Assembly (NCBI GenBank): GCA_002928965.1
Contig: PERU01000002.1
Span: 1-64,000 of the forward strand
From: Methylomonas sp.
GTDB lineage: Bacteria > Pseudomonadota > Gammaproteobacteria > Methylococcales > Methylomonadaceae
Reading direction: 5' to 3'
DNA: 64,000 nucleotides
Shown one piece after another: positions 1 to 64,000 of this stretch. Positions within the stretch are counted from its first letter, which is position 1. Each line of letters opens with the position of its first letter. The position numbers were made by a program, and so were the translations under genes. The notes beneath the pieces were generated by a model. The model had not been told where the DNA came from and ran no database searches. It worked only from the letters and a program-made list of their open reading frames with translations.

Positions 1-133
1 TACGGAAAAACCCTTTTGGCCAGATTTCCCGCTCATTTTCGTTAAATAGCACCACTATTCGCCTCAAATGATCAACAAATCTGACTCAAAATAGCTTTCC
101 TTCGCGACGATTCCTATTCTCGGACAGGCTCCT

Positions 134-217
134 AGAGGGTATGCCGGTATGACTTCTTAACTTAATGGCAGTGACGCAGAGCATGGGTGCCATAAACGGA
201 AGTTATTTCTGACGGAA
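134..217. repeat. 84-bp dispersed repeat, copy 1
   Basis: This stretch matches 60305-60388 in the same orientation with only four mismatches that I count by eye. Both copies lie in gene-free DNA and no ORF crosses them. The remainder of 1-356 shows no convincing gene or RNA. The second copy lies next to an IS66 relic and other inverted repeats, so a mobile or REP-like origin is plausible, but I see no terminal inverted repeats around this copy. Confidence 0.8.
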
Positions 218-356
218 TCCTTAGAATTGGGTTGCAAATAATGTTCAGAAATTGTGATCTTACCGCCGCACGGTCTACTCATCCCTCTTTGACAAAGAGG
301 GCGAGGCAGCGAATGTCCGGAAATTTGGAGTGCAAGGTATCTGTTTGGCGAAATTC

Positions 357-1259
357 TTATCTAAAAAAATGTTGGTGTCTGGCTTTGTCGTGAAATTCAT
401 CCAGGTCAGTGATGAGATCACAGTATTTAGCAGTGGCCGGATGCAAATTGTACCAATAGTTGGCGCCGGAGCCTGCCAGCCAGATTTTGGTGGTGTTGGT
501 TTGGGCAAAATCCAATAATTTCTGCAATTCCTGCAAGGTCTGTCTCTCAGGCGGATTTTTGACCATTCCCAAAACAATCACGTCAGGCTTTAGATTTTTA
601 CTGGCGTCGATGATATCCAGGCTGGGTAAATCAGGGCCTACATAGTAGCAGGTGTATTGCTGAGCGGCGGCAATCATGCAGCCTAATAAAATGCCGAATT
701 CATGCGGCTCACCGCTGGGGGTGGCAAACATCATCGACGGATTGTGCTTGGAGGGTTGATGCAAATTGTTGACCATGGTCAGCACAATCCGTTTAACGCA
801 GCTGGAATACATGTGTTCCTGAGCGATATTGATTTTATCCTCGTGCCAGAGTTGACCGATCATTTGCAGCGACGGTAACAAAATATCCCTGGCATATTCC
901 AGGGGTTCAAATGCCATTAAAGCCTTTTTTAACAGCTGTTCAACCCGTTCGATTTGATACTGCTGCAAGGCCTCAATAATTTGATTGAACAAATTAGGTT
1001 GTGGCCGGTCCGTGTGTACAGACGTTTGATTTTGAAAATGTCGTAACTCCTCGCAGGACAAGTTGGCAATCTTACTGATGGCGTGACCGTTTTGGGTCAG
1101 ATTGACCAATAGTTTGAGTTTTTCCAAATCGGCTTGCGAATAAGACCGGCGACCGGTTTCGTTACGCTGGGGTGTAATGCAATCGTAACGGCGCTCCCAG
1201 GCTCTCAGGGTTTCGGCCGTCAGTCCGGTTAATGATGTGATTGCTTTGATTGAATACAT
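357..1259 (-). CDS. litR: CarH/LitR-type MerR regulator with cobalamin-binding photosensory domain
   Basis: This 300-aa protein has an N-terminal MerR winged helix (about residues 1-70, with the WERRY recognition region) and a C-terminal B12-binding module. The helical-bundle Wx9EH motif is intact (W138, E148, H149), as is the ExHxxG cobalamin motif (E184-PHEF-G189). Known CarH/LitR proteins use adenosylcobalamin to repress promoters in the dark and release them when light breaks the cofactor bond. I chose the ATG at 1259 because the MerR domain begins there; longer in-frame versions add unrelated residues and run into the divergent promoter. It is divergent from the sigma factor at 1352 and most likely represses it and itself. 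The functional assignment is from family motifs; the target genes are inference. Confidence 0.9.
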   Translation of the reverse strand: MYSIKAITSLTGLTAETLRAWERRYDCITPQRNETGRRSYSQADLEKLKLLVNLTQNGHAISKIANLSCEELRHFQNQTSVHTDRPQPNLFNQIIEALQQYQIERVEQLLKKALMAFEPLEYARDILLPSLQMIGQLWHEDKINIAQEHMYSSCVKRIVLTMVNNLHQPSKHNPSMMFATPSGEPHEFGILLGCMIAAAQQYTCYYVGPDLPSLDIIDASKNLKPDVIVLGMVKNPPERQTLQELQKLLDFAQTNTTKIWLAGSGANYWYNLHPATAKYCDLITDLDEFHDKARHQHFFR

Positions 1260-1269
1260 TTTGTTTATG

Positions 1270-1316
1270 TTTTGTACAAAAATAAGTTTGACAAAAATTC
1301 TACAGCATTGTATCTT
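1270..1316 (+). promoter_or_regulatory. sigma-70-type promoter with upstream palindrome for the sigma factor gene
   Basis: TTGACA at 1288-1293 and TATCTT at 1311-1316 are separated by exactly 17 bp, pointing at the sigma factor gene. Six bases upstream of the -35 is a perfect 12-bp palindrome, TTTTGTACAAAA (1270-1281), containing TGTACA. The whole intergenic stretch between the divergent genes is only 92 bp, so repressor binding here could affect both directions. On the minus strand TTGTCA with AACATA at 17-bp spacing is a possible promoter for the regulator itself. Confidence 0.65.
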
Positions 1317-1351
1317 CGATTCCAACCTAATCTTCAACCCGGTGAAAAACA

Positions 1352-2605
1352 ATGTCAGAACTATCCGAAGTGGTTAATCAAACAGCCAGCACCGCTAGCG
1401 AATCCGAACAAGTGATTTTGGCATCCCGTGTTGAATATTCACGCCAGCAGTTGTTGAAAATACTGTTAAAAAACAATTATGTAGCAAGTTATATCGTTAA
1501 GCAGCTGCTTAACGATCTGAGCAAATCAACTGATAATTCAGATATTTTGCTGATAAAAAACAACGAAGCCTATAAAGATTCGTTACAACAACTGATTGCT
1601 GAGTTTGCCGACCAAGCACCGTTAGTCAATGTCGGTAAATCACTTAGCAAAGTTAATGTTGTACAAGATTATAACTTTGTACAGGTTTCAAGTGTTGAGA
1701 ACATCGAGCTGATTGATATTTCTGCTGTTGCCATGGGCATCCTGCACAAGTTGCATTTCCTGTCTGTCTACCTGCTTGAAGTCAGTGAAGTAGTTGAACG
1801 TAAGCTGAAAAAAATGGGGCATCTCGAGTCAGTTTATAAAAACGAACTGCAATATTGCCGCTACGAATTGAAGCATTTGCGTCAGGAAATGATTGCCAGT
1901 AACACCGGTCTGGTGGGTTTTGTAGCGCACAAGTACAAAACCGTGTCATTGAGCTTTGAAGATTTGATGCAGGAAGGTATGGTGGGTTTGATCAAAGCTG
2001 TCGATCGATTCGATCCTGAGCGCGGCAACTGCTTTTCAACCTATGCCATTTACTGGATCAGGCAGGCGATTTCCAGATTGATCGTCAAGCAGGACAAAGT
2101 GGTGCCATTGCCGGTTGCCCTGGCTGAGAAATCTTCACCGATCTTTGAAGCGATGCGCAACACCTATCTACAGCATGAACGCTGGCCAACCCTGGCAGAA
2201 CTGAAAGCCAGTTGCGATCTCTCAGAACAAGATATCAAAACCATCAGCAGTTATTATCAATCCACTTATTTGCAGGACACCAGCGCCAGCGAAGATGACG
2301 ATGGCATGTTGATGATGGAAAAAATGCAGCAACAGCAGTTTTCTCAGCCACTGGATGATTTGATTGACACAGATCTGGCCAGTTATATGGATAGAGCAGT
2401 TGCCACTTTGCCCGAAAAGCAGGCCACTATCCTGGCGATGCGATTCGGTTTAAAAAATCACACCGAGATGACGTTACAAGCCGTCGCAGACCAGTTGCAG
2501 GTTACTCGGGAACGGGTCAGACAGATACAAAACGAAGCCCTGCAAAAACTCAAGCAACAATTTGGTTTTGATCTTATGCTGTTTTTGGAACCAAACGATA
2601 CCTAA
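1352..2605 (+). CDS. RpoD-family (group 2/3, non-ECF) RNA polymerase sigma factor
   Basis: This 417-aa sigma-70 family protein has a divergent N-terminal 180 residues and then a clear region 2 (about 183-245, including FEDLMQEGMVGL and FSTYAIYWIRQAI). Region 3 follows, and region 4 lies near residues 350-405, ending in a helix-turn-helix with TRERVRQIQNEALQKLK. The presence of region 3 and the length exclude the ECF class. It is not housekeeping RpoD, which is longer and carries a region 1.1 not seen here; RpoS and RpoH signatures are not obvious to me. Its promoter lies against the CarH/LitR gene and hflK follows 108 bp downstream without a visible strong terminator. I infer a light-derepressed alternative sigma factor; its promoter preference cannot be read from the sequence. 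Confidence 0.85.
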   Translation: MSELSEVVNQTASTASESEQVILASRVEYSRQQLLKILLKNNYVASYIVKQLLNDLSKSTDNSDILLIKNNEAYKDSLQQLIAEFADQAPLVNVGKSLSKVNVVQDYNFVQVSSVENIELIDISAVAMGILHKLHFLSVYLLEVSEVVERKLKKMGHLESVYKNELQYCRYELKHLRQEMIASNTGLVGFVAHKYKTVSLSFEDLMQEGMVGLIKAVDRFDPERGNCFSTYAIYWIRQAISRLIVKQDKVVPLPVALAEKSSPIFEAMRNTYLQHERWPTLAELKASCDLSEQDIKTISSYYQSTYLQDTSASEDDDGMLMMEKMQQQQFSQPLDDLIDTDLASYMDRAVATLPEKQATILAMRFGLKNHTEMTLQAVADQLQVTRERVRQIQNEALQKLKQQFGFDLMLFLEPNDT

Positions 2606-2713
2606 AGACTCTTTAATTAGGCTGTTAACCCGAAATCCGCCAATGCGGTAAGTTTTACCAAACAATAACAAACGATGCCGATGTCTGGCTAAAACGTAAC
2701 AAGAGGAGTGATT

Positions 2714-3877
2714 ATGTCATCTGAAAACCACAACACTGATAAACAAACACCGCCGCCTGATTGGAAAATGGAGTTTGAAAAGCAATGGAAAGCGATTTCC
2801 GATAAGACGGTGGATTTCTATCACGAACATGAAAGTTTATTTTCGTTGTCGAAAATTGCCAGCATCCTGGGCGGCTCTTTGGCCCTGGCTTGGTTGATCA
2901 GTGGTGTATACATCATTGATGAAGGTAATCGTGGCGTAGTCACTCGCTTTGGTGCTTACACAGAAACCACTATGCCTGGACCGCATTGGCATGTGCCGCT
3001 GCCGATCGAGTCGGTCAGTGTAGTCAATGTCGAGCAACAGCGTTTTATCGAAGTGGGTTACAGCGATGCAGCCCGTACCAGTAAATCCTCGGTGGTGCCG
3101 CAAGAATCATTGATGCTGACTTCCGATGAAAACATCATTGCCGTGCGTTTGGCGGTGCAATATCAAATCAACAGCGCCAGTGATTATTCCTTCAATGTCA
3201 AAAGCAGCGAACATACCCTGAAGCAACTGACAGAAAGTGTGTTGCGGGGTGTAATTGGTCGCAACAACATGGATTATGTGCTGACCGAAGGACGTAGTCA
3301 GATCGTTGCGGAAATCAAAGAAGAAATCCAAAAGGCCATGGATGATTACAAGGCGGGTATCGTTATAGCCAGTGTCAACTTGCAGGATGCGCAGCCGCCT
3401 GAAGAAGTGCAGGGCGCATTCGAAGACGCGATTCGGGCACGTGAAGATAAACAGCGATTGATCAATGAAGCAGAAGCGTACAGCAACGAGATTATTCCAA
3501 AATCGCGTGGTGCTGCTGCCCGGATTTTGCAGGAAGCCGAAGCCTACTCAGCTGAAAAAGTAGCCAAAGCCAAAGGTGAAACCGAACGCTTTGACCAGCT
3601 GTTGGTGGAATATGAGAAAAATCCTGCCATTACCCGCAAACGTCTGTATCTGGAAGCCAAAGAAAGACTCTATAGCTCCACCAATAAAATTGTTGTGGAT
3701 ACCGATCAACCACCTGCCATGTATCTGCCTATGCAACAGTCTGTCTCGCATAGTGCCGCGCCAAGTTCAGTCACGAACGAGCCGGACTTGAATGTCGAGT
3801 CGCGTAATTCGGCTGACAAGAACAGCTCACACGGCAAAGTATCTTCCAACGAGTTGCGTCCAAGCAGGAGCAGATAA
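2714..3877 (+). CDS. hflK: HflK-like SPFH protein, FtsH modulator subunit
   Basis: This 387-aa protein has a cytoplasmic N-terminus, one membrane segment (about residues 47-70) and an SPFH/band-7 domain beginning DEGNRGVVTRFG. An alanine- and glutamate-rich helical stretch with the RAREDKQRLINEAEAYSNEI pattern follows. HflK assembles with HflC into a large periplasmic cage around FtsH and tunes its proteolysis. The ATG at 2714 follows an AGAGGAG ribosome site; an upstream in-frame GTG lies inside that site. The stop overlaps the hflC start (TAATG). The proline- and glycine-rich N-terminus of typical HflK is short here. It sits with hflC and ftsH, not near hfq-hflX, suggesting a paralogous set. 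Confidence 0.88.
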   Translation: MSSENHNTDKQTPPPDWKMEFEKQWKAISDKTVDFYHEHESLFSLSKIASILGGSLALAWLISGVYIIDEGNRGVVTRFGAYTETTMPGPHWHVPLPIESVSVVNVEQQRFIEVGYSDAARTSKSSVVPQESLMLTSDENIIAVRLAVQYQINSASDYSFNVKSSEHTLKQLTESVLRGVIGRNNMDYVLTEGRSQIVAEIKEEIQKAMDDYKAGIVIASVNLQDAQPPEEVQGAFEDAIRAREDKQRLINEAEAYSNEIIPKSRGAAARILQEAEAYSAEKVAKAKGETERFDQLLVEYEKNPAITRKRLYLEAKERLYSSTNKIVVDTDQPPAMYLPMQQSVSHSAAPSSVTNEPDLNVESRNSADKNSSHGKVSSNELRPSRSR

Positions 3878-4737
3878 TGAACAAAGTACAAGTTATGTTT
3901 CCAGTTGGTTTGGGCTTTTTAGCGCTGGCCTCCATGTCGGTTTTCCATGTCAATCAGCATGAGAGAGCCATTATGTTTCGTCTTGGGGAGATGGTCACAA
4001 CAGACCTGAAACCCGGGCTCCATTTTAAGACCCCCATCATCAATAATGTCAGTACGTTTGATGCGCGCGTGCTGACCTTGGATGCTAAATCCGAGCGTTT
4101 TCTTACCTCCGAAAAGAAGAACGTTATTGTTGACTCGTTCGTCAAGTGGCGAATCGGTGATGTGGGTCTTTTTTACACCACGGTGGGTGGCGATGAATTT
4201 CAAGCAAATCTTCGCCTAGACCAAATCATGAAAGATGCCATGCGCAGTGAGTTTGGCGTTAGAACGATCAAGCAATTGATCTCTGAGGATCGCAGCGAAT
4301 TGCGCGACACTTTGTTGGCCAAATTGTCGCCAGCAGCCAATAAATTTGGTATCGAACTGATAGATATTCGTATCAAACGTATTGATTTGCCACCGGAAGT
4401 CAGTAGCTCGGTTTACCAAAGGATGCGTGCAGAGCGGGAACGGGTCGCCAGGGAATTTCGTTCGCAAGGCGCTGAAAGTGCAGAGTTGATCAGTGCTGAA
4501 GCTGACAAACAAAAACAGGTGATTGTGGCAAATGCACAACGAGAAGCTGAAAACGTGCGTGGTCGTGGTGATGCTGAATCGGCGGAAATTTATGCGAAAA
4601 GCTATGGAAAAAACCCTGAGTTCTATGCGTTTCACCGCAGCTTGCAAGCCTACCAAGCGTCATTTGAAAAAACCCAGGACACTTTGGTGTTAAAACCAAA
4701 CTCCGATTTTTTCAAATATTTCTCCAGCGAAAAATAA
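3877..4737 (+). CDS. hflC: HflC-like SPFH protein, FtsH modulator subunit
   Basis: This 286-aa protein has an N-terminal membrane anchor (residues 6-22), then an SPFH domain starting VNQHERAIMFRLGE. The conserved helical region RMRAERERVAREFRSQGAE and a C-terminal segment containing FYAFHRSLQAYQ are typical of HflC. It partners HflK around FtsH in the inner membrane. Its start codon overlaps the hflK stop, so translation is probably coupled. Length matches the family. ftsH begins 17 bp downstream. Confidence 0.88.
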   Translation: MNKVQVMFPVGLGFLALASMSVFHVNQHERAIMFRLGEMVTTDLKPGLHFKTPIINNVSTFDARVLTLDAKSERFLTSEKKNVIVDSFVKWRIGDVGLFYTTVGGDEFQANLRLDQIMKDAMRSEFGVRTIKQLISEDRSELRDTLLAKLSPAANKFGIELIDIRIKRIDLPPEVSSSVYQRMRAERERVAREFRSQGAESAELISAEADKQKQVIVANAQREAENVRGRGDAESAEIYAKSYGKNPEFYAFHRSLQAYQASFEKTQDTLVLKPNSDFFKYFSSEK

Positions 4738-4754
4738 GTTAGGAGAACCTAATC

Positions 4755-6656
4755 ATGAAAAAGTTTTTATATTTTGCCTTGGTCATTGCGGTAATAGGCG
4801 TTGCAGTATCATCGATACTGAATCGCAATATGCCGCAGTATGATCCCCATTTCGAGATTTCCTATTCGGATTTTATTGAGGATGTCCGCAATAAAGTGGT
4901 AACAGAGGTGGTTGTCGACGGTAATTATGTCGATGGCACCCGCAACAACGGCACCCGCTTCTCTACCTACAACCCGAACGACATGCGGATGATCGACGAG
5001 TTGTTGGAATATGGCGTGAAAATCAAAGTGGAAAAGCCACAACAGCCATCTACTTTGATGAATATCCTGATTTCATGGGCCCCGACCTTGTTGCTGATTG
5101 CGGTACTGGTGTACTTCATGCGCAAACAATCCCAAGCGATGGGAGGGCGTGATGGTCAAATGGGCTTTGGTAAAAGCCGTGCCAAATTGATGGAAGAAAA
5201 TCAGGTCAAGATCCGCTTCAAAGATGTCGCGGGTTGCGAAGAGGCTAAGCAAGATGTAGTCGAGATGGTGGATTTTCTGAAAGATCCCGGCAAATACGAA
5301 GCCTTGGGCGGCAAAATTCCTCGCGGTGTATTGATGGTAGGTCCTCCGGGTACAGGTAAAACCTTGTTGGCCAAAGCCATTGCGGGTGAGGCCGGTGTAC
5401 CGTTCTTCTCCATCTCAGGTTCGGACTTCGTGGAAATGTTTGTGGGTGTAGGGGCTTCCAGGGTACGTGATATGTTCACCGAAGCCAAAAAACGCGCACC
5501 TTGCATTATTTTCATTGACGAGATCGATGCGGTCGGCAGACAGCGTGGCGGCGCCGGCATGGGTGGCGGTAATGAAGAACGCGAGCAAACCCTCAACCAG
5601 TTATTGGTCGAGATGGATGGTTTCAGCGGCAGTGAAGGTATCATTGTTATCGCAGCTACCAACCGCTCTGACATTTTGGACAAAGCCTTGTTGCGTCCGG
5701 GTCGTTTCGATCGTCAGGTACAAGTCGGTTTGCCAGACATCAAAGGCCGTGAGCAAATTCTTAAAGTTCATGGGGAACGCGTGCCGCTGGCTGAAGATGT
5801 CAATATCAACGATCTTGCCCGGGGTACACCAGGATTTTCCGGTGCTGAATTAGCTAACTTGATCAATGAAGGTGCGTTGTTTGCTGCACGTAACAACAAA
5901 CGTGTAGTCACCATGAATGATCTTGATAAAGCCCGCGACAAAATGATCATGGGTGCAGAAAAACGCACCATGATCATGAGTAAGGAAGATTTGCTGATGA
6001 CCGCCTATCACGAAGCAGGTCATGCAATTGTGGGTCGAATGGTGCCCGAACATGATCCCGTCTATAAAGTCAGCATCATGCCGCGCGGTGGCGCTTTGGG
6101 TATTACCATGTTCTTACCGGAACGTGATTCCTACAGTGCCAGCAAAGATAAACTGGAAAGTCAGATTGCCAGTTTGTTTGGAGGTCGGGTGGCAGAAGCC
6201 TTGATTTATGGCAAAAACAAAGTCACTACCGGTGCTTCAAATGACATCATGCGCGCTACCCAGTTGGCCAGAAACATGGTGACCAAATGGGGTTTGTCCG
6301 ATCGTTTGGGACCGATGGACTACGGTGATAACGAAGGTGGTTACATGGGGCCGCAATCCAAACCGATGTCCGAGAAAATGGCTGAAACCATTGATGAGGA
6401 AATCCGTTCTGTGATTGATGCCAACTACAACAAGGCTGAGGAAATTCTGAAAGATCACATCGAAATTCTGCACAACATGGCCTATGCGTTGTTGGATTGG
6501 GAAACCATCGATAAATACCAAATAGATGAGTTGATGCAAGGTAAAAAGCTGGCACCGCCAGAACCCGAGCCTGAGCCTGAAGTGCTTGAGGCAGCAATCG
6601 AGCTCGATGACGATCAGGAACAAACACTATCGCAAGAACCTGTTCTGACGTCATAA
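4755..6656 (+). CDS. ftsH: ATP-dependent membrane zinc protease FtsH
   Basis: This 633-aa protein has two N-terminal membrane segments (about 4-22 and 104-122) around a periplasmic domain. It has an AAA+ domain with Walker A GPPGTGKT (196-203) and Walker [10 protein letters not shown], the second region of homology near [21 protein letters not shown], and an M41 protease domain with HEAGH at 419-423. FtsH degrades misassembled membrane proteins and regulatory proteins. The RBS AGGAGA precedes the ATG. The gene directly follows hflK-hflC and ends at a strong terminator, so the three form a unit downstream of the sigma gene. This location is unlike the usual ftsH neighbourhood beside rlmE and folP; I infer a second, condition-specific copy. 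Confidence 0.93.
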
Positions 6657-6673
6657 ATGTCCTCCTCTATGTG

Positions 6674-6709
6674 CCCTCCCAACGTTGTACTCCGGGAGGG
6701 TATTTTTTT
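6674..6709 (+). terminator. Rho-independent terminator after ftsH
   Basis: CCCTCCC (6674-6680) and GGGAGGG (6694-6700) form a perfect 7-bp GC-rich stem with a 13-base loop, followed at once by a T-rich tract to 6709. It lies 18 bp after the ftsH stop and only 20 bp before the next start, so the next gene must be read by read-through or from a very close promoter. Confidence 0.85.
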
Positions 6710-6729
6710 AAAAACAAGAGGTATCGCCC

Positions 6730-7149
6730 ATGAATACCCACACTTTAACCAACGCATCTTTAAATGTTGTAAAAATCCTGTTGCAGGTAAATTTCAATGC
6801 CTCGGTGATTTTTGTGTTGCTGGCGAGTTTATTGACATTGACTGGAAGTGAATTCTTTTTTGATAACAATAGCGATCTCTATGGGCCATTAGCCAATAAT
6901 TTACGAATGGTATTGGTATATTTGTTCCTGGTGCAATTGGCTGTATACGGCTTTTATCAAGTGAGTAGTAATTACGGTGCCGTTGTGGTTTTAGGCGCTT
7001 TTTTGTTGGTATTGATTGGTGCTTTAGAGTTTTATTGTTCAGTTAACCAAATCGAAGTTGATGAAAATTATCAAAGTTTATTTTTGTATGCCGGACTCTC
7101 GCATTTTTTATATGGCGGTCTGTGTGTCTTAATGAAAAATGAGCAATAA
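6730..7149 (+). CDS. small four-helix membrane protein of unknown function
   Basis: This 139-aa protein has roughly four hydrophobic segments (about 22-40, 58-76, 80-100 and 115-135) and few charges. I do not recognise the family. It begins 20 bp after the ftsH terminator with an AAGAGG-like ribosome site upstream. A 225-bp gap separates it from the ten-gene run that starts at 7375. Its position between two light-locus units makes a membrane role in the same response conceivable, but nothing in the sequence shows a function. Confidence 0.7.
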   Translation: MNTHTLTNASLNVVKILLQVNFNASVIFVLLASLLTLTGSEFFFDNNSDLYGPLANNLRMVLVYLFLVQLAVYGFYQVSSNYGAVVVLGAFLLVLIGALEFYCSVNQIEVDENYQSLFLYAGLSHFLYGGLCVLMKNEQ

Positions 7150-7374
7150 CGGCTATCCCTATCTAATTCAACTGTCAGTAGTGTTTGATTGCTATTTGCC
7201 AAACGGTTTGATGAGGAACTTTTGGTTTGACTGAAAAATTATTTTAAGTCACTGATTTTTAAAATAACTTTTTATTTAAGCTTGATTGAACGATTCAGTG
7301 CGATAATCATCGAAATGGTTTTGAAACGATATTATAAAGGTTGATCTTATCAACTCTACTCTGGGGGAATATCA

Positions 7375-7854
7375 ATGCAACTGAAGTTACCGTTCGAATC
7401 AGCTAAATCGGTTGTGGGTGAAGCAACTATTGAAATCGATAAATCAGCAAATGAGGTATTTGCTTTTGTTGGGGAAGGGTTTTTTAACAATTACCCAAGA
7501 TGGGCTGTTGAGGTAGTGCAATTTGAACCTCTCGATGGTGAAAAAGTGTTCGTGGGTGCCAAGGCCAAACAGGTACGCAAAGATAACGATAATGAAGCAG
7601 AAATTGAGTCAGTTTTTGAAATTACTGATTTTCAACCCTGTGAAAAACTATCGTTAAAAGGCATAAAGGAACCGTATAAGCAAAGTTACATTTTAGAAGA
7701 CATTGAAAAAAGTAAGCCTACCCGATTAACTTTTCGATTTGAATTGCTGGAGCTGGAAATTTTTATGCGGCCTTTCGAAAAGTTAATTAGATACGCGATT
7801 GAAGATGGTGCTGAAAATACTGTCGAAAATATTAAAAATTTAATAACAGCATAA
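7375..7854 (+). CDS. SRPBCC (START-like) superfamily protein
   Basis: This 159-aa protein has the pattern of a polyketide-cyclase/START fold: an N-terminal VVGEATIEIDKSANEVFAFV strand-helix, a central KQVRKDN region, and a C-terminal amphipathic helix with GAENTVENIKNLI. Such proteins bind hydrophobic ligands in a deep cavity. A GGGGGA ribosome site precedes the ATG. It is the first gene of a ten-gene same-strand run with gaps of at most 43 bp, directly upstream of the LOV gene, suggesting a lipid or pigment ligand in the light response. The ligand is unknown. Confidence 0.75.
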   Translation: MQLKLPFESAKSVVGEATIEIDKSANEVFAFVGEGFFNNYPRWAVEVVQFEPLDGEKVFVGAKAKQVRKDNDNEAEIESVFEITDFQPCEKLSLKGIKEPYKQSYILEDIEKSKPTRLTFRFELLELEIFMRPFEKLIRYAIEDGAENTVENIKNLITA

Positions 7855-7897
7855 TGTTATTAATCATAATTATAAAAGTATTTATTGGAGTGCGGGC

Positions 7898-8347
7898 ATG
7901 AATTTTATTGTTGACAAAGATTCCGGAATAATTCCGCAAGTATTATCCGCAATTCTGGATGAGTGTGTTAATGGGGTAACTTTAGCCGATCCGGATTTGG
8001 AAGATGCGCCCATAGTGTATGCTAATAAAGCCTTTGAGCGCCTGACTGGCTATACACAAGAGGATATTATTGGACATAACTGCCGTTTTTTACAAGGTGA
8101 AGACAGGGAACAATCTGCCCGGTTTGAAATAGCTGCAGCCATGAAAAAACACGAAGGTGTTGAGGTAACATTAAGAAATTACAAAAAAGACGGCACCCTG
8201 TTTCACAATCATTTGAAAGTAATACCTTTGTTTGATAGGAAGCACAGAGTTATTTATTATCTTGGTGTGCAATATGATATAACCCAAAAAGTTAATGCCG
8301 ATAATGAAATAAAATCACTGTCCGCATTGTTAAATGCTGACAAATAA
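7898..8347 (+). CDS. short LOV-domain blue-light photoreceptor
   Basis: This 149-aa protein is a single PAS/LOV domain with short terminal helices. The flavin signature GHNCRFLQG (residues 59-67) contains the adduct-forming Cys62. RNY (N94), the HNH region (N104) and GVQYD (Q125) supply the usual flavin-contact asparagines and glutamine. Blue light forms a cysteine-flavin adduct in this family. No effector domain is fused, so signalling must be by protein contact, as in the short LOV proteins of Pseudomonas putida. Those have, to my knowledge, been linked to LitR-type regulators. An AGTGCGGG ribosome site precedes the start. Co-location with a CarH/LitR gene gives this locus two photoreceptor chemistries. 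Confidence 0.92.
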   Translation: MNFIVDKDSGIIPQVLSAILDECVNGVTLADPDLEDAPIVYANKAFERLTGYTQEDIIGHNCRFLQGEDREQSARFEIAAAMKKHEGVEVTLRNYKKDGTLFHNHLKVIPLFDRKHRVIYYLGVQYDITQKVNADNEIKSLSALLNADK

Positions 8348-8385
8348 AAAATAATAAGTCAGTTGCTGTTATAAGGGGGGGGATT

Positions 8386-9213
8386 ATGGGCGGTCTACAA
8401 CACTCAAATGATGGCGATATGGGCTCTATTGGTTTTTTATTTGCGCTTGCAATAATCGCTTTTTTGTTATTATTGGCTTTAGAGAAATATAAACCCTATC
8501 GAAACTTTTCACATAAAGTCTATAAAGAATCAATTGTTACCAATACTACCGCATTTTTAGTAAATAACGTTATTTTAACCATACTAAGGGCCTCTTCGTT
8601 ATTTTTAGTGGCTCAGCAGTTTTCGGGGTTTGGTTTATTGGCCGGACTGGACAATGGCCCGTTAAAGTGGTTATTGGCTTTTGCATTTTTTGATCTGGCA
8701 ATCTACGGCTGGCATTTTGCGAGTCATAAATATGAATGGTTGTGGCGCTTTCATAAAGTCCATCATAGTGACAAAAGCTTCAATGTTTCTACCGGTTTTC
8801 GTTTTCACGTATTGGATTTATTGCTTGAAATTCTATACAAATGTACATTTGTAATTGTATTTGGGGTGGATGCTTATCTGGTATTGTCTATAGAAATTGT
8901 CGAATTGTTTTTTATTTTCTTTCATCATGCCAATATCAAGGTGCCTAACGAGCAATCCATATCTAATTATATTATTACCCCTTGTTTGCATCGGACCCAT
9001 CACTCCACTTTACGGGTAGAGCACGATAGTAATTACGGTATAGTCTTGTCAGTTTGGGATAGATTTTTTGGGACTCGAAAAGAACTGGTTCCAGTCAATA
9101 TTGGTTTGGATTTGATTGAAGCTGAAAATTTCATTCAGTTGTTCTCATTGGCCTTTATTACGGAACGAAAAATAAGACAGCTCTTTAGATTAATACCTAA
9201 AGGTAAAAAGTAG
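8386..9213 (+). CDS. fatty acid hydroxylase / sterol desaturase family membrane di-iron protein
   Basis: This 275-aa protein has several membrane segments and the family histidine boxes: HFASH (H110, H114), HKVHH (H123, H126, H127), H141, FFHHAN (H180, H181) and HRTHH (H202, H205, H206). These ligate a di-iron centre that oxygenates lipid chains or rings. The substrate cannot be read from the sequence. It lies 38 bp after the LOV gene and 42 bp before msrP. Membrane-lipid modification during light or singlet-oxygen stress is my inference. A perfect 16-bp palindrome lies inside the gene at 8837-8852. Confidence 0.85.
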   Translation: MGGLQHSNDGDMGSIGFLFALAIIAFLLLLALEKYKPYRNFSHKVYKESIVTNTTAFLVNNVILTILRASSLFLVAQQFSGFGLLAGLDNGPLKWLLAFAFFDLAIYGWHFASHKYEWLWRFHKVHHSDKSFNVSTGFRFHVLDLLLEILYKCTFVIVFGVDAYLVLSIEIVELFFIFFHHANIKVPNEQSISNYIITPCLHRTHHSTLRVEHDSNYGIVLSVWDRFFGTRKELVPVNIGLDLIEAENFIQLFSLAFITERKIRQLFRLIPKGKK

Positions 9214-9255
9214 TATTTTCCTGTTTTTGATGCAGATTAGCCTTGGTGAGAACGG

Positions 9256-10212
9256 ATGATCATAAAAACCAATAAAACGATTCCGGCTAGTGAAATTACT
9301 GATCCTTTGATATTTAGTCAGCGTCGTAAAATTATTAAAGCTTTATTGGCCGGCACCTTGTTACCCTCGGCAATTGGTAATGTTTCTGGTAAAACCAATA
9401 AATCCAAGTGGCCTGACATAATAAAAAATGAAAACTCCATTGATTCGGAAATATTAACACCTGTTAATCTAGTAAAAAACTATACAAATTATTATGAATT
9501 TTCCTTTAATAAAGAAGATTCAACTGAGTTGGCACAAAATCTTAAAACCGATAACTGGACTATCGAAATGGCCGGGGAAATTGAAAAGCCTGGTCATTAT
9601 CAACTGGAAGATATTCTGAAACAGCAGCAATTACAGGAGTTTGTGTATCGTTTCCGCTGCGTAGAAGCGTGGTCTATGGTCATTCCCTGGGTGGGATTTC
9701 CGTTAGCGGATTTGATAAAAACGCTCAAACCCTTATCCACTGCCAAGTTTGTCAAATTTACCTCAATTTATCAGCCGGATATCATGCCCAAACAACGTAT
9801 CAATGCCATGCTGGAGTGGCCTTATACGGAGGCATTGCGTATTGATGAAGCGGTGCATCCTTTAACTGTTATGGCGGTGGGCATGTATGGTGATGTATTG
9901 CCCAAACAAAACGGAGCGGCACTAAGGTTGGTAGTCCCATGGAAATATGGGTTTAAAAGCATCAAGGCTGTGGTCAAAATCGAGTTCTTAAAAAAAGCCC
10001 CGTTGACCACTTGGCATGCGTATGCCCCCATGGAATACGGTTTTTATGCCAATGTTAATCCTGCAGTGCCTCATCCGCGCTGGAGCCAGTTTAGCGAAAG
10101 GCAATTGGCTAGCGGTTATTTCACGCCGCGTCGGCAGACGGAGTTGTTCAATGGTTATGCTGAACACGTGGCATCCTTATACAGCAACATGGACCTGCAG
10201 CATTTTTACTGA
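9256..10212 (+). CDS. msrP: MsrP-type periplasmic molybdopterin methionine-sulfoxide reductase subunit
   Basis: This 318-aa protein carries a twin-arginine-like signal (R23-R24, then KIIKALLAGTLLPSA). It has a sulfite-oxidase-fold Moco domain with the ligand cysteine in FRCVEAWSMVIPW and the C-terminal WKYGFKSIK, ADL and TTW motifs of YedY/MsrP. MsrP reduces oxidised methionine in periplasmic proteins using electrons from MsrQ. The last base of the stop overlaps the msrQ start (TGATG). In this operon it fits repair of photo-oxidised envelope proteins. Confidence 0.9.
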   Translation: MIIKTNKTIPASEITDPLIFSQRRKIIKALLAGTLLPSAIGNVSGKTNKSKWPDIIKNENSIDSEILTPVNLVKNYTNYYEFSFNKEDSTELAQNLKTDNWTIEMAGEIEKPGHYQLEDILKQQQLQEFVYRFRCVEAWSMVIPWVGFPLADLIKTLKPLSTAKFVKFTSIYQPDIMPKQRINAMLEWPYTEALRIDEAVHPLTVMAVGMYGDVLPKQNGAALRLVVPWKYGFKSIKAVVKIEFLKKAPLTTWHAYAPMEYGFYANVNPAVPHPRWSQFSERQLASGYFTPRRQTELFNGYAEHVASLYSNMDLQHFY

Positions 10213-10853
10213 TGTTAATGCGTATCAATAATGCATGGATAGTCATTTCAATAGGCTGTTTAATACCGCTGTTCTGGCTATTGCTGGATATTGTCAGCGA
10301 TAACTTGGGTTCAAATCCGATTCAAGCCATTCATATTCGCTTGGGGGATTGGTCATTACGTTTCTTGTGTCTTACGCTGGCAGTTACTCCTATTCAAACC
10401 ATGACCAAATGGAAGGGAATGAGTGACTATCGGCAAATGTTGGGGTTGTATGCATTTTTTTACGCCACCCTACATCTGTTAGGTTATTTATTTATCGATC
10501 ATGCCGGCGTATGGCAAGTCATTGGTATTGATATTTTTGAAAGTCCTTACATCTGGTTTGGCGTTGTCTCTTACACAATAGTGTTCTTATTGGCAATTAC
10601 CTCCCCCAAGTATGCTAAAAAACAGTTAGGTAAAAACTGGAAGAAACTGCATAGATTTATTTATTATTCTGCAGTCGCAGCCGTGATTCATTATTTATGG
10701 CAACTTAAAGGTAATTTATTTCAACCTTTATTTTATTTGACCATCATTATATTTTTATTGGGCTTTAGAGTTTTGGTCTGGCTGAAAAATAGGCAATTAA
10801 GTAAATTGATGGTACCAAAAGGCCGCTTGGTAACTCTTGATGATAACGATTGA
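10212..10853 (+). CDS. msrQ: MsrQ-type heme b membrane subunit
   Basis: This 213-aa integral membrane protein has about six helices and the YedZ/MsrQ pattern: HIRLGDWSLRFL, the conserved histidine in YATLHLLGYL, and H residues in WKKLHRFIYY and VIHYLW that bind heme. It passes quinol electrons to MsrP. The start overlaps the msrP stop; a second ATG two codons on is also possible. Length matches the family. Confidence 0.9.
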   Translation: MLMRINNAWIVISIGCLIPLFWLLLDIVSDNLGSNPIQAIHIRLGDWSLRFLCLTLAVTPIQTMTKWKGMSDYRQMLGLYAFFYATLHLLGYLFIDHAGVWQVIGIDIFESPYIWFGVVSYTIVFLLAITSPKYAKKQLGKNWKKLHRFIYYSAVAAVIHYLWQLKGNLFQPLFYLTIIIFLLGFRVLVWLKNRQLSKLMVPKGRLVTLDDND

Positions 10854-10886
10854 AGCCGTTTTTCATAGGCTTACTGGAGCAGCAGC

Positions 10887-11801
10887 ATGTCAAACAAATC
10901 CATTCTAATTACCGGGGGCACCGGTTTTCTCGGAACCGCTCTAACCTTCCAATGCTTGCAGCAAAATTACCAAGTGACAGTATTGGGTCGAAGTTCAGAC
11001 AAAATCATCCGCGCATTTGGTAATCAAGTTAAAGCTGTAACGGGTATTGAAGATTTGCCGGATGCTGGCAGTTTTTATGCAGTGGTGAATTTGGCCGGTG
11101 CGGGTATTTTTGACCAGCGTTGGAATGCTGCCCGTAAACACGTGTTGCGTCAAAGCCGTATTTCGCTAACCCAGCAACTCGTTGATTGGATTGCTCGCTC
11201 AGATGCGGTGCCAACTGTTTTGGTCAGTGGATCAGCAATTGGGTTTTACGGTGAACATGGCGACGAAACATTAACGGAAACCAGTCAACCCAAGCCGGAT
11301 TTCTCCCAACAGTTATGTGCAGATTGGGAACAGGTGGCCTTGCAAGCTGAAACCATGAACACTCGCGTCTGTTTAATCCGTACCGGTTTGGTATTGGGCG
11401 TTGGCGGCGGCTTGTTGAAGCGGATGCTGTTACCTTTTCGTTTGGGGCTGGGTGGTCGACTTGGCACTGGTCAACAATGGATGTCGTGGATACATCTAAA
11501 GGACTGGCTGGCGATTGTGCAACTGATGATCGATAATCCGGCTTTGCAGGGTGCGTATAATGCCACGGCCCCGGCGCCAGTCACCAATCAGGTGTTCAGT
11601 GCTACCTTGGCGGCCGTGTTAAAGCGACCTATGCTGATGCCTTTGCCGGAAATAGGACTTAAATTGTTATTGGGCGAAATGGCCGAACTGGTTTTGGGCA
11701 GTCAGAGGGTTATGCCTCAACGCTTGCTAGAGGCGGGTTTCTTGTTTCAATACCCCCAATTGGAACCAGCACTTCATAATGTTCTAACATCACAAAAATA
11801 A
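10887..11801 (+). CDS. YfcH/TIGR01777-family NAD-dependent epimerase-like protein
   Basis: This 304-aa extended SDR has the nucleotide-binding motif ITGGTGFLGTAL at residues 7-18, then NLAGAGIFDQRWNAARK and SGSAIGFYG, and the family C-terminus with MPQRLLEAGFLFQYP. The substrate is unknown for the family. Homologues often sit with photolyase and lipocalin genes in light-responsive clusters, and here it precedes both. A GGAG ribosome site lies before the start. Confidence 0.88.
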   Translation: MSNKSILITGGTGFLGTALTFQCLQQNYQVTVLGRSSDKIIRAFGNQVKAVTGIEDLPDAGSFYAVVNLAGAGIFDQRWNAARKHVLRQSRISLTQQLVDWIARSDAVPTVLVSGSAIGFYGEHGDETLTETSQPKPDFSQQLCADWEQVALQAETMNTRVCLIRTGLVLGVGGGLLKRMLLPFRLGLGGRLGTGQQWMSWIHLKDWLAIVQLMIDNPALQGAYNATAPAPVTNQVFSATLAAVLKRPMLMPLPEIGLKLLLGEMAELVLGSQRVMPQRLLEAGFLFQYPQLEPALHNVLTSQK

Positions 11802-11810
11802 TAATTCATC

Positions 11811-12323
11811 ATGTTAATTCAAAGCCTGACCTTGTTATTTAACTTTACTTCGTTCATCAGTTGGTACGAAGCATTGACCGTAGCCCTGGCTATCGCCATC
11901 CTGACCTATAGCATCACCCCGGCTGTTCTCGATGATTGGGAAGAACGTAACCCACCTACGTTGTACTTTTATTTGCAATGGAGTTGGCTGGGTTATTTGA
12001 AGCTTAAAGATGCGTTCTGGCCATTTTTTATTTTGTTTAATGGTATTTTGATTTATATCGATTATCGGGTGGGTGAGGGCACATTCACTGTAGCCAGCTG
12101 GTTTACCATGCACGTGATTATGGCCATGCCGCTGATTTATTGGACGGGTGCAGTCTGGCGGTGTTCCAAAAACTGTCCTAGCCGGATTTGGGCAACGGTT
12201 GCACGTTCGATAACCCTGCTGGCGTATTGCGAATACGCACTGCGCTGGGTGATCTATAAGTATTACCCCAACATTCTTTTTAGTTGCGAACAGATGATAA
12301 TCCACTGGGGTGATTGCGTGTAG
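11811..12323 (+). CDS. membrane protein of unknown function in the photolyase operon
   Basis: This 170-aa protein has about four hydrophobic helices separated by short loops, with conserved-looking WEERNPP, QWSWLGYLKL and CSKNC stretches. I do not recognise it with certainty. It lies 9 bp after the SDR gene and 6 bp before the photolyase gene, so it is almost certainly co-translated with both. No convincing Shine-Dalgarno precedes it, which supports coupling. A role in the light response is inferred only from position. Confidence 0.75.
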   Translation: MLIQSLTLLFNFTSFISWYEALTVALAIAILTYSITPAVLDDWEERNPPTLYFYLQWSWLGYLKLKDAFWPFFILFNGILIYIDYRVGEGTFTVASWFTMHVIMAMPLIYWTGAVWRCSKNCPSRIWATVARSITLLAYCEYALRWVIYKYYPNILFSCEQMIIHWGDCV

Positions 12324-12329
12324 CCTGCA

Positions 12330-13697
12330 ATGAGCAAAGCGTATTCAACTTCGTTGTTTATATTTCGGCGTGATTTGCGTCTGTTTGATAATTCCGGCCT
12401 CAACGCAGCGCTGCAACAGTCTGATCACGTCATAGCCTGTTTTATTTTTGATCCTTGCCAGATCAATATTCACCCTTATCAAAGCCAACCGGGTTTGCAG
12501 TTTATGCTGGAATCCTTGCAGGATTTGCAGCAGCAGTGTCAGCAATTCGGTTTTGAATTGAATCTGTTTCACGCTGCACCGCAAGCTGTGATTGCCAAAT
12601 TGCATCAGCAGCACGGCATTGAAGCAGTATTTGTTAACCGCGATTACACCCCGTTTAGCCGTCAACGCGATCACAGCTTGCAACGCTATTGTGATGAGCG
12701 CAAGCTGGATTTCCATAGTCATGGCGATGCGTTATTGAATGAACCCGAACAAAAGCTCAAAGCTGATGGCGGGGCGTATCAGGTGTTTACAGCGTTTTAC
12801 AATCGCGCCAGTTTATTGCCAGTGGGTCTGCCGCAGAGTTTGGTAAACGGTTCATTTTTAAAGGTCTGTGAAGCTGAAAGTAGCGAATGCATCTTTCAGT
12901 TTAAGAGGCAGCATGCCAATCCTTTGCAGGGTGGCCGCGATGCAGTCATGCCATTGCTTGACAATCTGGCAGCCTATCTTAACTATACAGAACAGCGGGA
13001 TGTCCCGGCTATCAATGCAACCAGCCAGCTATCCGCCTATCTGAAGTTTGGTTGTTGCTCGATCAGAGAAGCCTATTATGCCGTTGTGCAGCAGTTGGGC
13101 AGCCAACATGCCTTGTTACGGCAATTTTACTGGCGGGATTTTTTTAGCCACATTGCCTACCATTTCCCGCAGGTATTCGGCCATGCTTTTCATACACGTT
13201 ATGACCAGATTCAATGGCGAAATGATAAAGATGAATTTCAGGCTTGGGCGGACGGGCGCACCGGTTTTCCGATTGTCGATGCCGGCATGCGGCAATTAAA
13301 TCAAACCGGCTGCATGCATAACCGGGTGCGGATGATCGTCGCCTCTTTTTTAGTGAAGGATTTACAGATCAGTTGGCGCTGGGGTGAACGTTATTTTGCC
13401 CAGCACTTAATTGATTACGATCCTTGTGTGAATAACGGCAATTGGCAATGGGCTGCCTCAACCGGTTGCGATGCCCAGCCATATTTTCGGATTTTCAACC
13501 CCTGGCTGCAGCAAAAGAAATTTGACGCCGAATGCGCCTACATCAAGCGTTGGGTGCCGGAATTAACCAACTACTCGCCAGCGATCATTCATAACTGGTT
13601 TAAAAAACCATTGACTTGTGGCTACCCGCCGCCCATGCTGGATCACGGCTTGCGTAGTCAGCAGACAAAAGCCTTGTTTCAGCAAGCCAGCCAATAA
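12330..13697 (+). CDS. phrB: deoxyribodipyrimidine photolyase (class I CPD photolyase family)
   Basis: This 455-aa protein has an N-terminal antenna-binding alpha/beta domain starting with FIFRRDLRLFDN. Its C-terminal FAD-binding helical domain contains LRQFYWRDFF, GRTGFPIVDAGMRQL, MHNRVRMIVASFL, DYDPCVNNGNWQW and RIFNPW. These are the conserved FAD and lesion-contact motifs of CPD photolyases, which split cyclobutane pyrimidine dimers with blue light. Length is typical. It sits in the ten-gene run, 13 bp before the lipocalin gene. Confidence 0.93.
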   Translation: MSKAYSTSLFIFRRDLRLFDNSGLNAALQQSDHVIACFIFDPCQINIHPYQSQPGLQFMLESLQDLQQQCQQFGFELNLFHAAPQAVIAKLHQQHGIEAVFVNRDYTPFSRQRDHSLQRYCDERKLDFHSHGDALLNEPEQKLKADGGAYQVFTAFYNRASLLPVGLPQSLVNGSFLKVCEAESSECIFQFKRQHANPLQGGRDAVMPLLDNLAAYLNYTEQRDVPAINATSQLSAYLKFGCCSIREAYYAVVQQLGSQHALLRQFYWRDFFSHIAYHFPQVFGHAFHTRYDQIQWRNDKDEFQAWADGRTGFPIVDAGMRQLNQTGCMHNRVRMIVASFLVKDLQISWRWGERYFAQHLIDYDPCVNNGNWQWAASTGCDAQPYFRIFNPWLQQKKFDAECAYIKRWVPELTNYSPAIIHNWFKKPLTCGYPPPMLDHGLRSQQTKALFQQASQ

Positions 13698-13710
13698 ATC
13701 AAGGAAATCT

Positions 13711-14229
13711 ATGTTGCGTTATCTGTTAATCATAATATTGATGGGAGTTTCCGGTTGCACCGGCATCCCGGAAGGTGTGACGCCGGTCAGTGGTTTTGAG
13801 CTGAACCGCTATTTGGGCACTTGGCATGAAATCGCCAGGCTGGATCACAGTTTTGAACGGGGATTGACCGATGTTACCGCTGAGTACAGTCTGCGGGATG
13901 ATGGCGGCGTCAAGGTGCTGAATAGCGGTTTTAACAGCCAGGAAAACAAACGTAATCAAGCGGAGGGCAAGGCCTATTTCTTAGAAACGCCGGATGTCGG
14001 GCGTCTAAAAGTGTCTTTTTTTGGGCCTATTTACGGTGCCTACAACATCGTCGCATTGGATAAGGAAAATTATCAGTATGTGATGATTGCGGGACCGAAC
14101 ACAGATTATTTATGGATTTTGGCCCGGCAGCCCACCCTGGATGTACAGGTATTAAAAAGCTTGGTACTGCAAGCACACGCCTGGGGGTTTCCAACGCAGG
14201 ATTTGATTTATTTACAACCTGAACATTAA
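13711..14229 (+). CDS. blc: Blc-type bacterial lipocalin, lipoprotein
   Basis: This 172-aa protein has a lipoprotein signal with the lipobox region MGVSGC and the lipocalin fold signature YLGTWHEIARLDHSFERG, followed by GPIYGAYNIVALD and YLWILARQP. Bacterial Blc proteins are outer-membrane lipoproteins that bind lysophospholipids or fatty acids. I chose the ATG at 13711 because the signal peptide begins there and AAGGAAA precedes it; the longer frame overlaps phrB. It ends 2 bp before the next gene. Lipid handling would fit with the hydroxylase earlier in the run. Confidence 0.9.
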   Translation: MLRYLLIIILMGVSGCTGIPEGVTPVSGFELNRYLGTWHEIARLDHSFERGLTDVTAEYSLRDDGGVKVLNSGFNSQENKRNQAEGKAYFLETPDVGRLKVSFFGPIYGAYNIVALDKENYQYVMIAGPNTDYLWILARQPTLDVQVLKSLVLQAHAWGFPTQDLIYLQPEH

Positions 14230-14231
14230 AT

Positions 14232-15173
14232 ATGGACAAGATTTTAGTTGGCATCAGCAGCTGTCTATTAGGTAATTTGGTGCGCTACGACGGTGCACAT
14301 AAATACAACAGTTACATCGAACGCACCTTAGGCCAGTATTTTGAATTTAAAGCCTTTTGTCCGGAAGTTGACGCCGGTTTGGGGACGCCGCGTCCCGCTG
14401 TACAGTTACGGGAAATCGGCCAGCATATTCGGGTGGTAGGCGTAAAGGATCATACCCTGGATGTCACTGAGCCATTAAAACAGGTGGGTGAACGACAACG
14501 TCACTGGCTGGAAGGCCTGTGTGGATACATTCTAAAAAAAGATTCGCCCAGTTGCGGTATGGAACGCGTAAAAGTGTATATCAACGACATCCCTGCCAGG
14601 GCAGGAGTGGGGATATTCGCCGATTTTTTACAGCAACAGTTTCCAACTTTGCCCATTGAAGAAGAGGGGCGTTTAGGCGACCCTGCCTTGAGAGAGAATT
14701 TCATCCAGCGGGTGTTCGTAAGGCATCGCTGGCAGCAGCTATGTCAAAGTCCGTTAACGGCGCATGGTCTGATGCGCTTTCATAGTCGGCATAAATTGAT
14801 CGCCATGAGTCATGATCAAAACCGTGCCAGAGAGTTGGGACGGCTGATAGCGGATGTGCGCACAGACAACATCAACGACATTGCCCAGCGGTACATTACC
14901 GAGTTGATGGCTTGCCTGAAAATCGTCGCCACCCGTGGCAACCACGTCAATGTGCTGCAACACATTCAAGGCTATTTGAAACGTAGTATCGATACCGATG
15001 ACAAACAGGAGTTGACGGACACTATCGAAATTTACCGGCAAGGTACTGTGCCGTTGATTGTGCCTTTGACTTTGTTGCGCCATCATTTTCGTAAACAGCC
15101 GGATGTATTTATCGACGAATCTTTTTATATGACGCCGCATCCGGCAGAATTATCGTTACTCAACCAAATTTAA
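14232..15173 (+). CDS. DUF523-DUF1722 (YbgA-like) fusion protein
   Basis: This 313-aa protein has an N-terminal DUF523 domain (ISSCLLGNLVRYDGAHKYN; conserved cysteines, CPEVDAGLGTPRP and KKDSPSCGMERV). Its C-terminal DUF1722 domain contains LMRFHSRHKLIAMSHDQ and LRHHFRKQPD. Biochemical function is not established to my knowledge. YbgA-like genes commonly accompany photolyase and LitR-type genes, so placement at the end of this operon is consistent. It is the last gene of the ten-gene run; the following 78 bp has no strong terminator. Confidence 0.9.
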   Translation: MDKILVGISSCLLGNLVRYDGAHKYNSYIERTLGQYFEFKAFCPEVDAGLGTPRPAVQLREIGQHIRVVGVKDHTLDVTEPLKQVGERQRHWLEGLCGYILKKDSPSCGMERVKVYINDIPARAGVGIFADFLQQQFPTLPIEEEGRLGDPALRENFIQRVFVRHRWQQLCQSPLTAHGLMRFHSRHKLIAMSHDQNRARELGRLIADVRTDNINDIAQRYITELMACLKIVATRGNHVNVLQHIQGYLKRSIDTDDKQELTDTIEIYRQGTVPLIVPLTLLRHHFRKQPDVFIDESFYMTPHPAELSLLNQI

Positions 15174-15251
15174 TTCATCGTTATACAATAACCATCCTGA
15201 CTGCCGGCTTTGATTGGGGCTGGCCTTAATAATTATAAAAAGGAAACCTTT

Positions 15252-16517
15252 ATGGAAAACCTGCAAAAACTTGTCCCCTTTTTCCAACAACTGCTGCAAG
15301 AGTGGTACGAATTGACAATGCATAACCAGGAATATGCCATCTGTCTTGCGGTGTCTGTTTGGTTGTTGACGGCCATTTTTTACAGTATCCGTATTGGCTT
15401 TTTAAAACGCCAAGTTGCTCAAATGGCTGCGGCCAGACTTGCAACCCAGACCGGCCTTGATGAAGCCAACGGTCAACTGCAAACACTGCAACAGCAGTTA
15501 ACCGAGGCTACAGAAAAAACCCTGGCCGCCGAACAAGCGGCTCAAGCGGAAACAGAGCGCGCTAATGGCATCAATGCGCGTTTGAATGATAGCAATCAGC
15601 AATTAGTCGGCAGTTTGTCAAATCTGGTGGCCAGTTTTGAACTGAATCAACCTAATCTGCCCTCTGCCGATTCCGCAAACCTGTTGACGGAATACGCCGC
15701 CATTCTGGCTCGTGTTGTTGAGCGTTTTCAAAATGAACAACAGGCCAAAACTCAATTGCAATTGAGTTTTCATGCGGAATCCGCCAAGTTGGCCGATAAA
15801 GACATACTGATCGATAGTCTGCAAAGTCGTCTGGATAACCAGACCCAGCAACTGGCGAAATTGGAGTTGGCGAACGAAGAATATCAAGTGGCATTGCGTC
15901 AGCTTGAGCTGGATAAACAAAATCTGAATGCCGCCTTGCAACAACAGCGACAAGCTCAGCCGGTGCAGGTGGTGGGTACGGAGAAACCAACGGTCCAGGT
16001 TGTGCCGCCAGTGATTGAACCGGTTGTTGCTTCACCGGTATCGCAGGTCGCCGCTGTTGACCTATCTACCCCTGCATTAAACACGACGACAGTTAAACCG
16101 GTTGAAGTTTCGCAGCCTGTGGTTGATGTTAACCCCGCGCCGAGCATGCCAGCGGAACCTGTCGCCGTATCAGCCCCAAAAACCGAGACAAAACCAGCAG
16201 TAGCAGCTAAGGCTACCAAGCCAAAACCTGCCAAAGCCGAAAGCGGTAAATTAAAGGGGCTTTTTGGCCGAGCGATGGATAAAATCGCCAAAATGGACCA
16301 AACACTCGGCTTCGAAGCAAATCCTAAACCCACTATGGCTGATGATGATCAGGAAAGCGTGCCAGAGGTTTTGGAAAAACCCGAGCAGGCCATCGAGGCG
16401 GTCGCTAGCAACGTAACCCAGACGGTTGAAGACGTGGTGGTGGCAGCCAAAGCTGAACTGGTCAAAAAAGAAAAAAAACTATCCGGGATGCTGGGTAAAT
16501 TGAAATTCAAAAAATAG
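15252..16517 (+). CDS. membrane-anchored coiled-coil protein, unknown function
   Basis: This 421-aa protein has one membrane segment (about residues 29-50) and then about 200 residues of Q/A/L-rich coiled coil. A Pro/Val/Thr-rich linker leads to a Lys-rich C-terminus with two similar short motifs, KLKGLFGRAMDKIAKM and KLSGMLGKLKFKK. I chose the ATG at 15252, which follows AAAAGGAAAC. It is monocistronic by spacing. The composition resembles structural or membrane-tethering proteins, but I do not recognise a family. Confidence 0.75.
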   Translation: MENLQKLVPFFQQLLQEWYELTMHNQEYAICLAVSVWLLTAIFYSIRIGFLKRQVAQMAAARLATQTGLDEANGQLQTLQQQLTEATEKTLAAEQAAQAETERANGINARLNDSNQQLVGSLSNLVASFELNQPNLPSADSANLLTEYAAILARVVERFQNEQQAKTQLQLSFHAESAKLADKDILIDSLQSRLDNQTQQLAKLELANEEYQVALRQLELDKQNLNAALQQQRQAQPVQVVGTEKPTVQVVPPVIEPVVASPVSQVAAVDLSTPALNTTTVKPVEVSQPVVDVNPAPSMPAEPVAVSAPKTETKPAVAAKATKPKPAKAESGKLKGLFGRAMDKIAKMDQTLGFEANPKPTMADDDQESVPEVLEKPEQAIEAVASNVTQTVEDVVVAAKAELVKKEKKLSGMLGKLKFKK

Positions 16518-16627
16518 CGGATGCCCTTGCCGATTTGATTCAAGATGCTGTGTGGGTTGGAGCATGGTTCGCTAGCCGCGGATTTAGTCCGGCCCACAAG
16601 CTATTACTTCAAGCGCAGGCCGAACGC

Positions 16628-16648
16628 TAAGGATTTGGTTGAAAATAA
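16628..16648 (+). repeat. 21-bp exact repeat, copy 1
   Basis: TAAGGATTTGGTTGAAAATAA occurs identically here and at 60168-60188 in the same orientation. Flanking sequences diverge at once. Both copies lie in gene-poor DNA beside relic-like sequence, suggesting fragments of a shared dispersed element. Confidence 0.7.
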
Positions 16649-16767
16649 CGTCCAGAAATTCGGGTCTTATCAAAGTAGGGTTTACTCGAACCTCTTTGCA
16701 AAAGGCTAAGTTATTTTTGGAGAAATCCTGAATGCCGCTGATATTCTGAAAAAACTCACTGGAACAG

Positions 16768-17124
16768 TCATTCAGCCAGTAAAGCTGCAATTGCAGCTTT
16801 TGCATTGCACTGGGTTGTGGCTTCGGCAATCTGTGATTCATTGAGTTTATGTTTGATGGCTTCGGCGCCATTGAAGGCAAATACTTGATAATCTTTTTTG
16901 GCAAAGGTAGCAAGCTGGCATTTCTTAAAGGGCGAATTATCGAATGGCATGTTGGCATTCGAGCATAAGGATTGCATGTCTTCCGAGCTCGGCGCATAAA
17001 TTAAAAAATCACCCTTCATCGCAAGAACCGCGCGATATTGGTTGGCCATAGTGAAATATAAATAGCCAACTTCAATCTCGGTTTCTTTCAGCCAGAAATT
17101 TTTAGTTTTCTTGGTCTTTTTCAT
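16768..17124 (-). CDS. hypothetical protein
   Basis: A 118-aa reading frame starts at the ATG at 17124 (MKKTKKTKNF). It has a plausible amino-acid composition, with YLYFTMANQYRAVLAMKG and an Ala-rich C-terminus, and no membrane segment. No good ribosome site is visible and I recognise no family. The frame continues upstream of this ATG but with poorer composition. It could be a remnant, since the surrounding stretch looks degraded. Confidence 0.4.
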   Translation of the reverse strand: MKKTKKTKNFWLKETEIEVGYLYFTMANQYRAVLAMKGDFLIYAPSSEDMQSLCSNANMPFDNSPFKKCQLATFAKKDYQVFAFNGAEAIKHKLNESQIAEATTQCNAKAAIAALLAE

Positions 17125-18535
17125 AATCAATTCAAATGAAAACAGATTAGCATCATCGAACACTGAGTCACAGATTTTCAGAGGCGACAGCGGTAACTTA
17201 ACAGCCGTTGAAACTCCCAGGAAACCGCCATGTCCGAGCAAACCATCAAAAACCACATAACCCTCTCACAGCAGATTAACCATGTCTTCTTGGCGCCTAA
17301 AAGTTTCGACGGCTTCCGCAATATGCAATCCCATGATGGGCAGGGTATTTACGACTCATATATCCGCCACAGCAAATGTATTGCCTCCGGCATTACTCAG
17401 CAAAACGTCCAAGTGAGTTTCGTCAGTAAATTCGACAAGGCGCGATCAACGCCTTGCGTTTTACTAGACTTTTCTTAAGTTGACTATAAGAAACCCACAT
17501 TAAAGTGGCATCACCCTAAATCACCGAACACGCGCGCAATGGACACTAAACCCGCCCAGTATTCAAATCAGCAATTCAAGCCCTCAAAACAACTCTACAT
17601 CGCGACGGACGGATCGTTGAAGTCTTGTATCACTTCACCGTCAATGGAGTTGCCCATCGACTTCAGAGAGTGGCCAAAATCGGATACTCGTAACGTTGTG
17701 TTATTCAACATTAAAGCGGCTTAGGGTTCTACGATGTTTCTGATCAACAGCGCTAAATCAGTCAGATGATGGTATTTCGGGGCTACGCCACGCTGCCAAA
17801 GCTATTTCGGTTAGCTTGTTTACAAAAAGCCGGATGAACTGAAAGCCAGCGATCAGCAAAATGCCGGTGGAAAAAAACCAAGTTAATAGAACTAGTAAAA
17901 CCTTCATGTAAGCCCTCTCAAAAACCACATTCTTGACGAGGGCGCATTCTTTCAGTTTCTAAATAAATTTCAAGTCGATACGCCGCAACAAGCTGTTGCG
18001 TCTGTTAATAAAAATATAAAAAATCAATAATTTAATTAATTAATTTCAGGTTAAATATTTTTTATTTGCAACCGGCCTATCTAAATTGCTGATCGATCCG
18101 CGCTAAAAGTGCGCGTTGTAACTGAGCGTCATCCCCAGATTTTCAAGTAGCTTGACTCATATCGATTGACTTTTCATTAGCGCTGTTTAACCATTGCGCC
18201 AAGTTTTGTCGGCAGACTTAACCGATACGGTTTTCTTCAGTTGATGCGTTCGCAACCCACATTTCCGGGTTGGGATTGCTGGAAACGAACTGTCAGTCTG
18301 TAGTAATGCGTACTCGTTTCGGTTTTGTGGTGTGGGGGTTAGCCTGCGGATTTAGGCGAAGCCCGGAACGGGTTCCGCAGGGAGGGGAGAGTCTGAGACG
18401 GCTCTTCTCTCCCCTAAAACTGATAAGCATGGGTTGGACGGTTATCATCCAAGGCTTCTGGGTCTTGGCAATCCCTGAGATGGCGGTTTTTGGCCGAGCT
18501 GAAGGTGCTTGATAATCAGGTCTAATTTTACTTAT
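17125..18535. other. 1.4-kb gene-poor, apparently degraded region
   Basis: No ORF here has convincing coding character. Short frames at 17230, 17539 and 18270 lack ribosome sites and recognisable motifs. A frame around 17570-17700 reads smoothly for about 45 codons with no start codon, which could be a relic of a lost gene. Strong inverted repeats occur near the right end (listed separately). The region separates the coiled-coil gene from the convergent xox genes. Confidence 0.5.
18343..18415. repeat. nested inverted-repeat cluster
   Basis: Three inverted repeats lie within 73 bp. CCTGCGGA (18343-18350) pairs with TCCGCAGG (18374-18381) and encloses CGGAAC/GTTCCG (18364-18377). The adjacent AGGGGAGAG (18383-18391) pairs with CTCTCCCCT (18407-18415). 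No T-tract follows and no nearby ORF is convincing. It may be a REP-like element or a structured RNA fragment. Confidence 0.6.
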
Positions 18536-19393
18536 TCAATCATCGTCATCTTTCTTTGCTCTTTCTGCCGGAATGGGTAGTAAGGGGATTTGATAGTCAC
18601 TGATGATGCGTTGAATCTGATCTATGTTTTTGTCTATTAGGCTGTTGAGTTGCTGTTTGCGATTTTCATCGCCCTGACGTATCCCTATGGCAATAGAAAA
18701 ATCAAACTTGGTTTTAACCGTTGATTGCATCGGGATGGCTATATAGCCTCTGGGGCTTTGGGATTGCACGTAACCCGCCATTGGTCCCCATAAAATAACC
18801 ATATCAATAATGCCCGCACGCAGATCCTTGTCAATTTGCATCGCTACATTGGACTCGCTGTCACCTGTCATGCTTTGATAGGGTACACCTTGCTCCAATA
18901 AACCGTTTTGCTGTAACCACTCTGTGCCAGGACCGCGGTCAAACATGGCAATTTTTAATGTGTCGAGTTTTTGGGGGGGCTGAGAAGCCAACTGTGTTGG
19001 ATTGGAAATATCATCCCAGCCACGGCCTTTGGCAATCAGCAACACGTAGGTCGAATGAAAATAGGGCTTGGTGGTGTCGGTTAAATCGTAACCTGCCGGA
19101 ACCCCCATCACCATGTCGCATTTAAAACCTTGACCGTTATCGTTTTCAGCTTTGAGCGTGTTGCGGATAAAGCCGATACGTTCCGGCATCCAGGTGTATT
19201 CAATCTCTTGACCCAATTGCTTGGCAAATAAGGCGGCAATTTTGTTTTCGTAACCGGTTAATTCCTTAGTTGAATAAGGCGGGTGGAGTGGATCTGCACA
19301 AACTTTAAATTTATCGTTGGCTTGAATGGTCAGGCTGGTTGTGGCCAGACAGCTGAACATCAGGCATGGTGCAACGGTTTTAAGGATTTTCAT
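18536..19393 (-). CDS. xoxJ: XoxJ/MxaJ-type periplasmic substrate-binding-fold protein
   Basis: This 285-aa protein has a cleavable signal (MKILKTVAPCLMFSCLATTSLTIQA). Its bilobal solute-binding fold has the family's KVCADPLHPPYSTKELTGYENKIA start, MVMGVPAGYDL and WGPMAGY. MxaJ/XoxJ proteins are periplasmic partners needed for methanol dehydrogenase activity. It follows xoxF on the same strand, separated by 92 bp that contain a strong terminator, so expression should be lower than xoxF or partly independent. No cytochrome xoxG lies between them. Confidence 0.9.
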   Translation of the reverse strand: MKILKTVAPCLMFSCLATTSLTIQANDKFKVCADPLHPPYSTKELTGYENKIAALFAKQLGQEIEYTWMPERIGFIRNTLKAENDNGQGFKCDMVMGVPAGYDLTDTTKPYFHSTYVLLIAKGRGWDDISNPTQLASQPPQKLDTLKIAMFDRGPGTEWLQQNGLLEQGVPYQSMTGDSESNVAMQIDKDLRAGIIDMVILWGPMAGYVQSQSPRGYIAIPMQSTVKTKFDFSIAIGIRQGDENRKQQLNSLIDKNIDQIQRIISDYQIPLLPIPAERAKKDDDD

Positions 19394-19423
19394 CGCATTT
19401 TCCTTTAGCTTTTCTTAATACAT

Positions 19424-19457
19424 AAAAAAGCCTTGGCCGATTGCTCGGCCAAGGCTT
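19424..19457 (-). terminator. intrinsic terminator between xoxF and xoxJ
   Basis: A perfect 13-bp stem (AAGCCTTGGCCGA paired with TCGGCCAAGGCTT) with a 4-base loop is followed, reading leftward, by six Ts. It lies 28 bp after the xoxF stop and 30 bp before the xoxJ start. It should stop or attenuate most xoxF transcripts. Confidence 0.9.
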
Positions 19458-19485
19458 GCTTTACTTAAACCTAAATACTTAGATT

Positions 19486-21336
19486 TTAGTTAGGCAGAGC
19501 GAACACAGTCAGTGTACCACCCAATTTGGTATAAGAGCTTAAGCTTCTATATGCGCCCACCGCACCCAAGCCTTCTGAGCTGGATGCTGATGTGCCATCG
19601 TCGATACCGGCTGCGATACCGATACCAGCCCAGCCGCCGATACCTGACAGAACGCCAACGTATTGTTTGCCTTCAAATTCCCAAGTATTGACGTTACCGA
19701 TGATGCCAGATGGGGTTTTGAATTTGTACAATTCTTTACCGGTTTTAGCATCAACTGCTTTCAGGTAGCCTTCCAGGGTGCCATAGAACACAATGCCGCC
19801 TGCAGTAGCAACCGAACCTGACCATACAGAGAATTGTTCTTTGTTGGACCAAGCGATTTTGCCGGTTTTAGCGTCATACGCAGTGAATTGACCCAGGTTT
19901 GTAGAACCGTCTTTTTGACCGGTCAATACATCTGCGCCAGCAGGCATCATAGACAGCGTGGCACCTACATAAGGTTGGCCTGCTGTGTAAGACACTTCAA
20001 ACGGTTCGTACTCCATGCACAAGTGGTTGCCTGAAATGTAGAACAGGCCAGTTTGCGGAGAGTAAGAAACAGGTTGTTGGTTTTTGGAGCCTAACGCAGC
20101 AGGGCAAGTACCTACGGTGTTAACGTCTTCGCCGTTATGTTCGGTTGAGAACTCAGGCACCACTTGAGGGCGACCGGTTTTCATATCAACATGAGTCAGC
20201 CAGTTGACGGATTTGTCGAATTTTTCAGCAACCAACAGTTCACCGTTTTCGCGGTCCAGGGTGTAACCAACGCCGTTACGGTCGAAATGCACGATGGTTT
20301 TGTGCATTTTGCCTTTCACTTCCTGGTCAACCAGAACGGTTTCGTTGATACCGTCAAAGTCCCATTCGTCATGTGGAGTCATTTGGTAAACCCATTTAAC
20401 TTCACCGGTGTCAGCGTCACGTGCCCACAAAGACATGGACCATTTGTTGTCGCCTGGACGTTGTACAGGGTTCCAAGTAGATGGGTTGCCTGAGCCGTAG
20501 TAAACCAGATTCAGTTTAGAGTCGTATGAATACCAACCCCAAGTGGTGCCGCCGCCGATTTTCCACTGGTCGCCTTTCCAGGTGCTGGTGCTGGAGTTTT
20601 CGCCAACGGGTGTAACTTTGCCATCTTTCCAGGTGGTGGTTTTGGTTGGGTTAATCAGGGTGTCTTTATCAGGACCCATGCTGTAACCTTTCCATTCCAG
20701 TTGACCGGTACGGATGTTGTAAGCAGCCAGGAAGCCGCGAACACCAAACTCACCGCCGGAAATACCGGTGATAACTTTGTCTTTTACAACGATAGGTGCG
20801 TTGGTGTTGGTCATACCCAATTTAGGATCGCCGTTTTGTACGCTCCATACGCGTTTACCGGTTTTGGCATCCAGCGCAGTCAGAACGGTGTCTGATTGTT
20901 GCAGGAAGATTTTACCGTCGCCATATGCCAGACCGCGGTTAACGGTATCGCAGCACATAACAGGAATGGTAACGTCAGCATCCATCGTTGGGGTAAATTC
21001 CCAGATTACCGCTTTGGTTTTTTGGTCGATCGCATAAACGGTGTTTGGGAACGGTGTATGAATAAACATTACACCGTTAACAACCAGAGGACCGCCCTCA
21101 TGACCACGCAGAACGCCGGTAGAGAAAGACCAAGCTGGTTGCAGATTTTTAACGTTTTGAGCGTTTATTTGTGACAGTTTGCTATAGCGGGTACCGGCAT
21201 AATCGCCGCCCCATGTAGCCCAGTTGGCTGGGTCTTGTGTCAATTTTTCAACATCGCTGTTAGCAGTTGATAAAGTTGGTGCAGCAAGTAAAGTAGCTAC
21301 AGTCGAAGCAAGCAGCCAGTTTTTTACAGGCTTCAT
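19486..21336 (-). CDS. xoxF: lanthanide-dependent PQQ methanol dehydrogenase XoxF
   Basis: This 616-aa periplasmic eight-bladed quinoprotein has a Sec signal ending [11 protein letters not shown]. Diagnostic residues are the adjacent disulfide C128-C129, E196, N284, the catalytic D326 and, two residues on, D328 in HDEWDFDG. That second aspartate is the lanthanide-coordinating residue that separates XoxF from calcium MxaF, which has alanine there. The sequence resembles the XoxF5 clade. It oxidises methanol, the step after methane monooxygenase. A GGGAGGAAAC ribosome site precedes the ATG. mxa genes are not in the window. Confidence 0.95.
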
Positions 21337-21802
21337 ATGTTTCCTCCCGGTAATCTGCTGAAAGACAGAGTACGTTTTTTGTTTGTTAAGACTAATATTA
21401 GTTTAAAGCTCTTAGTTGGATGACTGCCTTCTGGGGCTTCTTCGGCTCGAGCCGGACTCAGTTGGATAGCCACACCAGATGCGTAAATTGAAGGATTTTT
21501 TCCTAAAAGTCAACCTGAAAAAGTCACGTAATAATGCTATGGGTGAATAAATTCAAGCCTGATAGTGGCTTACAAAATCGTTGTTTAAATTATTGACCAA
21601 CTAAACATGGCTTGAGGTCGTGAAATTTAGGATTTATTGGCGCGTTTTGAAGCGGCATCTTCTTTGTTTCCGGTATATGTTTGCCGGCTAGTTTAATTTA
21701 AGCGCCAGTTATTGGGTGCTTTTGAGGCTGGTTTGGAATACAAACAAAACTACTAATGCACGAGCTTGTTTCATGCGTATTCCGTAGCATAAAGGTTTTC
21801 TG
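21337..21802. other. xoxF upstream region
   Basis: This 466-bp stretch between msrA and xoxF (both leftward) has no gene. It must carry the xoxF promoter. A TTGACT with a weak CAATTT at 17 bp is visible on the minus strand, spanning an imperfect AGGAAAAAATCCT palindrome, but the -10 is poor. I cannot place the transcription start. Confidence 0.5.
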
Positions 21803-22435
21803 CTATCCAAAATCAATGCCTACTCCACCCAGTCCGCAGTAACCTCCAGGGTTTTTAGCTAAATATTGCTGGTGTTCGTCTTCTGCATAATAAAAGGTTT
21901 CTGCATGGCGAATTTCAGTAGTGATTTTGCCAAATCCAGCCTGGGTCAGCTGACTTTGATAATGCTCAAGACTCTCCAGCGCGATGTCATAGTGTCCCTC
22001 GGTGAATACATCTATACTGGATCTGTACTGCGTGCCCACATCGTTGCCTTGCCGCATGCCTTGTGTTGGATTATGTGATTCCCAGAACAGTCGTAATAGC
22101 GTCTTATAGCTAATGATTTCCGGGTCAAATATCACTAATACAACCTCATTATGACCCGTCAAACCCGTGCACAGCTCCTGATAGGTGGGATTGGGCGTTA
22201 ATCCGCCCGCATACCCAACTGCCGTGCTGAACACGCCTGATTGTTGCCAAAATTTCCGTTCTGCTCCCCAAAAGCAGCCAAGGCCAAATTGGGCTTGCTG
22301 CAAATGTGTTGGAAATGGTGGCTGAATGGGATTGCCATTTACAAAATGGCTGGGACTGACAGGCATTGACTGATGTCGGCCCGGGAGTGCCTGATTGGCG
22401 TCGGGAAGAGTGGTTTTCTTCATTAAAAAACTCAT
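21803..22435 (-). CDS. msrA: peptide-methionine (S)-S-oxide reductase MsrA
   Basis: This 210-aa protein has the catalytic motif [12 protein letters not shown], then [17 protein letters not shown] and the C-terminal [23 protein letters not shown]. It reduces methionine-S-sulfoxide in the cytoplasm. The chosen ATG (22435) gives the usual MSFL...ALPGR start of the long MsrA form; an upstream TTG is less likely. No clear Shine-Dalgarno is visible. It is divergent from hslO, another redox-protection gene. Confidence 0.93.
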
Positions 22436-22512
22436 AGGGTTACAATCCAAAGTCGAATGAACAGGTGTAAGCGGATTATAATCGTCCGCAAATATGAATC
22501 TGCCACGAATAT

Positions 22513-23391
22513 ATGAAACAACAAGATTGTCTTAGACGCTTTTTATTTGAAGATTTAAACATACGCGGAGAATGGGTCAGGCTTGAGCATAGTTGGCAAC
22601 AAGCCAAGCAGCATCAGGTCTTGGTTAATTCTGCCGTTGAATCGCAATTGGGTCAAACCTTGGCAGCGGTGGTTTTATTATCGGCCACCATTAAATTCAA
22701 AGGCTCGATGATTATGCAAATTCAAGGCAGTGCCTCTTTAAAAGCGCTGGTTGCCCACGCGAGTCATGATGGTAGGGTGCGGTGTTTGGTGCGGAGTGAC
22801 GCTACTGTTTCAGGGCAAGACTTACCCCAGATGTTGGGTGACGGCGCTAGATTGGTGCTGACAGTGGATTCGGAAAACGGCGAATCCTACCAAGGTATTG
22901 TCGGTGTTGCCGAAGCCAATCTTGCCGGCGTCCTGCAGACTTATTTTTCCCAATCCGAACAGCTGGAAACCAGTCTATGGCTATTCGCCAATGCAACCCA
23001 TGCAGCAGGACTTTTTTTACAAGCCATGCCCTCCGAAACTCAGGATAAAACCGATTGGGAGCATATTGAAATGCTTGCCAATACGCTGACTGAGCAGGAG
23101 TTATTGAGTCTTGATTGTGAAGACTTGCTGCATCGTTTATTTCATCAAGAAAAAGTCAGGCTATATGATCCAAAAGCCATAGCATTTAAATGCGGTTGCT
23201 CTAGGCAAAAAATCAGTGGCACTTTAGCTGCACTGGGGAGGTCAGAGCTTGAACAGGTATTGCACGAACGTGGCACCATTGAGGTTGATTGTCAGTTTTG
23301 TGGGCAACACTATCTGTTTGACAAAATTGACGTAGAAAATTTACTGACCAACCCCGTTGTTAACGAAAATGATACGCCAACCAGGCACTGA
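22513..23391 (+). CDS. hslO: Hsp33 redox-regulated holdase chaperone
   Basis: This 292-aa protein has the Hsp33 N-terminal domain and a C-terminal zinc switch with four cysteines (CGC in FKCGCSRQK and CQFC in [10 protein letters not shown]). Oxidation releases zinc and activates the chaperone. Length is normal. The lipoprotein gene begins 7 bp downstream. Confidence 0.93.
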
Positions 23392-23398
23392 GGGCATC

Positions 23399-24178
23399 AT
23401 GATAAAAATCCAACGCTATGCTCGGCTATGCATAATAGCTGCTTTGCTGGCTACTCAAACCGGATGTCTCGAGTGGATGCACGCGTATCAAACGTATTTG
23501 CAAATGCAGGAGTTTGATCGCTATTTTACGGTAACGGCCCAAGATGATTTTACTGTGCATTTTAAGCAGCCTCGGTTGCTGACCGATGATTTTATTGCAC
23601 TGGCCAAATTGCATGCCAGCACTGAAAAACAGACTGCGGAAGGTAAGCATTGGCGCTATTGGTTTCGAAAAACAGACAAAAATAATCAGATAATCAGTCC
23701 GGAAGTCAGCTTTTATTGTGATTTGACCTTTGATAAGTACGACAAGGTCAGGCAGTGGTCTTTTTCCAAGCTATTTTTGCAAATTGCGCCGCCAGAGTTT
23801 TTGGAAGCTTCGTTTCGCTCGTTGGGTGGCGCGGAAATTAATGAAGGTAAAAAACAGCTAAGGGCCAAGGCCGAATTTATCGACAAGGTTTCAGCCGATT
23901 TGCCTAAAAAAGCCGTGGTAGTACAGCAGTTGGGTGAACCGCTGGACATTGAAAACGAAGACAAGCAGGAGATTTACAAATACCAATTCCATTTGGATGC
24001 TCGCGAAGTTGAAGAGGGGTATGAAGACAGAACCCTAAGCGAAGTTAAATTGACGTTTGACAAGGAAACCACCGAATTGGTGAAAATGTCAGGGCGTTTT
24101 GCAGGGTTGAAAATTTCGATCAATTACCGCAATTTTCAAGAAGAGGACGATAACAAGGTGGCCTCAGCTTCAAACTAG
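23399..24178 (+). CDS. putative lipoprotein of unknown function
   Basis: This 259-aa protein has a lipobox-like signal (CIIAALLATQTGC) followed by a soluble mixed alpha/beta sequence rich in charged residues. I recognise no family. The ATG at 23399 lies close after the hslO stop, suggesting co-transcription. Its TAG stop is inside the left arm of a MITE-like inverted repeat, so the true C-terminus may have been altered by insertion. Confidence 0.72.
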   Translation: MIKIQRYARLCIIAALLATQTGCLEWMHAYQTYLQMQEFDRYFTVTAQDDFTVHFKQPRLLTDDFIALAKLHASTEKQTAEGKHWRYWFRKTDKNNQIISPEVSFYCDLTFDKYDKVRQWSFSKLFLQIAPPEFLEASFRSLGGAEINEGKKQLRAKAEFIDKVSADLPKKAVVVQQLGEPLDIENEDKQEIYKYQFHLDAREVEEGYEDRTLSEVKLTFDKETTELVKMSGRFAGLKISINYRNFQEEDDNKVASASN

Positions 24179-24277
24179 TGTTTAATTGCAAAAATTAGTT
24201 TATTTATTATTGGCCGCAACTTTCTGATTTTAAATAAAGTTTCGCTCAAATATCAATTATCGAAATTAAACACTAGT
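24174..24277. mobile_element. MITE-like element with 14-bp terminal inverted repeats
   Basis: ACTAGTGTTTAATT (24174-24187) and its exact reverse complement (24264-24277) flank a 76-bp AT-rich core with no ORF. Two further bases pair beyond one mismatch. Size, composition and perfect termini resemble a miniature inverted-repeat element. No clear target duplication is visible. It supplies the stop codon of the upstream lipoprotein gene. Confidence 0.5.
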
Positions 24278-24302
24278 GTGTCGGCTCAAGCTTTTTTAAA
24301 TT

Positions 24303-24328
24303 GGCTATAAATCATTCGGTTTATAGCC
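24303..24328. terminator. hairpin between convergent genes
   Basis: GGCTATAAA (24303-24311) and TTTATAGCC (24320-24328) form a perfect 9-bp stem with an 8-base loop between two convergent genes. T-tracts are weak on both strands, so it may act bidirectionally but inefficiently. Confidence 0.5.
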
Positions 24329-24336
24329 GTTTCAAA

Positions 24337-24696
24337 TTACAGAAAGAAAAAAATCTGTTTGGCAAAGGCAACTTTCACAATATAAAACAGGCAGAATAAT
24401 GCCCCGCCAAAGGCTATCCAACGTTTTTGACCTTGCTCGCGCATGGTCATCAGGCCCAAGCCAATGAAAGCGCCCATCAAAATCAATTTGGCGACAATCC
24501 AGCCAAATGCGTTGTCCAGCCAATTACCCTGAATAACCAAGATAATCCCTGTCAACAACAGCAAGCCAGCCATAATGTGTGGAGATAGTTTGATCCATTT
24601 ACGTTGCAACAGTTCTGGTCGATAGTGTGCCAATGCAACCCTTCCAATGAAACCAAATGCAACCAGTGCGACAAATAAGAGGTGTATGTGTTTCAT
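24337..24696 (-). CDS. SirB2-family small membrane protein
   Basis: This 119-aa protein has four membrane helices with the SirB pattern (MKHIHLLFVALVAFGFIGR, LSPHIMAGLLLLTGIILV, KLILMGAFIGLG). Function is not established for the family. The ATG at 24696 removes an upstream extension with poor composition. It stands alone between the hairpin and the cold-shock gene. Confidence 0.8.
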   Translation of the reverse strand: MKHIHLLFVALVAFGFIGRVALAHYRPELLQRKWIKLSPHIMAGLLLLTGIILVIQGNWLDNAFGWIVAKLILMGAFIGLGLMTMREQGQKRWIAFGGALFCLFYIVKVAFAKQIFFFL

Positions 24697-24993
24697 AATA
24701 AAGCGCGTGTGTATGTGAAAACAAAGTCGACACTCTACGCTGAAAACATGAATATTCAAAACCAATTTTCAAGCCATACAGGCAGTGCAGCAGGGTATTA
24801 ACCTCATCAAAACCACGCTGTGATGCATTAGGGTTTGATGGAATGGAGGCGGGAAGTTGAACGGATTGTGCGTTGCAGATTTAGGCGTTCTGGATTGAAT
24901 CAATCAAATCCAATGCACTAATAATTATGAGGGAACATTTGCAGGTAAAGGTGTCGCAACCTGTTTGAAGGTTGCGACCAATCATCGGCTGAA

Positions 24994-25215
24994 TTAGATG
25001 ATAGTTACTTCTTCAGCTTGTGGGCCTTTAGGGCCGCGGCCTAATTTAAATTGTACGCTTTGGCCTTCGTCCAGTGTTTTGTAGTTATTACTGGTAGACA
25101 GAATGTTTCTGAAATGTACGAATACGTCTGGGCCTTGTTTTTGCTCAATAAAGCCAAAACCTTTGTCAGCGTTAAACCATTTAACAATACCGGTCGTCAT
25201 TGTAGTAGTTGACAT
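24994..25215 (-). CDS. CspA-family cold-shock domain protein
   Basis: This 73-aa single cold-shock domain protein has RNP1 KGFGFIE and RNP2-like DVFVHF, plus [11 protein letters not shown] and [10 protein letters not shown]. It binds single-stranded nucleic acid as an RNA chaperone. Start could be at 25215 or five codons later. A good promoter at 25370-25397 implies a leader of about 148 bases, typical for cold-regulated csp genes. Confidence 0.93.
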
Positions 25216-25369
25216 GAAAAGCGTCCTATAAAAATATTAATGATGCCTTGTGAAAAGGCGATGTAGCTGGCAAATGCGGAAATTACGGAATGAAAAACAG
25301 GACGAATAACTAATGAAGAGACTTCGAATCGGTAAACACTGGTAACACTAAATTTTCTAGCTGCATTGC

Positions 25370-25397
25370 ATTCTAGGCCTATTAAATTGATTGTCAA
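25370..25397 (-). promoter_or_regulatory. sigma-70 promoter of the cold-shock gene
   Basis: On the minus strand TTGACA (25397-25392) and TAGAAT (25375-25370) have 16-bp spacing, followed by a long untranslated leader ending at the gene start at 25215. The rest of 25216-25666 shows no gene. Confidence 0.75.
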
Positions 25398-25666
25398 TTT
25401 AAATATTGTTTTTGGGCAAATTAACCCTAAATCGATTGGTTTACTTAAAAATGCATTTTCATAGCGTTTTCCCAGGAGGGGCAAATAGGTCAGTGGATAG
25501 TCAAAGTTCATGACGCCAGATAAATGTGAGTCCGTTTAGACAATCAGAGGCAATTTATCCTACACTTCGTGCATATAGGTGAAAATCAATTTTGATTTTC
25601 CCATAAATACGGTAGTCCATAATCTCAGCTACAGTATTTATCTGGAGATTTTAAAAACGAGGTTAC

Positions 25667-26440
25667 ATGATGCTAAACGTATCGTTTAATTGGCAACGGC
25701 ATTGGCAATTACTGCTGCAAAAAATTACCCGACTAGAAACTGAGCGTGAATTGGATGCTTGTTTAAATCAGCTTGTTGCATCACCATCGTCTTTAGTCGT
25801 TGCGTTTGTCAATGCTCATGCCATGAATTGTGCCGCAGCGTGTGACACGTTTTCGCAAGCTTTGAGTTCTGCAGATGTTATTTTTCGAGATGGATCTGGC
25901 TTGGCGTTGTTATTCAAAACCTTAAACATTTCAGCAGGTATCAATCTAAATGGTACCGATCTGATTCCGCGGATTATTCAGCAATTTGATAATCAAAAAA
26001 TTGCATTGCTCGGTACACAAGAGCCATATCTCGAACAGGCCAAACAGCAAATTTTAACTACGTTGGCACCTAAGAGTCAGATTGAAACGGCTAATGGGTT
26101 CGAAAGTGAAAGCCATTACATAGAGTTGGTAAAGCGTTTTCAGCCAGATTTGCTGATATTAGGCATGGGCATGCCCAAACAGGAATTAGTTGCACAACTA
26201 TTACGGGTTCATCTGCAACAGCCGTGTTTAATTGTGTGTGGAGGTGCGATCATTGATTTCCTAGGCGGCAAGGTACAGCGGGCCCCTGTTTGGATGCGGC
26301 AATTAGGTGTCGAATGGCTATATCGCTTATGGCTGGAACCGCGGCGACTATTCATGCGCTATGTGATCGGTAATCCATTGTTTATTTTTAGAGTCAAATG
26401 GTTCCATTTTGCACAACACCAGGCAGGCAAAAATCTATGA
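25667..26440 (+). CDS. WecG/TagA/CpsF family glycosyltransferase
   Basis: This 257-aa GT26-type protein has NAHAMNCAAA, RDGSGLALLFK, NGTDLIPRI, LLGTQEPYLEQA and LGMGMPKQELV, followed by CGGAIIDFLGGKVQRAPVWMRQLGVEWLYRL, all typical of the family. It adds N-acetyl-hexosamine-type sugars to lipid carriers in cell-surface polysaccharide assembly. Its stop overlaps the start of the GH5 gene. It is the first gene of the exopolysaccharide locus. Confidence 0.9.
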   Translation: MMLNVSFNWQRHWQLLLQKITRLETERELDACLNQLVASPSSLVVAFVNAHAMNCAAACDTFSQALSSADVIFRDGSGLALLFKTLNISAGINLNGTDLIPRIIQQFDNQKIALLGTQEPYLEQAKQQILTTLAPKSQIETANGFESESHYIELVKRFQPDLLILGMGMPKQELVAQLLRVHLQQPCLIVCGGAIIDFLGGKVQRAPVWMRQLGVEWLYRLWLEPRRLFMRYVIGNPLFIFRVKWFHFAQHQAGKNL

Positions 26441-27489
26441 GAATGCATTTATATCGATGGTTTGCTTTGCTGGTAATGGCAGTAGGCATGCCAAGTATAG
26501 CTTTATCGGAGAGCTTGAATTGTCAAGCCGTTACAGCCGAAACATGTGATATTGCGGGTAAACTTGGCAGAGGGATTAACCTGGGCAATATGCTGGACCC
26601 GCCACGGGAAGGCGATTGGGGATATTGGTTGCTGCCAGAATATTTGGATAAAGTAGCACCGCTTTTCCAGACGGTGCGCATTCCAGTGCGCTGGAGTAAT
26701 CATGCTGCCGCCACCGAAGACGCTACTTTGGATGAGCGTTTTGCAGGCCGAGTCGATAAGGTCATTGATAGCTACCTTGCCAAAGGTATGTATGTGATTT
26801 TGGACTTACATCATTACAATCAGTTATTTGGTGATGCATTAATGCCTAACGAATACCCGGTGGCTCCCGAGGTGTTGGAAACGCGCTTAGTTAATATGTG
26901 GCAGCAGCTTGCTGAGCGATATAAAGATCGTAGCGATAAGTTGATTTTTGAATTGCTTAACGAACCGCACGGCAAGTTAAACGGTGAACCCTGGAATGCC
27001 TTACTCGCCAGACTGATAAAAACGGTGCGTAGCAGCAATCCAACGCGGACTATTTTGCTCGGGCCTACTGAATGGAACGCTGCTAAGGATTTGGAAAAAT
27101 TGCGGTTGCCGGAAGATAGGTATTTGCTTATCGCCATTCATAACTACGAGCCTTTCAACTTCACCCATCAAGGCATCAAATATTTACCTAAACCATTCCC
27201 AACTGGAACTACGTGTTGTAATAAGCAGCAACAGCTGATGATTACCGATGCGCTTGATCTAGCTCAGGCATGGAGTAAAAAACACGGTTATCCACTGCAT
27301 GTCGGTGAGTTCGGTGCCTATAAAGCAGCCGATATGGACTCACGGGCCAGCTATATCCGATTTATTCGTGATGAAATGGAGCAGCGGGGTATGGGTTGGA
27401 CCTATTGGGATTTTGCCTCATCATTCGGAATTTATGACCCTAAAGCCCGCGTGTGGATTGAACCTTTACGGCGAGCCTTGCTGGATTAA
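26437..27489 (+). CDS. secreted GH5 endoglucanase-like hydrolase
   Basis: This 350-aa protein has a signal peptide (WFALLVMAVGMPSIALS) and a TIM-barrel GH5 domain with GINLGNMLDPP, ILDLHHYNQL, the acid/base glutamate in ELLNEPHG and the nucleophile glutamate in HVGEFGAY. GH5 enzymes cleave beta-1,4-type glucans or mannans. The start overlaps the preceding stop (ATGA), showing translational coupling with a polysaccharide transferase. That suggests trimming or release of the locus's own polymer more than foraging. Confidence 0.9.
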   Translation: MRMHLYRWFALLVMAVGMPSIALSESLNCQAVTAETCDIAGKLGRGINLGNMLDPPREGDWGYWLLPEYLDKVAPLFQTVRIPVRWSNHAAATEDATLDERFAGRVDKVIDSYLAKGMYVILDLHHYNQLFGDALMPNEYPVAPEVLETRLVNMWQQLAERYKDRSDKLIFELLNEPHGKLNGEPWNALLARLIKTVRSSNPTRTILLGPTEWNAAKDLEKLRLPEDRYLLIAIHNYEPFNFTHQGIKYLPKPFPTGTTCCNKQQQLMITDALDLAQAWSKKHGYPLHVGEFGAYKAADMDSRASYIRFIRDEMEQRGMGWTYWDFASSFGIYDPKARVWIEPLRRALLD

Positions 27490-27497
27490 GCCGGTAT

Positions 27498-28877
27498 TTA
27501 AAATGCTGCTTGTAAATTGATCGATGCCGACTGGCTGGTATAAGCTCGAAATTGGTTGGTTGAATCGCGTTTTTCATAATTCAGTAAAGCGTTGATGCTG
27601 ACATTATCCCAAGGGCTGTATTTTGCGCTGAATCCAAAATTAGCCACCTGATCCTGTTCGCGTGGGCCGATAGTCACGTTGCCTGTTTCACCTAAATAAT
27701 CCTGCTGTTGATAGTTGATAGGTAACAAAAATTCCAGCTTTTCGCTTGGCCGCCAACTGGGGTTAACTTCCACCCCTTGTGCGAGCATAAAACTGGCAAA
27801 CTCATTGCCGGCTTGGTTAATTTCACGCTTGGCGGATATTTGCAGCAATGATTTATCGCTAAATTGCCAGTTCAAGCTTAAGCGTGCAGTTACATCAGCA
27901 AAATCTCTGGCACTCAAATGTTCGTGATTTTGCAGGGTATAGCCTAGCCAGCCATCGACTCTGGTTTTGATGCTGGCTCGCCAATCCCAGGTTAGCGCGT
28001 AGTTATAACGCTTGTAGGCGTTATCCAGGTTGTTGGTAGCATTAAATTCGCGTTGCGGATAGCGTCCATCGGTGGCTAACAAACGCACCCCCATCATGCT
28101 GCCAGAGGGGCTTATGTAATGCAGATTTATTTCAGCGTTGTCTTCAGTGTTATTACTGATGGCTCGACTGGCATCCGTAAAACGATTGTCTGTTCTAAAC
28201 CAGCCCAGCTTGATTTTGCCCCGAGGATGAAACAAATAGCCACCACTGGCAAACAATCGTTGATTGTTATACAAATTGGAGACCAGCGAATTGAGCTGCA
28301 CATAACTGCCCATGGCCTGCATATTGGCATAGCCGATTTCACCACTCAGGTTGCTTTGAGATTGCCAGTTCCATTGCACCAGATTTTTCCAGCCTACATA
28401 ATCCAGACTGCTAAAGTTTTGAAAGCTATTTTGTTGGACGTTGGCTTTTACCAAAACATGTTGCAGACTGCGCTTCCAATCAACATCAAAGCCGGCGGCG
28501 AGTTGTCCAATCAGTTCGCTTTTATCACTTTTGCCGGTGACCAATTGCGGATCTACGCTGTCAGAAAAACGTAAAAAATTGCTGTCATGCAGTAAGCTAG
28601 TGGCGACGTAAGGCGTGAATGTTTGTATCTGCGCCGGCGGTTTGGCTGCAGCTTGACTGAATACAAAGCTGGCAATGATTAGGGGTTTTCGCCAACCTAT
28701 TCGGGCAAGGTGTTGACTAACCCTGCTCTTAAATACCGTTCGTCCTGAGTATGTCGAAGGATAAGCCAGCTTGGGTTTCGACAAACTCGGTCCGAACGAA
28801 GTACCCGTGAAAAATAGGGTCGTTCGATTAAAAAACTGACGGATGGACAAAGTCAATAGACTCGGCCACAGGCTAGT
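27498..28877 (-). CDS. exopolysaccharide outer-membrane beta-barrel protein, EpsL-like
   Basis: After an alanine-terminated hydrophobic signal (KPLIIASFVFSQAAA) the protein is an alternating-residue beta-barrel sequence of about 380 residues ending in an aromatic (QAAF), as in the EpsL putative outer-membrane partner of EpsE/F/G systems. The start is uncertain. The first ATG below the epsG stop is at 28877, but that frame reads about 50 residues through an inverted repeat (28737-28798) before the signal. No ATG, GTG or TTG lies between the repeat and the signal. The repeat may have been inserted into the 5' end. Confidence 0.7.
   Translation of the reverse strand, partial: TSLWPSLLTLSIRQFFNRTTLFFTGTSFGPSLSKPKLAYPSTYSGRTVFKSRVSQHLARIGWRKPLIIASFVFSQAAAKPPAQIQTFTPYVATSLLHDSNFLRFSDSVDPQLVTGKSDKSELIGQLAAGFDVDWKRSLQHVLVKANVQQNSFQNFSSLDYVGWKNLVQWNWQSQSNLSGEIGYANMQAMGSYVQLNSLVSNLYNNQRLFASGGYLFHPRGKIKLGWFRTDNRFTDASRAISNNTEDNAEINLHYISPSGSMMGVRLLATDGRYPQREFNATNNLDNAYKRYNYALTWDWRASIKTRVDGWLGYTLQNHEHLSARDFADVTARLSLNWQFSDKSLLQISAKREINQAGNEFASFMLAQGVEVNPSWRPSEKLEFLLPINYQQQDYLGETGNVTIGPREQDQVANFGFSAKYSPWDNVSINALLNYEKRDSTNQFRAYTSQSASINLQAAF
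28737..28798. repeat. imperfect inverted repeat of the dispersed GTCGAA type
   Basis: Two 22-bp arms (28737-28758 and 28777-28798) are reverse complements with about four mismatches. The left arm shares 22 of 24 bases with the reverse complement of sequence at 49088-49111. It lies inside the 5' end of the barrel-protein frame. Confidence 0.75.
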
Positions 28878-28918
28878 CATTGCAATGCAAAATAGCCGGT
28901 GCTGCCGATTAATACAAT

Positions 28919-29770
28919 TTAAAAAACATTGATAACCGAGCCTACACATGGGCAACCGCTGCTTAATAAATCACCGCTTAACTGCTGTAATGCATTAACC
29001 CGTGAGTGATGTTGACGCGCAACCAATAAAGCGGCGCCGCAGGTGGAGGCAATGATTTTTGCCTCAATGCCTTGTTCAGTGGCAGGTGTATCAATCAAAA
29101 TGACATCAAATTGCTGATGCAGTGGTTGCAAAAAGTTTTTTAAGCCGCGCGTAATCAAATCCACCGGATTCGGGGGGAGGGTGCCCGCGGGTAACACGCA
29201 TAAATCACGAAAGGCATTCACTCGCGAAATCACAGAGCTATCCGCACGACCTGCCAAAATGTCTGATAAACCGTAATCCGTCTGCAGTTTGAATAAACTA
29301 TGTTGACGTGGTTGTCTAAAATCCGCATCAATCAACAAGGTACGCTCACCCAGTTGAGAAAATACAATCGCCAGATTTGCTGCGGTATAGCTCCGTCCCT
29401 CGCTACGGTTTGGACTGATTACCGTTAAGCTTTTTTGCACATCATTAAACCAACGCAACATCAATTGTCCCCGTACTGCACGCAGTGCCTCCACCTGACT
29501 GCTAAAGGGCTGATAAGCGGCAATAAGCTCTTGGCTGAAGTTATCTTCGCTGGCTAATAAATACGGAAAGTTAAATTGTAGAGATAGTGCTTTTTGAATG
29601 TCGTCTTCAGAAACCAGACCTAACGATTTGGCAACATCGCCAAAACGCATATTATTTTGTTTTTGCAAAGCAATAATGCGTTCAGCATCGCTAATGCTGA
29701 TTTTGCCGGCATCGAGTAATAAGGCGCCAATCGATGCTGTGCAATCTGATTTTATGATGGGATTTGTCAT
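28919..29770 (-). CDS. epsG: EpsG-type polysaccharide tyrosine kinase (BY-kinase-like)
   Basis: This 283-aa protein has an N-terminal MshEN-like helical domain (residues 10-65, ALLLDAGKISISDAERI) and a P-loop ATPase domain. Its Walker A region reads SPNRSEGRSYTAANLA, the relaxed form seen in EpsG, and Walker A' is LLIDADFRQPRQH. EpsG partners EpsF to control polymer length and export. The typical C-terminal tyrosine cluster is absent. The ATG at 29770 is chosen over an upstream TTG overlapping epsF. Confidence 0.87.
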   Translation of the reverse strand: MTNPIIKSDCTASIGALLLDAGKISISDAERIIALQKQNNMRFGDVAKSLGLVSEDDIQKALSLQFNFPYLLASEDNFSQELIAAYQPFSSQVEALRAVRGQLMLRWFNDVQKSLTVISPNRSEGRSYTAANLAIVFSQLGERTLLIDADFRQPRQHSLFKLQTDYGLSDILAGRADSSVISRVNAFRDLCVLPAGTLPPNPVDLITRGLKNFLQPLHQQFDVILIDTPATEQGIEAKIIASTCGAALLVARQHHSRVNALQQLSGDLLSSGCPCVGSVINVF

Positions 29771-29779
29771 GGCATTCAA

Positions 29780-31177
29780 TTAGAAAAGACGGCTGAGGTT
29801 TGGGTTTTTCTGGCCAACCACGGCAAATACCGGAATGCCTACCAAATCGGTCATATCCTGCGCAGAACGCACTCGGCGGTCGAGCAATTCTGTGACCAAG
29901 CTAATCATGACCCCCAACAATCCGCCTAAAAACAGTGAAATCACCAAATTTAACAATACTTTGGGTTTACTGGCATTTTGTGGTGGTAAGGCGGGGTTTA
30001 AAATTGAAATATTGGTTTGATTGACCTCACTTTCCATATGGGTCTGCACCGAACGCTGCATGGCAGAATCGTAAGCTTTTTGAGCATTTTCCACTTCGTG
30101 TGACAACACTGAAATTTCATCGTGCTGTTGTTTTAATTCCAATACTTTAGCTTTTTGCGCTGCTAACGACGATGCGAGTAAAGCATCGCGTTGCTTAGAG
30201 GAACTGGTGCCGCTGTTAATACTGTTCAATACCCGCTTAACTTCAGACTGAATTTGTTGATGCAGACTGTTCACCTCAGCTTCAGCTTGTTGGTATTGCG
30301 GATGATTGGTATCCAGACGTTTGGATAACTCGGCAAAATTGGCTTCGGCGCGGGCGGCGTCGGATTTTAAGGATTGAATCAAAGCGCTGTTCAGTACTTC
30401 TTGCAATGAATCTGAGGAACCGCCATTTTTACCCATATTGTTAAGTAACTCCTTACGCGATAACAATTCATTGGTTTTAGCCTGGCTTTCGACTAATTGT
30501 CGTGATAATTCAGCTAAACGGGTGTTTTCAATATCAATTCGATCATCACTGACCACAATGCCGTGTTGTTGTTGATAGTTGGATAATACTGATTGAGCCG
30601 CAGCCAGACGTTCGCGGAGCATGCCCAGTTGAGAGTCGAACCAGTCGGCATTGGCTTTTGCAGGTTGAGCACGCAGCTCTATGCTGGTTTGTACATAAGC
30701 GTCTGCAAACGCATTGGCAATTTGTGCAGCAATTTGTGGATCGGTAAAGGTAAAGCTGATCTGAATCAGACTGCTTTCGCGGGAGGGTTTTACGTCTAAA
30801 TTAGGCAATAACAAACCGGCCACTTGATCTTTTGGGTTAACCAAATTGTTTGGGTTTTTGGCCAGTTTGTCCAAAAACACAGGAGATTCATCAAGCTTGA
30901 GTTTTTCCACCACTTTGCGCGCTACATTGGGGCTGGCAATTACCTCGGATTGGGTAGCCATATAACCAGCCAGTAACTGTACCGGCACCGTTAATCCGGT
31001 AATTTGATCAATACCTCGCTGATCTACCACCAAGGCGGTCGTGGCCACATATTGTTTAGCCATACGTACATTAACCAGCAGCGTCAAACTGCTGGTAATC
31101 GTTAAAACTGACAGCAAAATCCATCTGCGCGACCAAAGTATGTTGAGAAATTGTCGTATTGTCATACTGTTTAACAA
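29780..31177 (-). CDS. epsF: EpsF-type chain-length determinant (Wzz/PCP family)
   Basis: This 465-aa inner-membrane protein has a membrane segment near residues 18-34, a long periplasmic coiled coil, and a second segment near 420-440 preceded by the Pro-rich NPALPPQNASKPK. This is a polysaccharide co-polymerase organisation with the kinase on a separate gene (EpsG). The LLNLVISLFLGGLLGVMISL helix is typical of the family. It ends 9 bp before the epsG start, so the pair is coupled. Confidence 0.9.
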   Translation of the reverse strand: MLNSMTIRQFLNILWSRRWILLSVLTITSSLTLLVNVRMAKQYVATTALVVDQRGIDQITGLTVPVQLLAGYMATQSEVIASPNVARKVVEKLKLDESPVFLDKLAKNPNNLVNPKDQVAGLLLPNLDVKPSRESSLIQISFTFTDPQIAAQIANAFADAYVQTSIELRAQPAKANADWFDSQLGMLRERLAAAQSVLSNYQQQHGIVVSDDRIDIENTRLAELSRQLVESQAKTNELLSRKELLNNMGKNGGSSDSLQEVLNSALIQSLKSDAARAEANFAELSKRLDTNHPQYQQAEAEVNSLHQQIQSEVKRVLNSINSGTSSSKQRDALLASSLAAQKAKVLELKQQHDEISVLSHEVENAQKAYDSAMQRSVQTHMESEVNQTNISILNPALPPQNASKPKVLLNLVISLFLGGLLGVMISLVTELLDRRVRSAQDMTDLVGIPVFAVVGQKNPNLSRLF

Positions 31178-31320
31178 GGTATTTGTTTATAAACAGGCCG
31201 CAGGTTGCGGTTGAGGTGTTGACTCAGTTGTTGAGAGTTAATCAGCTTGAGTCTTTTTCAGCACAGGTTACGGCTACAAACTAAACACATAGAAAGCTAC
31301 ATGAAACGGATAGGCTGTCA

Positions 31321-32100
31321 TTAAAACCAGCGTTCATCAATATAAATCACATCACCTTGCAGAACGGTGTCGTTCAGTTCGACATCAATTTCCTGCAAGT
31401 GACCACTGGCATCTTTGCGTTTCACGACAATGCCATTTTCCGTGCCACGTAATGTCAAGCCACCACTGATGGATAAGGCTTTAACTACAGATAAGTCCTG
31501 TCGCAGCGGATATTCACCGGGATTTTTTACCTCGCCGTAAATGTAAAACATGGGTGCTTTAGGGACATAAACTGTGTCACCTTGTTGCATTTTAAAGCTG
31601 GGCAATGGTTGCGTCGGGCTGATAACAGTGGGTAATGTCAATTGCATTTGTTCGGGTTTATCGTCAACTAGCCGGGTAACCAATAATTGGTCACTCCCTA
31701 ACTCGCTGATGCCACCAGCCATGGCGATTAAGTCGACCACTGAACTGTTGGAATCAAGCGGGTAACGTCCTGGCTTATTGACATAGCCCAGCACGGAAAC
31801 TTGCTGACTGACATGCTCCAACACCGTCACGCTGACTTGGGCGTCGTGGATGAAGCCGCCTTCGATCAAGCGAACGGCAATGGCTTCTTCCAGCTCCATG
31901 TTGGATTTTCCGGTGACCGGCACTTCACCAATCAAGGGAAATGTGATGCGACCATCAGCTGAAACGCGAGTTTCGGTTTTTAAATCATCATAGCCATAAA
32001 CCGATATACGGATAACGTCATCAGGACCCAGGCTATAGGCAGCATAGGCACACAATGGCAGCCATAACAGTACCCATAATAATTTGGTCTTAATACGCAT
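31321..32100 (-). CDS. epsE: EpsE-type Wza-family polysaccharide export protein
   Basis: This 259-aa protein has a signal peptide followed by YSLGPDDVIRISVYGYDDL, the Poly_export domain, and SLBB domains with VLGYVNKPGRYPL and YGEVKNPGEYPLR. It forms the periplasmic/outer-membrane export channel. The ATG at 32100 overlaps the end of the preceding gene and has AAGGA upstream. No lipobox cysteine is evident in the signal region, unlike Wza. Confidence 0.9.
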   Translation of the reverse strand: MRIKTKLLWVLLWLPLCAYAAYSLGPDDVIRISVYGYDDLKTETRVSADGRITFPLIGEVPVTGKSNMELEEAIAVRLIEGGFIHDAQVSVTVLEHVSQQVSVLGYVNKPGRYPLDSNSSVVDLIAMAGGISELGSDQLLVTRLVDDKPEQMQLTLPTVISPTQPLPSFKMQQGDTVYVPKAPMFYIYGEVKNPGEYPLRQDLSVVKALSISGGLTLRGTENGIVVKRKDASGHLQEIDVELNDTVLQGDVIYIDERWF

Positions 32101-33478
32101 TCTTGTCCTTAATGACAACGCCGATAGTTTTGAAAATAATGATCAAGTCCAGAAATAATGACCAATTGCGCAGATAGTCTAAGTCGTGATTAATCCTGGC
32201 TTGCATTTTGTCCAGGGTTTCTGTTTCACCTCGATAACCTTTTACCTGCGCCCAGCCGGTAATGCCGGGTTTGACTTTATGGCGAATCATATAGCCCTTA
32301 ATCAAACTGCGATATAACTCATTATGACTTACCGCATGAGGGCGTGGACCGACGATACTCATACGGCCTTGCAATACATTAAAAAACTGCGGCAACTCAT
32401 CCAGAGATGTTTTACGTAAAAACGCGCCAAAGCGCGTGATGCGAGGATCTTGGCGAGTTGCCTGTGTAACCTGATCACCATTTTCCATAACCGTCATACT
32501 GCGAAATTTATAAACGAGGATTTCCTTACCATCCAAACCATAGCGTTTTTGTCGGAACAACACAGGGCCCGGCGAACTAAGTTTAACACCCGAGGCTATG
32601 ACTGCCATAAGCGGAGAAATCAGCAACAAAATCAGCAGAGATAACAGGACATCACAGCCGCGTTTAAGGGTACCGTTAGTGCCGGTAAAAGGACTTTCGC
32701 AGACTGCAATAACAGGTATACCGTGTATCGTGCTGATGTTGCCTTGTATCAAATCGAACATAAAAATATCTGGCACGAAAAAAATCGAGGCTGTGGTATC
32801 CCGTAAATCATCCAACAGCGACAAAATGCGCGGCTGTGCTGACATGGGTAAGGCAATGTAGATACGTTTGATTTTATGGGTTTTAACAAATGTAGCTGCA
32901 GACGCAATAGGTCCCAGTAATTGATGGCCACTATCCTCAAGGTATTCTGCAACCCGTTGTTGATCCCGGTCGTCAAAAAATCCAACATTCGACAGGGTGG
33001 GATTTTGATTGAAACGTTGAATCAGTTTATGGCTCACTTCATTTACACCAACGATAACGGCAGTGTTGGAATGACGGTTTTTAAGCGCTTTGCGTCGATA
33101 TTGATACAAAACCAGCCAATGCACAGTGATCAACAAAATTGGTGTTATTAAAAACCAACCGAATAAGACTGTGCGTGAAAAATAATCGCTGGTTTTGGAA
33201 GCAAAGCCCATCAATAACAATAGGCTGATAACGTAAAACCATTGAAATAACAAACTCGTAACCGACCGTTTCCAAAACAATTTGTAGGTAGACTCAATAT
33301 TTACACTGTCTATTAACTGGCCGGATAACAAAAAGGCAAGTACTAATAACAAAAAGTACCCTTCATCAAAATGACCCAAAAAATAATGACTACATGCAAC
33401 GAGTGACAATGCCACGATCAAAGGATTTAGCAGATTTTTTATAAATAGTAGCAATGGTTCAGACTGTAACATCTGCAA
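32090..33478 (-). CDS. initiating undecaprenyl-phosphate sugar phosphotransferase
   Basis: This 462-aa polyprenyl glycosylphosphotransferase has four N-terminal membrane helices, a nucleotide-binding-like middle domain and the C-terminal catalytic domain. That domain contains [60 protein letters not shown] and [17 protein letters not shown]. It transfers a sugar-1-phosphate, often glucose, to the lipid carrier to start repeat-unit synthesis. It heads the leftward epsE-epsF-epsG unit. Confidence 0.92.
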
Positions 33479-33523
33479 ATAGCCTATTTAAATTAAGCAA
33501 AGGGGGTATGAGAATTACTGGTT

Positions 33524-33565
33524 AAAACCCGATGCCAGCAAGCTTAGAACAAGGCAGGCATCGGG
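33524..33565 (-). terminator. Rho-independent terminator after the small secreted gene
   Basis: CCCGATGCC and GGCATCGGG (33528-33536 and 33557-33565) form a perfect 9-bp stem with a 20-base loop. Reading leftward, TTTT follows. It separates the small gene at 33584 from the downstream transferase gene. Confidence 0.7.
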
Positions 33566-33583
33566 GGTAATTAAAACGCTCTA

Positions 33584-34060
33584 TCATGATTTGAGCGGTG
33601 CTAATTTAAGATCTGAACCGCTGTTTTTTACGCCAGCGATTTGCCCTAATACCAGCATAAATCCGACTAAAAACATCGACCAGAATTCGTAATGTTTATT
33701 CGTGTTTGTACTGGGTGTATCGACTGTGCGAATCAAGCTAACTGGGCTGAACGTGTTTTGCTTGATGTGATTGGATAAGTTAAAAAATCCGACGGGCTGC
33801 ATTAACATTCCTCCGAATGCAGCGGCATCAGCAGAAAAATCACTGATCGTAAACTGTTGATTAGCTGATTGATAATCCACATTCGCAGTAGCAACAGCAA
33901 ATGATTGATTAACTACATCGGTTTGAATAGGCGATAAAAAAACAAAATCGCTTGTGTCAGATGCTTTACTTGAAAGGCTTTGGTTTGATTCAGTGGCCGC
34001 TAGCGACATTGAGCTAAACCATAGTAAACATAAAAACAGACTCTCTTTAATGATGCTCAT
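33584..34060 (-). CDS. small secreted or membrane-tethered protein of unknown function
   Basis: This 158-aa protein has a signal peptide (SLFLCLLWFSSMSLAA), a Ser/Asn/Gln-rich middle and a C-terminal hydrophobic segment (FWSMFLVGFMLVLGQIAG) followed by a short polar tail with lysines. The layout resembles C-terminally anchored surface proteins, but it lacks a clear PEP motif. The ATG at 34060 removes a long unlikely extension. It has its own terminator. Function unknown; position suggests a role in exopolysaccharide assembly. Confidence 0.65.
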   Translation of the reverse strand: MSIIKESLFLCLLWFSSMSLAATESNQSLSSKASDTSDFVFLSPIQTDVVNQSFAVATANVDYQSANQQFTISDFSADAAAFGGMLMQPVGFFNLSNHIKQNTFSPVSLIRTVDTPSTNTNKHYEFWSMFLVGFMLVLGQIAGVKNSGSDLKLAPLKS

Positions 34061-34598
34061 TGATATATTCCTATTAAGTGTTGAATAAGCAAGCGGTGCA
34101 GTTTGCTTGGAAGTATCAGTAGAACGTTTATAAACCCCGTCAAAACGCATAGATTGATTTAACAAATTGGCTCAGCGTGCCCAGGGTGTGGTTTATCCCT
34201 AAATCATCTGATTTTTGATTGCCAAATTGATTTGCAAAATCTCTATGACTAGCCTCCTAAACCAAGTTAGGTTGAAGATTAAACACGGTTTTACTATAGG
34301 CGGTTCAGTTTTAAATACAATGCCTATATTTTGTTATTTAATATTTCTTAAAAGTTAACAATCAAAATGTTAATTTGCCAAAAAAATAGATTATGCTGTT
34401 GTCAAATGCTTACGGCATGAAGCTGACTTTTTGAATGATTACAGCTTGAGTTAACTGGTTTTTATACAGAATCAGTTAGAAGATAGTTTTAAATCAGCCA
34501 ATCTTAAGCGTTAGCTTTTGATGCTTTATCTCTTGGTAAAGCTAAAAGAAGCCTTGGATACAAAGGAATGTCTACATTAGCCTACTGAGGATCACAGC

Positions 34599-34646
34599 AT
34601 GTCAGTTGAACGCGTTGAGACCAGATTTATGACTAATCGCTGGTAA
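34599..34646 (+). CDS. 15-residue leader ORF upstream of the flippase gene
   Basis: An ATG at 34599 with a GAGGAT ribosome site starts a 15-codon frame ending in TAA three bases before the flippase ATG (34650). The flippase has no Shine-Dalgarno of its own, so the small frame probably couples ribosomes into it. The rest of 34061-34598 is AT-rich divergent promoter DNA with no other gene. Confidence 0.45.
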   Translation: MSVERVETRFMTNRW

Positions 34647-34649
34647 GTT

Positions 34650-36152
34650 ATGACTAGCATCGGTAAAGCCAGTGTCAAGGCTGTCAAATGGAGTGCTTTA
34701 ACTACCCTTGGACGCTTTGCGCTTCAGTTGATCGCACAGTCTGTGCTGGCGCGAATCCTTGGTCCGGAAAACTATGGCTTGTTTGGTATCGGCATGGTGG
34801 TTTATACCTTTGGGAATTTTTTCTCCAGCTTTGGCTTTGGGCGAAATCTGCTACAAAAACCGGAGATCAGCCAGCAAGACATTCGATTTGCCTTTACTTG
34901 GCAGCTTATTACCGGCGGTCTGGCCACAGTAATAATTTATTTGGCAGCTGGACTGATCGCAGAATATTTTCAAGAACCACGAGCACTACCCGTCATTCAA
35001 TGGCTGAGTCTGGCTTGTTTGTTAAACGCTGCAACAGCACCTGCAAATAACCTGTTGCAACGTGATCTTAATTTTAGAATCACCGGCTTAATCCAGGTCA
35101 TCAGTTATGCGATTGGTTATCTCGGTTTTGCCATACCTTTGGCTTTGAATGGTTTTGGTGTGGCAGCTTTGGTAACCGCTTGGTTGGTGCAAGCTGCAGT
35201 GACTTTCATCGCTAGCTATTGGGCTCAACCTCATCCAGTCAAGCCTTTGTTTTGGTTTGCAGATGCGAAACATGCATTTGGCTACGGCGGCACGGTATTT
35301 TTCACTAACATCATCAATTGGCTGTTGAATAACCTGGATAGAGTGGTAATTGGCCGATTGCTCAACACCCAGGCCTTTGGTTTATATAGCGCCGGCTATA
35401 ATTTGGCGACCATGCCCAACACCTTATTGTTAGGTACTTTACAAACCACTTTTTTAGCCAGTGGCGCCAAAGTGCAACACGATAAGCAACGCCTAGCCGA
35501 CAGTTTTTTGCAAGTATTGGCCAGCATTTGGGTTTTGTTATTGCCGGTATTTGTGTTTTTAGCTTTGGTTTCTGAGGATTTAGTAGCCATCTTATATGGC
35601 CCGAAGTGGAAAGAAACGGCCAGTGTATTAGCTATTTTATTTTTGGGGATGCCGGCTTTTATTGCTTGGGGTTTATCTACGCCAATTTTGTGGAACACCG
35701 GTCGTGGTAAATACGAAAGTTTGCTGCAAATTCCGGTGTTGATACTTGGGGCTGCTGCTTTGGTTATGTATGCAGGTGATGGCATTAATACGGCAGCTTT
35801 AGTCACAAGTAGTATTTTAGCGGGTCGGGCACTTGTCATGACCCATGCGGCAATGCGTGCCGTGGGTCTTGCATATCGTCGCCTATTGCCCAGTATTTTG
35901 CGCGGCTTACTCCTCAGTATCGTGGTTATCGGCCCAGGGTTGTTGGGTAAGCAGCTACCCGTTGGTTATGCTTATCCCTGGATATCACTGGCAGTTTCCA
36001 GTGTTGCAGCGATTGGATTATTAGTGCTAATTATCCGATTTTTGCCGCAATTATTGGGTCAACAGACTATGCAAATGTTAATTCGCTTTATGCCTAGTCT
36101 TGGTCACTCAAGTCCGTTTGGCTCTAAATTACCGGTGGCGGCTCATGACTGA
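34650..36152 (+). CDS. MOP-family polysaccharide flippase
   Basis: This 500-aa protein has about 12-14 membrane helices and the Wzx/MOP start KWSALTTLGRFALQLIAQSVLARILGPENYGLFG, then PANNLLQRDLNFR and NNLDRVVIGRLL. It moves lipid-linked repeat units across the inner membrane. It overlaps the polymerase start by 8 bp and lies just after a short leader ORF. Confidence 0.9.
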   Translation: MTSIGKASVKAVKWSALTTLGRFALQLIAQSVLARILGPENYGLFGIGMVVYTFGNFFSSFGFGRNLLQKPEISQQDIRFAFTWQLITGGLATVIIYLAAGLIAEYFQEPRALPVIQWLSLACLLNAATAPANNLLQRDLNFRITGLIQVISYAIGYLGFAIPLALNGFGVAALVTAWLVQAAVTFIASYWAQPHPVKPLFWFADAKHAFGYGGTVFFTNIINWLLNNLDRVVIGRLLNTQAFGLYSAGYNLATMPNTLLLGTLQTTFLASGAKVQHDKQRLADSFLQVLASIWVLLLPVFVFLALVSEDLVAILYGPKWKETASVLAILFLGMPAFIAWGLSTPILWNTGRGKYESLLQIPVLILGAAALVMYAGDGINTAALVTSSILAGRALVMTHAAMRAVGLAYRRLLPSILRGLLLSIVVIGPGLLGKQLPVGYAYPWISLAVSSVAAIGLLVLIIRFLPQLLGQQTMQMLIRFMPSLGHSSPFGSKLPVAAHD

Positions 36153-37587
36153 GTATTTGCTGTACGCTGGCATGGGAGTATTTGCCATCTTCGCCGCCAT
36201 CGCCCTGCCTGCGGGCATCATCGGTATTACCCATCTACTGCGTAACCATCGAATCGGCTACTTACATTTGGGTATTTACGGAATTTTGCTGATTTCGGGG
36301 ATCAAAACCTTGTTTTCAAATCGAGTGTTAGCCAACAACTCGGTAACCCCGGATGCCACGCCATTAGGTGGTCTGCATCCCATCCCAGCCTGGGGGCAGC
36401 GGGCAGTGAGTGTATTTTTGATAATGATGGCCTTGGAGCGGATTATTCATTATCTACAACAGCATAAGACGATTCTGGGGCCAGCACCGTTATTAACTCT
36501 GGCTTATATAGGCTTTTGGTTCGGTACAGTCGCTTCACCGATGTTTTTTGGGGAGATACCTACGTTTGCCCACGAACGATTTTATACATTACTGATTGGT
36601 TGGGGGGCTTTGTGTCTTAATAAGCATGAAAGTGATTTAACCATTATCGCTGCCCGTAATGGTCTGTTTTTGACCATGATAGGTGGTTATATGGTGGCGC
36701 CAATCAATCCTTCATTTGTATTCGATCTGACCTACAGCCAGGGTTTGATTCCCGGCTTACCCCGCTTTGCCGGTCTGGCACCGCACCCGGTGTTTTTAGG
36801 CATGTTGACCCAAATGGCTCTGTTCAGTTTGTGGGTACAACCATTTGCCCGGTCTTGGCTAAATCGCTGTGCTTGGGGCATAGGTTTGTTAACCTTGTTT
36901 TTGGCGCAATCCAAAACCGCGTGGGTATCCTTTGTGCCCTGCGCGTTAACCATGTTTATCTGCATCAATGGTCAGCAAATACTAACCCGCATGGCTGATA
37001 CACGTCATCCTGAGTTTGGCATCGCCATACTGATAAGCCTCTGCGCAGCGATGATGTTGGTTGGCTGTTTATTGTTGTTTGGAGATTTGGATGCCAAGCT
37101 GGACCATTTTTTTAATAGTGACGAAGGCGCACAACTCACCTCATTAACCGGACGCGACAAGATTTGGGCTGTAGCCTTTGCGGAATGGCATCGCAACCCG
37201 ATTTTTGGTTATGGGTTGAAACTGTTCGACGAAGATTTCAGGGCCATGATAGGCATGTCGGCAGCTACCCATGGTCACAATCAATTCATCGATGTTTTGG
37301 CCAGATCAGGCTTGATAGGCGCTATCTCGCTAATACTCTATACCTTTGCGCTACTGGTTTATGCCTTGCGTTATGCCATCAGTAGTCAGGGGTTAAGCAT
37401 TACCTTGTTTCTGGCCTTAGCCTTAAGATCGGTCAGTGAGGTGCCTATGACTTTGCACGGCTATGGCGTCGAATTTGTCGGTCACATGATGTTGTTAATT
37501 GTGATTGCCGGGCAAACCCAGCAGCAAAAAAAATCCGTCAGGTCAATCAAGTCTTTGAATTTTCACCCAGCAAATTGTGCGGCCTAA
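36145..37587 (+). CDS. O-antigen ligase/polymerase-family (Wzy-like) membrane protein
   Basis: This 480-aa protein has about 12 membrane helices. A large periplasmic loop contains SLTGRDKIWAVAFAEWHRNPIFGYGLKLF and HGHNQFIDVLARSGLIG, the signature of the Wzy_C domain. It polymerises repeat units. I chose the ATG at 36145, which overlaps the flippase end. Confidence 0.87.
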   Translation: MTEYLLYAGMGVFAIFAAIALPAGIIGITHLLRNHRIGYLHLGIYGILLISGIKTLFSNRVLANNSVTPDATPLGGLHPIPAWGQRAVSVFLIMMALERIIHYLQQHKTILGPAPLLTLAYIGFWFGTVASPMFFGEIPTFAHERFYTLLIGWGALCLNKHESDLTIIAARNGLFLTMIGGYMVAPINPSFVFDLTYSQGLIPGLPRFAGLAPHPVFLGMLTQMALFSLWVQPFARSWLNRCAWGIGLLTLFLAQSKTAWVSFVPCALTMFICINGQQILTRMADTRHPEFGIAILISLCAAMMLVGCLLLFGDLDAKLDHFFNSDEGAQLTSLTGRDKIWAVAFAEWHRNPIFGYGLKLFDEDFRAMIGMSAATHGHNQFIDVLARSGLIGAISLILYTFALLVYALRYAISSQGLSITLFLALALRSVSEVPMTLHGYGVEFVGHMMLLIVIAGQTQQQKKSVRSIKSLNFHPANCAA

Positions 37588-37588
37588 G

Positions 37589-38536
37589 ATGAAATTTTCT
37601 CTGATTATCCCGCTGTATAACAAAGCGCCTTACATAGCGCAGACTTTGCAGTCCGTGTTGGCACAAAGTTGGCAGGATTTCGAAATCATAGTTGTTGATG
37701 ATGGCTCAACCGATGCCAGTGTCGAAATTGTCAAACGTTTTAAACATCCACAAATACGCCTAGTTCAGCAACTCAATGCTGGGGTTTCGGTGGCTAGAAA
37801 TCACGGTATCAGTTTAGCTTCTGGGGAATGGATAGGTTTTTTGGATGGGGATGACAGCTTGCATCCAGCCTATTTTGCCAGCATCGTTGAGATGATGAAT
37901 GCCTATCCGACCATCGATGTACTGGCGTCACGCTTTAGAGTGATCGCCGATTCACCCGCTTGGCCACCCGAAGTCTGGCAGTTACAAGCGCCAACTTATC
38001 AATTGATCGATGATTTACCTACGCGATGGATGCAGGGCATCCCGTTCTTTACCGGGTCGATTGTGATTCGAGCCACTTTACTCAAGTCATTCATGCCCTG
38101 TTTTCCCGAAGGTGAATCGTTTGGCGAAGATATGGATCTTTGGTTTCGCTTGGCTGAAGTCTCGACTATTGTCCTGTCAGATCAACCATTGGCCGTCTAT
38201 CGCAATCAAGTGGCAGGTGGCTTGATCAGTCAACAACAGCATTCATTGATTGCACCTTATCTACTGAGGATGCAATTGCGCGCCCTGCAGTTTCCGCCAC
38301 ATCATCCTCAACGCATCTCGATGCTGCGCTATGTCTGTCAACAATACATCACTCAAGCACGGTTGGAGGTGGCTAAGGGCCGGCGAGGCCAAGCTTTTAC
38401 ATTGTTGAGTAAAGTCTGGCAGCAAGGTTTGACGGTGAAACGTTGGTGGTCCACCTTAATCATGCTGCTAACCCTACCTGGCGCGGCCATCCAGCGTTGG
38501 CAAACTTGGCGCAAGCTGCGCACGCTCACGCAATGA
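37589..38536 (+). CDS. family 2 glycosyltransferase
   Basis: This 315-aa GT-A fold protein has SLIIPLYNKAPYI, VVDDGSTDAS, the metal-binding FLDGDDSLHP and GEDMDLWFRL. It is cytoplasmic and adds a sugar to the growing lipid-linked unit. The donor is unknown. The ATG at 37589 lies 1 bp after the polymerase stop. Confidence 0.88.
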   Translation: MKFSLIIPLYNKAPYIAQTLQSVLAQSWQDFEIIVVDDGSTDASVEIVKRFKHPQIRLVQQLNAGVSVARNHGISLASGEWIGFLDGDDSLHPAYFASIVEMMNAYPTIDVLASRFRVIADSPAWPPEVWQLQAPTYQLIDDLPTRWMQGIPFFTGSIVIRATLLKSFMPCFPEGESFGEDMDLWFRLAEVSTIVLSDQPLAVYRNQVAGGLISQQQHSLIAPYLLRMQLRALQFPPHHPQRISMLRYVCQQYITQARLEVAKGRRGQAFTLLSKVWQQGLTVKRWWSTLIMLLTLPGAAIQRWQTWRKLRTLTQ

Positions 38537-38566
38537 ACACGCTACTATTTGTGGAGGCAAAAATTA

Positions 38567-39085
38567 ATGACGTTTTTTGACGATTTGCGAGTCGCGCGAG
38601 AAGGCCTTTTGTCATTAGGATTTTGGGCCTTACAAGTCTATCGATTGGGTCATTTGCGGTATCGCTTTAATTCAAAACTGATTCGATACCCTTTGGCGAT
38701 CATGCACGTGGTTTTAGATAAATTAGCAGAAATCATTTGCGGAGTAACCATCGGCGTATCAGCCCAGATCGGGCAACGGCTGATTATCGAACATTCGGGG
38801 GCAATCGTGATTCATGGTGCGGTGCAAATGGGTGACGACTGCATTATCCGTCAAGGTGTCACGATTGGTAATCGGCGACTGGATGATCCTCTAGGTGCGC
38901 CGAAAATCGGCAATCGCGTCAATATTGGTGCGGGTGCCAAAATCCTCGGTAGAGTGCGAATTGGCAATGATGTTGAGATTGGTGCAAATGCGGTGGTACT
39001 CAATGATGTGCCCGATAACGCTATCGCCGTGGGCGTGCCTGCTCGGATAATTTTGAGGGATGCCAAACAGGAGTTATCGTCATGA
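38567..39085 (+). CDS. serine acetyltransferase-like hexapeptide acetyltransferase
   Basis: This 172-aa left-handed beta-helix protein has repeated hexapeptides including IGQRLIIEHSGAIVIHG, GDDCIIRQGVTIGN and GNDVEIGANAVVLNDVPDNAIAVGVPAR. It belongs to the CysE-like group. In this context it more likely acetylates a sugar residue than serine. GTGGAGG precedes the ATG at 38567, and its end overlaps the next gene. Confidence 0.85.
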   Translation: MTFFDDLRVAREGLLSLGFWALQVYRLGHLRYRFNSKLIRYPLAIMHVVLDKLAEIICGVTIGVSAQIGQRLIIEHSGAIVIHGAVQMGDDCIIRQGVTIGNRRLDDPLGAPKIGNRVNIGAGAKILGRVRIGNDVEIGANAVVLNDVPDNAIAVGVPARIILRDAKQELSS

Positions 39086-40086
39086 GCGAAAATCCATGCC
39101 GAGTGAGTATCATCATCAAAGCATTGAATGAAGAACAACGTATTGCGGCAGCCATAGAAACTTCTTTGGTTGCACTTCAAGCAGTGGGTGGTGAAATCAT
39201 TCTTGCTGATTCCCATTCAACTGACCAAACCATCAGCATCGCCCAAAAATATCCCATCCGCATCGTGCAATTAGCCAATCCCGATGAACGTTGCTGCGGT
39301 ATAGGCCCGCAATTGGGTTATCAGTTTGCGCAAGGGGAGTTTATTTACATTCTGGATGGCGATATGGAAATGCATCCAGAGTTTTTGCCAGCGGCAATTG
39401 ACGTCATGAAGCAACAACCAGAACTAGCGGGAGTGGGTGGCCAAGTGATCGAGATGAACACCGAAAGCCTGGAATACATTTCTCGCATGGAGCGGGCTTC
39501 AGCGCATATGCTGGTAGGTGAGGTTGATAGGCTGGATATGGGCGGTTTGTATCGACGTGCAGCGATTGAGCAGGTTGGCTATTTCTCCAATCGAAATTTG
39601 CATAGCTATGAAGAGTTTGATTTGGCTGTCCGATTGCGAGCGAAAGGCTGGCAATTGCGACGCCTGGGAATGCCTTCTGTGTGCCATTACGGCCATGATG
39701 CCCCGCCTTATCAGTTATTAATCAAACGCTGGCAAAGTGCTTACATCTGTGGATTGGGAGAATTGGTCAAAGCCGCGTTGGGTAAACCGCATTTGGGTTT
39801 GATTTTAACAGGTGTTAAAGAACTAAAACTCTATATTGCGGTATTGGGTTGGTGGTTGAGTCTATTCGTGATTTGGCTTATGCCGATCGAATATGCCTAT
39901 AAATTATTTGTCATATTAAGTGTATTAGTTTTCCCTGTAGCCGTGATGGGAATAAAGAAAAAATCTTTTGATAAAGCTGTTTACTCGGTTGTGTCATGGT
40001 CATTTAATGCGATAGGTTTATTACGAGGTCTAATAACAAAACAACAGTCACCATTATCTTCAATTTCTGCAAATATTATAAATTAG
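39082..40086 (+). CDS. family 2 glycosyltransferase with C-terminal membrane segments
   Basis: This 334-aa protein has an N-terminal GT2 domain (IIIKALNEEQRIAAAI, ADSHSTDQT, ILDGDMEMHPEF, YEEFDLAVRLR) and two or three C-terminal membrane helices near residues 245-310. The start overlaps the acetyltransferase stop (ATGA). It acts at the inner membrane on lipid-linked sugars. Confidence 0.87.
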   Translation: MSENPCRVSIIIKALNEEQRIAAAIETSLVALQAVGGEIILADSHSTDQTISIAQKYPIRIVQLANPDERCCGIGPQLGYQFAQGEFIYILDGDMEMHPEFLPAAIDVMKQQPELAGVGGQVIEMNTESLEYISRMERASAHMLVGEVDRLDMGGLYRRAAIEQVGYFSNRNLHSYEEFDLAVRLRAKGWQLRRLGMPSVCHYGHDAPPYQLLIKRWQSAYICGLGELVKAALGKPHLGLILTGVKELKLYIAVLGWWLSLFVIWLMPIEYAYKLFVILSVLVFPVAVMGIKKKSFDKAVYSVVSWSFNAIGLLRGLITKQQSPLSSISANIIN

Positions 40087-40094
40087 GTTATCCC

Positions 40095-41096
40095 ATGCAC
40101 TTAAAACGCAATAATTTATTAGATGGTTGGCGTGGTTTGGCGATTATTGCGGTCCTCATTGGTCATTTCTTGCCGTTACCTGTCATCAATGCAGGGCGAT
40201 TTGGGGTTGAGTTGTTTTTTGTATTGTCAGGTCGATTAATGGGGGAATTATTGTTTGTTAAAAGAGAAGGGGTTAGAGAGTTTTATTGGCGAAGAGTCAC
40301 CAGGATTTTGCCGATATTGTTTAGCTATATTATTTTTATTATCATACTACATTTTATTTATCCATTAGTCGTCGATGCAACAAAGAACTCGGTGATTGCA
40401 GCCATTAGTTTGTTTTATAATTATTTACATGGTGTAGGTTATTCAGCAACGGTATTTGATCATTTATGGTCATTATGTATTGAGGAGCATACCTATCTGT
40501 TACTCGGTTTGATAGCGATTAGTTCTCGTTATATTGATTTGTCGCCTTGGAAGATATGTTTGGCATTAGCTACGTTTTGTATTGCGCATGGCATGTATTT
40601 AACTCTTGTTGAAGGTTTAGGATATTACGATGTCTACTGGCGTACCGATACTCGAGCAGCAGGTATCTTGTTGGCTTGTGGTCTACACACATTATATAAG
40701 GAACAGCCAAAAATATTTCATCACATAACACCTTCTACGACAGTATTACTGGTGATATTAGGTGGGGCATTGTCATTATATCCTGTTTCAGACACAATTA
40801 AATATTCCGCAGGTACTTTCAGTTTAGCTTTGGCAATAACTACCTTGGACAGAATTTCTGTATATCCTAAATATTTATTAAATAATCGCATAATTGGATT
40901 GTTTGGTCGGGCTTCTTTTTCTTTATACATCTTTCAACAACTATTTTATTATAATAACGGTAAATACAATATCGTCGCATTATGCATGGCAGTATTTACA
41001 GGCTTTATGTTTTATTTTTTTATTGAAACACCTGCGCGCAGATTTTTAAACAAGGCTTATACTCCTGACTTTGTTAATAATAGGAAAGTAGCATGA
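40095..41096 (+). CDS. acyltransferase family 3 membrane protein
   Basis: This 333-aa protein has about ten membrane helices and the AT3 start LLDGWRGLAIIAVLIGHFLPL, with FFVLSGRLMG, FYWRRVTRILP and HLWSLCIEEHTYLLLG. It O-acylates polysaccharide residues. It is clearly more AT-rich than the genes to its left. Its stop overlaps the next start (ATGA). Confidence 0.85.
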   Translation: MHLKRNNLLDGWRGLAIIAVLIGHFLPLPVINAGRFGVELFFVLSGRLMGELLFVKREGVREFYWRRVTRILPILFSYIIFIIILHFIYPLVVDATKNSVIAAISLFYNYLHGVGYSATVFDHLWSLCIEEHTYLLLGLIAISSRYIDLSPWKICLALATFCIAHGMYLTLVEGLGYYDVYWRTDTRAAGILLACGLHTLYKEQPKIFHHITPSTTVLLVILGGALSLYPVSDTIKYSAGTFSLALAITTLDRISVYPKYLLNNRIIGLFGRASFSLYIFQQLFYYNNGKYNIVALCMAVFTGFMFYFFIETPARRFLNKAYTPDFVNNRKVA

Positions 41097-42265
41097 ATAT
41101 CAGCAAACGCCGGGTTGTTTATATTAAAGGTGGTCGTGCTATAGAAGAAGCTGAAAGATTATTTCCTTTACAAGGGAAGGTACCTAATGGTGGACCTGAT
41201 CAGTTTTTATTGGCGGTGATAGATTATCTTAATGATGCGGAATTTCGATTAGTCAGTTATGGACCGAAAACCGAATTAAAAAACTTTGGAGACAAACAAG
41301 CCATAGAATATGGCTTAAGACCCAACAATAAACAATTAATCCAGCGCAGAATGGCCTTTTTAGTGGGTTGTATGCAGTTTTTTAAACAGACGGTGAAATT
41401 TAAACCCAGCCATATTCTTTGTGGTCTGGATGGCCCGTTTGCTCTAATTGCTTGGTTGGCAGCCAAGGTTTGCGGGTCAAAATTTATATTCTCCGTGCAT
41501 AATGCCTTAAACTTATCCAGTACAGCTTTATATTATAAATTTTCTAATGCCATTTTATGTAAAATGGCCGATGCAGTGATAGTCCACGGTCCATTTCTAA
41601 AAGATCAAGCTTTGCAATTAGGCACTAAAGCCGAGCATTTGGTTGAATTTAATAGTTCTATAGATGAAACTAATAAAATATTGATTGAAAAATTAAAAAC
41701 CAATCTGCAAGAGACTTCAAAACCTTCTGTTTTATTTGTCGGTCGTATCGAAGAAGATAAAGGTGCTATTGATTTGTTTATGGCTTTTTTTCAATTGGGT
41801 TTTAACCATGAAGTTAAGCTTAATTTTATTGGGGAAGGTAGTGCCTTACCATTATTACAACAGCTGATAATTAAGCATAATCTGCAGGATCAAGTTTATT
41901 TACATGGAAATTTACCACATGCCGAGGTTTTTAATTTTTTATATCAGGCTACTGTTTTGGTTACTCCCTCTCAATCCCGATTTCCAGAAGGTAGGTGTAA
42001 ATCGGCGATGGAAGCTTTTTATGTTGGAACGCCTGTGATTGCACCAAGTTATGGCCCATTTCCATATTTAGTTGAACATGAATTGAATGGTTTGTTGTAT
42101 GAAGCTGATAATGTAGATTCATTGTCACGAGCTATACAGAAAGTATTGACAGATTCAAATTTACTTATGTGCTTGCAATCAGGCGCACTAAATAGCGGAA
42201 AAAAATTAATTCAACCTGACATCGGTTTCTCTGATGGGATTAAGGCTATTTTTGAGATGATTTAA
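41093..42265 (+). CDS. family 4 glycosyltransferase
   Basis: This 390-aa GT-B protein has the C-terminal GT4 pattern: VLFVGRIEEDKGAIDLFMAF, INFIGEGSALP-type turns, LHGNLPHAEVFNFLYQATVLVTPS and the E-x7-E-like region EGRCKSAMEAFYVGTPVIAPSYG. It is AT-rich, like its neighbours. A 75-bp gap follows. Confidence 0.85.
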   Translation: MNISKRRVVYIKGGRAIEEAERLFPLQGKVPNGGPDQFLLAVIDYLNDAEFRLVSYGPKTELKNFGDKQAIEYGLRPNNKQLIQRRMAFLVGCMQFFKQTVKFKPSHILCGLDGPFALIAWLAAKVCGSKFIFSVHNALNLSSTALYYKFSNAILCKMADAVIVHGPFLKDQALQLGTKAEHLVEFNSSIDETNKILIEKLKTNLQETSKPSVLFVGRIEEDKGAIDLFMAFFQLGFNHEVKLNFIGEGSALPLLQQLIIKHNLQDQVYLHGNLPHAEVFNFLYQATVLVTPSQSRFPEGRCKSAMEAFYVGTPVIAPSYGPFPYLVEHELNGLLYEADNVDSLSRAIQKVLTDSNLLMCLQSGALNSGKKLIQPDIGFSDGIKAIFEMI

Positions 42266-42340
42266 TAAAATCATAATATATAGTTATTTATATTTGTATT
42301 GTTTTCCTGAAAATTTTTTATAAATCTGCCGAGTTAGTCC

Positions 42341-43465
42341 ATGAGCCAAAATTCATTTATATATGTTGCCTGTCCCTTGTCGCCTATGGGTGGTGGTATG
42401 TTCAAAGTAACAGAATATTTGGTTCAAAGTCAGGCTGATGATTTTTTAGATGGATTTGCTCAATTACGAGCACTAGATACCCGTGGACCTGGAAATGCAA
42501 TTATATCTTTGTTCTTTGTATCAGTTGCATTAATAAAAATTATTGCTGGAAAAATTTCTGGGAAATTAGTTGGCGTGCATGTCAACATGGCTGAGAGGTT
42601 GAGTTTATTTCGCAAAGGTATTATCGTATTTCTATGTAGAATTTTACATATTCCAGTAGTTCTGCATCTACACGCAGCGCAACTTCCTAATTGCTATTAT
42701 AGTTTACCAAAGTTATTTAAATTATTGACCCGTCATATTTTTAGTTCCTCAGCAACTTGTTTGGTATTGGGCCAAACTTCGATGAAATTTCTAATTGATG
42801 AATTAAAGATTGACCCAAAAAAGGTTGTTATTTTAAATAATGGTGTTCCTGACTTAAGTGTATTTAATTCAAGCCGTGAAGATAATAAAGTTTTCAGATT
42901 GTTATTTTTAGGCAATTTGTCTGAACGCAAAGGTGTATCTGATTTACTTAGAGCTTTACCGCAAGTCAAATATGAATGTGGGCAAATGTTAGTGACTATT
43001 GCCGGTGGCGGGGATGTTATTCATTATCAAGAACTTGCTCAACAGTTGGGTGTGGATGATATTGTTAAATTTACGGGATGGGTTGATCAAAAAAAAGCTG
43101 CAGAATTGCTGGCAGATGCAGACACATTGATTTTGCCGTCTTACGATGAAGGTTTACCGTTAGTTATTTTAGAAGCTTTGTCTGCAAGTGTTCCCGTTAT
43201 TTGTACGCCAGTTGGAGAAATTCCCACAGTATTGACAGATAAATTTAATGCTTGTTTTGTTACTCCCGGTGATAGTACCAGTATTGCGATAGGGATAATT
43301 AATCTTATTAGGAATCCAGATTTGCGATTAAAGTTAAGAAATAATGGTCGTGATATCTATTTACGTGAATTCGCTATGGCTCGATTTTTTGAAAATATTG
43401 CTGTCATTCATAAAAAACAATTTGGGATTTGTGCTAAGGCTTCTAGTTCTTTAATAAGCCAATGA
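42341..43465 (+). CDS. family 4 glycosyltransferase
   Basis: This 374-aa GT-B protein has CPLSPMGGGMFKVTEYL at the N-terminus and the conserved LLFLGNLSERKGVSDLLRAL, FTGWVDQKKAAELLADADTLILPSYDEGLPLVILEALS and PVGEIP in the C-terminal lobe. The donor and acceptor are unknown. AT-rich; a 168-bp AT-rich gap follows. Confidence 0.87.
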   Translation: MSQNSFIYVACPLSPMGGGMFKVTEYLVQSQADDFLDGFAQLRALDTRGPGNAIISLFFVSVALIKIIAGKISGKLVGVHVNMAERLSLFRKGIIVFLCRILHIPVVLHLHAAQLPNCYYSLPKLFKLLTRHIFSSSATCLVLGQTSMKFLIDELKIDPKKVVILNNGVPDLSVFNSSREDNKVFRLLFLGNLSERKGVSDLLRALPQVKYECGQMLVTIAGGGDVIHYQELAQQLGVDDIVKFTGWVDQKKAAELLADADTLILPSYDEGLPLVILEALSASVPVICTPVGEIPTVLTDKFNACFVTPGDSTSIAIGIINLIRNPDLRLKLRNNGRDIYLREFAMARFFENIAVIHKKQFGICAKASSSLISQ

Positions 43466-43633
43466 AATTTCATGGTTAATTTTAGTGTTAGTATTAAATT
43501 GATTTTTTCTTAGCCAAAATAACAATAATAGTGCTAAAAGAGCTTGATTAAGTTTTTTAAAAATTTTTAATGATCTATTTTGAATTCTTCAAAAATTTGA
43601 ATCATTAATTCTTAAAATTAATTATTATTATCT

Positions 43634-44650
43634 ATGATTAAAACACTTCAAGCAGGTAGAGCTCTTGCTGCAATTAGCGTAGCCGCTTTTCATTTATCTA
43701 TTATGATGGGAAATGAACGATATGGTGGTGAAGCAGTATTTCGTGAATACACTAAACTTGGTAATAAAGGTGTTGACTTCTTTTTTGTGCTATCAGGTTT
43801 TATAATACTATTTTCGCACTTAAAAGATGTTGATCGGCCAGAATTTTTCTCTAAATATATCTATCGTCGTTTTATACGACTTTTCCCGATCTATTGGTTG
43901 TATACATTTGTCTTTGTTTTAGTTTTGAAATTGGTTGGAGGTACCGATGCCAAAATACCCGACACCTTTGCTGATTGGTTGACTGCGTTAACATTGATCC
44001 GATTCACAAATGGCGATTTCCCATTGAGTCAAGCGTGGACACTTTTTCATGAAATTGCATTCTATGCGGTTTTCTCAGTACTTATTATTAATAGACGTAT
44101 TGGTTTATTTATACTTGGTATTTTTATATTTGTTGCTATTATATTTTATCAATATCCAGACGATGATGCGCGAACTCCACTAAATGTATATACTGCGGCA
44201 TATAATTTGTATTTTGTATTTGGCATGGGCGCGTTTTGGCTCTATAGCAAAGGCGGCAAAGGTATATTTGAATTAACTCTGGGTCTTTTTGTATCTTTTG
44301 CGGCAATTTATACTATGCCGCTACCATTAAATATCTCACCTCTATTTTTAGTATTAGGACTTTCTCTACTACTTTCTGGGGTGACAAAATTAGAGTCAAT
44401 TGGTTGGGTATATGTGCCGACTTATATTGCTTTTATTGGTGATGCTTCATATTCGATCTATCTAACACATCTGAATTTTGAAGGGACATTGCTTAAAATA
44501 GCAACTAAAGCTGATTTTAAAAATGTATTAGGTTCTGGTGCAACATTCTTTGTGGTTTTAATTTCTACAATTATTTTAGGATGTTTTGCGTATTATTTTG
44601 TTGAAAAACCGTTATTGTTGTCTATTAAACAACGAATTCGTATTCACTAA
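43634..44650 (+). CDS. acyltransferase family 3 membrane protein
   Basis: This 338-aa AT3 protein starts IKTLQAGRALAAISVAAFHLSIMMG, with DFFFVLSGFIILFSH, YRRFIRLFPIYWLYT and SQAWTLFHEIAFYAVFS. It is a second O-acyltransferase in the same AT-rich block and is distinct from the one at 40095. It is the last gene of the exopolysaccharide locus. Confidence 0.87.
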   Translation: MIKTLQAGRALAAISVAAFHLSIMMGNERYGGEAVFREYTKLGNKGVDFFFVLSGFIILFSHLKDVDRPEFFSKYIYRRFIRLFPIYWLYTFVFVLVLKLVGGTDAKIPDTFADWLTALTLIRFTNGDFPLSQAWTLFHEIAFYAVFSVLIINRRIGLFILGIFIFVAIIFYQYPDDDARTPLNVYTAAYNLYFVFGMGAFWLYSKGGKGIFELTLGLFVSFAAIYTMPLPLNISPLFLVLGLSLLLSGVTKLESIGWVYVPTYIAFIGDASYSIYLTHLNFEGTLLKIATKADFKNVLGSGATFFVVLISTIILGCFAYYFVEKPLLLSIKQRIRIH

Positions 44651-45263
44651 CAGCCACTTATTAACTACTTGGTCCACGGCGACTTGTCGGGTTTGTTTTT
44701 GGTCAAGCAAATATGTTAATCATCTTAATTGATGGGGGCAAAACCAATTTGGTTACTTACCTCGCAAAATATTGACAGTGATCCTATCGATACCTGGGCT
44801 TTTGCTTACATTTGGTTGAACAAGCCCTAACTTACTGCGGCCAAATTACCATAGATTATATTGCATAATAAATCCAATCCCTTTTGTTTGGTATGTCATA
44901 ACGAATAACAGCCATCTCAGCACAATGGCAGTATACGGTCGCTTTGAATGTTTAGCGATGGAACAAACGCTGCTTGATTCAGGCTTTGGTTGGTATGCGG
45001 TGGCAAAATGTCAGGCTGAATACTACTTCCAGTGCTATGTTGAACAACGAAGGTGTGCTGTTTTTTTAAGACCAGATTTCGTATCAGGTCCGGGTAGTCA
45101 ATTGTGGGTAGGCCGAATCGGTCGCTGCTCGCAGGTGGCCAGTTTAGGGGGCTTGAACCAACAAGGCCGTATGGTAATCGACAGTCGTTCACCCTCTTGG
45201 CAATATTGCAACAATTCCAAAGTAACAATCGCGACAAAAAAAATGTCTTGATGTAGAAATTTA
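44651..45263. other. gene-free spacer between the exopolysaccharide and nif blocks
   Basis: No convincing gene is seen. A 108-codon frame at 44925 has an unusual Cys/Gln-rich composition and an equally long antisense frame, and neither matches a family I know. Relic sequence is likely. The nif regulatory sites begin at 45264. Confidence 0.5.
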
Positions 45264-45356
45264 TGTGGCATTAGCGACAAATTCAATCTAAGTCGGCAAT
45301 AAAAGCCATATAAAACAATAATATAAGATATTTTTCATATTTGGTACGTTCTATGC
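45264..45356 (+). promoter_or_regulatory. NifA upstream activator site and sigma-54 promoter of nifB
   Basis: TGT-N10-ACA at 45264-45279 is a perfect NifA activator site. TGGTAC (45342-45347) and ATGC (45353-45356) give the invariant GG-N10-GC of a -24/-12 sigma-54 promoter, with one change from the usual TGGCAC. The site is about 63 bp upstream of the promoter and the promoter is 37 bp before the nifB start. Confidence 0.8.
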
Positions 45357-45392
45357 TTTCACCCTTGGTAACACACTAATGAGGTGACTTTC

Positions 45393-46883
45393 ATGGAACT
45401 ACCTGTACTTAACGACACACCAGCCAGCGGCGGTGGTTGCTCCTCTCATTCTTGCGGTACTACCGATGATCAACTCGGTCATTTGACCGATGAAATCCGT
45501 GCCAAGGTTGAAAACCATCCGTGCTATTCCGAAGATGCTCATCATTATTTTGCCCGTATGCACGTGGCGGTGGCACCGGCTTGTAACATTCAATGTCATT
45601 ACTGTAATCGCAAGTACGATTGCGCCAACGAATCGCGTCCTGGTGTGGTTTCGGAGCTGCTGACGCCCGACCAAGCAGTGAAAAAAACCATGGCGGTTGC
45701 GGCGAATATTCCGCAAATGACGGTACTGGGTATTGCCGGTCCTGGCGACCCGCTAGCCAATCCCGAGCGTACTTTCGAAACATTCCGCCAGCTCAGCCAG
45801 GACGCGCCTGACATTAAACTCTGCGTATCCACCAACGGTTTGGCATTGCCGGATTCGGTTGAAGAATTGTCCAAGCACAACATTGACCACGTCACCATCA
45901 CCATCAATTGCGTCGATCCTGAAATTGGTGCGCAAATCTACCCCTGGATTTTCTGGGAAAACAAGCGCATCAAGGGTGTAGAAGGCGCGAAGATATTGAT
46001 CGAACAGCAGCAAAAAGGGCTGGAAATGCTGGTTGCCAAGGGTATTTTGGTCAAGGTCAACTCGGTGATGATTCCAGGCGTCAATGACAAACATCTGGCC
46101 GAGGTCAGCAAAATCGTCAAGGCCAAAGGTGCGTTTTTGCATAACGTAATGCCGCTGATCGCCGAAGCCGAGCACGGCACGTTCTATGGCGTGATGGGAC
46201 AACGCAGTCCGACTCAGGAAGAACTGATGGAGTTGCAGGATGCGTGTTCTGGCGACATGAACATGATGCGGCATTGTCGGCAATGTCGTGCTGACGCGGT
46301 GGGTTTACTCGGTGAAGATCGTGGTGATGAGTTCACCTTGGACAAAATCGAGGACATGGAAATCGACTATCAGGCGGCTATGGAAAAACGCAAGGTTATC
46401 CACGAAGCCATCGCCGAAGAAATGCACAGCAAGCGGGCAGCCAAAGCTGAATCCGTCGCTAAACATGCCGCAGAGGCGAAATTGACTACCCGACCGGTGC
46501 TGATGGCAGTGGCTACCAGCGGACAGGGTGTGATTAATCAACATTTTGGTCACGCTAAAGAATTCCTGATTTATGAAGCGTCCCCCGAAGGTGTACGTTT
46601 TATGAGTCACCGGAAGACCGATTTGTATTGCAGCGGCGATGACACTTGTGGCGATGGCGAAAGCGTGTTGCAGCGAACCATTCGAGCCTTGGAAGGCTGT
46701 GAGGCGGTGTTGTGTTCAAAAATCGGTTACGAACCCTGGGATATGCTGGAACAAGCCGGTATCGCGCCCAACGGCGAACATGCGATGGAGCCAATCGAAG
46801 ATGCAGTGATGGCCGTTTATAAAGAAATGGCGGCTGCTGGAAAGTTGGATGAGGCTAAAGCCGAATACCGGGCGACCGCGTGA
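45393..46883 (+). CDS. nifB: NifB, radical SAM FeMo-cofactor core synthase
   Basis: This 496-aa protein has an N-terminal extension with a CSSHSC motif. Its radical SAM cluster motif is C64-x3-C68-x2-C71 (CNIQCHYC), followed by NRKYDCANESRPGV. The C-terminal NifX-like domain (ATSGQGVINQHFGHAKEFLIYE) is present. NifB builds the NifB-co cluster that becomes the nitrogenase cofactor core. GAGGTG precedes the ATG at 45393. It heads a block of nif-associated redox genes under a NifA/sigma-54 promoter; nifHDK are not in the window. Confidence 0.95.
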   Translation: MELPVLNDTPASGGGCSSHSCGTTDDQLGHLTDEIRAKVENHPCYSEDAHHYFARMHVAVAPACNIQCHYCNRKYDCANESRPGVVSELLTPDQAVKKTMAVAANIPQMTVLGIAGPGDPLANPERTFETFRQLSQDAPDIKLCVSTNGLALPDSVEELSKHNIDHVTITINCVDPEIGAQIYPWIFWENKRIKGVEGAKILIEQQQKGLEMLVAKGILVKVNSVMIPGVNDKHLAEVSKIVKAKGAFLHNVMPLIAEAEHGTFYGVMGQRSPTQEELMELQDACSGDMNMMRHCRQCRADAVGLLGEDRGDEFTLDKIEDMEIDYQAAMEKRKVIHEAIAEEMHSKRAAKAESVAKHAAEAKLTTRPVLMAVATSGQGVINQHFGHAKEFLIYEASPEGVRFMSHRKTDLYCSGDDTCGDGESVLQRTIRALEGCEAVLCSKIGYEPWDMLEQAGIAPNGEHAMEPIEDAVMAVYKEMAAAGKLDEAKAEYRATA

Positions 46884-46986
46884 TGCAAAACGGAGACTGG
46901 GCTGAATCAATGAAGCCCAGCGTTCCGGTTCTGTTGGGCTTTGCTTCGCTCAACCTACAGATGAAATCAAAAACAGGATCAACATC

Positions 46987-47265
46987 ATGGCCCTTAAAAT
47001 CATCAATACCTGTGTCAACTGTTTCGCCTGTGAGCCATTGTGTCCCAGTCAGGCGATTTACAAAGCCGAGGCGCATTTTTTGATCAACCCTAAAAAATGC
47101 ACGGAATGTCATGGCGATTTCGACGATCCACAATGCGCCACCATCTGCCCGATTGAAGGCGCAATTCTGGACGCAACCGGTTTGGCGATTAACCCGCCGG
47201 GATCGTTGACGGGCATTCCGCCCGAGCGAATGGCCGAAGCAATGGCCGCTTTGCAAGCACACTGA
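46987..47265 (+). CDS. fdxN: FdxN-type 2[4Fe-4S] ferredoxin
   Basis: This 92-aa protein has two cluster motifs: CVNCFACEPLCPSQAIY and, with an enlarged second loop, CTECHGDFDDPQCATICPIEG. This is the FdxN type found after nifB, which donates electrons for cofactor assembly. Its stop overlaps the next start (TGATG). Confidence 0.9.
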   Translation: MALKIINTCVNCFACEPLCPSQAIYKAEAHFLINPKKCTECHGDFDDPQCATICPIEGAILDATGLAINPPGSLTGIPPERMAEAMAALQAH

Positions 47266-47687
47266 TGGCTATGGCGACCGTCCACTTTTACGAAAAGCCG
47301 GGCTGTCTGAATAACGCCAAGCAAAAACGTTTGCTGGTTGAGGCTGGGCACTTGCTGATTGTTCACGATTTGCTGCAGCAACCCTGGGAAGAGAATAGCA
47401 CCATGCTGCGTTCTTTCTTTGGCGATCTACCCATTGCAGACTGGTTCAATCGGGCAGCTCCTGCCGTAAAATCGGGTGAGGTAGTGCCTGAAGAAGTTGA
47501 TGAACAGCAAGCCATTGCCTTGATGATTGCACAACCGCTTTTGATTCGCCGGCCATTGATGGAAGTAGACGGCAACCGGCAAGTCGGCTTTGACGCAGAC
47601 ACTATTGCAGCCTGGCTTGAGGTAGCGGTGGCAACCGATTTGGAGACTTGTCCCAAGCAACATCAACAACAGGCGTGCGGCTCATGA
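47265..47687 (+). CDS. nifO: NifO-like nitrogenase-associated ArsC-fold protein
   Basis: This 140-aa thioredoxin-like protein of the ArsC/Spx fold has FYEKPGCLNNAKQKRLLVEAGH, a single N-terminal cysteine, and the C-terminal QPLLIRRPLMEVDGNRQVGFD. Homologues lie beside nifB-fdxN in Azotobacter. The exact role is unclear; a link to molybdenum partition was proposed for NifO. It overlaps both neighbours. Confidence 0.8.
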   Translation: MAMATVHFYEKPGCLNNAKQKRLLVEAGHLLIVHDLLQQPWEENSTMLRSFFGDLPIADWFNRAAPAVKSGEVVPEEVDEQQAIALMIAQPLLIRRPLMEVDGNRQVGFDADTIAAWLEVAVATDLETCPKQHQQQACGS

Positions 47688-48964
47688 ATGGCGTGACGCT
47701 GGAGAATGAAGCAGGTTTACCCATTGCTGTAGCCTTGTCGGAGCGGGTGCATTGGGTTGGGGCTTTCGATCCCAATTTGCGTACCTTCGACATCATTCTG
47801 AAGACCGCCAACGGCACCAGTTACAACGCTTACGTAGTGCGGGGCAGTGCAGGTGTAGCTGTGATTGATACAGTTAAGGAGGGCTTTGCGGATGATTTCT
47901 TTGCCCGGCTGGAAAGCATTGCCGATTATTCGGAAATAACCGTGATTGTGTTGAATCATCTGGAGCCGGATCACACCGGTGCCTTGCCGGAACTGATGCG
48001 GCGGGCACCGCAAGCACAGTTGTTTATCTCCCAAAAAGCCCAGTCCATGCTCAAAGGCCTGCTCAAGCAAGATCAACTGAGTTTTACCCCGGTGTTGACC
48101 GGTGATTCCGTATCGCTGGGCGACCGCACCTTACAGTTTTTACATACCCCCTATTTACACTGGCCGGATACCCAATGTGCGTATCTCCCCGAAGAACAGA
48201 TGCTGTTTTCCGGCGATGTGTTTGGTTGTCATTTTTGCGACAAACGCTTGTTCAATGACCGGGTCGGCGACTTTCGATTTTCCTTTGAATATTACTACGC
48301 CCATATCATGCGGCCCTTCAAGGAATATGTGCTACGCGCCCTGGAGTTGATAGAACCCCTACCGTTGAAGCTGATTGCACCTACCCACGGTCCGATTTTG
48401 CGGGATCATCCCGATCGCTACATCCAGCGATATCGTCAATTATCCAGCCCAGTGCTGCACAGTGAACTCAGTCTCAATCAAAAAACTCTGCTGATTTTCT
48501 ATATCAGTTCTTACGGCAATACGCGCCGCATGGCAGAAGCTATTTATCAGGGGGCGATGCAGGTCGAAGATGTGCGGGTGTCTTTGTACGACCTGGAAGG
48601 CGGAGAAGTCGCGCCGTTTGTCGATCTGATCGAAGAAGCCGACGGCCTGATTCTGGGGACGCCCACCATTAATGGTGATGCGGTCAAGCCGATCTGGGAT
48701 TTGCTGTCGTCACTGGCGGTGGTCAGTCTGAAAAGCAAACTGGGTGGCGTGTTTGGTTCGTATGGCTGGACAGGTGAGGGCGTCCGTCTGGTGGAAGACC
48801 GGTTGCGCGGCTTGAAACTGCGGGTGCCGATTCCAGGCTTACGGGTCAAATTGATTCCCACCGATGACGAAATTATCGAATGCAGGGCCTTTGGTCTGGA
48901 ACTGGCTCAGGAATTGATGGGGGTTAGGGAATCAAAAGTCATCAATTTTGCAGACTTGGCCTGA
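47684..48964 (+). CDS. fprA: flavodiiron protein (FprA-like)
   Basis: This 426-aa protein has an N-terminal metallo-beta-lactamase di-iron domain (NHLEPDHTGALPEL; SGDVFGCHFC; APTHGPILRDHP) and a C-terminal flavodoxin domain (IFYISSYGNTRRMAEAIY; GTPTINGDAVKPIWD; GSYGWTGEGVRLV). Such proteins reduce O2 to water or NO to N2O. Within a nif block, oxygen removal is the likely purpose. The ATG at 47684 overlaps the nifO stop. Confidence 0.9.
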   Translation: MNGVTLENEAGLPIAVALSERVHWVGAFDPNLRTFDIILKTANGTSYNAYVVRGSAGVAVIDTVKEGFADDFFARLESIADYSEITVIVLNHLEPDHTGALPELMRRAPQAQLFISQKAQSMLKGLLKQDQLSFTPVLTGDSVSLGDRTLQFLHTPYLHWPDTQCAYLPEEQMLFSGDVFGCHFCDKRLFNDRVGDFRFSFEYYYAHIMRPFKEYVLRALELIEPLPLKLIAPTHGPILRDHPDRYIQRYRQLSSPVLHSELSLNQKTLLIFYISSYGNTRRMAEAIYQGAMQVEDVRVSLYDLEGGEVAPFVDLIEEADGLILGTPTINGDAVKPIWDLLSSLAVVSLKSKLGGVFGSYGWTGEGVRLVEDRLRGLKLRVPIPGLRVKLIPTDDEIIECRAFGLELAQELMGVRESKVINFADLA

Positions 48965-49005
48965 TTGGTGCCCATGACCCTAAAAGAGCAGTTGGCGTTT
49001 GTTGG

Positions 49006-49112
49006 GGGCCGATCGTGCTGAGCAATGTCGAAGCATGGACGGCCCACAAAACACTCACCCGCTGGGAGAATGAAAAAACCGTTCGCCCTTCGACCAACTC
49101 AGGACGAACGGG
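49006..49112. repeat. paired GTCGAA-type dispersed repeats; possible terminator
   Basis: The unit near 49010-49038 and the unit at 49079-49112 resemble the repeat at 28737-28798. The second has a perfect 7-bp stem (CCGTTCG/CGAACGG) followed by GATTTTT, so it may terminate the fprA transcript. The rest of 48965-49268 has no gene. Confidence 0.65.
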
Positions 49113-49256
49113 ATTTTTCATAGCCCAACTGCCCTTTTTAGGATGACGAATTTCACCGTTGCAAGGACGAAACGGAAACATCATTGCCGCAAGGCCATGA
49201 AAACTCGAAACGAAAATGCGTCGGATTAGGCGGTTTTCGGATCTATGTTCAACTAA

Positions 49257-49556
<300 letters not shown>

Positions 49557-49573
49557 TCGATAGAGGAATTTTT

Positions 49574-49924
49574 ATGGCATTAGTGACATTCACCAGTCCC
49601 GATTACCGCGACAAAACCGTATATGCGGTGGCCGGCAGCCATACGCAAACTGTTTTAAAGCTGGCATTGGAAAACAAAATCCCCATCCAATTCGAATGCG
49701 AAGATGGCGAATGCGGTACTTGCTTGGTGCGGGTATCCAGCATCGACAAGAAAAATCAACGCATGGGTGGCCCGTTAACCGAAAAGGAAAAAACCGTACT
49801 CAAACAAGTCGGCAAGGTAACCCAAGCGGAACTGGAACAAATGATCGTTGACGATCTGCCGTCTGAATGGCGTCTGGCCTGTCAGATGATCGTCCGCGAC
49901 GAAGACATCCGCGTCGAATATTGA
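49574..49924 (+). CDS. FeSII (Shethna protein)-like [2Fe-2S] ferredoxin
   Basis: This 116-aa protein has FTSPDYRDKTVYAVAGSHTQ, FECEDGECGTCLVRV with Cx4Cx2C, PLTEKEKTVLKQVGKV, DDLPSEWRLACQMIV and the DEDIRVEY end. The layout and these segments closely follow Azotobacter FeSII, which forms a protective oxidised complex with nitrogenase under oxygen stress. From memory of that protein, not from an alignment. The ATG at 49574 has GAGGAA upstream. Confidence 0.85.
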   Translation: MALVTFTSPDYRDKTVYAVAGSHTQTVLKLALENKIPIQFECEDGECGTCLVRVSSIDKKNQRMGGPLTEKEKTVLKQVGKVTQAELEQMIVDDLPSEWRLACQMIVRDEDIRVEY

Positions 49925-49998
49925 ATTACTTAGATCATGTCACACTGGCCTTGCAGCATGCTCATGCGTAACCGGTGCGACATCTCGGGAGCATTGTC

Positions 49999-50577
49999 AT
50001 GTCCGCCTTACCCGCCTTGATGCCGATGAGTCGGCAACAGTATTTCGATGATTTGCTGGTTTGCACCGATAGCTCGGCCAATAGCATCTGGTTGGCGCAA
50101 ATTGTCGCCAGTTGGCAGGTGGGTGAGGGTGTATTGCCGGACTATCTGGGGTTGAACAACCATCAGTTTCATGCCCTGCTGCATCATGTTTTTCCAGGTT
50201 ATTGGCACAGTGCCAAAGCCGTCTCGGGTAGTTGCCTGGACTTCAGTCGCATGCTGGAAAAGCACGATTTAGAACAGTTGTTACGTCAGTTCGCTGTAGT
50301 TAAAACAGTCGAATCCGAATGGTTGATCAGTATCATAGTGGCAGCCTGTCTGGGTAGCGATCATCTTTGGCAGGATTTGGGGCTATGGAGCCGCAGTGAA
50401 TTATCGGCCCTGCTCAATCACAACTTCCCGGAACTGGCCGCGCGCAACAGCAAAGACATGAAGTGGAAGAAATTTCTCTATAAACAGCTTTGCGAAGCCG
50501 AAGGCTTGTTCGTCTGTCGTGCTCCGTCTTGTGAGGTTTGCAAGGATTATCCGGTGTGTTTTGGGCCGGAAGCGTAA
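49999..50577 (+). CDS. nifQ: NifQ, molybdenum donor for FeMo-cofactor synthesis
   Basis: This 192-aa protein ends with the NifQ cysteine signature Cx4Cx2Cx5C (CRAPSCEVCKDYPVCFG), which holds an Mo-Fe-S cluster. The N-terminal helical part is typical. GGGAG precedes the ATG at 49999. It closes the nif accessory block. Confidence 0.92.
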   Translation: MSALPALMPMSRQQYFDDLLVCTDSSANSIWLAQIVASWQVGEGVLPDYLGLNNHQFHALLHHVFPGYWHSAKAVSGSCLDFSRMLEKHDLEQLLRQFAVVKTVESEWLISIIVAACLGSDHLWQDLGLWSRSELSALLNHNFPELAARNSKDMKWKKFLYKQLCEAEGLFVCRAPSCEVCKDYPVCFGPEA

Positions 50578-50866
50578 CCCTGAACCTTCCAATGCAATTT
50601 TGTACTTTGACTTGGGTGTAAATTAAACGCAAAGCCTCTTCCGATTAGGGATATAGCCACATAACGCCTGTTGCGAGACTTCATGCGCAGCCACCAGACG
50701 TCTATTTTGAGCCAGACTCAATATCCCTAACTCGTCAATACCCTACTTCAGTAGGGTTCCCTTGCAGTATACCAGCCCAGATAATGCGTTTTAGCAGTTA
50801 AACATGACAAAAGTTTAATTAGCGAGAGGGTTTGTCTGAATACGCTTTGCAATTTGAAACATTCAA

Positions 50867-50922
50867 TTAACCTGACTCTTAAATATCTGTACCCGTCATT
50901 CCCTGCTTTATGGGAATGACGG
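50867..50922. repeat. 21-bp repeat followed by an 11-bp-stem hairpin
   Basis: TTAACCTGACTCTTAA and five following bases (50867-50887) recur at 54315-54335 with one mismatch. CCGTCATTCCC (50893-50903) and GGGAATGACGG (50912-50922) form a perfect 11-bp stem of the common intergenic type. Elsewhere in 50578-51051 there is a perfect ACCCTAC/GTAGGGT hairpin near 50740 but no gene. Confidence 0.7.
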
Positions 50923-51051
50923 AAGTTAAGGGCCGGGGTAATAAACAAGACAGACGTGCCTTGTGGATAAGCATGGCTGGAAAGTAGTCTGAATGAGACT
51001 GTTGCAGGCATATTTAACTTCAGGCAGTTAAATTTTGAATTGGAGTTAGCT

Positions 51052-51621
51052 ATGAAAAAATCAGTTTTAGTTTTGGCATTTATGGCTTGTGGCCTATGCT
51101 CGGTATCGGCTCAGTCTGCGCAAGTGGTACTTACTTTTGAGGATGTACCAAACTATCAATTATCTGACGGCTACGGTGGTATTTCCGGTTGGGAGTATTC
51201 CGGCCAACTGGGTAGTCATTATTTACCGGAATCGCCAGACAATTTAGGGGAGTATTTTTTTCATGGCTGGAATGGCGGCGAACTGAGCTTTGATCAGGGA
51301 CCGGTGATATTTGAAGGCATGTATTACAACAACTGGGGTGGTGATAATCCAGTGAGTTATGAACTGTATTTTCAGGGGAAACAGGTCTATGCAGCGCCTT
51401 TTGATTGGCTGACTCAGCCGCTTGAACCCTATTGGTTAGCTTCTGGCTATACAGGACTGGTCGATAAAATCCACTTTTATACCAGTAGCAGTGATGGCAT
51501 TTTGATCGACAATTTTACCTACAGTACTGTGGTGCCTCTGCCGGGCGCAATGGGTATTTTCTCGATGGGTTTGGGGTTGTGGACTTTACTGCGGAATCGA
51601 CGTCAAATTATTGATGCATAG
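51052..51621 (+). CDS. secreted protein with PEP-CTERM-like C-terminal anchor
   Basis: This 189-aa protein has a signal peptide (SVLVLAFMACGLCSVSAQSA). Its beta-rich Trp/Tyr/Gly-rich body resembles a DUF4465-like or jelly-roll surface domain. The C-terminus is VVPLPGAMGIFSMGLGLWTLLRNRR, which fits a variant exosortase sorting signal (VPLP, hydrophobic stretch, Arg cluster). GGAG precedes the ATG at 51052. Confidence 0.75.
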   Translation: MKKSVLVLAFMACGLCSVSAQSAQVVLTFEDVPNYQLSDGYGGISGWEYSGQLGSHYLPESPDNLGEYFFHGWNGGELSFDQGPVIFEGMYYNNWGGDNPVSYELYFQGKQVYAAPFDWLTQPLEPYWLASGYTGLVDKIHFYTSSSDGILIDNFTYSTVVPLPGAMGIFSMGLGLWTLLRNRRQIIDA

Positions 51622-51637
51622 CTAACGGGGAAAGCCT

Positions 51638-51937
51638 ATGAAAAAAATAATTTGGTGCCTGTCGTTAGTGTTACTGGCTGGATGCGCTTCGGTCGCGGTA
51701 TCTCAAAAAGCACTCGAGCAAAAAACCGAGTTTGCGTTAGGTCTGCCGCCGGGCAGTTATACAATCACCAGTCGTCAAAATGAGGGCGTGCAGACTCGAT
51801 ATACTGTTAAAACCAACACGGGTCAGCAATACAATTGTTACGTCGACGGTTCCATCAGTGTGATTGGGCCGGTGGTGTCGGATGCCATCTGTGCCAAACC
51901 TGGACAGCCTGCGTTTAATCCATTGTTAGAGCATTAA
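51638..51937 (+). CDS. small lipoprotein
   Basis: This 99-aa protein has a lipobox (SLVLLAGC) and a short beta-rich domain with two later cysteines (NCYVDG, DAICAKPG) that could form a disulfide. No known family. It begins 16 bp after the preceding gene, suggesting an operon. Confidence 0.75.
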   Translation: MKKIIWCLSLVLLAGCASVAVSQKALEQKTEFALGLPPGSYTITSRQNEGVQTRYTVKTNTGQQYNCYVDGSISVIGPVVSDAICAKPGQPAFNPLLEH

Positions 51938-52076
51938 TAACTAACTGTAAGTCTAAATTAGGCAATTAAGCCACGAATGTTTGATTTTTATTGGTTTTCG
52001 CCGGCCTTCGTGGTGAATTGCCTTTTTTGGCTTAACTATGTTTTTCTGAAAAGGCCGATTCAGATCAGCGATCGAT

Positions 52077-54149
52077 TTATAGTTGCAAACGCATACTGGC
52101 GATAGCATTAATCCCCGCAGAGTCAACGCCGGAGCCATGTTCACGGTAATTTTTATCCAACAGGTTTTCCAGGTCTAGCTGTAATTTTAGCTGACGGGTC
52201 GCTTGCCAGCCTGCACGCACATTCAGTGTTGTCCAGCCCGAAGTACCGTTGGGATTGATGCGTGGATCGTCAAGGTCGCGGTCGCTCAAGCGGGCTTGTT
52301 CGCTGGCAAAACGGCTATAGCCCTCCAACCAAAGGCTGGGTAAAACGCTGTAGTAAATACCAAAGCGGCCGTTCAGCGGTGGAATGCGGTCAGCTGGCAA
52401 CACCTGACTGCCATCGAAAATTTCTTCCCCATAGGTGTAATTCAAGTTGCCATATATTTGCAAACGGTCGGTTGCAAAATAGCGGGCGCCAAATTCTGCA
52501 CCATGCAGTTTCAGACGGTTAACATTCTGATTTTGTATTACATCACGTCCGTCAATAATATCTCCGGTCAACACGGTAGTGATCTTGTCGCGGTAGTCGG
52601 AGCGATAGCCGATGGCTTCCGCCTGCCAGAAGGGGGTTTGAAGTTTGAAACCAAAATCCCAGCTGATGACGGTTTCCGGCTGCAAATTGGTGTTGGCGGC
52701 GTTGTAGCGGTTGTTGGGACGAGGGCCTAGGGTGCCGAGATCGAAAATATTCGGTGCCCGGAAACCGCGGCCAAAATTACTGACGAATTTCAGCCCGTCG
52801 ATGATTTTGTAGGCTAAACCCACATTGCCGGTGACATCTTGATGCTGCAATTCTACGCCGACATCACGATCAGCTTGTGCCAACACCGTGTGATAGTGGC
52901 TGTAGCGACTGCCCAATACCCATTGTAAACGCTCGCCGAGTTGCAGGGTTTCGTTGCCATAAAACGCGTAAGAGTCCATGGTCGAGCCATGGGGGAAGCG
53001 ACTGGTTTTGGTTTCTGTCTCACGACTGAGAATATCGGTGTCTTGACGATTGCTGGTTACTTCGTCGTGATAGAACTCAAAACCATAGACCAAGTGCGAA
53101 TCAGGCCCATGTGCCAGACTGGCTTGCAGGGTAATGCCAGTCAACAAGCTGGCATTTTCCTCCCTGGATTCCACTGTATCGCCAAAATCCCTTGCCCGCC
53201 GATCATCTGTGATGCGTTGATGCGCGGCATGGATTTCCAGAGTGTCAAACAAAGCAGTTGCTTGGGTAAACCGATAGCGGCCATGTAAAAACAGTCGTTC
53301 GTTGGGTTCAAAGTTGAAAACCGCCGATGACGGCTGGGTTTGGCCATAACCGGCTACTAGTTCATCGAAACGCGGTGTATTGGGTTGGCTGAGAAACTGC
53401 ATGTCCCATAAAAATTCATGAGCAGCGCTTGGATGATAGACAACTTTAGCGTTGCCGGACCAAGATTTATAGCCGGTAAACGGTTGATCCTCGTCGTTTC
53501 CGGCAATGCGGTTATCAAAATCCTGATAGCCAAAACCGCCCAAGACCGCGATATCATCTTTGCCGGCGCTGAGTTTAAGATGATTCTGGAAGGCGTTGGC
53601 AGCACTGGCATAGCTGCTGTTGACGATTGCGCTATGTTGCCAGTGTGCGCCGCTGAAGTGAGGTGTATGTGTTAATACATTTACCACCCCGCCCATGGCA
53701 TCGCTGCCGTACAAGGTGGAAGATGCACCACGCACGACTTCGATTTGCTCGACGTTGAACGGGTCCAGAAACGCCATGTATTGGTTGGGCGAATTACGGA
53801 AGATAGCATTGCTCAAGCGCATGCCGTCGACTAGATACAACACCTCCGAGCCTTTTAAGCCGCGCACGATAGGAATACCCTGGCCGGGGGTGGTTTCCTG
53901 CACGAACACCCCGGTTTGGCCGCGCAGTAAATCCGGGACTATCTGCGGTATTTGCCGGTCTATTTCATCACTGCTAATTGTGGTCACTGCAGTGGGTATG
54001 TCGAAACTGTTTGAGGTTGTTCGCGTTGCGGTGATTTGTTGGGTTTCTAAATGAGTGCCTTGTTCGGCCAATGTAGTTTGAGAACTTTGGCATATCGAAA
54101 GAATACTAGCGGCTACGCATCTCGGAAGCTGTGGGCTTAATATTGGCAT
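52077..54149 (-). CDS. TonB-dependent outer-membrane receptor
   Basis: This 690-aa protein has a signal-like start and a TonB-box-like ETQQITATRT. Its plug domain contains VPDLLRGQTGVFVQE, PIVRGLKGSEVLYLVDGMRLSN and VEQIEVVRGASSTLYGSDAMGGVVNV. A 22-strand barrel follows, ending in an aromatic-rich strand with LDKNYREHGSGVDSAG and SMRLQL. The plug resembles heme/siderophore-type receptors. The substrate cannot be read; a metal or cobalamin is possible. No cobalamin riboswitch is evident in its leader. Confidence 0.9.
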   Translation of the reverse strand: MPILSPQLPRCVAASILSICQSSQTTLAEQGTHLETQQITATRTTSNSFDIPTAVTTISSDEIDRQIPQIVPDLLRGQTGVFVQETTPGQGIPIVRGLKGSEVLYLVDGMRLSNAIFRNSPNQYMAFLDPFNVEQIEVVRGASSTLYGSDAMGGVVNVLTHTPHFSGAHWQHSAIVNSSYASAANAFQNHLKLSAGKDDIAVLGGFGYQDFDNRIAGNDEDQPFTGYKSWSGNAKVVYHPSAAHEFLWDMQFLSQPNTPRFDELVAGYGQTQPSSAVFNFEPNERLFLHGRYRFTQATALFDTLEIHAAHQRITDDRRARDFGDTVESREENASLLTGITLQASLAHGPDSHLVYGFEFYHDEVTSNRQDTDILSRETETKTSRFPHGSTMDSYAFYGNETLQLGERLQWVLGSRYSHYHTVLAQADRDVGVELQHQDVTGNVGLAYKIIDGLKFVSNFGRGFRAPNIFDLGTLGPRPNNRYNAANTNLQPETVISWDFGFKLQTPFWQAEAIGYRSDYRDKITTVLTGDIIDGRDVIQNQNVNRLKLHGAEFGARYFATDRLQIYGNLNYTYGEEIFDGSQVLPADRIPPLNGRFGIYYSVLPSLWLEGYSRFASEQARLSDRDLDDPRINPNGTSGWTTLNVRAGWQATRQLKLQLDLENLLDKNYREHGSGVDSAGINAIASMRLQL

Positions 54150-54426
54150 AAACTATTTTTTCAGCGTGCCCAATCGCCAGTGGTTTAACTCATTGGTTGC
54201 CGACGAAGTTTGTCAAGAATTTAGAAGCCGGCATAGCAAAGCCCAACAAATCAAATTGATGGGCTTTTGTCATTTAATCGCAGAGCGCAAGACAGTCCAA
54301 CCTAACGCCAACTTTTAACCTGACTCTTAATTATCGTTGCGGAAATGACGAATACAGAGAATTGAAAGGCTGGGTAAAAAATTTCAATCTGGGCTGGATG
54401 AATACTTGAGATCAAGCTATTGGTGG

Positions 54427-55056
54427 TTAAAAGCCATTTGTGTTTTTGCGAGACTGACCTGCAAAACCCAGACACATTAATCCCGATACCATCATAAAAA
54501 TCGCCGATGGTAATGGCACAGTGGTGACGGATGTGGATAGTGTCGTAACAGGTAGGTCATTCCCTTCGGCATCGCCGAAGGCATTTACGGATAGCGTGAG
54601 GTCACTGGTGCCGAAATTCAATACGTCGAAACTGAGGGTAGCCAAGGTAAAACTCTCAGCTTGTAAGTCGTTTAAATCAGTCACAGAATCTAACGACACC
54701 TCGTAAAAATTGACGGTGCCTGGATCTGTTAAATCAGCACCGCTCAAATTGCCGCCAACGTTGAATAAATCCAATTGATTGCCTAACAACGCATCGCCAA
54801 ATACCGCACCGCTAAAGCTCAGATGACTGGGATCAAAGTTTAAATTAAGATCATAAGTGCCCAGTGATGGCGCGCTGCTTTGATTTAAACCGGTAACGCC
54901 GATTTGTACAAAGATGCTGTTGCCTGCCTGGGTAATATCGGAAATGCTCACCATGGTGAAAGAAAAGCCTGGATTTACAAAGATGCTGGCTTGTGAGGTG
55001 CCGGAAAATAGCAAGAATACTGCGCAACTAAGCATCTTAATTAATTTAAGGTTCAT
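54427..55056 (-). CDS. cohesin-like domain protein with PEP-CTERM anchor
   Basis: This 209-aa protein has a signal peptide (CAVFLLFSGTSQAS) and a cohesin-type beta sandwich at residues 27-170. Family features seen are IFVQIGVTGLN, GTYDLNLNFDPSHLSFSG, and FTLATLSFDVLNFGTSDLTLSV. The C-terminal sorting signal is VPLPSAIFMMVSGLMCLGFAGQSRKN. Cohesins bind dockerins. The gene directly upstream (35-bp gap) encodes a dockerin-bearing protein, which supports the assignment. I chose the ATG at 55056 at the signal peptide. Confidence 0.8.
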   Translation of the reverse strand: MNLKLIKMLSCAVFLLFSGTSQASIFVNPGFSFTMVSISDITQAGNSIFVQIGVTGLNQSSAPSLGTYDLNLNFDPSHLSFSGAVFGDALLGNQLDLFNVGGNLSGADLTDPGTVNFYEVSLDSVTDLNDLQAESFTLATLSFDVLNFGTSDLTLSVNAFGDAEGNDLPVTTLSTSVTTVPLPSAIFMMVSGLMCLGFAGQSRKNTNGF

Positions 55057-55091
55057 TTCAATCTCTATGTTTGGGTTAATTTTCGAATGGG

Positions 55092-56837
55092 TTAAACCGC
55101 ACACCGGGGCCGTGTGCATAACAAGGTTTGTTTACGGGCATCCAACAAATTGATTTTGCCGTTACGATCCAGATCCCTGGGATCGGTCGGACCGTTGGCA
55201 GGCTTGTTTTTAGCCGCAGTCACCAGATTTATATCCAGCAGATCCACGTCCTTGTCACCGTCGATGTCGCCGATGATGCTGATGTTTTCGCAGGAATCGG
55301 GCAAGTGATTGCTATTGGTATCGCCGCTGCGGCGCTGCTGAATATCCAGTACGTCGGAGACTGCGTTATGGTTGCAATCGGGAAATACGTTCAGATAGTA
55401 AACATCCTGTTCGCCGTTAAAAGTAGCGGCGTAGGCAATATGGGCGCCGGTAGCATCGGAGAGCATATGGGTGTAGTCGCCCATCTTATCCGCGGGCACT
55501 TCATTACCATTGACGGTGTTATAGGGTATATGGGTATTAAACACGGGTGATACTGCTTGATTGGGACTCCAGGTCACGCCGCCATCCCAAGAATAGCTGT
55601 AGTAGAGCTGCGAATAGCGATAGGGCGATGTGCCGGTACCGTTTCGGGTGTCGTACCAGACCGCATCGATTCGTGAGTTGGGGCCAACGCTGAGCATGGG
55701 GAAATACTGAAATGAACTGGGACTGGGGCTATCGTCATTTAAACGACGCGGTGCCGACCATGATGCCCCGCCATCGCCGCTCCGCACAAAATAGACATTT
55801 TGCGGATCGTCGCCAGCTTGCCAGCCATAAGGCGTGGCATGCGCCATCATGTAAATATTGCCGCGCAGCGGACCCGTCGACTGGTCGGCGGCAATCTGCA
55901 TGTCCCCATCACCACCCAGCGGATTAGGTAGCGCAAGCGCTGTAGACAATAGCATCATTGGGTAACCGCCCATATCCACTTTCTTCGCGATAAAACTGGG
56001 TGAAGCGTCAGGATTTTTGGCATCAACCGATTTCAAGAAATAATGCCCGCGCCGAATCACGCCGAGGTCGTTAAATGAGATCAAGGATTCGTCTACGCCG
56101 GATAGATATACCTCACCCGTCGGACCTATTGCGAGTCTACCAAAACCAAGCGTGGCAATTGGTAAGGCTGCATTGGGTTCTTGATACGTTGTGCCGCCGT
56201 CAGTGGAACGAATAAAATATGTGGGCAGGTAGTTTGGATCAGGGTTCGGGAAGCTGGTACGCCGCCAAGTGCTGTAAATAGCGCCATCCGAAGCAGTACG
56301 GGATTTATCCACCACCAGCCAGTTTTTGTCGCCGTTGAACTGAAATACCGGCTCTGACCAACTCATGCCGCCGTCAGAGGATTTGAAGACCGAGGTACGG
56401 TCTTCGCCACCCAAGCCCAAGGATTGATAGTAAAAGTTACCTTGGGAATCGCTATCCAGCACCGGATCGGTGCGCGTCTGTCCAGGCAATGCGGCCAAAC
56501 GGCCAGTATTCCAACTGACCCCACCGTCAAAGCTATAGGCGTATCCGCCGTGTTTTACCAAGGTCGGCGGCGAGTCGAACATACGCCAGCCAATCACCAG
56601 ATTGTCCGGATTCAAGGGGTTTATGGCGATGGTCGGCTCATTGCCTTTATCACCGGGGATGTTTTGCCCCAAGCTATCGACGTTGACTTGGTAACTGGTG
56701 TAAGCGCCAAAACTGACTGTCGGTGATGGTGCAGCTTCCAAAGCGGTGGACAAAACTATCGAAAACAGCGCCAAGCCGTTGAAGTATGAATGGACATCAT
56801 GCGGCTTAATGGACGAATTTCTGATCGATTTATTCAT
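55092..56837 (-). CDS. secreted sialidase-fold (BNR) beta-propeller protein with C-terminal dockerin
   Basis: This 581-aa protein has a signal peptide and about 450 residues with repeated Asp-box-like motifs (SFDGGVSWN, SSDGGMSWS, STDGGTTYQ, SGDGGASWS, SWDGGVTWS). It then has calcium-loop-like DCNHNAVSDVLD and a dockerin with duplicated loops (GDIDGDKDVDLLDIN and DLDRNGKINLLDARK). The propeller resembles exo-alpha-sialidases, but catalytic residues cannot be confirmed. The start overlaps the stop of the preceding PEP-CTERM gene (ATGA). The dockerin suggests non-covalent docking to the cohesin-like protein encoded next. Confidence 0.87.
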   Translation of the reverse strand: MNKSIRNSSIKPHDVHSYFNGLALFSIVLSTALEAAPSPTVSFGAYTSYQVNVDSLGQNIPGDKGNEPTIAINPLNPDNLVIGWRMFDSPPTLVKHGGYAYSFDGGVSWNTGRLAALPGQTRTDPVLDSDSQGNFYYQSLGLGGEDRTSVFKSSDGGMSWSEPVFQFNGDKNWLVVDKSRTASDGAIYSTWRRTSFPNPDPNYLPTYFIRSTDGGTTYQEPNAALPIATLGFGRLAIGPTGEVYLSGVDESLISFNDLGVIRRGHYFLKSVDAKNPDASPSFIAKKVDMGGYPMMLLSTALALPNPLGGDGDMQIAADQSTGPLRGNIYMMAHATPYGWQAGDDPQNVYFVRSGDGGASWSAPRRLNDDSPSPSSFQYFPMLSVGPNSRIDAVWYDTRNGTGTSPYRYSQLYYSYSWDGGVTWSPNQAVSPVFNTHIPYNTVNGNEVPADKMGDYTHMLSDATGAHIAYAATFNGEQDVYYLNVFPDCNHNAVSDVLDIQQRRSGDTNSNHLPDSCENISIIGDIDGDKDVDLLDINLVTAAKNKPANGPTDPRDLDRNGKINLLDARKQTLLCTRPRCAV

Positions 56838-57637
56838 ACTGATGCTTTCCGTGTTTGGTTGCTGACACCCATCAGCCCAAGCAAGCCACTGGCGAATAAC
56901 CAGAGCGCCGCAGGAACCGGAACAACAGTGGTTTGAAAGCTGAAGGTCCCGATACGCATATCGTTTTCACGGGCAATGCGTGAACCCAGATGATCGAATC
57001 CCCAACCAAAACCCAGATTACCGTTCAGAGTCAGCGCGTTTCCTGATAATTGGGTGGTGACATCGAATAATTCAAAGGCGTCGGCATCGAAGCCGATGTG
57101 GTTCACCAACAACCATCCGGAACGGCCAAAACTTGCCCCTTCCAGGTCAGGATGGTATTCCAGCGTCATATCGCCCAGTAAAATGCGGTTATTCGGTCGG
57201 TCAACATCCACCCGGAAGCGAATCGCCCCGTTCAGACCAATACCACCAGTAGCCGAAGCGGTTAAATTATTGGGGTCGAAGGAAAAATCCGTCGCTCTGA
57301 TTTCCCGGCCAACCGGATTGGGCGGGATAGTAAATCCGTTGACCGTATATTGCAGACCGAGTGCGGAAATTTCGTTATTTGCAAAGTCTTTGATGTCAGC
57401 CGGCGTATTACCGTCACGTAACTCGACAAATGTTTTATTGGCAGCGCTGACATCCCAGAATTCTTCAACATAAATTGAAGGGGCCGGGGTGTTGTCCAGA
57501 AGGGTGCCGGCAATCAAGGCGTTTCGATCCAAATTCAGGATTAACGATCCACCTGAGACCGTGGCCGCCAGCGTTGAAGTTACCTGGAATGCGGCTAACA
57601 AGCCGAAGATTGTTATTGATAAAAGTTTACTATTCAC
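56834..57637 (-). CDS. PEP-CTERM surface protein, paralogue C
   Basis: This 267-aa protein has a signal peptide, LNLDRNALIAG followed by YVEEFWD, the shared GWLLVNHIGFDADAFELFD region, and a VPVPAALWLFASGLLGLMG anchor with a basic tail. It shares these segments with the two genes upstream. The function of this family is unknown. It is coupled to the dockerin gene by start-stop overlap. Confidence 0.85.
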   Translation of the reverse strand: MNSKLLSITIFGLLAAFQVTSTLAATVSGGSLILNLDRNALIAGTLLDNTPAPSIYVEEFWDVSAANKTFVELRDGNTPADIKDFANNEISALGLQYTVNGFTIPPNPVGREIRATDFSFDPNNLTASATGGIGLNGAIRFRVDVDRPNNRILLGDMTLEYHPDLEGASFGRSGWLLVNHIGFDADAFELFDVTTQLSGNALTLNGNLGFGWGFDHLGSRIARENDMRIGTFSFQTTVVPVPAALWLFASGLLGLMGVSNQTRKASV

Positions 57638-57646
57638 GTTGTTTCT

Positions 57647-58486
57647 CTAATTAAATTTTGGTGTGGATTGTTTTCTACCCGTAACCCCGATTAAGCCCGC
57701 TAAGCCGCTACCGAACAGCCAAATTGCTGCCGGTACGGGCACTGCCGAGACTTGATCGCAACCGGCATGGGAACCAACACCCAGGCAAAAATCGCCCACA
57801 TCATTCAGTGTGGCGCCACGCAACATGCCTCCGTTTTCAGGGGACATTAACAAATCGCCACGCAGTTGCCAGTTGTCAGCATCGGTGAAACTGAGGTTTA
57901 AATTGCTCAGGTCATAAACCGCCATGCTGAAATAGATGTTGTTGGCTAAATACCAACCGGTTTGACCCGCACTTTGCCGACTGGCATCGTAAGTGATTGA
58001 AAAATCCCCATTGACAACCCCGCCGCCGCTGGGCGGCCAATCGGGCGCATAAAAACCTTGCACACCGGTCATGCCAATTCGACTGTCAGCCACACCGACC
58101 AGCGTGTCTGAGTCGATGCGAAAGTTAGCCGAGGTGGCTTTGACAAACCGCTGCCCTGGCTGATTGCCCGGATCGTTGCCAATGGCAGTCAAATCAAATA
58201 CCCGATTGACTGCGGAAATTTCGCTGGTGGCAATAAGGCTGGAGAAATAGGCACCGGTATGGGCTGGATTGTTAATGTCCGACGCTGCACCATCCCAGAA
58301 TGAGGAAAAAAAATAGCCAAAATACGGCTGCAGGGCATTGCGGTCCAGAGTCATGGTAAAAGTACCGCTAGCAGGCGCATTCAAGGTGATCGCACAAGCG
58401 CCGGATGACGCCAACGAAGCCGTTAAACTCAGTATTGCCGCTAATGCCATTGTGGAGGGCGATTTAAGCTTTTGTGAGGTTTGCAT
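57647..58486 (-). CDS. PEP-CTERM surface protein, paralogue B
   Basis: This 279-aa protein has a signal peptide (AAILSLTASLASSGACA), the shared TMTLDRNALQPYFGYF and FWDG motif, GWYLANNIYFSMAVYDLS, and a VPVPAAIWLFGSGLAGLIG anchor with GRK. It ends 9 bp before the next gene, and a 177-bp gap containing a weak 6-bp-stem hairpin separates it from paralogue A. Confidence 0.87.
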   Translation of the reverse strand: MQTSQKLKSPSTMALAAILSLTASLASSGACAITLNAPASGTFTMTLDRNALQPYFGYFFSSFWDGAASDINNPAHTGAYFSSLIATSEISAVNRVFDLTAIGNDPGNQPGQRFVKATSANFRIDSDTLVGVADSRIGMTGVQGFYAPDWPPSGGGVVNGDFSITYDASRQSAGQTGWYLANNIYFSMAVYDLSNLNLSFTDADNWQLRGDLLMSPENGGMLRGATLNDVGDFCLGVGSHAGCDQVSAVPVPAAIWLFGSGLAGLIGVTGRKQSTPKFN

Positions 58487-58663
58487 GGGTATCCCTGGAA
58501 AATTGTCGAGCAGTAAAGCCGGCTAAAAATTCTGATCGAAAGAATGTCTGTGCGTCTGAGAACTATTCTGTCGACAATCGCTGTTCTGGGTTAAAGCACA
58601 AAATGCCGTAAAGCCACCTGCTGCCGGTTTAATCCTGGCTACAGGCAGCTAAGTGCAGGGGAA

Positions 58664-59398
58664 TTACGCAGCAACAACCGCTTTTCTGCGTGAAACGCCG
58701 AGCAGACCAATCAGGCCACTACCGAACATCCAAACGGCTGCTGGAACAGGCACAGCTGCTGGAGCCAAGTTAAAAGTGCCAACTACGGCATTTGTATTTG
58801 CACCTGCTAAAGATGCCCATAAACCGGTCCATTTCAGGTCGCCGCTTAGTAATAGTTCGCCATTACCGTTTAAAGACTCTGAAACATTAGCCAGTTTCAA
58901 AAAGTTTTGATAGCCGAAAGCGGTATCGTAAGTGCTGATATTCCAAGTGCCGGCAGTTTTGACCAATCTAAAGTCGTAAGGAGTCAATACGCCACCAGGG
59001 CCGTTAATACGCCAAGCGCCGCTTAAGCCAATCTGTCCTACGGATGTATTTGTGGCATCCATGTCAGTAGCTTGCAGTGTTCTGCCGTAAGGGCCGCAGG
59101 CTGGACATGTCGTGGTCACTAAATTGGTGTTGACCGGAAACAGCATGGCAGTGTTACCAACTAGCGACAAAGTGGTGCCTCCGGAAGTAGCACCGGTAAT
59201 CCCAAGATTGTTGTTGCTGGCATCCCAAAATTTTTCCACATAATTGCTATAAAAATTAGAAGCGATAAACGCGGGGTTGTCGATGGTGATGGTGGCGTTG
59301 CCGCTGACCAATGCCGCACTGGCGGTTACCGGTGCCAACAGGCCGGTTAATGCGGTGAATGCGAAAACACCGGCTGTAGCTAATTTCAAATTTTTCAT
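58664..59398 (-). CDS. PEP-CTERM surface protein, paralogue A
   Basis: This 244-aa protein has a signal peptide (FAFTALTGLLAPVTASA), the shared NATITIDNPAFIASNFYSNY and EKFWD start, a GQIGLSGAW region, and a VPVPAAVWMFGSGLIGLLG anchor with SRRK. It is the first gene of the leftward surface-protein run and lies about 100 bp downstream of a GEMM-like RNA motif. AAGGAA precedes the ATG. Confidence 0.87.
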   Translation of the reverse strand: MKNLKLATAGVFAFTALTGLLAPVTASAALVSGNATITIDNPAFIASNFYSNYVEKFWDASNNNLGITGATSGGTTLSLVGNTAMLFPVNTNLVTTTCPACGPYGRTLQATDMDATNTSVGQIGLSGAWRINGPGGVLTPYDFRLVKTAGTWNISTYDTAFGYQNFLKLANVSESLNGNGELLLSGDLKWTGLWASLAGANTNAVVGTFNLAPAAVPVPAAVWMFGSGLIGLLGVSRRKAVVAA

Positions 59399-59494
59399 TT
59401 TTTTACGTTCCTTAATGCATTACGGTTAAAGTTAATCTCCAAAGCCCAGACCTGAAATCGATAAAGAGGGAGAAACGATTGTCAGGCCTGTTTT

Positions 59495-59585
59495 TTGTAG
59501 GTAACCCGGCTGTCTTGTCCCAAGACCCGTGGCTTTCCGGCTCCGTCTCGCGGCGGATGTGGCTGAGTTATCGCATTCCGGCGAC
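59495..59585 (-). ncRNA. GEMM (c-di-GMP-I riboswitch)-like leader motif
   Basis: Reading leftward, AAAGCCACGGGTCT, a short loop, and AGACAGCCGGGTTACC (within 59500-59541) match the 3' half of the GEMM consensus. Just 5' of this is a GNRA-capped hairpin (59542-59557, loop GCGA). Further 5' is GATAACTC, which can pair with GGGTTACC at seven of eight positions. The canonical 5' GGGCAAACC and ACGCAAAGCC segments are altered, so ligand binding is uncertain. It lies in the leader of the PEP-CTERM gene at 59398. Confidence 0.5.
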
Positions 59586-59787
59586 ATCGCTCCAATCCGT
59601 GAGCGAGGTTGTATTCCTAGCATCCTGCTAAATGTGAAGAGAAAGTCATGCGTGGGAATGGGTTCAGCGCAGAGCTAAGTGCTTCAATAAGTAAGTCGTT
59701 TGAGATCAAAAAACGACTACGCTTTAATGAAAAAAACTCTAAATGAATGATTATTCTTGGTGGAGTAAGGTAAGCGCCCAGCACTAT

Positions 59788-60012
59788 ACCGCCATCGATT
59801 ACTGCAGGTGGAATGGGTGCCGCGGTAATCGTTTCGCAATTTCAGCAGGCATACTGCGGACGAATATGGCTATGCACAAAGAATTTGGCCGGCTAAACGT
59901 CCAGTTGCTCGGCGATGTCTTCGCCGATTTTGGTCTGGCCGCATTGACCACAGGTGCAGGATTCAAGCTCGTGGCGATATTCGATCTTGCCTAAGGCAGC
60001 TCTGTGGTCGAA
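59788..60012 (-). pseudogene. IS66-family transposase fragment
   Basis: Reading leftward, RHELESCTCGQCGQTKIGED and IAEQLDV, then after a stop PAKFFVHSHIRPQYAC, then after another stop NCETITAAPIPPAVIDGG match consecutive parts of the zinc-finger and core region of IS66 TnpC. Two in-frame stops (59893-59895 and 59842-59844) and the loss of both ends make it a relic of about 75 codons from a protein of about 500. Confidence 0.75.
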
Positions 60013-60167
60013 GCATGATTGACATTTTCTCCTCAATCGCCAAAGAAAATCGACAAAAACAATCCTGCCGCCAGCCATTTCCAGAAACTGTCCTGGCTAG
60101 GATCAATGTCAAAAAGCCAGCAAGACAGTCGCCAAATCAGATACATGAAGCCCAAGAACGCCAGTAT

Positions 60168-60388
60168 TAAGGATTTGGTTGAAAATAATTTCCCGCAACT
60201 CTGGACACGTCGTTTCGGCAGGGATTGCCGGAACCCAGAAGCCATGGATGGCGAAGGTCTTTCTCATCCCTGTGAACTGGATACCGGCAATCCCCTTGTG
60301 CCTCAGAGGGTATGCCGGTATGACGTCCTAACTTAATAGCAGTGACGCAGAGCATGGGTACCATAAACGGAAGTTATTTCTGACGGAA
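60168..60388. repeat. repeat mosaic: 21-bp repeat, inverted repeat and 84-bp repeat copy 2
   Basis: Three elements lie in tandem. 60168-60188 equals 16628-16648. GGGATTGCCGG (60221-60231) and CCGGCAATCCC (60284-60294) are perfect inverted repeats. 60305-60388 matches 134-217 with four mismatches. A 70-codon antisense frame over 60033-60245 is hydrophobic but begins within the repeat and is not convincing. Confidence 0.75.
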
Positions 60389-60423
60389 ACCTAAACCGAT
60401 TAACGTGCTCATGGTTTACTCCA

Positions 60424-60858
60424 TTATTCGCGTAGGGAGATTTTTAAGCGGACATCGATAATGGCTGTGCCGGATGAGTTGTCGTGGCGATAGCTTGGCA
60501 CTGTGTCGTCCCCGAATTGGATACTGGCGACTTCCCCCAGCAGCAATTTTCCGGCATCCATCAGTCGTGCCAGTATTGGGTTACGGTGTCTCGGAACGTA
60601 ACCGAGTTTGTGATCCGTGCAGGTAAATACTGCAATGGCTAAATCATCGTGACTGTTGTTCGGTTCGCGGCGCAGTTGCAGACGATCGGCAAGCTGTAAA
60701 GGGCCGCTCAAAGTTTTCATTTGGTAATAACGCAGTCCGGCGACATGGGTTTCCAGCAGGAAAATGTCTTTGGCAAAAGGCAAGGTAATGGCTGTTTGAT
60801 TCAAGGTTCTCAACATCAGCTGCTGAGTCAAATCGGTATAGGGCAATAACTGGCTCAT
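60424..60858 (-). CDS. HIRAN-domain protein
   Basis: This 144-aa protein has the HIRAN pattern: THVAGLRYYQMKTL, LQLRREPNNSHDDLAIAVF, HKLGYVPRHRNPILARLMDAG and a beta-rich end. HIRAN domains bind single-stranded or damaged DNA ends in nucleases and helicases, but here the domain stands alone. The ATG at 60858 follows the previous stop by 2 bp. Its function with the J-domain gene is unknown. Confidence 0.82.
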   Translation of the reverse strand: MSQLLPYTDLTQQLMLRTLNQTAITLPFAKDIFLLETHVAGLRYYQMKTLSGPLQLADRLQLRREPNNSHDDLAIAVFTCTDHKLGYVPRHRNPILARLMDAGKLLLGEVASIQFGDDTVPSYRHDNSSGTAIIDVRLKISLRE

Positions 60859-60860
60859 AG

Positions 60861-61691
60861 TCAAACCTCGGCCTGGACGCGAGCGGCAATATCCGCGTGA
60901 CGGCTAATCAATTGCGACCAGCGCTGTGTTTCCAGGGTGATGGCGGTTTCCAAGGTGATTTGACGCTCAGCTAACCAATGTTCATCCTGAAGTTGCTCTG
61001 CCCAGCAAAAAGGCGGCTGCTTTCGCAGCGTGACCAGCCGCTCACTTTGTTGCTCGATCAGCATTTTCAGACGTGCGATGGTTTCCACGGGCATTTCTTT
61101 GCTTTGCTGCGATTGAGCGGCAGCAGTTTCGACGATCTGTAATAAGGCCTCGAGTAAATCGGCATCGATTTGGCGATAGGCCTCTTGGACCGAAGACCAG
61201 TAGTGCTCGAATAAGGCTTGGTGCTGCGGGTTAACATCGGGATGCAGCAAGCGCGCCAATCGCCGGTAGGCTTGTTTGGCGCGTTGTACGCTACTGCCAT
61301 CGACCGCAGTTAAACCTTGCATATAGGCAAGTCCGCTAGCCAAGGCTTCCGCCTGTTGCTTGAGTTGAGCCTGCCAAGCCAATAATGTCTGCTGCGTTTG
61401 TGCTTCGAACTCGTCAAGGTGTTGTTGAGTCAGCGGCTCTCCGCGATTGAGTTTGATCATGGCCAGTTCGATGCGTTGTTGCAAGGCACGGCACTCGATT
61501 TGTAGCGTCAACAAGCGGTATTCCAGTTCACCGAGCTTGGTTTGGTACAAGGCCAACAGATAAGGTTTTTCCTTCTGCTGCATTTGTTCCAGGCTTTCCA
61601 GTATGGTCGCTAGCTGTTGAGAGAGACTATCGATTTCAAGACGTGACTGTTCGGCTGGCAAAGCGCCCAATGCTTGGATTAACGATTCCAT
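60861..61691 (-). CDS. coiled-coil protein with C-terminal J-domain-like segment
   Basis: This 276-aa protein has long helices rich in Glu, Gln and Leu, and a J-domain-like segment near residues 145-185 (KQAYRRLARLLHPDVNPQ) that contains the HPD tripeptide. The HPD motif normally stimulates DnaK. GGTGGAG precedes the chosen ATG (61691), which overlaps the end of the small membrane gene. It is part of a three-gene unit. Confidence 0.75.
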   Translation of the reverse strand: MESLIQALGALPAEQSRLEIDSLSQQLATILESLEQMQQKEKPYLLALYQTKLGELEYRLLTLQIECRALQQRIELAMIKLNRGEPLTQQHLDEFEAQTQQTLLAWQAQLKQQAEALASGLAYMQGLTAVDGSSVQRAKQAYRRLARLLHPDVNPQHQALFEHYWSSVQEAYRQIDADLLEALLQIVETAAAQSQQSKEMPVETIARLKMLIEQQSERLVTLRKQPPFCWAEQLQDEHWLAERQITLETAITLETQRWSQLISRHADIAARVQAEV

Positions 61692-61849
61692 GGGCTCCAC
61701 CATAACAATAGCCAAAGGCCAGAGCGCAAGATAATCAAAGCCGGCACCAACACCAACACCAACAGCCAATCTCTATATTGATAGAGGTAGAGGCTAACAG
61801 GGATGGCAATCAAAATGGCTAAGAATTCTTGTTTGCTGAGTGAGGTCAT
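61679..61849 (-). CDS. small two-helix membrane protein
   Basis: This 56-aa protein (MTSLSKQEFLAILIAIP...) has two hydrophobic segments separated by YRD and ends overlapping the J-domain gene start by 13 bp. Its size and overlap argue for a real co-translated gene. No family is recognised. Confidence 0.6.
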   Translation of the reverse strand: MTSLSKQEFLAILIAIPVSLYLYQYRDWLLVLVLVPALIILRSGLWLLLWWSPWNR

Positions 61850-61918
61850 GGCTTTACGTCGCACCTGAAAAGAGGTGTCAAGCCTAAGCCCTGGGTGTCT
61901 CAAATACTGAGACAGTAT

Positions 61919-62893
61919 TTATTTTTGGTAAATTTGGCCGATCTTCTTGGCTTCGTTGGCAACGGAATCTCGTAAAGAGGCTGGAGTCTCAACTTCGACA
62001 TGGCTGCCGTGGCGCAGAATATCCATCAGCAGTTCGCGGTCGTCCGCATAAGGGACGGTGAGGCGATAGCTGCCATCGGAAAGCTCCTCGCCCACTTGTT
62101 GTGGATGCCAGCTTTCAGAACGAACCCAGCGGGCGCGCTCTGGCGAGAATTTCAAGACCGCCGCGTCGCGAATGGCACCGGCAAAGATGCCGTAGGCACT
62201 GGCAAAGTGCTCGTCCAGTTGTGGGTCGGTGATCTCGATGGCTGGCTCATCGACCATGGACACCGCCTGTAGGCTATCGATAGAGAAGTTCCGCAGTGCC
62301 TGCCGCCAGTGGCACCAGGCGTCCAGGTACCAGTTGTCCCGGTAATGAATCAGGCGTTGTGGTGAAATCCGGCGTGGGTTGATTTCGTTACGGCCGCGAT
62401 TCCAGGCCTGTATATCGAGCTGTTGTCGATTGAATACGGCCGTGGCGATTTCCGTAAAAAAGCGTGGTTGCAGGGTGCGTTTTGCCATGCTTAACAGGCG
62501 AACACGCTCGGCGATTTCGGCAGAGGGTTGGCCACCCGCCTCCAGCAAACCCGCTAGTCTGGTCTGCAGCGGTGCAATATGACGAGCCAGGATGCCGGGT
62601 TCTATGTCGGTCAGCAGTTTTTGAGCTGCCAATAATGCATAGAGCTCGCCGGCGCTGAACCATAGTCCTGGCAATTCATACGTGGTATTGATATTTTCGC
62701 TGTCGGTGAAACGATAACCCCCAGCCTCCCGGTCCCAAATGATCGGCGCATGCAAACGATCGCGCAGATACTCCATATCGCGATTGAAGGTGGCGCGGGA
62801 GACGCCCAGTTCTTCCAAAAATACGGCAAGAGGTACGACGTGGCGGTGATGCAGAATTTGTTCGATTTTGTAGAAGCGTTCCGTGCGATTCAT
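61919..62893 (-). CDS. WYL-domain transcriptional regulator (YafY/DeoR-type)
   Basis: This 324-aa protein has an N-terminal winged helix (ERFYKIEQILHHRHVVPLAVFLEELGVSRATFNRDMEYLRD) and a WYL domain with PQRLIHYRDNWYLDAWCHWRQALRNFSID, plus a WCX C-terminal region. WYL regulators sense nucleic-acid-related ligands in several defence and DNA-damage systems. It lies 69 bp upstream of the small-membrane/J-domain/HIRAN unit on the same strand and probably controls it. The start is the ATG at 62893. Confidence 0.87.
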   Translation of the reverse strand: MNRTERFYKIEQILHHRHVVPLAVFLEELGVSRATFNRDMEYLRDRLHAPIIWDREAGGYRFTDSENINTTYELPGLWFSAGELYALLAAQKLLTDIEPGILARHIAPLQTRLAGLLEAGGQPSAEIAERVRLLSMAKRTLQPRFFTEIATAVFNRQQLDIQAWNRGRNEINPRRISPQRLIHYRDNWYLDAWCHWRQALRNFSIDSLQAVSMVDEPAIEITDPQLDEHFASAYGIFAGAIRDAAVLKFSPERARWVRSESWHPQQVGEELSDGSYRLTVPYADDRELLMDILRHGSHVEVETPASLRDSVANEAKKIGQIYQK

Positions 62894-62963
62894 GTGGGTT
62901 GGCAATCTAGTTCATGTCTTCTAATAGTACTCCAATGGCCGGAGTTTGGAATTAAATCAATCT

Positions 62964-62992
62964 CATTATGGTGACAAATTGACACCATAATG
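62964..62992. promoter_or_regulatory. 29-bp operator-like palindrome of the toxin-antitoxin pair
   Basis: CATTATGGTGACA and TGACACCATAATG are 13-bp arms with one mismatch around an AAT centre, 36 bp before the antitoxin start. The right arm contains CATAAT, a plausible -10. A ribbon-helix-helix antitoxin would bind such a site for autorepression. Confidence 0.75.
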
Positions 62993-63028
62993 CTAATCTA
63001 GCCTCCTTAGCTTAACCGGGAGACTTTT

Positions 63029-63352
63029 ATGTCAACTGCATCTATAGATCGTGGCCGAATCACCGCACGAGTTCCTGTACAGGTTCAAGAAACATTGGAA
63101 ATGGCGGCCAGCATGGTAGGGGCAACCGTTAACCAATTCATCGTGCAAACAGCCCTGCGGGAAGCCGAGCGCATCATTGAACAAGAAAGACTGATTCACT
63201 TGAGTATGCGCGATGCCGAAGCGCTACTCAAAGCCCTTGATAATCCGCCATTACCCAATGAAAAATTATTAGCCACACTGCAGGACTACGCGGCACGACG
63301 CAATGATCAAACTGGAACCATTAACTGGACACCACGAGCGAAAGGCGTTTGA
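63029..63352 (+). CDS. DUF1778 ribbon-helix-helix antitoxin (TacA-like)
   Basis: This 107-aa protein has the DUF1778 pattern: RGRITARVPVQVQETLEMAASMVGATVNQFIVQTALREAERII, then a C-terminal toxin-neutralising tail. It binds operator DNA and blocks the acetyltransferase. The 3' end overlaps the toxin gene by 50 bp in another frame. Confidence 0.88.
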   Translation: MSTASIDRGRITARVPVQVQETLEMAASMVGATVNQFIVQTALREAERIIEQERLIHLSMRDAEALLKALDNPPLPNEKLLATLQDYAARRNDQTGTINWTPRAKGV

Positions 63353-63824
63353 TTGTAGTGTTGAGCCTCTCAATATCTGGCTGAAACAGACGGCGCTCCA
63401 GCATCAAACCAAAGGTATTTCCCGAACATTTGTCGCCATCCCGGCAGACGGACAGATCGTGGATCTGTATCGATCATTGGGCTATGACGATATTAGCGCA
63501 GTGAGCATTTTGGGCTTTTATGCACTGGCTTCAGCATTCGTATTAATTGATGACCTTCCATCAGACATTGCAAAACGTTATCCGCGTCAAGTGCCTGTTA
63601 CTCGTCTCGGTCGATTAGCGATTAGGGCGGACCTGCAAGGCCAAGGCCTGGGCAGGTTGTTACTGGCCGACGCAGTGAATCGTGCCAAATCTGCCGCTCA
63701 AGCGGTTGGCAGCGCTGGCCTGTTTGTGGATGCTAAGGACGAAACCAGCTCATCTTTTTATCAAAGCTTCGGGTTCAGGATTTGCGACGATCAACCACTC
63801 AAGCTTTACCTGCCGATGTGGTGA
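63303..63824 (+). CDS. GNAT-family tRNA-acetylating toxin (TacT-like)
   Basis: This 173-aa protein has the TacT-type GNAT layout: LTGHHERKAFDCSVEPLNIWLKQ, ATP-independent acetyl-CoA loop RADLQGQGLGRLLLADA (the Q-G-x-G pattern), GLFVDAKDETSSSFYQSFGF. TacT-family toxins acetylate aminoacyl-tRNA and stop translation. It overlaps its antitoxin. Nothing further is seen in 63825-64000. Confidence 0.88.
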   Translation: MIKLEPLTGHHERKAFDCSVEPLNIWLKQTALQHQTKGISRTFVAIPADGQIVDLYRSLGYDDISAVSILGFYALASAFVLIDDLPSDIAKRYPRQVPVTRLGRLAIRADLQGQGLGRLLLADAVNRAKSAAQAVGSAGLFVDAKDETSSSFYQSFGFRICDDQPLKLYLPMW

Positions 63825-64000
63825 TTCCCAGTCCAATCTCAATTTGGCTGTCTTCGGACATTTGACACTTTTAGCAATAGTCCAAAAAACGTAGGAAATC
63901 AGGAATATTGAAATCTGCGAACTGTGTTGTCTGTAGAGGCTTCCAAAGGATTTTTTACTGCGAACCCTTCGCCAAGTCTGCGAATTGCAGTGTGCCATGA

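Follow-up and report, generated by a model that had tools for sequence, protein, structure and literature searches.

Which genes answer to light at the start of this Methylomonas contig, and do the two photoreceptors encoded there act together? The window, that is, the whole 64-kb stretch of DNA that was analysed, is the start of its contig in a genome of 4.03 Mb. The original prediction took the genes at its left end for a single light-response locus, in which the green-light input of a CarH/LitR repressor and the blue-light input of a short LOV protein converge on a single promoter. Its gene identifications stand: domain matches bear out the RpoD-like sigma factor, whose relatives are of RpoD/RpoS type, as well as MsrPQ, photolyase, lipocalin, the fatty-acid-hydroxylase-superfamily protein and the SRPBCC-type protein, and by content this is a light-response locus (Table 1). 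However, the inventory left out hflK-hflC-ftsH (2708-6656), which lie in the middle of the interval and belong to its conserved core, and missed a predicted operator within the sigma gene (O2). The gene at 14232-15173 also needs correcting, to a RudS-like TudS-DUF1722 fusion. Nor is the locus one unit: its core is litR with sigma-hflK-hflC-ftsH, and LOV is part of another module.

Table 1. Features of the locus, with positions in the window and the basis of each assignment.
Feature	Position	Strand	Basis or remark
litR, CarH/LitR-type B12 repressor, 300 aa, ATG at 1259	357..1259	-	Pfam, PDB relatives, signature, predicted fold
O1, CarH-type 11-bp direct repeats (predicted)	1250..1305	both	overlaps litR start codon and sigma -35
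O1 repeats, three, scores 4, 5, 4 of 5	1250-1282	+	
O1 perfect repeat pair	1284-1305	-	
Sigma promoter candidate, TTGACA-17-TATCTT	1288..1316	+	in the litR-sigma gap
Probable litR promoter, TTGGAA-17-TAGAAT, overlapping the sigma promoter	1297..1325	-	consensus match only
RpoD-like (group-2 type) sigma factor, 417 aa	1352..2605	+	domain matches, relatives
O2, TGTACA-N12-TGTACA inside the sigma coding sequence (predicted)	1660..1683		310 bp into the sigma gene
hflK, second copy (SPFH)	2708..3877	+	domain match, own-genome comparison
hflC (SPFH)	3877..4737	+	domain match
ftsH, extra copy of membrane protease	4755..6656	+	domain match, own-genome comparison
Hairpin and T run after ftsH, terminator-like	6671..6710	+	z -3.5; aligned in relatives
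Conserved 139-aa protein, without Pfam match	6730..7149	+	relatives' loci
SRPBCC-type protein (Polyketide_cyc2), first gene of LOV module	7375..7854	+	domain match, LOV loci
Short LOV protein, 149 aa, Cys62	7898..8347	+	sequence, PDB matches, orthologue search
Fatty-acid-hydroxylase-superfamily protein of LOV module	8386..9213	+	domain match, LOV loci
msrP	9256..10212	+	domain match
msrQ	10212..10853	+	domain match
TIGR01777 / ThyD-like NAD-binding protein	10887..11801	+	domain match
DNA photolyase	12330..13697	+	domain match
Lipocalin (Blc type)	13711..14229	+	domain match
RudS-type TudS-DUF1722 fusion, tRNA 4-thiouridine desulfidase family	14232..15173	+	domain match; family from the available text of PMC11417400

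Across Methylomonas, Methylobacter and their relatives, the core that is kept consists of litR and, divergent from it, RpoD-like sigma-hflK-hflC-ftsH, with litR on the left and the other four genes on the right in the relatives' loci. This LitR is present in 33 same-genus genomes. We found 60 close relatives of it and used 53 of the 60 loci for counts, leaving out those in G112, G241, G243, G257, G209-C67, G247 and G252. Of the 53 loci, 52 have the sigma gene, 51 ftsH, 47 hflC, 43 hflK, 43 all four and 46 the gene for the 139-aa protein; these counts are lower bounds, as some locus stretches end early. Conservation of the neighbourhood in related methanotrophs, which had been expected, is therefore borne out for the core. 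All 28 loci for which at least 16 kb is available on the sigma side have the sigma gene, ftsH and the gene for the 139-aa protein; the LOV module is found in 14 of them, photolyase in 18 and RudS in 14. Outside the order, 39 LitR loci (L227-L265), many on short, GC-rich contigs, gave zero matches to the sigma gene, hflK, hflC or the operator, and weak ftsH matches in two, at 28-31%; given the contigs, this absence is weak evidence. A class-wide search at E 1e-40 matched 3 of 369 genomes, namely the genome of the window, a second member of its family and, at 33%, G317.

The genome encodes two further copies of FtsH, at 66% and 46%, and, for the HflK of the locus, a close relative at 60% and a distant one at 31%. 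The sigma factor has regions 2 and 4. Its nearest counterparts among the other sigma factors of the genome, two proteins read as RpoD and RpoS, share 33-35% identity with it. It keeps the residues around what we take to be regions 2.4 and 4.2, and aligns to what would be region 1.2 of neither. A terminator-like hairpin follows ftsH in most aligned relatives; this is probably where the sigma-hflK-hflC-ftsH operon stops, in which case the LOV module is transcribed separately.

By predicted fold and light signature, LitR is a CarH-type B12 sensor, as had been proposed. Its start had been placed at TTG 1352; the matches of its relatives begin at ATG 1259, which is most likely the start (300 aa). 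The MerR DNA-binding domain (PF13411, MerR_1, E 3.7e-16) and the four-helix B12 cap domain (PF02607, B12-binding_2, E 1.4e-13) are present, and the best solved relative by sequence is Thermus CarH (E 2e-27). The predicted structure (mean pLDDT 88.6) has as its best fold match 5c8e, full-length Thermus CarH with AdoCbl and DNA (E 1.2e-17), and the Rossmann B12-binding domain is recognized by fold, with TM-scores by target length against CBD structures mostly of 0.80-0.84. The available text of PMC11796333 gives the light signature as GxxW, EH, GxxH and GxxxP. LitR of the window carries all four, plus the His after the Trp, and has the His that serves Thermus CarH as upper ligand. Neither the window protein nor any of the 53 clade relatives has lost Trp, EH or the axial His; the His after the Trp is altered in three of the 53 (L099, L100 and L128), and the Gly of GxxH in 6-7 (L102-L108, with N, D, Y or E there).

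The original wording, "complete cobalamin motifs", thus holds for the light signature but not throughout: two tail-pocket positions have diverged, and PF02310, the Rossmann B12 domain family, scores 18.2 bits (E 0.0023), below its cut-off of 32.1, with 22 of 23 aligned members matching it at 0.01. In the tail pocket the motifs that we take to be SxL and GG of CarH and class I LitR read GMV and GSG, a drift within Methylomonas; several basal relatives retain both. Class II LitR proteins have lost the B12 Rossmann domain and carry no B12 signature, whereas this LitR retains signature and fold. CobA/BtuR, which makes AdoCbl, is encoded in 19 of 19 same-genus genomes searched, its own included, and in 24 of 31 overall. 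Searching its own genome with LitR matched only LitR itself and no second LitR; the closest named relatives, at 73-75% identity, are in Methylomonas sp. SURF-2, WSC-6 and M. lenta.

The gap between litR and the sigma gene is 92 bp long and contains face-to-face promoter candidates. CarH-type direct repeats, the predicted operator O1, overlap both the litR and the sigma promoter; they were scored against the 11-bp CarH repeat consensus in the accessible part of PMC8156234. A tandem repeat pair at 9/10 or better occurs in 40 of the 53 litR-sigma regions (1% in shuffles), and an opposite-strand pair in 31 (0.8% in shuffles), rising to 46 at 8/10 (10% in shuffles). The O1 core has one match in the 64-kb window. 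Over the full 64 kb, tandem repeats at 9/10 are not enriched (7 seen; shuffles give 3-8), and three of the seven are at O1.

The second predicted operator, O2, lies inside the sigma coding sequence. Its letters are identical to the Pseudomonas class II LitR operator, T(G/A)TACA-N12-TGTA(C/T)A, footprinted for PmlR2 of P. mendocina (PMC9758184, available text). O2 is the sole match to this operator with at most one mismatch in the 64-kb window, where 0.36 would be expected. Genome-wide, six of eight same-genus genomes have a single copy of the exact pattern, in every case within the sigma gene, and G063 and G040 have none; a reversed control pattern is found once in G000 and zero times in the other seven. 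The sigma genes of the window and 52 relatives have O2 exact in 44 of 53 cases, in one column and one frame; these rows are related and the counts are not independent, the 44 carriers forming 25 clusters. Among the others, L082 fits the TRTACA form, L080, L120-L123 and L125 have one mismatch, and L083 and L128 have no site. O1 and O2 together place predicted LitR-type operators at the sigma gene, as in a LitR-LitS-type cascade.

Does the LOV protein feed into this switch? It is a short LOV protein as described, with an intact photoactive cysteine (GHNCRFLQ, Cys62 of 149 aa) in a LOV core without effector domain, and its best PDB matches include short LOV proteins of Pseudomonas (5luv and 3sw1, from P. 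putida). A dual input, in which the blue-activated LOV protein is a LitR anti-repressor and green light (via B12) and blue light (via LOV) both free the sigma promoter, has a precedent in P. mendocina, where PmSB-LOV inhibits class II LitR via its DNA-binding domain according to the available text of PMC9758184. Moreover, O2 has the sequence of the PmlR2/PplR1 operator, and the mode of DNA binding would therefore be shared; LOV also shares its locus with LitR in 23 of the 53 cases. We nevertheless regard such a dual input as unlikely. Gene-family co-occurrence, proposed earlier as a check, holds for litR with the sigma gene (52/53). Within the order, 149 of 301 genomes carry a LOV orthologue; by LitR status the figures are 50 of 60 (this LitR), 54 of 77 (a distant LitR only) and 45 of 164 (no LitR match at E 1e-25). 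The 10 genomes that have this LitR and lack LOV include the near-complete G040, G080 and G115, and exact O2 is found in LOV-less genomes (L094, L105, L109, L113, L124 and L126). In G116, G153, G054 and G160, LOV is at another locus, with its own module. In the 64-kb window the LitR-type sites are confined to the sigma gene and its immediate surroundings, with none upstream of 7375 and zero tandem CarH repeats at 9/10 or better in the region 5' of the SRPBCC gene (7150-7375). That the two light inputs meet at a single promoter, as originally proposed, is thus not supported.

We picked by hand 14 LOV loci away from this LitR: SRPBCC adjoins LOV in all 14, the hydroxylase in 13 and msrPQ in 11, and a distant LitR is nearby in only one. 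Judging by gene neighbourhoods, SRPBCC-LOV-hydroxylase-MsrPQ is a unit of its own, which in Methylomonas and a few Methylobacter appears to have ended up next to the sigma operon, and LOV looks like a separately conserved neighbour of the LitR-sigma unit. As LOV and LitR co-occur more often than not, contact in vivo is possible, and by analogy with P. mendocina the two proteins may touch directly. Adjacency of LOV and LitR need not mean partnership, and the LitR-independent module is a place to seek the LOV partner. An alignment upstream of 7375, where a conserved promoter was sought, yielded only a ribosome-binding-site-like GGGGG. The predicted model of the SRPBCC protein (pLDDT 57.6) is too low in confidence for fold comparison.

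What keeps O2 in place within a coding sequence? Its spacer varies freely among the sigma genes. The Val codons of O2 read GTA in 50 of 51 and 46 of 46 Val cells (96/97; rows unselected), GTA being 15% of the remaining Val codons in the gene, and the two Val columns are the two most uniform among 124 testable columns. The codon before each Val ends in T in 53/53 and 52/53 cases (105/106). The half-sites are self-complementary, and O2 could in principle act in RNA as a hairpin controlling translation or decay of the sigma message; it folds in three rows (z -1.2 in the window, -3.3 in L076 and -4.2 in L101). We consider this improbable: covariation is absent, since of 12 tested pairs outside the half-sites 11 do not differ from shuffles and only the innermost stands out (19 of 500 shuffles), half-site changes are one-sided in L080, L082 and L120-L125, and the letters match a footprinted DNA operator. 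Similarly improbable is that O2 is conserved for the protein, with VQxxxxVQ as a functional motif of the sigma N-terminus. The motif is in frame and conserved in an otherwise variable N-terminus, which would fit, but its synonymous positions are frozen too (GTA and the preceding T), six of six litR-less paralogues drop it and one group of them has had a half-site altered synonymously.

These paralogues are six hand-picked sigma copies without adjoining litR; hflKC-ftsH lie beside five of them, L166 being without. O2 and VQx4VQ are each missing from all six. In the tree, the copies branch within the LitR-linked sigma clade, in two places strongly and perhaps in three (nesting is taken from the topology, in which the fork separating L166 is not starred), and so the site would have been lost when LitR was lost. 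The remnant in L167, L168, L170 and L171 reads ATT GTT CAA ... GTA AAA, with half-site 1 broken by a synonymous change of GTA to GTT. By this comparison of sequences, O2 goes when LitR goes.

The explanation that we favour, and consider probable, is that LitR represses sigma-hflK-hflC-ftsH in the dark from O1 and O2 and that light releases the operon, so that extra HflKC-FtsH and the sigma factor are made. Gene order, the CarH fold and signature, both types of site with their conservation and the loss of O2 without LitR are computed; binding, the light response, the direction of control, the contribution of O2 to repression and the sigma regulon are what we infer. In the dark, AdoCbl-dependent LitR would sit on O1, covering the overlapping litR and sigma promoters, and on O2, repressing the divergent operon and probably litR too. 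For CarH, the available text of PMC8156234 describes removal of the adenosyl group by light and disassembly of the tetramer. Likewise, light would cleave the adenosylcobalamin of LitR, the tetramer would fall apart and the operon would be expressed; the extra HflKC-FtsH complex would then clear damaged membrane proteins, and the sigma factor would switch on further genes. If this is true, light triggers an operon for membrane quality control in methanotrophs of this family, and that operon brings its own sigma factor.

O2 could contribute by bridging to O1 or as a roadblock to elongation: bridging fits a tetramer, and a roadblock is as likely. The distance from O2 to the -35 element is 287-577 bp, with 26 distinct values and no helical phasing seen (p 0.82), which leaves a tight O1-O2 loop without support. 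No second exact copy of O2 exists in the genome. A stronger version, in which the dark LitR tetramer bridges O1 and O2 in a light-breakable loop and the B12 photoreceptor has effectively one strong target, through which it commands extra HflKC-FtsH for photodamaged membranes, is tentative, and we would not bet on it. In E. coli lac, a tetrameric repressor uses a promoter operator and an auxiliary operator, also named O2, in lacZ, ~400 bp inside the first gene. The likeness lies in a repressor tetramer with a promoter operator and an operator inside the first gene; here, in contrast to lac, the repressor would be light-breakable, bridging is only proposed and phasing is absent.

Parts of this arrangement are already known: the LitR-to-sigma cascade, class II LitR with a short LOV protein, and RudS in light operons (PMC11417400, available text). 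In Streptomyces, B12-based LitR controls the sigma gene litS, which drives the light regulon (PMC12705666, as far as its accessible text goes). The shared element is a LitR-type regulator over a sigma factor gene; in the Streptomyces text the sigma factor is of ECF type, carotenoid genes lie downstream and LitR promotes litS in light, whereas here the sigma factor is RpoD-like rather than ECF and leads hflK-hflC-ftsH, with a predicted intragenic operator. In the accessible portion of the open-access literature searched, we recognised no description of an RpoD-like sigma factor and HflKC-FtsH under LitR or of an intragenic LitR operator, nor, if the model is true, of this link between light and a membrane system in methanotrophs. 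An operator frozen within coding sequence is rare. With CarH of Thermus thermophilus and Bacillus megaterium, LitR shares the fold, light signature, AdoCbl cap, axial His and an 11-bp direct-repeat operator over the promoter; unlike there, the repeats are on both strands over divergent promoters, a distant second operator is predicted inside the target gene and the tail pocket has diverged. Pseudomonas class II LitR (PplR/PmlR) has in common with this locus the operator sequence, the short LOV protein and photolyase/RudS-type neighbours (available texts of PMC9758184 and PMC11417400). Those proteins do not bind B12 and are read out by LOV, whereas here the B12 signature is kept and LOV is a separable module.

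The LOV module, in which genes for an SRPBCC protein, a short LOV protein, a fatty-acid-hydroxylase-superfamily protein, MsrP and MsrQ follow one another, is kept across the Methylococcales independently of LitR (L172-L185). The adjacency of their genes makes the SRPBCC protein the likeliest partner of the LOV protein. The relative G051 (L182) combines these functions in a second way: there the module adjoins another LitR, a distant one (28%), along with photolyase and the TudS-DUF1722 fusion RudS.

Several basal relatives retain the tail-pocket motifs SxL/GG of LitR, which Methylomonas has lost, a pattern as though cobalamin tail binding differs in that genus. Methylomonas-group genomes also hold sigma gene copies with no litR beside them (L166-L171), five with their own hflK-hflC-ftsH; this would be the LitR-linked sigma module controlled by something else.

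The N-terminal part of sigma ahead of O2 (TGTACA-N12-TGTACA) varies strongly in length and sequence, and O2 persists despite this, its position within the sigma gene ranging from nt 225 to 480 among relatives. In the L104 and L112 lineages, the CarH-type repeat in O1, over the litR/sigma promoters, has expanded into a tandem array of three or four copies, each perfect or nearly so.

Window coordinates of the features discussed
Feature	Position	Strand
LitR	357-1259	minus
Sigma N-terminal part, up to O2	1352-1660	plus
LOV module	7375-10853	plus
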